This document shows positions 1 to 44,685 of a stretch of 44,685 bases of DNA, one piece after another (positions within the stretch are counted from its first letter, which is position 1; each line of letters begins with the position of its first letter). The position numbers were made by a program, and so were the translations under genes. Source of the stretch: Saccoglossus kowalevskii (Eukaryota > Hemichordata > Enteropneusta > Harrimaniidae); NCBI RefSeq assembly GCF_000003605.2, contig NW_003116469.1, positions 26,537 through 71,221 of the forward strand, read 5' to 3'. The notes under the pieces were generated by a model, which was not told the DNA's origin, did not search any database, and was given only the letters and a program-made list of their open reading frames with translations.

Positions 1-141
1 ATGTACCTCTGATTATATGAATGATATTAGAGAAGTGAATCAATCGTATGGAATGTTTACGTGCACGGCTGACAAAGTGTATCATTATTAAATAGCTGTG
101 AATTATAAAAAGAATGCTAGATGTGAAATATATTTACAAAC

Positions 142-233
142 CATGGCATGACCTGCTGGGATACCATACTCTGTCGCGATGTTCCACGTCGGCATATAGT
201 GTTTACAATAATCTTCCAATGCCACCATTACAC
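142..233 (-). CDS. Gene A exon 4, catalytic-His exon
   Basis: The acceptor TTATAG is followed by 92 nt that finish a split Gly codon and encode 30 residues ending GIPAGHAM, before a GTTTGT donor. The matching exon of gene B is also 92 nt. His169 in AGHAM sits where the family's catalytic His is expected. The exon is visible only by homology to gene B and by phase, because it is too short to stand out alone. Confidence 0.8.
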
Positions 234-2743
234 CTATAAGTACAGATGATATACGCGATGTACATACTTAAATATTCAATATTAAAAAATGCGTTGATCG
301 CCCATGAATATGAATTTGTTTGATAAAACAATGAACTGCTTCCAATTAGTAGTACGTACTGTAAAATCAAGGCGCATGTGCACACGCGCAGTTCATCCAA
401 CGTAGTGTGCTCTGCAACACTAATACCAGTTAAAGTTGTTCATATTGAAATATACCCTTATATATATATATATACGAAAAAAAAAACGCTTTACCGATGT
501 ACTTAATAAATACACTGAGAGCAATATAACAATATAATATAAGGTTATTACGAAGATATCCCAAAGTATACACGAAGGCAGTACGGCGGGAGTATCGACC
601 GACACGCAGCGGAGGTCGATGCGACAGCGTACTGTCTAATTTTCACTGGGTTTAAATTTCACTGATTTACCATTTCAGGCATATTCAGTGGGTTTTAAAT
701 TCACGGTTTTATCATTTAGATAATATGTTTTATGCTAAATTTTACATATTCACTGGGTTTTAATTTAGCGCATTTTCCAGTCAGCGAAATAAGCCAAATT
801 AAAACCCAGTGAATAATTAACCATTTTACAGTATTATACATCTTGTCCCTAACCTTATTATTATACATCATGGGAATGCCGAAATCCAAAAAGTTTAGAA
901 CAGAATCAGCGAACTTCTTTGTGTGGAGTTCGATCAAATCCTGGTGGCAGCCATGTTTGTTTTTATTATTAGAGGACGCTCACGCGCGTATTCATTCCAT
1001 ATTTGGAATTCGCATTTTCTAATATGGTAGTAGAAAAATACCTCGTAAAATACCGCAAAATTACGGCATGCTGTAACTTATGGCGTTACGGTGACAGATG
1101 TATAATAATATCTAATATATGGACAAACAATATACGAAAACGATTAATCTATTTATGAATTACCTGGGTCGACAGTATTATCCATTGATCCACTGAATAG
1201 CCATGTTTTGCCACTTGCGAAGTTAGACGTAGCATCGATGTCGCCTTTTGAAGCGCTGCTATCGGTGTAATCAATGAGGTCTTGTACAATTATCTCTTCG
1301 GGGCTATTCATACAGGCGCCTATCGCCTTTGACACGGTGTCCTCCGCGCAGTGGTAAGGCCCTGCAAATGACAACGATGGCCATAGTTAGATGGAGTGAG
1401 GGTAAGCGATGACCGCCTGTATGAAACCATGGTGTTACGGGAAGTAAAATATGCATACAACCTTGAGTTACCATAATCATTCTCAACAAACGTGAAGCGT
1501 TATGCCTATTTTTGTTGTCGTTGTTGTTGTTTTGTTGTTTGGTATTTATTTGAAAACAAATAATCTCAATTTCCTGTTTGCTATATGTCATGATAATGTT
1601 TGTGTAAAATATAGAACAAATGTAAAAGGTGCCCTAAGCAGAGCAATTGGCGGATATTTTTCAGAATACCCGGATGTACATTTAAGACCATAATAATGAA
1701 ATATCTGGATTTCTTATAATGGTTTGTACTCTTGTTATGATTGGTTTGATCACATGTATCACATGCATCATGTGTAATCAGCTAAACCTAATGGTATTTT
1801 GTTCGTCAGTTTAAAACTATCGAAATGTATATATTTTCTGTGCGCCTATTTGGCAATTTCTGTATTTTTAGTTTTTTTACCAACTACTAGTCGCAAACTT
1901 TTATTTATAATTCATCAAATTTGTCACGAAAATTGATTAAAAACTGTGTATACCGCTTATGTCTACGCGAAAATTTTAACATTATGTCACTAAAAATATT
2001 TCACAAAATAACTCTTCAATATAAGTTCAAATGTAATATAATGCATTCAAATGTGGTTATTCTCATCATATTATGGAAATAATGTTTACGCCTAGTCACC
2101 ACATGAATCATGGCGTTAGGTTGATTTTACATTATCGTTGTACCGTTCACGGACGAGGCTATCCCGGAAAGGAAAATAATAATATTATTAAAATACAATT
2201 ATACATAATAATGGTACAAATTAAAACAAACAAAACAAATAGAATATGAATGCAGCAACAGCTGAAATGGGGGAGGAGGCAAATGGTATTTTAATATTAC
2301 CTCCAGCAAGGACACCGGAACCCATGACACTTGCCGAGTAGGCCACGTGCATTTGGATGGCCATGTAACCTCCAGATGAAACACCACTGGCAGACACTTG
2401 GTCCGCATCAGCTCCATAACTCCCTGGTGACAAAAATAAAACATATAACAAAACTTATTAGCTGAAATAAAAAATGCAATAACCGCAATATCAGTAATAT
2501 TATCTCCGCCTCGCATCGTATTGTATAGCTCGGAGTGCATATTTAAGCCCGAACGGCATAGTCCAATTATAGAGAACTGTGCAAATAGTAAATATTTGTC
2601 GCCCTTGAAACGAGTCGAGAATTGATGATTGGTAATAACATACCTAATGGCGGTGGATCTCCCGGGTCTTCGCACCACCACCACGGGCATTGCCCATAAA
2701 CAGTGTTGATTAACAACGCACATATAATAATTTGCAGCTTCAT
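142..2743 (-). CDS. Gene A: secreted PHB depolymerase-like esterase (3' part off window)
   Basis: Four exons are visible on the minus strand: 2743-2644, 2423-2301, 1361-1164 and 233-142. All have GT-AG borders and compatible phases, giving 171 residues before the left edge cuts the gene. The start MKLQIIICALLINTVYGQ is a classic signal peptide, so the product should be secreted or lysosomal. Residues 46-52 read SGVSSGG, the lipase box of poly(3-hydroxybutyrate) depolymerases, with Ser49 as nucleophile. Asp135 (in SGSMDNT) and His169 (in PAGHAM) follow. The 34-residue Asp-His spacing equals that of the fungal Penicillium funiculosum enzyme (Ser39, Asp121, His155, from memory). The family hydrolyses PHB or short hydroxyalkanoate esters. 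The FHGC oxyanion motif must lie off window. An in-frame ATG at 2803 would add 20 residues before the signal peptide; I prefer 2743, which has A at -3. Gene B is its tandem paralogue. Substrate is inferred from family only. Confidence 0.85.
538..1113 (-). repeat. Composite dispersed repeat, copy 1 (interrupted)
   Basis: Read on the minus strand, 1113-834 matches 7147-7410, and 635-538 matches the right half of the hairpin at 7421-7566. The left arm of the hairpin is replaced by an unrelated element at 636-833. The copy includes a short open frame with the peptide LHTKKFADSVLNFLDFGIPM, also open in copy 2 with few changes. A third decayed copy lies at the right edge of the window. It is a non-autonomous mobile element or a fragment of one; no transposase was recognised. 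Confidence 0.7.
636..833 (-). mobile_element. TACTGTAAA-type MITE, nested in composite repeat
   Basis: About 198 bp, inverted relative to a near-identical copy at 31518-31728. The right end reads CATTTTACAGTA, while the left end has lost its terminal bases and runs into AGACAGTACGC of the host repeat. Internally it repeats blocks such as TTCACTGGGTTTTAA. It has no coding capacity. Its position inside the hairpin of the composite repeat shows that it inserted later. Confidence 0.75.
1362..2300. other. Gene A intron 2, no feature seen
   Basis: This 939-bp AT-rich intron separates the lipase-box exon from exon 3. It contains a GTT-rich stretch near 1515-1535. I see no repeat copy, RNA gene or conserved reading frame in it. 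Confidence 0.6.
2301..2423 (-). CDS. Gene A exon 2, lipase-box exon with catalytic Ser
   Basis: The exon is 123 nt with acceptor CACCAG and donor GTAATA. It encodes the strand-turn-helix around the nucleophile: DADQVSASGVSSGGYMA, then a helix ending GSGVLAGG. Ser49 is the first Ser of GVSSG. The gene B exon 2 has the same length and borders but reads SGLGGGA at this site. Confidence 0.88.
2644..2743 (-). CDS. Gene A exon 1, signal peptide
   Basis: It encodes a Lys followed by a long hydrophobic run (LQIIICALLI), a likely cleavage site near VYG-Q, then a Trp/Cys-rich stretch CPWWWCEDPGDPPPL. It ends in phase 1 at a GTATGT donor, which joins exon 2 to give PLGSYGADADQ. Confidence 0.8.
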
Positions 2744-3049
2744 TGTTACTGTGTGGTCAGCAGAATAAATGAAATAAACGCGCGTGGGAATATAAATAAA
2801 CATAACACGTGTAAAACTCCTCGCGTGAGAATATCATTATTGATACTGCTTTAAGTATGTCATGATAGTCTGTGTAATTTATTGGTTATATAATGATTTA
2901 AAAGATTATTAAACTTAACTTAACAGCTTGTTTCAAACATTGTGTATTTCAATGTCACTATTTGAATAATTGTGGGGCATTGCTCTGTTCGCTTATTTAT
3001 ATTTATTTCATGATTCATCACTATAGCCATTTTTATTTGTGAGTAGAAA

Positions 3050-3081
3050 CATGGAAGGTAGTAACGTTAGTACCTTCCATG
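3050..3081. repeat. 32-bp near-perfect palindrome
   Basis: The arms CATGGAAGGTA and TACCTTCCATG flank a self-complementary TAACGTTA core with one mismatched pair next to each arm. It lies about 310 bp upstream of the gene A start codon. It could be a dimeric factor site or the relic end of an element. Confidence 0.6.
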
Positions 3082-3093
3082 GCATAAGCTACG

Positions 3094-3635
3094 TTAAAGG
3101 GCGGTAGTCGTCTCGACAGGCATGCGCGTTTAGTTGTTTCGCAGATCGACGTGTATAAACCATGGTCATATCAATAAGTATATATTCTCTTAAGTTCACC
3201 GCTGAGTTCGTGATTTCGGTTTTTGCTGTGCGTCAGGCAGCCGATAGCGTCACGTAACGAGTTTTTATCCCGACTCCCTATTGAGACCGAGTCGAGTTTT
3301 ATTCGGTACGTGCTGACTCGGTACCAACTCTCAATACGTAGCGAGAACCATAACGTGAACGCCAAACCATTACAACAATGCACCCATTGCACACCAATGT
3401 GTTACACGTGGATGTCTGTGTACAAAAAATAGTTGCAGTTTTATGTAGATAACTTAGTGCCCGCCTCACTCTACAACATGCACATCTACTGGAGACCGGT
3501 ATACAAACATTTTGCAAACTCAAAAACATACATATCATGACCACATAACATTTTGACTTACAAAATTGAGATCAGGCAGCCACACATCTATAAAATTCTG
3601 CCTAATCATGGTATCGCTACTCCACCGCCCTTTAA
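3094..3635. mobile_element. Possible TTTAAAGGG-family element (long copy)
   Basis: The left end TTAAAGGGCGGTAGTCG matches the termini at 4272 and 11676. The right end, read on the minus strand, is TTAAAGGGCGGTGGAG. The agreement fails after about 13 bp, so these could instead be two solo ends. The interior is CpG-richer than its flanks and has no clear gene. Confidence 0.45.
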
Positions 3636-3979
3636 AAAACAACATAAATTGTTCATCTGAACATGGCATTAAAATGACTGGAACACGCATGTGCACATTT
3701 TCAATTTATGCTGTCGGGTATCATAGTACTTTCCAATGTCTGATTTTAGTGTCGATGTCCGAAAAGTGGAAAATATTAGGATTTTGGTGATTTGGGGACA
3801 TTTTCAATGAATATATAATCGGACAGACACTCAGTATTACGTCCAGCTAATGGTCGTTTCCCCCATTGTGTATTAATCGAGCAGCAAGCCGTAGATATAT
3901 TTACATAATGATTACATTTGGAGTTATAACAGCACTATTCATTCAAAACACAACAAACTATTTTTTCTCGAAGATTCGT

Positions 3980-3985
3980 TTTATT
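3980..3985 (-). terminator. Poly(A) signal of gene B
   Basis: AATAAA on the minus strand, 59 nt after the gene B TAA stop. The spacing is reasonable for a short 3' UTR. Confidence 0.6.
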
Positions 3986-4043
3986 TTCAACATAATATTG
4001 CAAACTATCTGCCCTCAAATATTCAACGTTCAACGACTTGAGA

Positions 4044-7000
4044 TTAAACTGCTGGTCGAGGAATGCACGTTGTAGAAACAACCGGCAAAGTGGGTTCCGG
4101 TTCCGGTAACACGCACTGATAGTGCACCAACTGTGACTCCATCACCTCGCATATACCATATACAGAGACCACGCGGTCGATGATATTCTTCACAAATTCC
4201 ATTTGTCTCCCGGATTTAAGATCTGCAAGATGAAGAACACATATTTATTCTAGAAATGACAACAAATAATCTTAAAGGGCGGTAGTCGTCGCGCCGCGCA
4301 TGTGCAACATAAGCATTGATTTTCCCACAATCCAATGCGCTTTTTAATGAAATCTGAAGTACGAATTTTGTCTTGTGTCCCACTTGCACTAATTACCTCA
4401 GGCGACTCCTCCGATACCTCATAATCACCAACAAAAATATCAAATTAAAGCTTGGTAACCTCGCAGTTTGTACTTGCTGGTGTCAAAATCGCCATCTTTG
4501 TTTATATGAGACCCATATCTCGCACATGCGTGGTGCGACGACCACCGCCCTTATAGCAATCAAGATTTGTTTTTGATTTTCATATTGTGTTCAATTCTCT
4601 CCCATCAGCTGTTTTACTGATATATGTTACCATTGTATTTTAAACAATAGATACGATAGCGGGAGGAAAAAAAAACATCACTTATTTAGGGACAAACTCA
4701 GATCCCGTGGAACTCTCGCTCTTACTGAGATCTCGACAGCCACTCAGTTGGCAATAATATACAGTATTTGTTTAGTGTAAATTGTCCTTGTGTGTACAAT
4801 ATGTAATTTATTCAAACTTTGTAGAGTTCCTTAGTCCTTTGAACACTAAAGTGAATGTCACGTTTCACAAAATAGGTGACATACTGTGTTTCAATAAATA
4901 TACTTAGTGAATGCAAAATCGTGTTAATTTGGTTCAAATCTCACAAAAAAAACATATACAAATTCCCAAAATGCTACACAAACATCTTAACGAAAAAATC
5001 ACGTGTTCAAAAGATGCGTATATAATAATTTATGAGAAAGTGTGGTCACAGTAATGTGCATGTTAATCTGGTTTACATACAGTAACGTGCGTGATAATCT
5101 GGTTTACGAAACAGTAACATACGTGGTAAACTGGTTTTACGAAACAGTAACGTGCGTGGTAAACAGGTTTACGTCACAGTAATGTGCGTCTTAATCTGGT
5201 TTACGAAACAGTAACGTGCGTTGTAAACAAGTTTACGTCACAGTAATGTACATGGTAATCTTTATTACGTCACAGTAATGTTCGTGGCAATCTTGTTTAC
5301 GTCACAGTAATTTGTGTGGTAATCTGGCTTACATAATAGTAATATGCATGGTAATCTCGTCGGCACAATAATGTGCGCGGTAAACAGATTTACGTCACAG
5401 TAATGTGAGTGTTAATCTGGTTTACGAAACAGTAAAGTGTGTGATAATTTGGTTTACAAACCAGTAATGTGATAATCTAGGTCATGTAACAGTAATGTGC
5501 GCGGGAGTCTGTTTTACGTCACAGTAATGTGAGTAATAACCTTGTTCACGTCACAGCAATTATATTGGTAGTCTAATTTACGTCACAGTATGTGCGTGGT
5601 AATGCGTTTACTGCACAGAAATGTGGTAATCTGGTTTACGTCACTATTAGCGTGGGAATCCGGTTTATGTGGGATTTTAATTCGAGATTACTAAACGTGT
5701 ATTGTCTACTCACCATAACTAGCATTGGTGTAACCCCACCTGCGATAAAACAAAAATAATGTATATGAACGTTATTTTTTGTGACTCTAATTGACGTGTT
5801 TTAAACAAAGTACCACTGTAGTAGTTAATACTTATTTTATCCAAAATACAATGATACTTTTTAAGATGACCGCCCCATATCTGTTATCGTCGATATTCAA
5901 TATTATTAACCATGCCGAGGATACATTTAGATTTACGTCGAGTTAAGTTGTTTACTTTGACATAAGAGAAGAAGAACGATTTTGTATATCCTTCTTACCA
6001 ATCAAAACATCCTCTAGTATTTCCAATCGACGACACAGCCTGTGGATACACTACGATGATATTATTTAAATCTGCAACTTCATTATACCCAGAATTCAAC
6101 GCAAATTCGTCTACAAGCACTTCTCTGAAAAATGATTACATTAGTGATTTTGTTATGTTACGTTTTGTTGTGATGGGTCGGTTTGCGCTGCTTCATATTA
6201 TGAACTTCGTTACATGTTATAGCATGTTACGTTATTTTATATTATGTTATAAACATCATCATAATGATTATGTAATTCTCACCTGCCTTGGTCACAACCA
6301 TGGAATACAATATGTACTTTACATCCTGTAAGAGTGTTAAATCGTAATTATTTTTATTGTAATGATTCGCCACATTTGTTTCCCATGAATCCTCCTGTGA
6401 TATCAGGTTTGTAATGTAGTAATACACACTATGATATACTCGCTATCATATGCTAAGAATGCCTGTACTGTGTATCACATCAGTGTACTTATGAGGGTGA
6501 CATGAATGCGACTAAATTGTGACCTGTCGCAATACTGTGTACATCCAAGGACTACATATCTCAAAGATATGGACTATATAGTCTTGACTTCCAATAAAGC
6601 GATCATATGTGTAATAATGAGACTATAAAAATTATGTACCAAGGACAATATTTCATGGTGATCATTGCCTATACAACAATTAACGCATCTTCAAAATACA
6701 AATTAAACTACGTTGGCATGGTCACGTACACTGATGACGATATTTGTGTTCACAGATGGGGTCACTGTTATAATATACTGACCTGCGTAGTCATTGCATT
6801 TATCCGGTACATAGATGTATCCCGTGTCATCTAAACTAGATGTCCCAACACCGGAAGGTTCCAGTTCCGTCTGGTCAAACTCTAATAGCTAGAAAAAAAA
6901 GTACAATTTCTTCAAAATTTGTTTTAACGTGTACTTCATTTGGCTAATATTTTCTTCTAAATAACATTGTTGTAGTTATTGTTGTTGTTCTGCGTGTGAT

Positions 7001-10000
7001 CACAGATAAAGTTTAATACGTTGCGAGCTTACCTGGCCGGACAGTACGCCACCATAAGACAACGGTTCCTGAAAGAAAATGTGAACACAAAACAAGACCA
7101 AGGTAAACCCACTTTGAAAGTAATATATATATATATATTAACTCATCTATATTATTATTATGCATCTGTCACCGTAACGCCATAAGTTACAGCGTGCCGT
7201 AAATTTGCGGTATTTGACAGGGTATTTTCATCCCACCATATTAGGAAATGCGAATTCCAAATATGGAATTATTACGCGCGTAAGCGTTCTTCTAAAAATA
7301 AAAACAAACATGGCTGCCATGGTTTGACTGGACTCCATACAAAGAAGTTCGCTGATTCTGTTTTAAACTTTTTGGAATTCAGCATTCCCATGATGTATCC
7401 GTGGAAGAAAAAGTTGTATAATAAGGAGGTTATTACGAATATACCTCAAAGAATGCACTCAGACAGTACGCTGTCGCATCGACCTCCGCTGCGCGTCGGT
7501 CGATACTGCCGCTGTACTGTCTTCGTGCATACTTTGAGGTATCTTAGTAATAACCTTATATTATTGATCAACAGTCCATTTTTAGAACTTTTAGAATAAA
7601 TCGTTTAAAATATATACATAAAAATACAACTCCATGTTCAAAGCTTTCCCAATGTTTACTGAATATTATCCCACTTCATACTAACATTGTTATCACTTTT
7701 CTTCACACGCAATTGGCGTGATGTCATTGTGTAACAACCGGCAATGTTGGTTTTGTTTCCGCTCGAGATCGTATGCGCAATGGGTTATGGGAATACACAT
7801 CTCGGCATTGTGAAATGATTTTAGGGAAAGAAACAATCTGAAAAATGATTTTGAAAACAAATTCAAAAACATATATTTTTGGATTTCCTTTGTCTTGAGT
7901 TACAAAGGGAAGAAGCTGAATAAAATATATGTCGGGTGTTCAACAACTCGTGTATGAACGATAACTTTAAAGTGCTGTGTTTTGCTGCATAAAAACGAAA
8001 GAATTTCACAATGTCGGACGCGGAAAGTATTCATCGTAGTGTTTGTGGCGGACAGGACTATAAATAATAATGACAGACCTTTACAATAAGCACCCTCGAG
8101 TGACGAAATTTTTCTGTGACGTAAATGTGTCATGTTCACACTAATAATATGGGTATGAACTATACAGCCATACTTATATCATCTACGTAATCTTGGCGTC
8201 ATCATACAATCTCTTCCTTATAAATCAGTCTCCAGCCTGAGTTGAATAACGTGTGAATGTGAGGTAACTGAAGCACATGGTCACGTGGTATAATGAGATA
8301 ATACTATACCTGAAGATTGCCATATATCTGGTTCAATAAATTAAACGCTTCTGGCAAATCACAGTCATTGATGTAAGGAGTTCTGCTTGTATCGCACGCA
8401 TTCCCGTAGTGCTCCGTAATCTATACAAAACATATATTTTATTACCAGGGTACCACAGGTGTTACACAACTTCAACGTGACACATGCATTCTCCCTCCAT
8501 CTCTACCTTTTTTCTATATCTATGGTGCATGTAGTATAATAATTGTTCTATAGCATTCATTAAAAGTGTTGTGTCATGACCATTGCCAAATTTCACAAAC
8601 AACTGTATTTACTAATAGAACTTTATGAAATATCTCGCAATATATGTCACCAGCAATAAATAAAAAGTAAGTTTAAATTATCGAATTAAACAAGAATCCT
8701 TTACCCTGGAAGAGTGAATACGAATAATAGTGTAGTAGTATATTACCATAGCGAAATCAGCTGCTACGTCATACTTTGTCGCTATTTGGGACAAAGGAAT
8801 AAACTCTGTGTAGTAGCTTTCGAGTTGTTTGACAACGCCTGAAAAGTAAATACAGTGTGTGTTGTAGATGAAAGTTTTCCCAGCAGAAAGTCCCTACAAT
8901 TCCAAATCTTCAAATAAATTTTGACATGCGACTATGCCTAGTAAGGCCATCAGAAATCTAGCTGTCCAATTGCACTCCAGTACACTGCATATCTATGAGC
9001 TCGAATGAGTTTTGTGGGAATGACGTCATCCATGTAGGGCATCATTGTCTTTCAAGAAAATCTCAGAGTTCGCCTATACTCTGAGCTAAGCAGTGCGGTC
9101 GCCGCGGAAAACACAATTGGTATATGGACCCTGTGAAGTCTGACCTCCTTCGAGTAGTGGGCGGACCTTTCCAGCACAAGGCTGGGATTGCAGATCAGTC
9201 CTTCGATTCATTCGTATTAGTATTATGAACACATTTTGGACTTACACCGCAGAAAGTAAAACCACACATAAACACTATAGAGTGCAATGAATAGCCCACT
9301 TCCTGGTCGACGTTTGAAACAAGAAGTGCGATCCGGTGCGATGGTCAGTGATAGGTGTAGTAAGTAAATGGCGGGACGTTTAAACGGATCCAGCTGCACC
9401 CTCTAACTTGTAGCAAACTGTTTGATCATTTGTCAAAACCTATTACTACATGCCTATTCAATGCCTATTTAGGCGTTGGGTGTGTAAAATGATCCACAGG
9501 ACCGATAAAAACAGCGACACTTGAACATTTGACATGCAAGACATTTTTCTTACTCATACTGTCTTATTAAAGAACGGCTCTCTTGTTTTCTGACTAATGT
9601 CCTCGGAGGGGAGATTAAGACATTGTCCTAGAGACCAAGCCTCCCTCTCGCAGATTTTGGGTAGCGAGGACGAGGGGGAATTGCTGTTTTGTTCCGTCAG
9701 AGTCCTGCATATGTATTATTTTAGAATACCTAGGATGAAGGGTTGACCCGGAACTGGTAAATGAGCTTTTTCTCGTTCAAGCTTTATAATAATTTTGCCG
9801 GCACCCTCTCCCCTGGTAATAACAACTGATCATTCCCTATGACAGTGCATATTCTCTACCTTGTACGACCGTGGTGTCCAAAGTGCCACTGAACAAGTAC
9901 ACATGGTCGTCTGCAAGATTGGATACGGGATCAATGTCACCGCTGGCTTCTGCTTCATACGTAAACGCTATAAGATCATCTAGTACTATCTTCTCTGGTT

Positions 10001-12330
10001 CGTCTGAACATTCACCCACAGCTTTTAACGTACTACCCTGCGCACAATGGTATGGTCCTACAGAATAGAGTAACGGTACAAATAACGTAACACGGTGAAT
10101 ACCTCACTACCATAAATGACCCCCGGGGGAGGCTACTTCCACATTAAATGGGTAAGGGTGTGAAGCCCACCTCTCGTATACCATACTCACTTCTAAACCA
10201 TTTTTTTTTCTATTTATATACCCACTTTTAAACAAAAGTGTTTTTAGCGAAAAAAAACAACACCCAGCTCACAACTTTCGCAACCAGTGAGCGCATCCGG
10301 CCGATGCAATTTATTCAGCCTTTTCCGGTATTTGGCCTTGAATATAAGAACCTGTGAAAAATGGAATAAATGCTACACACTTCTAAACCAAACCATTGAT
10401 AAATGACCACCCACAAAATAACGTGAAATGACACCCCAGTCGGGCGGCACATACCCGTATTACACTTCTATGCAAACTGTCAATGCCACTTCCCGGACAC
10501 ACTATATGTATTACTAGTATCTCGTGGGTACTTTTAATCGGGGTATTAAACAGTTCTGTGTTTTCAGCATTTTGTAGAAGTGACATTTTTCTTTCCCGGG
10601 ATTATGCAGTCATTTACATGAGCGAATTAGAAGAAGCTCGACCTTGTGGAACCTTGGTTATACACGCACATATCCCACCATGCAATGCGGCAATAACATC
10701 ATTGAAAATGGTTGCCCCAACAACAAATCTTACATCAGACCTTGATGAACAACTTTGACTCTTTTCTTGTGAAACTGTTTCGATCCCGCATTTTCCATAG
10801 TGTGGAAGTGAAATGAACTCACTAAACCGTTGTCCAAGAGCAGAAAACAAATGACAAAGCAATCCACATTTAGAAAAAAGAGTGAGCACATCCTGCTTCA
10901 CAATTTAGCCTCAATTTTAGTCAAAATGTAGAACTAAAGCGTGATTTTAGATACTATGTCGAATGAAGAACTCTTACAGTGATTTATTTTCATTTTGTTT
11001 GTTTTTTTTCCAAAAAAAAGAAGACCAACNNNNNNNNNNNNNNNNNNNNNNNNNNNNNNNNNNNNNNNNNNNNNNNNNNNNNNNNNNNNNNNNNNNNNNN
11101 NNNNNNNNNNNNNNNNNNNNNNNNNNNNNNNNNNNNNNNNNNNNNNNNNNNNNNNNNNNNNNNNNNNNNNNNNNNNNNNNNNNNNNNNNNNNNNNNNNNN
11201 NNNNNNNNNNNNNNNNNNNNNNNNNNNNNNNNNNNNNNNNNNNNNNNNNNNNNNNNNNNNNNNNNNNNNNNNNNNNNNNNNNNNNNNNNNNNNNNNNNNN
11301 NNNNNNNNNNNNNNNNNNNNNNNNNNNNNNNNNNNNNNNNNNNNNNNNNNNNNNNNNNNNNNNNNNNNNNNNNNNNNNNNNNNNNNNNNNNNNNATACGT
11401 GACGATGTTGTGACTAAATAGACGTGATCAGAAGAACGGTGTGGCCGTACAATACACCTGACCAGGTGATATCTATACGTGATCATAAGGCCATTAGACA
11501 TGGCCATCATGTGATAACCTACCTCCTGCCAGTGTGCCAGCACCCATTATACGGGAAGAATACGCTACCTGTACCTGTACTGCCATATAGGCGCCACCTC
11601 CGAGACCACTGACTGATACTTGGGTTGGGTCAGCATCATACCCCACTGTTGACAAAATATGGCATGAATATTGTGTTTAAAGGGCGGCAGTCTTCACGCC
11701 GCGTTCTGTTCGATATGGGACCCATAGCGACGCATACAACGCGTGTAAAATACATTGCTTATTTACATGAAATTCGAACACGCGCTGCGCGACGACCACC
11801 GCGCTTTAAATGAGAGGGAACATTCGTTGTAATGTAAAAATGATGATCGCACAAGAGTAGCTCCGGTCTCTGTTGAATCAAGCTTAGAGAAGTAATAATA
11901 AACGACGCCAACTAGAATGACATATTTTTTGGGAAATTGGTACATGATGACAAATTATATGTTTACCGCATTTTGAACATACGACATCTTGTATGAACGT
12001 CATCTTTAAAAAAATACACTGAAATAGTTAATGTCACAATGTTGGGAACTTAGAAATAAAAACGTCTCATTTTGTATATAGTATAAGTGAGTTATAACAT
12101 GAAATGATTCTGAAAACAACTAATGACGTCATCAATGGGTACCGAGAGCGATAACACAGTCGTGGATCCGAATTCATTCACGTCACAGAGTAATTGTAAA
12201 TTTCGAACACGCGCTTGCATACATACGTATGGTGAATGTGTAATGTTGACAACTTACACAACGGATCCGCGCCGCTGACCAAAACTATCAGTGACATATG
12301 TATTATACAGAACCTCCAAAGAGTCACCAT
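4044..12330 (-). CDS. Gene B: secreted PHB depolymerase-like pseudoenzyme (complete, 370 aa)
   Basis: Eleven minus-strand exons: 12330-12258, 11645-11523, 10057-9860, 8838-8747, 8420-8310, 7068-7033, 6888-6783, 6325-6283, 6124-5999, 5739-5714 and 4222-4044. All have GT-AG borders and matching phases; together 1113 nt. It has a signal peptide (MVTLWRFCIIHMSLIVLVSG), then the PHB depolymerase fold. Conserved landmarks are DADPTQVSVSG (28-38), PYHCA (67-71), SGTLDTT with Asp126, VFHGCDQG with oxyanion Cys257, VVYPQA, and CFDWWGY. The length fits the fungal single-domain enzyme (about 340). Two catalytic positions are lost: Gly40 replaces the nucleophile Ser (SGLGGGA), and Phe160 replaces His (AADFAM). 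Each needs at least two base changes from the ancestral codon. The frame is intact throughout, so this is a maintained gene rather than a decayed one. It may bind ligand or substrate without hydrolysis, or have another role. The assembly gap lies in intron 2. Confidence 0.88.
4272..4555. mobile_element. TTTAAAGGG-family MITE with ~34-bp terminal inverted repeats
   Basis: The left end begins TTAAAGGGCGGTAGTCGTCG and continues with CGCC and GCGCATGTGC. The right end on the minus strand begins TATAAGGGCGGTGGTCGTCG and continues to GCATGTGCG, so about 34 bp are inverted with few mismatches. The 284-bp element is non-coding. It ends 50 bp from the acceptor of gene B exon 11. Relatives lie at 11676 and 26772, and a distant one at 38974. 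Confidence 0.8.
5046..5668. repeat. Minisatellite, ~32-bp unit, about 19 diverged copies
   Basis: The unit is roughly CAGTAATGTGCGTGGTAATC followed by TGGTTTACGTCA or TGGTTTACGAAA. Eight copies contain an exact TTACGTCA (first at about 5169) and one has TCACGTCA. Copies differ by several substitutions and some by small deletions, so the array is old. It lies wholly within gene B intron 10. Confidence 0.85.
6283..6325 (-). CDS. Gene B exon 8, oxyanion-hole exon
   Basis: A 43-nt exon with acceptor CTTACAG and donor GTGAGA encoding CKVHIVFHGCDQG. The HGC motif is the family's oxyanion-hole signature, and Cys257 corresponds in spacing to Cys250 of the fungal enzyme. It is kept even though Ser and His are lost. 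Confidence 0.85.
7069..8309. other. Gene B intron 5
   Basis: A 1.24-kb intron. Positions 7147-7566 are the second copy of the composite repeat. The remainder (7567-8309) is AT-rich with no repeat or gene that I can recognise. Confidence 0.6.
7147..7566 (+). repeat. Composite dispersed repeat, copy 2 (intact), with long hairpin
   Basis: Positions 7147-7410 match 1113-847 inverted. Positions 7421-7566 form a long imperfect hairpin: the left arm begins ATAAGGAGGTTATTACGAAT and the right arm on the minus strand begins ATAAGGTTATTACTAAGAT. Both arms include ACCTCAAAG, CAGACAGTAC or GAAGACAGTAC, and ATCGACC, around a CG-rich loop. The open frame at 7324-7599 contains LHTKKFADSVLNFLEFSIPM. The pairing suggests a foldback-type non-autonomous element. 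Confidence 0.75.
8747..8838 (-). CDS. Gene B exon 4, His-to-Phe exon
   Basis: 92 nt with acceptor TTTTCAG and donor GTAATA. It encodes VVKQLESYYTEF, then IPLSQIATKYDVAADFAM. Alignment without gaps to gene A exon 4 places Phe160 at the catalytic His (gene A: PAGHAM). The codon is TTC, two changes away from CAT or CAC. Confidence 0.85.
8839..9859. other. Gene B intron 3, no feature seen
   Basis: A 1.0-kb intron, CpG-richer than most introns here. It includes a patch with short inverted similarity around 9600-9675 (GTCCTCGG ... GCGAGGAC). I recognise no gene or repeat family in it. Confidence 0.5.
10058..11522. other. Gene B intron 2, contains assembly gap
   Basis: The intron between the exon with the altered lipase box and exon 3. 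Unknown bases fill 11030-11394. The remaining sequence has no coding evidence. Because exons on both sides join in phase and match gene A, the scaffold join across the gap is probably correct. Confidence 0.7.
11030..11394. other. Assembly gap (Ns)
   Basis: 365 unknown bases, preceded by a T-run and an A-run (GTTTTTTTTCCAAAAAAAAG), which may have broken the assembly. Confidence 0.99.
11523..11645 (-). CDS. Gene B exon 2, degenerate lipase box
   Basis: 123 nt with acceptor TCAACAG and donor GTAGGT, the same length as gene A exon 2. It encodes GYDADPTQVSVSGLGGGAYM and then a helix ending GAGTLAGG. The box G-x-S-x-G has become GLGGG. The codon at the nucleophile is GGA, which is not a single step from any TCN serine codon. 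Confidence 0.9.
11676..11810. mobile_element. TTTAAAGGG-family MITE, short copy
   Basis: A 135-bp element. The left end is TTTAAAGGGCGGCAGTCTTC then ACGCCGCG; the right end on the minus strand is TTTAAAGCGCGGTGGTCGTC then GCGCAGCGCG. The interior TTCGATATGGGACC is shared with 26772-26902. It starts 31 bp upstream of the acceptor of gene B exon 2, so it may contribute branch-site sequence. Confidence 0.8.
12258..12330 (-). CDS. Gene B exon 1, signal peptide
   Basis: The ATG sits in AAGATGG, a good animal start context. It encodes 24 residues, MVTLWRFCIIHMSLIVLVSG then ADPL, and ends in phase 1 at GTAAGT. The phase and the join to LGYDADP parallel gene A (LGSYGADADQ). This exon was assigned by phase and context, so it is less certain than the others. 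Confidence 0.72.
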
Positions 12331-15300
12331 CTTGAAATTTGATGTGATATGAAGGGTATGCAATGTCCGAAGCAAATGTTATAGATAGCCCCTTGATGGG
12401 CGGTCTTTCATCCACAGACAATATCATTCACTATTGTAGTAATAGTTATCAATATAAATATTCTGGCACGCCCTCAACGATGACGAAGATTGAGTAGCTG
12501 ATACTGCAAGATAAACACGCCCAAAATATTATTTTAATAACAGAGTTGCACTGAATACGTCTCTTCCGTTTATTTGGAGCGATAAGGTGAGATAACTATG
12601 AGAACTTTTCAATTGTGAACACCTTGTGCAATGCGGTTGTCCTACATAGAGGACAGCATGCCTGGCGTCGTCTTTAACTGATATGTAAATCGTGTTGTTT
12701 GTCACGATGGGGTATAATACCACAATGCAAATTAATTGGATTAATATATTAATATACGAACAAAAAACACGCATCTGCTAAGAAGTTTTGAACATGACAT
12801 CCAAGTTGCTTACAAACATTATGAAACTGTTCTAAAAATATGAGACGTTTTCGTACTAAGCTGATATCTCCATATTTGTACATACGTTGTATGGAATTTG
12901 TAAGTCCCTTTTATTTTAATTTCACCGTATAAATAAACTACGTGGAAAGTCGTCCTGTATAACATATTTCACACCGCCCTCATTTTAGCTGGCAACAGAC
13001 ATAGCAAATACTAATAGTACCAGCCCATAATCAGTGATAGAGGTGACAATTTCCAACATGAGTTCTTGTTGTTTATAACAAAATTACAGACAAAATTTTA
13101 TCGTTGGTATAACCATGGACGTACTATGTATAAGTGATTCCCGTTGCTCGACTGAACGCAAACAAAAAATAATTTGTTGTATTAGAAAAAAAAAAAAAAA
13201 AAAAAAACGGGCAAAACTTCTGTTTTATATGTTTGTAGCGTGGTAGCCATGGTTTATTCGTTCGAAATATACAATTGGTTGCGTTCAACCATAGACATTA
13301 AACCATATACCTTCTTTCTAAGGTTTATGGTTCAACACAGTATTCACACAATCTTCAATCAATCAATCAGTCAACTAAGATCGTGTTTATTCTACACTCT
13401 AATACGGGCAAGGACTAAAGCTAATCCCATATGTGCATTTGCAGAATAACCAGAAGTAGTACGAAGAGTCACGTATTTCATTTTTCTTGAAAACATTGAC
13501 TCTGGGTACAGTCTCATTACTTGCCATTTTACTCAAAATAAACAAGAATTGTGCGAGCTATTTAGATTTGAACTTCCATGGTAAACTGAAAAACACAAGT
13601 GGAGATAATCGCTAATTTGCATAACCATTCACTCAGTAAGAAGTTTGCTAATGCTCATAATTAAAATGGCTGTAACAATTCCAAATTTAAACCTATTATC
13701 GTTTTGTAAAAAGTTAAATATAGTGCATAATATGGAGATCCCGTCCCGTTTGATTATTTATGTACAGCCTTGCTAAATCTTGCTAAGCATTCAAAAGAGA
13801 GAATGTTTGTACCAGTTTTCTATATTTTAAAATCGACTTTTGAGTATGTTTCACTATTCACAATGCTGTGAAATTTTAACAGTCTATAGCCAAGACTGTT
13901 TGGATAATAAAAAGCAAAAAAAAAAGAAAATTCACTCTCAAGTGCCCACGAACCTGCATCTATACCTTAAATGATACAATTAGCCCGCGCTGACCGTGCT
14001 CCGGGTCTAGACCTGGTCTTAAAAGTAGGTGAGATTTAGTTCCTACTTGCGGTCTCGTAGCCCGTACTAAGCGTTCGCACAAGGACTGGAATGTTTGACC
14101 TATTAACCCGTGCTAAGAAACTGTGCGCGAACATAGCTATTGTTCATGTTTTGTTGAAATTTTATCGAAGTCTTGTATTTATATTCGTGAACAGGTAAAC
14201 CGACTGTTGAACATGTTCAAAGACGATGATATGGGGGAGGGCAGATATGTTCATTTACACATTTGGCGTCAATTTTATCAAGAAAATATCCGAGAACTGA
14301 TACAGTGAATGATAAATAAGATGGGCGCTTTCTCTCGTCAGCGTAACGCTACATTGAAAGAAGCCCTACCCGGTCGTAACACGAAGTAATTTAAAAGAGA
14401 TTCAAATAGGTGGTGAACCAACGTTACTATGAAGATTGTCTGACTAATCTTTATGCACTACGTAATAAAATTCAAATCGTGGCGACACAAGACGACAGAA
14501 TATTGCAATTTATGCTGTGTTATATTTATTTATATAACAATATAGAAATTATTGTCATGTTTATTGGGCAATTTCTTCTGTAGTCAAACAAATACCCTGA
14601 TTTCATGTGTGCCATGACGTTACGCAGCATTTAAATACATGCTAGCTAAGCAACAAGGGAAAACATTACGGTAAAGACTTAGTTTTTGACATTGTAAAAT
14701 TCATTCTTTTTTAGTCAGAAAAAATACAGTATTTTTTGCACATGAAATAGTACACCGGGCGTCAAAATAATTAGCATAATACGAGGTGCACGCAAAGATA
14801 TATTTGTATTCGGTGTTATTTTTAGCAATATATAAATATAATCCCATGGTAGACACCTGTGATTCTCGCCTACACAACGAGTTTGTTTGTAAACACATAT
14901 TGCAGTATATATCTATTTCCCCGACGCGCCGAAGACGATGAATGCAATAATGCCACACGTCGTTATACCGTTTCGTGAAGTAATCGGAACCTCGCTATTC
15001 GATGTGCAGAAGAAAGCAACAAAGAACTTATGTGCGTTCCTTCGGTAATTCTATCCCGGGCTCAGACAAAGCAACGGGCCGATATACTCTTGTAAATCAA
15101 TGGTGACGATCAGATATATGGCCTACAGCAACACTTCAAAACGAGCCATTTTCCCAACACTGTAATCTGGCTGGTTTCAAAGTGCGCCCTCGTTGAAAAT
15201 TTTACATTCACTCTTAACATTTGTTTTTCTTTCGTTTAGCACCTGCTGACAAGTTGTGAGAGGTGCCTTATGAATTTACACACGCACCGAACTGTAGCAA

Positions 15301-15885
15301 TATATGGGATGGGGGGAATTAGGTAACTACCAAGGCATCATTTACTTCAATGGGCATAGTTGCCTAAATACTTGAGTGGGTTTGAAACACTAGAATGTGG
15401 AATAAAATAGAGATAAGTGTCTTGCGTTTATCAAACCTAAATTATCAACAGTGGAATGAATCTTTCTGAAGTCAACTCTAACATCACTAATAATATCATT
15501 TTGACTAATCTAGTGTTTATGATAAGGCACTTGTACAAACACATAGCATGAAACGCGAGATTCGATTTCACACCACTAAATGCACCTGACCACTTTAAGC
15601 AGACACACTCCTTGTTACGCCATATCCCACTGCCCCAAAGATACAGCTTGTGTAGCATGGTAAGAACGACCTACTTAGTTACAAACTTCCTTCGGACAAG
15701 TGATGGTAAACAAGTTTCCAAGACAACTAGGAAATTTAACCCCGTATTAAGCTCAACAGAATATTCTGTAAGCCCCTAATAACTGAGAAGGCCCGCCAAG
15801 TCAGACACCGGTACAGGTTTTACCAGGTGTCACCCGTGTGACAACTAAAATAGAGTTGCTACAGTTACAAAGAAATTCTGCAACA

Positions 15886-16170
15886 CTAAGAGCAAAAGTT
15901 GGTACACTTACATGGACATTTTGTAAACAACAAGCTTAATTGATATAGTTATGTACAAATTTTGTTAACTACGAGCAAAAGTCTGTTCAATTACGTGAAA
16001 ATTTTGCAAACTATGAGCGAAGTCGATATAGTTAAATGGCAATGTCGTAAACTATGATAACATTTTTTGCACATACAAAAAAAAAAAAAAAAAAATCAGG
16101 GGAGACAAAAAAAACTGAGTTACATTTATGTTCACATTTTGTAAACTACAAGTGAAGTCTGTATAGTTAT
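15886..16170. repeat. Decayed tandem repeat, ~58-bp unit
   Basis: About five diverged copies of a unit like CATTTTGTAAACTACGAGC plus AAAGTCTGTATAGTTACGTG. One copy is split by an A-run at 16077-16095. Confidence 0.55.
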
Positions 16171-16810
16171 GCGCTATCTGATTAAAATCATACCAGAAGT
16201 GTAAAATAATAGACACATTTTCATGAGAGATTTTTGTTCTAATATTCTGTGATTCATAACATTGAATTCTGATTCAAACATGATACACAACAAATAGAAA
16301 TGACATTTAATAAAATCTGCAGAATTACTTTTAGAGAAAAAATATATAAATATTTACAATAAAATTAAGCGGTGCATCATGGATACTCTTTTCTTTGTAC
16401 AATGTATTTGCCTCACATTATTTGTGTATTTGTATAAGTAGTATTATGGACGGCAGAGATGAGATTTAGCAGAACAGCTGGAATGTTTCAGCTTACCAGT
16501 TGACAGGTCCAGCATAGACATGCGTGTGTATGTAGCTCCTCCGAACACAAGTACATAGTGTTTTAGAATGCTTCTAAAATGTGGGTTCACATTTACAGGC
16601 AAGCTGTTTGAAGGTGCATGAAATTAAGGTACTTGATCAGACTTATAGGAGCTACATTTTCAAGAATGTTATTTATCACCAACTGAATTAAAGTAATTTT
16701 TCAAGGTTTCTGTTTTTGCATGTTCAATGATTCAACATGCATGCCACGTCAATCAGTTTTTTTTTCCCAAATAAGGAAATTTCAAATCATGTGACATTTT
16801 GTAATTCTTA

Positions 16811-16975
16811 ATTCACAGCTGTACAATAATGCATACTGTAATTGCTATTAATAGCAAATGCACTTATGTAAAATACAGATAGCTTCTGTCATCAAAATAA
16901 GTAATATTTCAATGATTCAGTATAGAAAAATGCAATTTTTGGTTTTCTAATAGAGCAAATATGGTTTACTGTATT
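16811..16975 (+). repeat. Dispersed repeat ending AGAGCAAATATGG
   Basis: Similar to 39527-39705. Shared blocks include GCACTT(A/G)(T/C)GTAAA, ATTTCAA(T/A)GATTCAGTATA and AGAGCAAATATG. A partial end also occurs near 19055-19090. No coding content. Confidence 0.55.
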
Positions 16976-17620
16976 CATTCTATTGGAATGCATGTTCATA
17001 TACAGAAAGTAAACAAAAAGTTGCATTTATTGTTTACTTGATTACTGAAATATAATTTTTTTTTTACCATCATAGACACCTATCATTCATACAACCACAC
17101 GTACAACAAATATGGTACTAGATACACATGTATTGTTTTGTATTCAGGATGTAATCAAATTTGTGTATGCATGTTTTAAAAAGTGACTTTGCTGTACTGT
17201 TAAAAACCAAGCAAAAATAGTATGCATTTACAGGTTAGGCCAAAATAAAATCTGATTGTTTATCAGATTCTACCCAAAAGCAAACATTTTTTTTTTAAAT
17301 AATTCCAAAATGCAATCAGGTTGATGCGGATGGGTCCAATAAAAGAGGATATTTTCTTGTCTGGCTTTAACTGTAGTGGAAAGTTCTTCTCAGGTTATCA
17401 ATAATGAATGATGTCATCAATTGAAAAAATTGAAAAAATATATTGCATGTACTATGTTATAATATCATCAACACTTTGCTGTTCACAACAGTGTATTTCT
17501 TAAGCTAGGGACACCCATTGCTATGCTAATTCAACAAATCACTAGTCAGAAACAGCAAAGTGTGGATGTCTTGTGATGATCACAGTGGATAATGTTTATG
17601 CTGGAAGTTGTTTTCTAAGA

Positions 17621-20600
17621 TCACAAAACAAATCTGTCCTGTTCTCCAGTTTGCTGACCACCAGATCCAAGTCTTTCATTACTTTTTACCCTCAGAGCAT
17701 TGTCTAGTTTATTTTCAGCTGCAAGATTTTTAAAATGCTGCAACAAAAGAAAGAAATCAAATAAATAAACATCATTCCAAGAATGTGTGGCAAATAGGCT
17801 ATATCAGTAATTTTCAACTTGCATTTTCCTGAAACAGTATACTGCCTCTGTACCAAATCTGAATAAACTTAGTAACTGTATTCTCAAGTCATATGAAAAA
17901 TAATTGAAAAATAATGAATGCGTCTCAGTTTTGTCAACAGGTGTTACCCATATTCCATGTTTGAACACAATCGACCAGAAAAACTCTATAATGCTCTACT
18001 CTACAGATACAAAATTAGTTTTTAGGATTTTTTTTTTGGTAAAAATATGGCTGCCAGTCAGCCATTATCTATATGAACAGAAAAACAAATGTGGGGAATA
18101 TGTTTAATCATCATGTATCAACCATATATCAAGTTTGGGGAAAATAAGTATGGTATAGGTAAAATATCACAATGCTAAAACATTTTATCTCAAATAAATT
18201 AGGTGCATGTACAGTATTACGGCATACATTGTATGCAAATTTCAGGCTGTATACTAATCTGGCGAAAATGCAATTATTAACATTCAGTTAAATTCCCAGA
18301 AGAGCATACATCAATCTTACAATGTTCCCTATTTATTTTTTATGTGCAGTCTGAGTCCTGGCTGCAGTCATCTTGTTGGTGGACAAGATCCAAAACCAGG
18401 AGAAAAAAATGACCACCAAAAAAGGGAATACAAAAAAGAACGACTTACTTGTGAATTTTTAAACTCTGAGTAGAGTGTGAACAATACATGTAGACTCTGT
18501 ATTTTACTTTTATAAATAGGTATATCTAAAATGCCGCAGATCATTTCAACATATTCTGAGAGATCACAGTCTAAGTCAGCAGTAGGTAAACCAACTTTGT
18601 TGAGTAAATCTTCAAACTCTGCCGGCCATTCCTGCATGAGGGAGTCGATATCTGGCATGGTTCTGTACAAAATGATAAACTTTAGTTTAGAATAGCAGTG
18701 TTTTATGTTACATTTAGACAGACAATACAGGAGTATGACAATACGGTATGTAGCGAGCCAAGCGGCCTTCTTGGTACCCGATATGTTTTATGGTGGTACA
18801 CTGTAGCAACTAGTTATATAGAGAGCTAAGTGAGCTCCTTGGTAGGTACATGTATTTATGAAGCAGCAACAAGGAATGGAAGGAGCTACGTGGGTATTGT
18901 AAAACTACTGTGTATGTTTGAAGTTCATATCATACATTGAAAGCATCATAACTCAATTCATTATACGCTTACGTAAATGACAGAGTGACTGTGTTAATAT
19001 TTTAATACGCCAGGATACAGCGAATACAATTATTGGGTTATGTGTGTGCTTCTATTGGAGATGCAATTTAAAAGAGCAAATACGGTACACCATAATATTT
19101 TTGACAATGTTTCATTTCCGGATCCCTTGATAAGCACAGAGACAAACATACGTTCATTTTGCATGTTGGAATTGCATGTTTGACTGACAATATTCATCAA
19201 AGTCAATAAAGTATTAGTGACTTACTTGTTGTATTGTACAGTGGGAGGAGGTTTTGACCGATGTAAATCATTGATACTATCAATCCAGCTCTGTACTGAC
19301 TTGGGGTGCTTGTCAGCTTCTTCTATGCTTCGCACTTGAACTGACTTTGTGGTTGTCTGTTTGGATATGGCGCGAAGTTGTAGATCAAGAACTGTTGGGT
19401 CCGACTGCCGAGCACACGGCTCATCTAATACAATGAGACCAAGTGTAGATGGCTTACCATCTGGTTCAGAAATCTGAAAGAGAATTTTACAAAAAATATT
19501 AAATTATTTTATTCTTTTTCTAAATTATTTACTGGCCTATAATTTTTGCTGTAACTTTAGATATACTGTCTTCATGTCATAAGCCAAGCACCAAGCCTTT
19601 TCTTGTGAAAATTAGCTGGAAGCTAAAAATAGTTTGGAGAAGGTGTGCTAATCAAATCATTACAAAATTGTATTGATTGAGAGAGTGGTGGTTATTGATT
19701 GGGTGAGTGATAAGCAAGTGGAGTGATAACTCAATAGAAAGTAAGATTAGAAGCGCATGAGACAACTTAAGAAATTTACTTGTTGAGTGAATATAATTTA
19801 ACAAGTCATTGTCAATGACACGTCCCCGTTCCGTTCATATTTGAGTGACATATACATTTTGTACATTCAAAGCAGATCATGACTGAAATCTCAGACCACT
19901 TTCAGTGGTCTGATCTGAAATGCACCTGCATAGGTACAACACATTGTACTAAATCTGAAAAAAATCCATCCATCCATGCATGACTGAGATCCGGTTCCGG
20001 AATTGTGAAAATACGTGATTTTGATGCATTTTCGGCCTTAAAATGGCCATCATTCAGCTATTGTTAAGCGGATCATGAAACAAATGCACATATCTATTTG
20101 TGACATGATGTGTGTGAAGTTTGAACTTGATCAATCTAGACATGTCTCGGATACGGATCCAGAACTGAATTCTTTAAAACAAAATGGCCGCCAGTCGGCC
20201 ATTTCAAACTTGATCTGAAAAAAAATGACGTACATCAAGGTCCTATTATGTTTAATGTACCAAATTTGAACAAAATCCGTCCGGAATGGTGAAAATGTGC
20301 GATTTCAATGCATTTTCGGCCTTAAAGCGGCCGCCATTTGGCTATCGTTAATGAGATCATGAACCAAATGCACATACATATTTGTGACATGATGTACTTT
20401 GTGTGTGTGAAGTTTGAACTCGATCAATCCAGGCATGTCTCAGATACGGATACAGAACTGAATTCTTTAAAACAAAATGGCCGCCAGTCGGCCATTTCGA
20501 ACTTGATCCGAAAAAAAAAATGATGTGCATCAAGGTCCTATTATGTTTAATGTATGTACCAAATTTGAACAAAATCCGTCCATGCATAACTGAGATCCGG

Positions 20601-23600
20601 GTACGAAATGGTGAAAATGTGCGATTTTGATGCATTTTCGTTAATCAGATTATGAAAAAAATGCATGTGCATATGTCCCATATAATGTGTGATGTATGAG
20701 TGAAGTTTGAACTTAATCGGTCCATGCATGTTCGAAATACAGGTGATCACGGACGCACGGATGCAGGGATGCACAGACGCACACAGGGCAAAACATAAGT
20801 CCCCGTCCAACTGTCTTTGTAGTGTATCGTTCACAAAAAAAAACATTGATAATCACCAGGCTTTTTTATGGACCAAAAGCAACTTAAACATGTTTCACAA
20901 CAAGACTCAAAATTCATGAAGGCCATGAAAAAGATTGCTTACATGCGACACCTGAATGATTTCATTCACATGTTAGACTATATAGCTGGCATCAAATTAT
21001 TTACCTTGAGAAATGCATCAATGTCGCCAACTGCTGGGATAAAATCTGGAATGAATGGTTTTAGTTTGTGTTCAAGTTCTATTGACTGTGGTGTGTATCT
21101 AGTGATATACTGGAATAGTTCTTTGATGTCTGGTTGTACCGGGAGATGTTCATAATCAGCTGGATCATAGGCACTACAATAAAGAAAACATTATCTTGAT
21201 TCTTCCAATGAAGTTCAGGAACCAGGTATTTCTCTAATCAATTTTCAATTTTAATTTTATTTGTCAGATCAACAATCAAAACCTTATTACAAAGGCAAAT
21301 AAAAGAGAGAGCAGAGGTGTTTAACTCCCTAGCAATAAGGGCACCTTGGTTCTGTAACATGCACTGTGAACAGGACCAGCACATTGGAGTACTAAGTTTG
21401 TACTAAGTTCAAGCACTGTACTACACTCAAAGAGATCTCAACTACAAAAAATACATTTATAGGTAATATTATAGATCGTATGAAAAAGTCTGCAGTGTTT
21501 AGTCAAGGACATAAAATAATCACCATGCATTTTTATCGAACCAACAGCTTTTTAAACATTTCTATGAGACTCAAAATTCAGGAACAGCATGTATATAATA
21601 GCATATATGCTTCACCTGAACGATTCAATGCCCTTCAGAAAATAAATAAGAGCTAATTTTAGAAATTTTTGTCTTGAGATTGAGTGCCTGCTCAAATCCT
21701 GGTTATGCAAAATATGCCATCTTTTACTGAGTAAATGGTTGATGCAAGTGCATTGATTCAATGTCCATAGACTGACAGAATAAGGGGCAATATATCGGAG
21801 CAATATAATGTTGGTTCACTTGTATACGAGAACATACGATAACGTACCCTTCAAGTGCAACACCGTGGTCATCATCGTCGTCATCTTCATCGTCGTCATC
21901 TGACGAATCCGTCCCATCTTCGTCATCATCATCATCATCGTCGTCAGTGTTATACGGCTTCTGTTCTTTGGATTGAGGCAGCTGTCCTATGGGCTGCACA
22001 AAAAGATAAATAATTTGGAAATTGGTAGCATTTTCATGAATATTGCTTGTATTTATATCACTATATTTAATTACATGTGCGGGTTTCTATTTGGCTGCAT
22101 AATATAATTTATTGTTTAGTTAAAAAAATGCAAATACAATAGAGGGAATAAAGAGTAAAGTGTAAGAGTAATTAAAAATAATACTGTAGAATACTGGAAT
22201 TAATTTTCAAAGAATACCTTTTTTGGGTGTTTTGTATGGAATTTATTTTCACTGATTTTTGACGAGTGGAATGTAAAATATAGAAAAAATGTATATTCGC
22301 TAGATTTTATTTTCACTGAATCATTTCTTCAGCAAAAACAGCGAAAATTAATTCCAAGCGAAATAAAATATTCCACAGTAATGTCAATATGTATTTTCAT
22401 GACCATTTTTACTGTATGGCTTTATATGTACTGAAATAGCTGCATGTTATTTTTTTTAATTTGACAGCATGTCTGAATTAGGAATGAATTTAGCCAAAAT
22501 AACATGCTACATATACCTCTGAAGATATGCTATATTATCATTGGTCACTGAGAATACATCATTATTCCAAAAATTCATGCAAAGTTAACAAAGAAATTAA
22601 CAGAACTGTACATGTAAAGCCTGCAGGACCAGAGACAACAGTTCATATTCAAAATATAAAAGTAATACATTTTAAAAGAGGCAGGGAACTGTGTTTTTCA
22701 CAAATTATTTTACAATATTTAATCCTTGTAATAGTACAATGTGGTTTAATTTAATGCTGACCCAAAAATTAATTTGTCATCTATTTGTATGCTATGTGTA
22801 TTAGAAATATGCCATTACATACAATTTTGTATCTCCATGTGTTTACCCATTTAGTGCAACAAAGAAAATTTTAGTTGAAAAAAAAAAAAAAAAAAAAAAA
22901 ATGAAAAGAAGACAATTGTTATCTTGACTCAGACATGTGCAGAGTAAGCTTTGACATAAAAGCTGAGTTTACTGTAAAAACTATTCCATCAACCAGAACA
23001 TTAAAGTAGATAAATCAGTCTGAATGAGAGCAAATCTGTAGCAATGATAAACGTGCTTAGAGGGCGTACACACACATTGAGTTTTCAGATAGCATGGTTT
23101 AGTATAAAGAGAGTAATTATAATCATATAATAATATTGTGTTCCATCATTACCAGTAATATATTGTGATCAATCAAGCTGGAAGGCTTTGCAACAAAAAA
23201 ACAGAAATCCCTTCTTATTAAATATATTTCATAAATAATGTAAACAAAATAACGGGAAGTTATGACGGGAATATCACAAAGTAGCATTAAGACTTACGCT
23301 TAGTGAAGGTCAATGCTATCTTGTACTGTCTACGTGCTTGCTTTTGCAGTACTCTCGTGATAACCTTATCACTGTACATTTTTTACTGCGTGTAAGTGAT
23401 GATTTGGTGAGATACATAACATCTAAATGTATAACGGCGTGAAATGCCAGTGAAAAGTATTCATGTTCACGATTCATTGTCTGCATTTTGTGATGTGATT
23501 CTGTTTCCGTCACTCACTACATAGTTGCTGTGATTGACGTAAACAAGGTAAGTGTGTGAATGTGATGTGAAAACTTTTTCAAACAAAGATTTTCAAATGC

Positions 23601-26600
23601 ATACACAAGACTTTTGAACATGTTCGTACACAGTTTTATGGACAAATGAATTCTATTGTTTTTGGTGTCAAATAATTCATAATATACATGTACGTAACAA
23701 AATAACAAGAGTAGAAATAACTGTCCAGAAATACTGTAAAAGCATGGTTGCTAGTAAATGCTGGTTTTAATTTCGCTATTTTCGTTGATAAGTAAAATTT
23801 GCTAAATTAAATTCATATGAACATGTAGAATAACAATAAAACTCAATGTTTTCCTTTCAAGTTTGTGAACATAAAACCCAGTGAAATCCTTCAAAACATC
23901 AAATTAGTGAAAATATATGGTTTTATAGTAGTACAAGTGACACCTATTCAACACAGACCTCTTAAAAACACTGCCCTCACAGGCAGACTGCACACATTTA
24001 AGGTTTGCTGCGAATGGCAAGTAGGATGCAGGTATATGCAACTAGTAATTTGGCCCTGGATTCATGAGTTGTGATTTTTAAACATTCCAAATTTCATTCT
24101 CTGTAAACAAGTTTGCAATACTGTAAGAATTGCCATGTCCATTCAGTCTGCCTGCTCAGACTTTATACATGTACTTAAGATGGTTGTAGTCATTTTCGCT
24201 ATTTGTGTGCAAAGTGACAGCAAACGAAACAATTTTATATTTTCACGCAACTTTAGAGAGTTGAAAAAGAAAGCCCCTGGTCTATATAAAGAACAACAAT
24301 GAATGAGAACTTGATGGCCCAATCAGAATGCTTGATCCATTACAAGTTTAACCTGCCCCTTTTGGCTAGCTGTGCCATGACACAATGAAGGCTGTTCATT
24401 GCATGCAAGACAAGTTTCAGAGAGAAGAAAAAAAAAGAGCAGTGAAATCCTGAAAATGTCTGGCCTGTCAAAAACGAACAAATCAAGGTAGAAGTCAATG
24501 TGGGTCATAAATTGTATGTTGATTTTCATCACATACATTGCAGCTAATGATACAATTACAAGTTACAGTACTAATTACTATACAAGAAAAATGAAAGCAA
24601 GAAAAAATAGCCAAATATTATTCAAAAACTACTTTTTTCATAGAAAACAATGTTAAAATAAATCACTTTTTAAAGATGCATTGGAGGAAAGAGTTTATTT
24701 AAAACCTTTGACATGCCAAGTATGTGTAAATAAATGCAACAACTATGGTTGGTACTTCACGCATAGATGGTTAAATGAACAACAAAGTATTTATTCAATT
24801 TAGCACTTCAACTCTAGCATTGAGGGTGGGGGTGAGTAAATACTGGCTAGTTGAGTTAGTAAGTCATCAGAGGGAACATTTTGTGAGTTGTTCATTCCAC
24901 CATAAAACCACTATGTAAATCGTACAAAAACAAGATTATCTGAAATAGTGTTGAATCATGCAAACTGCAACGCAATGATAAATAAATCTGTATACATGTA
25001 GTATTACCTTCATTTTACATTTAGGTGACTTAGGAATCTACAGTAAAGATGATATGAATTGGAAATCAATATACATCATGTAGTATGATGTTTTATTTGC
25101 CTCTATCACCACGGTTTCATAAACGACACATTTTAAAAAATCTAGTGCTGATTGAACAAATATTTTTTTTTGGTGAGTTTGTATTTATATGCTCAGGACC
25201 TCTTTAAAGAACTGTTAATAATTTATAAACAATTTACCAACAATTATTTACGGTGAATTTAATGAAAATTTATGAAGTATTTATAAAACATTAACACCAG
25301 AAAGTTTGCATGCTTCATTCACTGTCTACTGAGTTAATAACACGATTGTTTGTTCTTTGTCAACAAGATGCTGCTAGGAATGTAGACTGTCTAATTTGTT
25401 TATGAAGGCATTTTATTTAAATGCCAAAGGCCAGTATTTAAAAAAATGCCTTCGATGATTTAATTTTGCGGTATTTCATCCGACTTAGAAACAAAATAGG
25501 CCAGAGACCTGTCAACAGTCAAGTGGGAATTTTGTACATGACATCATTTAGCAAATGAAATTTACATGAAGAATATGTCCATGAAGCTGGAAACAGGAAG
25601 TGAAGGTACACAACGGCTATTTTCCAGTTTAGCAATAACAAACAAGATACAGGGCATTCAAAATCTTAAAAAGATAAGATAGATAAATGAAATTTGTTTT
25701 TTGTAATATCAGTGTTTTGGACTATTTATTATGTGACATATTTATAGTGGCAATATTTACCAATACTGAACTATGCATGAATACCGGTAGTAGCCACATT
25801 GAGTGATCATAAGAATTTCAAATAGAAATGCAATTGTCCGTCACTGTTAAATTTGAACTGAACTTCCACATGGAGTAATGAAATCCACATAGATAGAAAA
25901 CCACTGAATTCAAGCATTTTTGGATGCAAGGGCATATGTACCTTATTCATAGGAATATATAAATTGTGAGTGAAGTGAATATAGCAGTTTGCTAAAAAAA
26001 AATAAACGCTCTTTTTGCCAATAAATACTGTAAATAGAGGCATGGTTTTGAAGAAGCAAATTTCACGCTGACAAGATTTTCTACACATGTTGCATGAGGA
26101 CCTACCAAGTATATGGAAGATGACTGTATTTTAATAGTTACATGTAGTATTCCTCATGCAATCAAAATAAAACATGTGCAACAAAAAATATGTACATATA
26201 AAGTGATAAACTGTAAAAAGTATAAAACAGTTTAACACATTACAGAAAACATACCAAATTAAGTTTGTCAAGTCCCAGGTACATTTTACCTGGCGTCCCA
26301 ATACATTTTACATGGTGTGCCACAAAAGTTTCACATCCTAAACCAGGAAATTATATTTTCAATCCCTGTTTGCTCCTATATACATTGCTTAAATAATAAT
26401 ACTCAACTAAGTCCTAACAGGACATAAAAAACAAGAAAACATACATTCAATATGTTACATTACATCCATTCAAAAATGATAAATTATTGACAAATTATAA
26501 TCAAAATATGGAAATGGAAATTATGTCCATTTTGGCCAATTATAGTTAATACATCAATATAAAACTGAAAATTTTGTCCACAATTTTTGTGTGAAATAAA

Positions 26601-28541
26601 TTAAGGTTTTCAAATTGGTTAATGACCATTTGCTTGCATTAACCTTTCTAGAAAGTGTCAGAATGTGTTAAAATTTTAGCAGCCCATAAAGGCGGTTGTA
26701 GTTTGGTAAAATGTAATGATTACAATTGAAAAACAAAAAAATTTAAAAATTAAAAAATAACTTTGGTGTGATTGAAGCGCTACAGTCGTGGCAGTGTCGT
26801 GTTCGATATTGGACCGATAGTCACATATATTATGCATGTAAAACACATTGCTAGTTTACATGGAGTTTAAATACTTGCAGCAGTGCGACTGTAGTACTTT
26901 AATTAAAACAAGGTTAGTTATTGCATATAAAAAGCAACATAACTTTATGGTGTACCTGTATTGGGTGTATTTGCTCTGGCTTCTCAAGCTGAATAACAAT
27001 AATACAAAAATCAATTATAATGTATAACTCACGCTGACTCCCTAATGAGGACAGAGTATGATGTTGTAAAACAATTGATAATGAAGATGTCCCTGGTGGT
27101 AACCTTAATACATGTACATTGTTTAGTATTGAAATGCTACAACAGATCATCCTAAGCCACTTTGCTACCAGTGGCATTTGTTATTTGAGAGTTCAAAACT
27201 GCCAGAACTGAAGAACCAAGAAGCTACAGTAATCAGGGACATACCTTATTTTCCATAGTTCCTTCTTCAAACTCATCTGTGCTGTTGTCAGACATTGAAT
27301 CCCTTGGCGAGATATCTTGTTGTGCACCACGACCTGAAGTTGTAAATAAAAACTTCAACATACAGGTTTGAGTGTAAAATCTAAACATATGTCTAGGTTA
27401 TACATGGAAATACTATTGCGAGTTAACAAAGTTTTTTGGCTTTGGTACATCAGTGTCCTTACACAAATGCATCTCTTCAAATATGGGTATACAAAGCTAC
27501 TGGATTAACCGTCAAGTTTCACTGGATTTGAAAATGACTGTTGCACCATCAAAACTCTGGTTTTTGAGCATGCAAAGGACACTATTGACTTAGACTTGCC
27601 CAGCCATGTTAATTTTATAATTCTTTCATTTTTAAATTTTGGTCCGTCTGTGGTGTATTTAATATTCAGTGGCGTTATTAAACTCGGGAGTAGAATACTT
27701 CCAGAACAAGAAGTACACATGCATTTGTGCAAAAGATTCTATGCATCATATCATGCCTGCGTTACAGTTGTGTAAAGCAAGCCACATCAAAAGTTATCTT
27801 TCTCATTGGTGCGCGACAGAACAGACCAGTCGTGGTAATTGTGCATCAACAGTTATATACTGTGGTTATACAATTTCGAGACTGCACAGTTGCCAGTACA
27901 GACTGGAACCTATTGATGATATTACCTGCAGCACCTGGCACTCTTGGAGTCGGGGTGTAAGTAGAAGCAACTTCTTCTGCGTCTGGTACTTCCAATGACT
28001 CGTCGTATGGTTGATTAACGACAATCCGAGTCTAAAGAAAATGAAACACATTTTTTTTAATAATTCAGTAATGAACCTGGTAAATATGGTCACGCAAATG
28101 CCAAGGGCGGACGGGAGAGCTCAACATTATTCAGGATATCAAGAACATAGAATCATCTGGGGGACTGTGACAGAACATAAACAGAAAGTTTTCGAGAGAT
28201 AAAAAAACAGGACCTGCAGTGCAGCATTTCTTACATTATTTTTAATGTGAGAGATAACTAAATTAACCTCAGAATATCATAAATATAAAACAATTTCAAA
28301 ATATTTTGATACGGATTTTTAAACACTATAAGAACACAACCTTTGCGCGCTTACGACCCCTATCAAAATTCGCGTGCACCCTGCAGGACCCGGGACGTTT
28401 TTGATCAATTTCAGAAAATATGACCCGACAAGTCAGACGAAACATATCCAACTGGGAAAATGACGTTTAATAGCGATCAATAACGAATAAAACAGTATGA
28501 ATTACGCTTACTCTGCCCCTGTCCTCGTCTGAATCGGCCAT
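17621..28541 (-). CDS. IFT46: Intraflagellar transport protein 46 (IFT-B subunit), complete
   Basis: Eight coding exons: 28541-28512, 28031-27926, 27333-27245, 21993-21848, 21173-21005, 19473-19226, 18662-18449 and 17737-17621. All have GT-AG borders and matching phases; 1119 nt, 372 residues, TGA stop. IFT46 is a core subunit of the IFT-B train that carries cargo along cilia. Recognised blocks are an acidic Asp-run tract (exon 4), ALEG-AYDPADYEHLPV and IKELFQYITRYTPQ (exon 5), KPFIPDFIPAVGDIDAFLK, DGKPSTLGLIVLDEP (exon 6), then MPDIDSLMQEWPAEFEDLL and LDIPIYKSKIQSLHVLF (exon 7). These follow the vertebrate protein closely. The C-terminus (exon 8, HFKNL start) is less conserved. The N-terminus is about 58 residues longer than in human, from exons 1-2 and part of 3; Met59 (MSDNSTDEFEE) matches the human start. 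It is divergent with a plus-strand gene 221 bp away. Confidence 0.96.
17950..18140 (+). repeat. Diverged relative of the 295-bp repeat
   Basis: Contains the hairpin ATGGCTG-CCAGT-CAGCCAT (18047-18065) and flanks such as ATGTTTAATCATCATGTA that resemble the tandem copies at 19930-20750. It lies in IFT46 intron 7. Confidence 0.5.
19474..21004. other. IFT46 intron 5
   Basis: A 1.5-kb intron mostly made of a three-copy tandem repeat (19930-20750). The remainder is AT-rich with no gene. Confidence 0.65.
19930..20750 (+). repeat. Three-copy tandem repeat, ~295-bp period, with hairpin
   Basis: The landmark CATCAAGGTCCTATTATG occurs at 20233 and 20528, giving a 295-bp period; a diverged first copy starts near 19938. 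Each full unit has TGCATTTTCGGCCTTAAA, CACATA(C/T)(A/C)TATTTGTGACAT, and a hairpin with arms AAATGGCCG and CGGCCATTT around CCAGT (20182-20204). The third copy lacks the CGGCCTTAAAG...GGCTATCG block. The array ends in a GGACGCACGGATGCAGGGAT region followed by CAGACGCACAC. Confidence 0.8.
21848..21993 (-). CDS. IFT46: IFT46 exon 4, acidic tract
   Basis: The exon encodes PIGQLPQSKEQKPYNT, then two Asp/Glu runs separated by GTDSSD, ending HGVALEG. An acidic N-terminal region is typical of IFT46, which is otherwise conserved from the next exon on. The GAC/GAT repeats make the tract prone to length change. Confidence 0.93.
22182..22380 (-). mobile_element. TACTGTAAA-type MITE, subfamily 2
   Basis: 199 bp, inverted relative to copies at 34701-34891 and 43559-43750. 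The ends are TACTGTAGAATACT and, on the other strand, TACTGTGGAATATT. The interior has repeated GTGAAAATAAA and AATTAATTCCA blocks. Confidence 0.75.
23732..23940 (+). mobile_element. TACTGTAAA-type MITE, subfamily 3
   Basis: 209 bp from TACTGTAAAAGC to GGTTTTATAGTA. The internal AATAACAATAAAACTC and CATCAAATTAGTGAAAA blocks recur at 42317-42661, where another element interrupts them. Confidence 0.65.
26772..26902. mobile_element. TTTAAAG-family MITE, diverged short copy
   Basis: 131 bp, homologous to 11676-11810 through TTCGATATTGGACCGATAG and the block GTAAAACACATTGCTAGTTT. The terminal inverted repeats TTGAAGCGCTACAGTCG and TTAAAGTACTACAGTCG are decayed. Confidence 0.65.
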
Positions 28542-28762
28542 GGGAATATACAAGCTTGGTATGCTGCCTTAGAAACAAGTGAATTGTGGGTAATGTTGGT
28601 ATATGAAATCTCGCGCGATTTTGCGAGAACTGTCGGAACTTTCACTTCAGGTCAAAGTTCACTGGTAATCAAAATGGCTGACAAAATTCGAGTGAAATTG
28701 TTCCTGTGAATAGAAATCTGGAGATCTTTCTGAGGGTTTTATTAGTTAGTTGATAAGTAACC
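28542..28762. promoter_or_regulatory. Probable bidirectional promoter, IFT46 / unidentified gene
   Basis: 221 bp between divergent start codons. It contains TCTCGC...GCGAGA inverted arms (28609-28628), resembling the TCTCGCGAGA promoter palindrome. A TTACCCACAATTCAC on the minus strand (near 28578-28592) is close to the ZNF143-type ACCCANAATGCA site. AGGTCA-A-AGTTCA (28649-28661) is a DR1 nuclear-receptor site. No TATA box was seen, and I found no convincing RFX X-box, which would be expected for a cilium gene. Confidence 0.6.
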
Positions 28763-28971
28763 ATGACGACAATTTCACAGAAGACGTTATTAGAACTTGT
28801 CAAGGAAAATGACAGAGATACTGGCTCTGACGGAGAAAGGCATTCCAGCGAAGAAACAACAATGGAAGAAAAACAAAACAACGAAGCGACGACAGCGACA
28901 CCGCCGCAGACGATACCAACGCCGTCAGGCTCTGGGGACGAAAGACCAGCAACGCCGCCTTCCACTGCCAG
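28763..28971 (+). CDS. Exon 1 of unidentified plus-strand gene
   Basis: The ATG (ACCATGA context, A at -3) opens a 69-codon frame ending in phase 2 at a strong GTAAGAG donor. The peptide starts MTTISQKTLLELVKEN and is then acidic and Ser/Thr/Pro-rich, ending DERPATPPSTA. It looks disordered, with a possible short helix at the N-terminus and no signal peptide. The exon is far more CpG-rich than its surroundings and lies head-to-head with IFT46, which supports a real gene. I do not recognise the family. Candidate later exons are at 37943-38088 and 42712-42747. Confidence 0.7.
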
Positions 28972-30103
28972 GTAAGAGCGACCGGCGAGCGAATTACATC
29001 AACATTCAGTTTTTCGCAGTCGGTTTATATCATCAAGTTTTTTTTTTTTTTTTTTTTTTTTTTTTGTAAAGTAATTTAGATTTAAGTCTCTGATGTACCG
29101 ATAATGTGTCGCCGAGTTAATATTATTGCCCTCGCTGTTAGTCTCGCTCTCCCAATTTTTGCGTCGGTTTCATTCAAAACTAGTGTTAACTAGTTTAAAT
29201 AAAAGAAGACAATCATGAACAAAAAACAATTTTTACTGCTACATTGTACAGTATTATTTATACACGTCTAATTATAATACTGCATTAATACGAGTACATG
29301 TACGTGTACATACGGTAAACACATGCACACTATTTACAGACCAACTATTTTATTGTGATAGTTTTATACCCACTCAAATATAACCCTGCAATATTCTGAA
29401 TTGTTTTTATAAATACTTAATTTGCATTTGATGATGGCATGTCAGCTGATATCTACTGTATTCGTCCCATCAAATTTGTGGGAGGAATTTTTACGCTGTG
29501 TTTAAATTGGTAAACTTCCAAATATTGAAAGTTGTGACAGTTTTACTTCATCTGTCATTCGTGTCAACGTTGGAATTATATAATTGAATTATTCCCTCGT
29601 TTCACTGAGGTGAAGTGAAGTGACAAACGTGACAGCCATGGTATGCTAAGGTTTGTCTTTTATTTATTTGTATGTAAGGAGTGCTCCACATTTTTCATTC
29701 CCCTGGTTATAACAATCCTCTATATTTGGTCCAGGTTCATGTTCAACTTACAAGTAGGTTTTATTTTGTATTGCTTGGCTGATTTTTCCATTAAGAAATT
29801 ATGAGGCAATTCCCCGATCGTAGTTTTTGAATTTTTAGTGCAGCCAAGTTTTAGTTCATTGCATGCACTTTTTATGAAAAATAGATAATTGTCCAAATTG
29901 TCTGCAAATCCTGCTACTGTCCTATGCTACCGTAATGGTATTGCTGGTGATTGAATACAAAAATTGTTCGATTTGCACTTATACATGTATCGCCTGTTGC
30001 TGGTAGTGAAATATTTTTAATTAAATATATATTTATCTCATTGAATTTATTTATATATATTTTAACTTTATTGCATATTTGTCAGTATCTAAACATGGGT
30101 TTA

Positions 30104-30269
30104 TTTAAAGGGGAACCGCTCAATGCCATGGATTGCACCAAAGAATCATGGGACACTATTGTTTATGTTGTTTACAATGTTAATCTATCTTTTGTTATCC
30201 ATTGTTATTTTAAGTAAATTAAATTAAATTTGTTGTGAAATTAATCTTAACTGGAAGGTGCCCCTTTAA
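30104..30269. mobile_element. TTTAAAGGGG-ended MITE-like element
   Basis: 166 bp. The left end TTTAAAGGGGAACC and the right end on the minus strand TTAAAGGGGCACC form a short terminal inverted repeat. It shares the TTTAAAGGG start with the left-part elements but no interior similarity. Confidence 0.5.
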
Positions 30270-31517
30270 GCTCTTAATTATGAATATCATAAACTCCGCT
30301 GTTTATTAGCCTTTTGTAGGGATTTAACATTTTGAAGAAATTTTTAATTGTGACTTCTAAGTTATTACCAACTAAATGTTGAGCTTTTTGACCCCCAAGC
30401 TTTGATACACAGCTACCCACTTATATTTATGCAAAGCGCAGTCCCTCTATCATATAATAAAGGGAGCGTGTATAAAGTCTCCGCTCCCATTAGTCTAATA
30501 TTTAAAAAAAAAAAAATAGTATCACGATGTTTGATTATGATGTATGATTATCCTTGTCTGTTTGAAAATATATTGTGCATTTTTACATGCACAACTTGTA
30601 TGATACATATAATTTTAATTTATCATTTTTTGATAATAATTACGTTATTTAAATTGTTTTCTCCAGTAGCGAAACAAATATTTTTAGCTTTACACTTATG
30701 TACTCATCTTTACCCTGTCGGATTAGGGAACTGAAGTGCGAATCAGGCATTATGTTGCCGGGTTGGTATATATACTGGTACTGCTACTTTTTTATACAAA
30801 AGCCTACGAGCATACTTTATATAAAATGTACATGTATTTTCATGGGAAAAAATTGTGTAGCATGCAGCTAGAGACAGGAAGTGAGTCACCCTCTAGTACT
30901 CACTTTCCAGATTTAACATAATTACAGGGGCAACATGCAAAATTCAAGCAAAGCTTGCTTACTGAAATAACACTATTATTTTATCTGAGTGTCTTATGTA
31001 AACCATACATGTTTAAAGTGAGATGCTAAGTAAAAAAAAAAAACACTGGTTTGAGAATTTTGTACTATACATACAAATGCAGTGTATATGAGCTATTTAT
31101 AGTATTTCCATTTTGTTTTGGCTACAGCATTATTCCGCTGTGTTCAACCATACCTATTGCTATCTTTTTTGACAGGGAATGTAAAGATATCAATGACACA
31201 TAACCCACTAGCTATATACTCAAAATCCAGAGATAACATCCTTGTTCTGCAACATTGCCTTTAGTCACTTTCTAGTAACATTTTCTTTATGTGAACATTT
31301 TTTTTTTAAGTTTGGTAACCGTAATTGTTTTTGTCAAATGTCCCATGTGAACAATGGAGTAAGTGAGATGGAGCAGTGGGGATGGGGGCACATATGTTTC
31401 TAATGTTATATCATTACTACATGTACATTTATGAGGTTACATACACTTGTCAATTTTGCAAAGGTTGTTCACCTAATTGGTTATTTTCAGAATCTTTATT
31501 TACCATACCAAGTCTCA

Positions 31518-31728
31518 TACTGTAAAGGGGTTAATTGTTCACTGGGTTTTAATTTTGCTTATTTCGCTAACTGGAAAATACGCTAAATGAAAACCCAGTG
31601 AATATGTAAAATTTAGCATAGAACATATTATCTAAATGATAAAACCGTGAATTTAAAACCCACTGAATATGCCTGAAATGGTAAATCAGTGAAATTTAAA
31701 CCCAGTGAAAATTAGTCATTTTACAGTA
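31518..31728 (+). mobile_element. TACTGTAAA-type MITE, subfamily 1 (complete copy)
   Basis: 211 bp from TACTGTAAAGGGGTTAAT to TCATTTTACAGTA. It matches the nested element at 636-833 almost base for base in inverted orientation, including GTGAATTTAAAACCCACTGA and ATGCCTGAAATGGTAAATCA. The high similarity suggests recent activity of this subfamily. Confidence 0.8.
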
Positions 31729-32757
31729 ATGGTTAAGATTATTTTAGACCCATATACAACAAGGAGAATGTATGAGAAGTTCGGTGATGAAATTCATTGA
31801 TTTAGTTTTCCTAAAAGCCACTTCAGTAGTGATGATTCTTCCATATTTCAAAAATAACTAATGCGAGAAATTATCATTTGTAATTAAAAAAAACACATAC
31901 AATGTACTTCTAATTTCACCGACTAAACAGTGTATTAACAACCCTTACTTAATAGTACTGACAACAATATTTACAATAGTCCTCTATAATGCATGGTGAC
32001 TATTGTCTGATTCATGAAGACTGGTTTCTCCACTTTTTCGTACATGTACATGTGTGGCTATTGAAACATGCATTGCATTGTCTGTATGTCCTTGTGAGTT
32101 ATTTACACAAAACACACTCATCAAAAAAAAACTGTTCAAAAAATCACAGACTTTCATTAGTAAGTGCAGCAGTTTCTGTACCCTTACTCTTAGACTATTA
32201 ATTCTACTTAGTTGTACATGTACATGTAATTAAAAAACAAGAATTAAAAAAAACTATTTAATCTAAACAAACTGGTTATTTCAATATAGAAAACAATGTA
32301 TTAATTCTGCTTGTCCAGTCGGCTGCTAATGGTAGCCCAGGGATAGAATTGATAGTCTCTCTGCCTTGGGCTTCTAATAAATTTGCAAATTAATGTGATC
32401 AAAATCAAATGTATATGCTAATTTGATAAATGAATCTATTTTGATTGGTGGAAAAACACTTGTATATATATCAGTGGCTGATGGACGGATGTGATCATCA
32501 TAATTCATACTGGTGAAACTAATTTTAACTACATTTCATGCTAAGACATTATGCAGTGAATTGTAATATCAAATCAATTAATGAGGCTTGATATCGTACA
32601 TAACTCGTATTTGAGCTATTAATTTAAATTTTTTTAAAATTTAATTTAAAAATTAAAAGAAAAAAAAAATAATTGACACCTGTGTCATGATCACAGTAAG
32701 TGGCAAATTGTTTGTTGTGAAGTTCTGGTGATTTAAACTGTAGTAGAAATTTTCAGC

Positions 32758-32758
<1 letters not shown>

Positions 32759-32786
<28 letters not shown>
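32759..32786 (+). repeat. (GT)n microsatellite
   Basis: About 14 uninterrupted GT units. Confidence 0.95.
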
Positions 32787-32789
<3 letters not shown>

Positions 32790-34700
32790 CATATATCTGT
32801 AAAGCACCTCAGTAGTTGCTGTATTCAATTATCAGCTATGCATTTTACAATGAAATACATTGTTTGCTGACACAAAAACATGTGCCGGCTGTAGTGCTTT
32901 AATTTGCAATTGGAATGAACATGTCACATATGTGAAGAGTAGTGTTACTAGGAATAAATGGCTGTCTACAAACAAAATTAGGAACGAAAATTCGACAAAG
33001 AAAAAGTTAAAATTATAAAATTATTAATGACAATGTAACTGGCTTTGAAAGTTATTATTAAAAGGCAAAGTCAGCTGATAGCTTGCTTGAAGGTCAAATT
33101 ATGCCCGGACTATACTTTAAGATGTTGAGAATTGAGTGTACACAGGCTTTTAGCCAGCCGCCTGCGTACATGTACCTTAGACAAGTTATTTTAGACAAGC
33201 ATTCCACATTTTGGACAGGTACATTTGTATATACCGGTAATTTAATTTGTCAAAATTTCTACAAAGCTGTTTAATTTTGATTGAAAATTACCATTATATT
33301 ACAAAATAATTATAAATAATCAACTGTACATAGCAAGTCTGTGGTTACAGATTCATGACTTATCTTTCATTTTAATAAGTTTTTTGTAAGGCACTTTCTA
33401 TTTTCGTGCTATAACCCTGAATGTAAATTGTATGGTACATTCAGTCACATTGTCATCTAGTACACTCATAGATTATATAAGTGATATAAGATAAGATAAG
33501 ATAATTCTTTATTACAACCTTATAGAATGAATTACATATCTATTTTGGTTTATGAAATGCAATAAAGGTGTTAAAATAAACATAACAAGTTAGATATCTA
33601 AAATCTACTACAATACAGTTACATGAAATAATGTAAAAAACATTACGACATACGATATACGACATAAACTTCATGGAGCAATTGCCTCAATGTCTAAGTA
33701 ATTTGCCTCAGTGCCCTTTCAAAAATACTAGTTTTTCCCTATACTATTACATGTACTATACCTCAAGGCAATTTTATCAATTTTTGCCTTGAAAATGGAG
33801 GCCCCAAAATTTAAGCCCTAATGATAGCATCTTACATTGTTTGTACATGTACATGTGAGTTACGTGATACACAACCATCCCCTCATTGACCGATAGAATT
33901 ACATGTATACTCTATATACCTACATGAAGAAAACTGTCTGTCACGTTTGGCATAATTACTACACATTTATATTTAGAACCGACCATCTGCTTTCACAAGA
34001 GTAGCAGATTACTAATAGCTTTATTTTCATGACTGATCAATTTGCATGTAGTGGTAGTGGTAGTTTCCAGAACTGTGAATTTAAAGATAAATAAATAAAT
34101 TATAATATTAAAATGAGAGATAAAAATGTTATTTTGAAATGTCTGAAAATTATTTTGTAAGTGCGTCTTCACACATTTTTAGCACCATGAATCTGACTAC
34201 GCTCAAACTATGGCGAAATAAAAACGGAATTTTATCAGGGCCACCAAATCCTAAATAAGATAAACCATACCATGAAAGAATGATTGGGCGAGTGTGTATT
34301 TTTTCCCAGACACACAGCGAGAATGAACCAAAACATTGTTTACAAAACGCAACAATGATGTCTCTTACTGTGTTTTTGTTCTAATAATTCAGACACTCCC
34401 AAACATAATGTTTGTTTTCATGGTTTTGTATTGTAACCTTGGAATTTGCCGTTGATAGCCCGTAATTGGGTGAGTTAGATGTGTTACCAGGTGCTAATTC
34501 TCTTGCAATGAGTGTTTACACTTAGTGGTTAGTCATCACCCCTGATTGTTTCACAGACTATTCATTTGCGTATCAGTATGTTCGACCACCTCATTGGAAA
34601 CAAGCAATTTTGGCGTTTTCATCTGCTGATTGTACCTCATTGTAGCTAGCTGATTACTTTAATTCGTACTTTTCGATGTCCCTACAAATATTACCCTATA

Positions 34701-34891
34701 TACTGTAAAATACTTTATTTTCGCTTGAAATTAGGAACAATTCAGTGAAAATAAAATCTAGCAAATATACCTTTTTTCCTATATTTTACATTCAATTCAT
34801 CAAAAATCTGTGAAAATAAATTCCATACAAAACACCAAAAAGGTCTTTTCAGTGAAAATTAATTCCAGTTAAAATAGATTATTTTACAGTA
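34701..34891 (+). mobile_element. TACTGTAAA-type MITE, subfamily 2
   Basis: 191 bp from TACTGTAAAATACTTTATTT to TTATTTTACAGTA. It is closely similar to 43559-43750 and inverted relative to 22182-22380. The internal TACCTTTTTTCCTATATTTT block is shared. Confidence 0.75.
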
Positions 34892-37800
34892 ACAGTATTT
34901 CATGTGAAAACATCCTGATTGCATTGATGAAAAAACAGGCTTGAAAATCTTTGCCATAACTTCATCGACATGTCCTAAAAAAGCTCGAACCCAGAATGGG
35001 GCACAGTATGAATTTTCTCAGTGGCGCAGAATGAGGGACATAGAATACAGTTCATAATGATGGCGCACAATGCTTATTTTGGGAAATTTGTGGGGATTTT
35101 GATTGTATGTAAATAGAAGGATTTGAATAGTCATGTGACTTTTCATTCACTTGTATATTATACATTATATGATGATGTTCTTTTTGTTTGACCTTGCAAG
35201 TACGGTACTTGCCATACTGTAAACATAAAACAGCGGACATCAAAAACTAAAACTGGCATACCGATATTTCTGCTGACCGGATTTGAATCTTTGAACCCCT
35301 GTCAGATGCATGGTACATGTACCTAAGCAGCCAGGGAACCTGAAACTATTTGTTATCTACTGTAGACCCAATAAGACCTATAAGAGCAGCTTTGTTTATT
35401 GACAAGTACTGGTGACTTGTGGATCTGGGAAACTCACAATCACATGTAAAAACTGGCTACTTTTCTGAGAATATTAAAGCCTGACAAATCCTTGTGTTTT
35501 GTTTCACACCAATTTTGTAGAAGTTGGAGCGAACAAACAGAATTATATTACATACATGTGATTTAAAAAAAAAAAATATTTTGATCATTGTTTTTTCACC
35601 CAAAACACTAACATTATCATTTTGGAGTTCTGGCAACTGACATCAGCTGATTAGGTCAAAGGTTAAGCTATTTGCACTGTCATGGTATACTTTGACCTAC
35701 ATTGTATCCGGAGGGTGTTAAACTCCAGTTTTTGTCCTCATATGGCTTATCCTGTTCTAGAGTAGAAATAGTAACTAGAACAGGTGGTAAAACCATTAAT
35801 CATTAATGTATAAATGCTTAGTTCCTAAAAAAAACTGCGCCACCCAAAAACATGCAGACCATTCTATTTTTTCGCTGATTTCACCACTGCACAGCGCCCT
35901 CTGTTGACAAATTCATCAAACTATCAAAATTTGTGCAGCATCAAATATTTTAGCGAAAAAAAAAATCACCTCAAAGCCCCAATTTTGAAAAAACAATTTG
36001 ACCAAAAACATTTTTTTTATTTTTGGAAGCCTTAGTCATCATCAGAAATATAATGACTTTATGCTGCAGTACATTTCAAGTACATAATTACATGAAGTTA
36101 GTTTTGGGCTTTAACATAAGCAGTCATTACAATATCAGTGTCAGCCATGATACCTTTTGTTTGATGTACAATACCCTTAGATGCCCTGCAGTCACATGGT
36201 TACTTATACAGTATCTTAATTGGACACAAGATAAGATTAATTGAAGTCAGATATGTGTTTATTATTATAGTGTACTAGTATTCTATTCCTGTCATAAAAC
36301 TGTAAGGTTTGAAGTTCAGGGTTGAGTGTTTACTCATTTTCAAGACAAAATTTTATAAAATTACCTTGGCATGTAGGAATGGGAAAAATCGAAGGGTACC
36401 AAAACAAATTCTTTGGGCATTGAGGCTGTTGTCTTTGATGCTTCATTTGAATTCAAGATCTATTACTGATGATTAATTTTGTAATGGTTTCTATGCAGGT
36501 AAAAATATTTCTTATCCAAATTTTGCTGTCTCACTTTTTAATTTAAAACATTTAGTGTTGGTATAAAGGTGCACAATGTGGCTTTTGTTTAATCTGTCAT
36601 TTTCACATTAGGGTTACACATCTTTCACATTGGGGTTGCACAGTTTTCACATTTGTCTCACACATTGATATCATTTTGTTCATGCATTTAATGCTTGCAT
36701 CTCATTTTAACAACTGCATTGGTGATGTTGGCCACCTAATTTCTATGAGCACCTACCGGGGTATATGTATTGTACTCGACCGACTTAGTGCCTATGCATG
36801 ACTAAGCCCCCACCCCCATCTCCCTCTTTTGGGACATTTCTGTTTTTCAGGAACTATGCTTCGACAATGACCTGTTAACAACCGTGAAAGGCGGTAAATA
36901 CTTCATTCCATATTAAGTTTACCTTTCAAAAATTGCCATTTTTTTTTTTTAACAAAAACAATTCCAACAGATCGTACTTTGGCATTGATAATTCCCGAAA
37001 TGTAATTCTTTTTGTATATGCGTAACCTACCAAGCAGCAGGTAAGGGTAAGACAAAAAGGTCATACAATATGCGCATGTGCACAAACGATAAACATGCAA
37101 ACTTTATCAATTCAAGAATAAGGAATTGTGATGGTACAACACAGCATTTTGATTGGTTAGTAACAGACTTGACCTATCAGGTCACACTGAATAAGTGGTA
37201 TGGTAAATACTATTTCAAACCAAAGTAAACATGTACTTGAGTGACTCAAAAGGATGTGGTTGCACGTCAAATCATGAAAGAAAATATCATGGCAAAAATT
37301 GCTTTGTATTAAATTTGCAAACGATTTAACACGTGAAGAAGATATGATATTGATTTTGACCTAGAATCTTGGTCTAGTCTGTTGATCTGAGAATAATAAC
37401 AAAATAACATATTGAAAAATCAGTTTGTTCTCACTTTGAATAGTAATTTATAATAAATTAATATATCATTTGTCTTCATTAATAATTCATTAATAATATT
37501 TCTATAACCAGTAGCAAAAAAAAGATGTAAATAAAATTCCCTGACAGGTAGGTAGGTAGGCCCCTGCTCCCTCCACCTCCCCTCCCCACACACACCCATA
37601 GTGTCTTGACCTTAATCACATCATATCTAGGTGCTGTATGAATTATATTCACTATAACTCTGAACAGAAACAGGTGTTGAGTTTTTACTGTCTTTCTTAC
37701 TTCTAGGTTTGTGTACATTCAGATAGTGAACTCTTGCTGCTATCAATCATTAACCTATCCTCTCATACAAATTGTGAATTTAATATTAACAAACCACCTG

Positions 37801-37942
37801 TGTGCGTAGAATAAAAGTATGTTGGCCTGGCAACAATATGCCCTGCCCTTTGTCCTAAATCTTCCTCGCTTATCAGATTTGTAAATAACATCAAGAGGTT
37901 ATGAGGATTTATGTAGTGCCTTGTGTGCTCTGGTCACAATAG

Positions 37943-38088
37943 TGTTTTAGACACACTGCCTGGTATCGGTACTACGGCTCCTGCATGGTGTGGTGTCACT
38001 ACTACGACTGTTCGCAAGCTACAGGTTTGTTATTTGCACTGCCACAATGATTCTAGGATTCAAGAAGCGACGTGGTCGAGCGAAAAGG
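37943..38088 (+). CDS. Candidate exon 2 of unidentified plus-strand gene
   Basis: The acceptor CACAATAG and donor AAG-GTAACG frame 146 nt. Joined to exon 1 in phase 2 it reads S-VLDTLPGIGTTAPAWCGVT, then TTTVRKLQVCYLHCHNDSR and IQEATWSSEK. The stretch is much richer in CpG than its flanks, and the frame continues without a stop. Cys/His spacing (CYLHCH) could bind zinc, but I match it to no family. All three frames are open over part of it and the polypyrimidine tract is weak, so it stays a candidate. Confidence 0.42.
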
Positions 38089-38973
38089 TAACGTTTGACA
38101 ATTATCATTTCTTGAAAATACTCTGAATGGAGAAGATAAAGTTCACATGCTTTAGTAGTCCAATGATTTAACCTAATTTATCATGTGATAAGGTTAGCAG
38201 AAGTTTCTACAGACAGGCATGCAATGCAAACAGGCATTAACTCGATAAACCAAAACATACTGCGTTTCACTCACTAGGTAGTTTTGTAAGGTTTCTCACT
38301 TCCTCTACTATACATTGCCAAGGCAATGGATTTTAATAGCAACTTTAAAATGTGCAATATATGAAATTGGAAGACATTTAAGTAGATGACTGTATTTAGA
38401 AAGTGCATATGATGTCATACATACTTCACATGTGTCATATGCCACAAAGTAGCCAGTCAGTCAGTCAGTCATGGCATGTTGACCACCATAAAAAGGCCAA
38501 ATAAAGTAAATTTTGTGTTTCTGGTAATCCTACCTACCCATATTTTGAAGGGACTATGAGGGAGAAGGAGAAGTTTATGTCATGCAAATATGCTTCAAAT
38601 TATTTATCTCTATGCAAATTAACTGTGATCGTTCCAACAATGATGTATACATATATGTATATTAATATTTCATTTACATCCTTCTATGTAGTAAATAACT
38701 AGCTATAAGGTCAATTAAAAAAATATATCAATAAAACTAATTTGCATGGTTTTTTTTTGCATATCTGTTAAACCATGATTATGTTCTGACAAAAACCATA
38801 GAGTACAAAACCTGCCTATCTATCCAGTACAGACCATTACAGAAAACACTAAATTTGTTTTATTTGGCCTCAGGTCTGCATTTTACTCATGAAACAAACT
38901 CCTGATATCAAATCATGCAGTCAATATCATCATGATTACCTAATAACCCATTTAAAAATTAGTAGTGTTGTCA

Positions 38974-39138
38974 TTTAAAGTGGGAGGGTAGTCACCTGTG
39001 CACGCAAGAGGAATTAAGTCCCAAGTGACGATAACAACACATGCTAAAAATGCAAAGGCTCATGGGTAGACGCTTGTTTGTAAACAATGACACGCTATTG
39101 CCATCTGATGCATGCGCAGGTGATGACACCCGCTTTAA
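38974..39138. mobile_element. MITE-like element with TTTAAAG ends and GTCACCTG TIR
   Basis: 165 bp. The left end TTTAAAGTGGGAGGGTAGTC continues ACCTGTGCACGC; the right end on the minus strand is TTAAAGCGGGTGTCATCACC continuing TGCGCATGC. A related copy lies inside another repeat at 42449-42598 (shared AATGCAAAGGCTCATGGGT). Confidence 0.75.
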
Positions 39139-39526
39139 GTTTTGTATGAAGTGCATGATCAAATTTTCCTCTTTCTATTCGTGCCAGATTTCTCATAAAT
39201 AATAAAGCTCAATGGTCACAAAGCATGAATGCAATAAGAGGCAATTAACATATTACATTGTACATTTTAATACAAATTCCGTATGAGCTCTGTTAGAAAC
39301 ACCAATACAAGTACATACTGTCGTATTATTTCAGCTAATTTAGCTATTCTGTAATTTCGCTAATTAAAGATGAAGCTAATTTAAAATAAAGAATATTTTA
39401 AAAATAAAATTCTTAAATTAATTTAATTAATTCTTACATTGAGTCAAATTTCAACATGTTTTTTCTCAATATAAATAAGCACATGTGCTTACTAATACCA
39501 AATACGGTTTCCATACATTCCTTGGA

Positions 39527-39705
39527 AAAAACTACCATATTTGCTCTATTAGTAGTGCACTTGCGTAAATTACAGATGTGTTTCTATTGTAAAAATAAGT
39601 TATATTTCAAAGATTCAGTATAACAACAAATGTGATTTTGGTTTATATACTTGTGCTTCTATTAAGGTGCGCTTATAATAGTAGTAGAGCAAATATGATA
39701 CCCCT
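39527..39705 (+). repeat. Dispersed repeat, second copy of the 16.8-kb family
   Basis: Matches 16811-16975 in the same orientation. It has internal inverted similarity: ATATTTGCTCTATTA near the left and a TAGAGCAAATAT end at the right. Confidence 0.55.
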
Positions 39706-40911
39706 TCCCTGTCCTCAACAATTGGTCCAGATCTGGACTTGAACAAGGATTTAATCTACTGTATGTTCCGATACACCACTTCATTTCTTTTATTTTTGCA
39801 AGAGACGTATTTTTATAAGATGCTTTGAAGTGGTGACTATTTCATCTGGGAATCACAGTGACCATAGTAAATTACAATCCAATGACCCTAAATCATCAAA
39901 TTGTACAATTTTCTAGTGGCAGAATTTAACAGATTGCAGTAGTAAGTGATGACGTGTCCTACTGGGGTCACATGCTGTCACATGTATTTGAGGCAATAGA
40001 GGAAAACAAGTTAAAAATTCATTTGTGATTCAGTCGATTTTTAAAAGTTACTAAACATGTTACAATAACAACCTATACATCTTCTAAAAGCTTAGATATA
40101 TGAGACAAAGATAATGCATATGCTGCACCAATGTTTGTCCTGCCACCTAGAACCTTTTTACCCCCTAAGAGTTCACAACCTAAGTTTGTATGCATCCTTG
40201 TATGTTGACAGAAGATAACATATTGGCGGTGAATTCCCTCATTCTGCTCGCAAAATTTACTGCAAGAATATTAATAATGTACATGTAATTCACAAATGAT
40301 CAGAATTTGTCAAACCTTATAAGAAACACCAAACACAGTGCAGGTTCTCTATATTTCATAAACAAACACTGATTCTTTTGGCTTCTAAATATTGTCTTCT
40401 AAACTTTTATCTCAATAGTACATTAAACAAAAACTTTGTATTATTTACAAAAGTTTATTGCATAGACTTACATCGAATTACTTGTATGCTGTATTCTAGG
40501 CTGTATACATGTACACACCTTGTGGTACATGCGTCACTTTGTAGGTCAGTTGTTAAAAAGGTGCGATCTAAAACTGTGTGCTGCAAACCATTTAATTTTC
40601 ACTGAAAATTTTAATGCATTTATGAAGACATTATTGTATCACTGACTCACAGAATTCGCAAAAAATTGTCTCTCTCGAAATTAAAGCAAACTATGAAATC
40701 GCACCATAGAGTAGCAATTTTTTCGAAAGCACAACCTAAAATTTGACTATATGAAGAAACAAATTGTGCATTCTACAGTATACATGGGCCCAAACTGTGA
40801 CATTTATCAAGAAGTCGACGCTGGGGAAATACAAGTCATGTTGGTCTTTCTTCGATATTGTTTCACAAATAGTACTACTCACTACAAAAAACATCAAATT
40901 CATCTCTCTGT

Positions 40912-41080
40912 ACTCACGCTCTGTAAACATACTCCCACTTCGTTTACCACATTTGCTTGGACAAATCACCCGGACTAACTTTAGTTCATCGGCACGATCT
41001 GGTGACCCAGTCAGGAGGCCACGACAGCGGCACCAGTCGTGGAATCTAGAAGCGCACGTTCTATATGGACTGCTGTGACC
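40912..41080 (-). CDS. Candidate minus-strand exon, Cys-rich
   Basis: A CpG-rich island in AT-rich sequence. On the minus strand it reads SSPYRTCASRFHDWCRCRGL, then LTGSPDRADELKLVRV and ICPSKCGKRSGSMFTE, ending at a good GTGAGT donor (ACAGAGC-GTGAGTA). Acceptors CACAG or CAGCAG precede it, with a stop codon just upstream in frame. No homology was recognised. It could also be a non-coding first exon or promoter island of another gene. Confidence 0.3.
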
Positions 41081-42316
41081 GAGCACGCTTTAGCATACAG
41101 ACGACGATGCCCTCACAAAGTTGTCTTATTTCGTTATTGAAATTCGTTATTATTGCCAATGAACCTATTTATTTTATGCCAATTTTAGCATTAAATACTT
41201 GTTATCTAACAATTTCACTTCTTTTCAAATAGTTTCTCTTTTATATGTTTTCAAAAACAACATTGTATTTATATCCATGGTACGGGCCTTGATCCTCAAT
41301 AATAGGATACATTATTGCGAATAATCTGCAGCAATGGCGTCATAAAATTCATTGATAATGCTATAATATAATATAATAATCAATAAACAACTTAACTCCC
41401 CGAGTCAACTCCCTGGGGAGGAGACAGCCTAAGCAGCTGAATCATATCAGAGATACATGTTCACGCATATAAATGTAGCAATCACAATTTGAGTTAAGTG
41501 CCTTGCCCAGGGACATAACAACATGCTATGTGTGAAATTAAAACCATAAACCCTCTGTATGTGAGTCTTGTCTTTGCTATTATACAATTCTTCTTTTTGT
41601 CCATAAATTTATACTTCCAATATTACATGTTGTTGTGAGTTTGCAGTTGAGTTTAAGCATATACATGTACATGTACCGGTATACAAAGCAGAATTTGTTA
41701 GATCTTAGGGTTAGGTACATTCATGTAAGTATCTTTGCATTGACCCTGAGTTTGCATGCATGAAAACTTATACCCTAAAACAGGTTATGTGTGCACAATG
41801 ATATACCGGTAATCATTGGATATAGTTCTGGGAGCAAATGAAGAATTATTTCTCTATGATCAAATAGAGGATCATATTGTCAACATCAGGGCAGTGGTAA
41901 TGGGCAATTGTAACAACCCAGTAAACAGCTATCTCTATAGCATACTTATTACCAACTGTATTTTTTCAATAAGTAATTGTTGTTCTATAAGTCACCAGCT
42001 GGAGGTATCGTTATTGATACCAGGGGTTTAAGTTGTTTCAAAATTATATGTGGGTTAGGACATTTTGTTCAAAATGGAAACTAACTTCATAGGAGTTTCA
42101 AATTATTTGCCATATTTTAAGTGTAAGTTTAAAAAGAACAACATGTAGACACTTACTGAAATGATTGAATTTTTTTTTAAATAATAGCAGCAAATTGTAG
42201 ATGTTTTTTGAGAGTCTGCATCATTGCATATACATACAATATCCTATTCAAGTATTTTGTTTCCCGTATACACAGATTGTATTTTTTACTGTGATGGGCA
42301 ATTAATACACCTGTTG

Positions 42317-42661
42317 TATTGTAAATGCATTAAATGCACTGTCTTTTAATTTCACTATTTTAGTATAATCTTCTATATTAAATGAATGTGAACTTGTAAA
42401 ATGACAATAAAACTCGTTGTTTTTCTGGCAAATTTGTTAACTTTAATAAAAAGGAGGAGTTGTCACCTGTGCGTATGCAGAAATTGAGTTTTAAACAACG
42501 ATAACAATGAATGCTGAAATGCAAAGGCTCATGGGTCAAGACTTGTTCGTAAATAATGACATTCTATGGCCATCTGTTACACACACCCGCCTTCCCCTCC
42601 CCAACAGAGCCCAATGATTATGCTCAGAACATCAAAATAGTGAAAAAATGGTTTTACAGTA
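42317..42661 (+). mobile_element. Subfamily-3 MITE interrupted by another element
   Basis: The ends TATTGTAAATGC and GGTTTTACAGTA and the interior AATGACAATAAAACTC match 23732-23940. The match breaks at about 42449 and resumes at about 42625 (CATCAAAATAGTGAAAAA). Between them lies a copy of the 38974-39138 element. Confidence 0.65.
42449..42598 (+). mobile_element. Nested copy of the GTCACCTG MITE
   Basis: About 150 bp sharing GTCACCTGTGCGTATGCAG, CAAAGGCTCATGGGT and ATGGCCATCTG with 38974-39138. Its terminal inverted repeats are decayed. Confidence 0.65.
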
Positions 42662-42711
42662 CGTCTGCTTTCAGTATACAGTACTCTAGAAATCTTTTAT
42701 TGAAATTTGAA

Positions 42712-42747
42712 GGTATATTACTGCCCAGATGATGGATGTGGCATTCA
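42712..42747 (+). CDS. Candidate exon 3 of unidentified plus-strand gene
   Basis: The acceptor TTTGAAG and donor CA-GTGAGC frame a short stretch reading VYYCPDDGCGI plus a partial codon. It enters in phase 0, matching the end of candidate exon 2 (SSEK). A C-x4-C pair of this form can start a zinc finger. Short and unsupported by homology. Confidence 0.28.
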
Positions 42748-44574
42748 GTGAGCAATAATGCATGTAAATACTGGGAAAACATGGCAGACATTTATATTTT
42801 GATTACATTCTGTGATTAAGATACTTTTTGTGGAGTCCATTTTCAGTTGAAAAACTGTGACTGGACTAAATGTTTAAATGCGACTTAATCGTGAAAAGCA
42901 GGCCTAAATTATGGTAATGAAAAACTGTTAACTTTAGTTTGCCAAAATGTAATGATTTTTTGTTTTTGTTTTTGTTATATTAAATAATTTCTTTATAATG
43001 GACCATTACTGGAACATAATGAAAGCCCTCCATAAGGATCCAGTACTAAAGAAAGAAGGGTCATTGCCTGAAACGTCTAGCTATTATAAATACATTGTAT
43101 ATGTAATACGACAATGACTACCTAATATTGTCTACTGTATATCAGTAGTTGAGAAAGGTCTTACGGACTACTACTGTAGAACAGACAGTGTACATTCTGG
43201 TTCAATATTGGAGACTTCATTTTATGGTCCATTACTGATCAACAGCACCAGACTATAATGAATCTGAGACGTAATTATGAATTCACATGTATACAGATGA
43301 TTATCAGTACAGTATACATGTACATACATGTAGTACTCACTTTACATTTACATTTGTAAACATACAAGATTTAATGTACCTACTACATGAACATGTATAT
43401 ACCAGAAGTATTACTTGTGTTTACCCTGAACTGTTTGCATTAGAAAACAAGTTGTTATCTTCATGTTCTGTAATTTGTTTGTATATTCCAATTGATTAGA
43501 TTGTACAACAAAGTGTGCTGTACATGTTAAACTTTCATTTCAAACAATTTGATTCATGTACTGTAAAAAACTTTATTTTCGCTTGGAATTAATTTTCGTT
43601 ATTTCCACTGAAGGAATGATTCAGTGAAAATAAAACTAAGGGAATATATCCTTTTTTCCTATAATTTACATTCAACTTGTCAAAAATCAGGGAAAATAAA
43701 TTCCATAAAGTTTTTTCAGCGAAAATTAATTCCAGCTAAAATAAAGTATTGCAAGTCACACTCACAAAGCAGAATGTCTCCTATAATTTCACGGAAAATA
43801 TATATTTCATGATAAAAACAGTTGTACATGTAGTTCATGTATCAATTGAAGGAAAGTTTACAATGATTTCCAAGTAATCTTGGTGTGATAGTATATTTAA
43901 AAGATGTTGTGAACACCTCCTTCCTTTTTGACATTGCTATAAATTAGACTCCTGACGTTGCTATGAATCAGACTTATGAGGTCACATTATGTCAGACTGT
44001 GATAACACATTGCCATGTAAGTGTCACGAGTTGTTGAAAAATGAGATCATGCAATTATTACTTCATGACGTTTGGTTGCCCCTCCCAAATATGGAGTACT
44101 GACTTTGTATACATTGTAGTTATAGTTACTGAATCCAATATTTGCATTATTAGGAGTGCATCTCAAACAGAAGCGCATAAGATTTCAAAATTTACATTAT
44201 TTCCTCTATTATATATACATCTCTAATACATACTTAACCAATAAATTGTATTTATTGTATACCCCGGTATTATTAAAATATTACTTTTTGTGGTCATAGC
44301 CACACCACTGCTATGTTGAAATGTTTATGCATGCACTAATAATAGAATCAAAACAGTATTCCATTTTTTTGGATGAACAAAACATCTGATCAAACTATAA
44401 CTAAAAAAAACAAAAGTAAAAATAAAAAAATGAGGTTTTCAAGAGGTGCATTGACCTTCCATTCAAACTCCAATCATTTTATGCTGCTAAGAATGCATGA
44501 CAGTATAACCACAGTGTCAACAGATTCGTAGCAAGGTTGATGCAACCATGTACTGTCTGAATACATACTACCAC
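42748..44574. other. Right-end stretch, repeats only
   Basis: AT-rich; one TACTGTAAA-type element (43559-43750) and several TACATGTA palindromes. No exon was recognised. Confidence 0.45.
43559..43750 (+). mobile_element. TACTGTAAA-type MITE, subfamily 2 (right end damaged)
   Basis: 192 bp from TACTGTAAAAAACTTTATTT. It is closely similar to 34701-34891, but the terminal TTTACAGTA is replaced by GTATTGCAAG. Confidence 0.7.
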
Positions 44575-44672
44575 ATAGAATTTGCATTTCTTATTAAGCT
44601 AGAATGGAGACATCCCTTGCAATACCACAAAAGTACAGCACGCTGTAACTTGCGGCAATACAGTGACATATA
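44575..44672 (-). repeat. Composite dispersed repeat, copy 3 (decayed, edge)
   Basis: GCACGCTGTAACTTGCGGCA and ATACAGTGACATATA match 1065-1105 in the same orientation. The preceding GAATTTGCATTTCTTA matches GGAATTCGCATTTTCTAA of copy 1. Confidence 0.5.
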
Positions 44673-44685
44673 CATGTATATATAT

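Follow-up and report, generated by a model that had tools for sequence, protein, structure and literature searches.

Many enzyme families include catalytically dead relatives, and animal PHA depolymerases have reportedly been the subject of work in gutless worms. The type 2 catalytic domain of extracellular PHB depolymerases has its oxyanion hole C-terminal to the catalytic triad, with the nucleophilic Ser in a lipase box, GxSxG (PMC2666664). For the Penicillium funiculosum enzyme, PMC5445757 describes the triad Ser39-Asp121-His155, with an oxyanion hole formed from Ser40 and Cys250; the first-pass annotation of the DNA analyzed here had named the same triad. The S39A mutant of this fungal enzyme has been solved with a bound trimer, and Trp307 recognizes the ester (PMC9878459). 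For Dictyostelium PHAZ, PMC4339202 describes a pair of copies per choanoflagellate genome, as well as matches in animals outside the Eumetazoa. A catalytically dead PHB depolymerase was not reported among the papers listed by our searches, in a collection that covered subscription papers thinly and bioRxiv preprints not at all, which makes this a weak indication that none has been described.

The window considered here, a 44,685-nt stretch of Saccoglossus kowalevskii DNA to which all positions refer, carries a member of this family, gene B, that has intact coding structure and is altered at two of the three triad positions. From its ATG to its stop, gene B occupies 12330..4044 on the minus strand, exactly the extent given in the first-pass annotation for a full 11-exon frame, and its 1113 nt of coding sequence encode 370 aa, with GT...AG at all junctions of the 10 introns, zero internal stops and zero frameshifts. 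The motifs SGLGGGA, AADFAM, VFHGCDQG and CFDWWGY that had been ascribed to it were all found. Exon 1 (12258..12330; this and all exons below are on the minus strand) holds the start codon and a hydrophobic beginning, MVTLWRFCIIHMSLIVLVSGADPL, which we judged by eye to be a probable signal peptide; it has no CxWWWC motif and ends at a GT donor. The nucleophile elbow, SGLGGGAYM, with Gly at the Ser39 position (fungal numbering), lies in exon 2 (11523..11645), while exon 3 (9860..10057) encodes GPYHCA, the Cys70 and Cys79 positions and the retained Asp121, which is Asp126 of the precursor. Exon 4 (8747..8838) encodes AADFAM, with Phe at the His155 position, and is followed by exon 5 (8310..8420), with the Cys169 and Cys180 positions, exon 6 (7033..7068) and exon 7 (6783..6888), with the Cys234 position. 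The Cys241 position and FHGC, containing the retained oxyanion Cys250, are in exon 8 (6283..6325); exon 9 (5999..6124) encodes YPQA and GCFD, the latter with Cys304 kept, and intron 9 splits the Trp307 codon. The 26-nt exon 10 (5714..5739) contributes to WGYTNASY, and exon 11 (4044..4222) completes the protein with a C-terminus that has three cysteines, and contains the stop codon. A run of N at 11030-11394 (365 bases) lies inside intron 2 and touches no exon.

Comparison with gene C, a paralogue on another contig, provided independent support for this gene model, since exons 2, 3, 4, 7, 8, 9 and 10 are of equal length in both genes (123, 198, 92, 106, 43, 126 and 26 nt); exons 2-4 also match in length those of gene A, a further paralogue within the window. 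Exon 5 measures 111 nt in gene B and 114 nt in gene C, a difference of one codon, exons 1 and 11 also differ in length, and a search for exon 6 of gene C did not find it. The three-cysteine C-terminal tail is common to genes B and C.

Several other features were observed in and around these introns. Intron 10 of gene B contains a minisatellite at 5045-5640, with a period of 32/64 and approximately 17.6 copies of a 32-base unit at 71-72% matches. Five copies of an AAAGGGCGGTAGTCGTC-like end (3 plus, 2 minus) lie at 3096, 4274, 4537, 11679 and 11791, forming facing pairs at 4274/4553 (gene B intron 10) and 11679/11807 (gene B intron 1); the pattern occurred in 0 of 100 shuffles, and it looks like a family of short inverted-repeat transposons. 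Elsewhere in the window, 18371-21176 on the minus strand encodes the C-terminal domain of IFT46 (intraflagellar transport 46), which matched PF12317 with E 5.3e-100 when its exons were joined by eye and with E 4.7e-32 for 18371-18787 alone. This neighbor, together with the introns, favors a ciliated eukaryote over bacterial contamination as the source of the DNA. Scanning of the window for RNA families gave no match.

The spliced gene B product matched the P. funiculosum PHB depolymerase 2D80 over residues 26-326 (E 8.8e-41; 35.5% identity over 290 aligned residues) and the S39A mutant 2D81 about as well (E 8.6e-41). Judged from these alignments, gene B is by descent a type 2 extracellular PHB depolymerase of the P. 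funiculosum PhaZ family, although it lacks two features that define the enzyme, the Ser and the His. The Pfam model for Esterase_PHB, PF10503, scored spliced gene B at 14.7 bits against a gathering cut-off of 23, found no match in the partial gene A, and found none in the whole genome when this was searched exon by exon in six frames, which indicates that the model suits this group poorly. Relatives may thus be overlooked in annotation.

To place residues in fungal numbering, the offset was set from Ser39, after which the fungal chain showed the expected letters at Asp121, His155, Cys250 and Trp307; in the alignment with the S39A mutant, the mutated residue served as a marker of the nucleophile position. 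At these positions gene B has Gly39, Gly40, Asp121, Phe155, Cys250 and Trp307. In precursor numbering its triad positions read Gly40-Asp126-Phe160, compared with Ser49-Asp135-His169 in gene A and Ser56-Asp142-His176 in gene C, and the spacing is 86 and 34 in each of the three genes. The order and spacing that had been claimed for genes A and B were therefore as stated, and the claimed retention of the Asp and the oxyanion Cys was borne out by the alignment. Cysteines occupy 8/8 of the fungal chain's cysteine positions in gene B, and likewise in gene C, a comparison of positions only.

We compared gene B with bacterial relatives from a scan of prokaryote genomes, which returned at least 544; the best 80 were taken, of which 79 had a usable frame. 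Ser39, Asp121, His155, Cys250 and Trp307 were each present in 79/79 of these (best 80 of at least 544). The scan used patterns that accept Gly in place of the Ser, but only the best-scoring loci were taken, and dead members are possible among the other 464 or more. Where the lipase box would be, gene B reads GLGGG, without the nucleophilic Ser that all 79 of these bacterial relatives share with genes A, C and D; the catalytic His, found in the same 79 and in genes A and C, is Phe160. The first-pass annotation had set the whole of SGLGGGA against an SGxSSGG box, and the loss of Ser39 stands, but the final Ala is ruled out as a lesion, the same letter occurring in 35/79 bacterial relatives and in gene C. 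The same annotation had described "double-step" codon changes: the Ser39 codon is TCA in genes A and D, TCT in gene C and GGA in gene B, a difference of two or three bases, and the His155 codon is CAT in genes A and C and TTC in gene B, a difference of three.

Because established serine-hydrolase chemistry needs the residues that have been replaced, gene B very probably encodes a catalytically dead protein, as far as can be told from its sequence. It could instead be an altered enzyme, with a re-wired site that uses another nucleophile or non-hydrolytic chemistry and draws on Asp121 and the oxyanion Cys. Retention of Asp121, Cys250 and Trp307 in conserved surroundings would fit such a protein, but the Gly and Phe that now stand at the triad offer neither a nucleophile nor a base, and the Ser37 remaining in the elbow is a family-wide residue (79/79 bacterial relatives), which leaves the elbow with no obvious new nucleophile; we regard this explanation as very improbable.

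The family in this genome, which measures 572 Mb and has gaps, comprises at least four genes, A, B, C and D, represented by 19 exon matches on three contigs: C1015 carries A and B, C3985 carries C and C127 carries D. Gene A adjoins gene B in tandem on the same strand, with 1,300 bases between the stop of B and the start of A. Its exon 1 (2644..2743, minus strand, as are the following) encodes a probable signal peptide and CPWWWC, exon 2 (2301..2423) SGVSSGGYM with the Ser present, exon 3 (1164..1361) the Asp, and exon 4 (142..233) AGHAM with the His present. Only exons 1-4 are readable. The remainder of the gene falls outside the window, in an assembly gap of 19,937 N or more; apart from 24 bases that overlap the window, this flank consists entirely of N. 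Gene C has an intact triad. Of gene D, the search recovered exons 1 and 2 only, with a run of N starting approximately 1.4 kb further on; its Ser is present, and its His position is not readable.

Could the catalytic losses be an artefact of the assembly or of one allele, the true gene B having Ser and His? Gaps of N do occur in the contig, both in gene B intron 2 and, on a much larger scale, next to gene A. Against this, the differences amount to at least five bases in two separate exons, are accompanied by neighboring replacements and leave the frame undisturbed, and a second copy of gene B bearing Ser and His, a finding that would have spoken for an artefact, was absent from the 19 exon matches that the genome search yielded, in which the best candidates were scored. 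We consider an artefact extremely unlikely, the least probable of the explanations weighed here.

Gene B is 54.8% identical to gene C over 347 residues and 43.5% identical to gene A over 161, and, being closer to C than to A, it is not a recent duplicate of its tandem neighbor. In a tree that included 40 bacterial relatives together with the fungal enzyme, genes A, B and C formed one group apart from these (SH-aLRT 100), within which gene B likely branches outside A and C (SH-aLRT 92, with gene A filling 37% of the columns). The first-pass annotation had spoken of an active paralogue, comparing gene B with gene A; triad residues are present in both A and C, and because gene A runs into the assembly gap, gene C is the better stand-in for this putatively active gene.

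Behind their hydrophobic N-termini, the paralogues carry a CxWWWC motif, as CPWWWC in gene A, CHWWWC in gene C and CQWWWC in gene D, while exon 1 of gene B is shorter and has none. When the whole window was checked for an alternative first exon with CxWWWC, the motif turned up on the minus strand in exon 1 of gene A and nowhere else. At 27088 the plus strand encodes CPWW, but stops follow, and this string was rejected as a first exon of gene B. Among the bacterial relatives, WWW occurred within 70 residues upstream of the elbow in 1/79, and there without the cysteines. The motif may have been gained on the eukaryotic branch, with gene B either losing it later or never having it, and it possibly forms a polymer- or surface-binding loop.

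The residues lost from gene B could have been lost neutrally in a recent pseudogene, in which stops and frameshifts are yet to come. The absence of CxWWWC from exon 1 would be in keeping with this, but the conservation of the gene speaks against it. Fifty-four columns were at least 95% constant in the bacteria, and genes B and C each keep 45 of them; Ser39 and His155 are the sole columns of the 54 that C keeps and B has lost. The family residue is kept by A or C in 47/54 columns, and in three of these gene B has a different one (at Ser39, Ser40 and His155); the chance that three departures in 47 would include both catalytic residues is approximately 0.003, a value calculated post hoc. The departures of B relative to C were Ser39 and His155 at constancy cut-offs of 0.9, 0.95, 0.975 and 1.0, joined by G265V at 0.8 and 0.85, while the C-only departures numbered 6, 4, 2, 2, 1 and 1 at cut-offs of 0.8, 0.85, 0.9, 0.95, 0.975 and 1.0. 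At the two strictest cut-offs, gene C keeps one column more than gene B (34 vs. 33 of 38 at 0.975, and 26 vs. 25 of 28 at 1.0).

Relative rates agreed with this picture. In Tajima tests with 80 outgroups (79 bacterial relatives and the fungal enzyme), unique changes averaged 20.9 in gene B and 29.0 in gene C, the count for B was the higher one with 4/80 outgroups, and chi-square exceeded 3.84 with 7/80. Gene B evolves no faster than gene C. Pairwise omega between B and C was 0.006 over 347 codons, which, dS being saturated, we read only as well below 1; the pairwise fit for A and B did not converge. In a three-gene codon model over 157 codons, some branch lengths of which were at the optimizer's bound, fixing omega = 1 on the B branch was worse than free omegas by 13.5 in 2 x lnL. 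A dN/dS near 1, which would have spoken against maintenance, was thereby rejected for the B branch as a whole, with dS saturated; the omega of this branch averages in any period before the loss of catalysis, and it is compatible with a short, recent relaxation such as a young pseudogene would have undergone.

How long such a relaxation could have lasted was bounded by simulating neutral decay, with substitutions only and no constraint of any kind assumed. The frame and splice sites were still intact after 0.03, 0.04 and 0.06 neutral changes per site with probabilities of 0.07, 0.03 and 0.007, respectively, and at least 2 changes in each catalytic codon had accumulated with probabilities of 1.5e-5, 4.4e-5 and 2.1e-4. 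A recent pseudogene would thus have to combine, at 0.03-0.04 changes per site, a 7-3% chance of surviving intact with a chance of 1.5e-5 to 4.4e-5 of changing both codons, and yet show lost codons that differ by at least two and three bases beside 11 intact exons and 20 intact splice sites. Neutral drift brief enough to leave the frame and splice sites undamaged would very probably not have sufficed for both codon changes, so that, unless a multi-base mutation or selection produced them, the frame was kept long after catalysis had become dispensable. Taking this bound together with the matching conservation of genes B and C and their relative rates, we consider a recent pseudogene unlikely, and we are fairly confident that gene B is being maintained rather than dying. 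The "maintained pseudoenzyme" of the first-pass annotation is well founded as regards the loss of both catalytic residues from an intact gene; for maintenance itself the support is indirect and comes from residue conservation, the relative rates, the omega values and the bound on neutral decay.

Our best reading, which we consider somewhat more likely than not, is that the product of gene B is a catalytically dead relative of type 2 PHB depolymerases, probably secreted, that is kept by selection and binds polyester or its oligomers without hydrolyzing them. Gene B would have arisen by an old duplication and then been retained by selection. With neither a nucleophile nor a general base, an acyl-enzyme could not form and hydrolysis would not occur, whereas the retained fold and Trp307 could still bind chains of (R)-3-hydroxybutyrate or some related ligand, be it a polyester or an ester, much as the trimer is bound in the S39A complex. 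That the kept function is specifically the binding of polyester or oligomers we propose tentatively, and with slightly less than even confidence, on the basis of the retained Trp307, Cys250 and fold and by analogy with the S39A-trimer complex. Binding by gene B could also be weaker than that of its paralogues, given that the missing CxWWWC is possibly itself a binding element.

In the animal, such a non-cutting binder might, for example, present granules to the triad-bearing paralogues, sense granules or hold oligomers. Decoy and regulatory-partner roles, both raised in the first-pass annotation, are possible in principle. A regulatory subunit would heterodimerize with A, C or D and modulate their secretion, stability or activity, and the tandem arrangement of genes A and B on one strand, 1,300 bases apart, the retained fold cysteines and the three-cysteine tail shared with gene C are all consistent with it; we nevertheless think it distinctly improbable as the main explanation of gene B. 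More ambitious, and in our estimation doubtful, is the proposal that gene B encodes a secreted receptor or decoy for bacterial PHB, acting with or against the triad-bearing paralogues, and hence a lectin-like binder derived from a hydrolase and anciently maintained in an animal.

If gene B does bind PHB, a eukaryote would have a protein devoted to recognizing a storage polymer of bacteria, and this protein would be a naturally occurring equivalent of the S39A trap mutant that could serve as a PHB probe. Gene B also makes it testable why genomes of this kind keep PHB depolymerase genes.

Of the known systems, 2D81 resembles the proposed dead, ligand-binding gene B: it has no nucleophile, its fold is kept, and the mutant still binds the 3HB trimer (PMC9878459), but it is an artificial single change with His155 present, whereas gene B is natural and both residues are gone. 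The enzyme 2D80 shares with gene B the type 2 catalytic domain with a C-terminal oxyanion hole, the Asp, Cys250, Trp307 and the eight cysteine positions; it differs in that gene B is without Ser39 and His155, is divided into 11 exons and has an extra C-terminal cysteine tail. The bacterial relatives (from Duganella, Aquabacterium, Polaromonas and others), whose best segments are 35-45% identical to the query among the best 80 of at least 544, differ from gene B in having Ser39 and His155, alongside Asp121, in all 79 aligned. Neuroligins, cholinesterase-like adhesion proteins, have an alpha/beta-hydrolase fold that has lost catalysis and serves binding. They provide a working likeness for what gene B may have become, although they belong to another alpha/beta-hydrolase family and bind another ligand.
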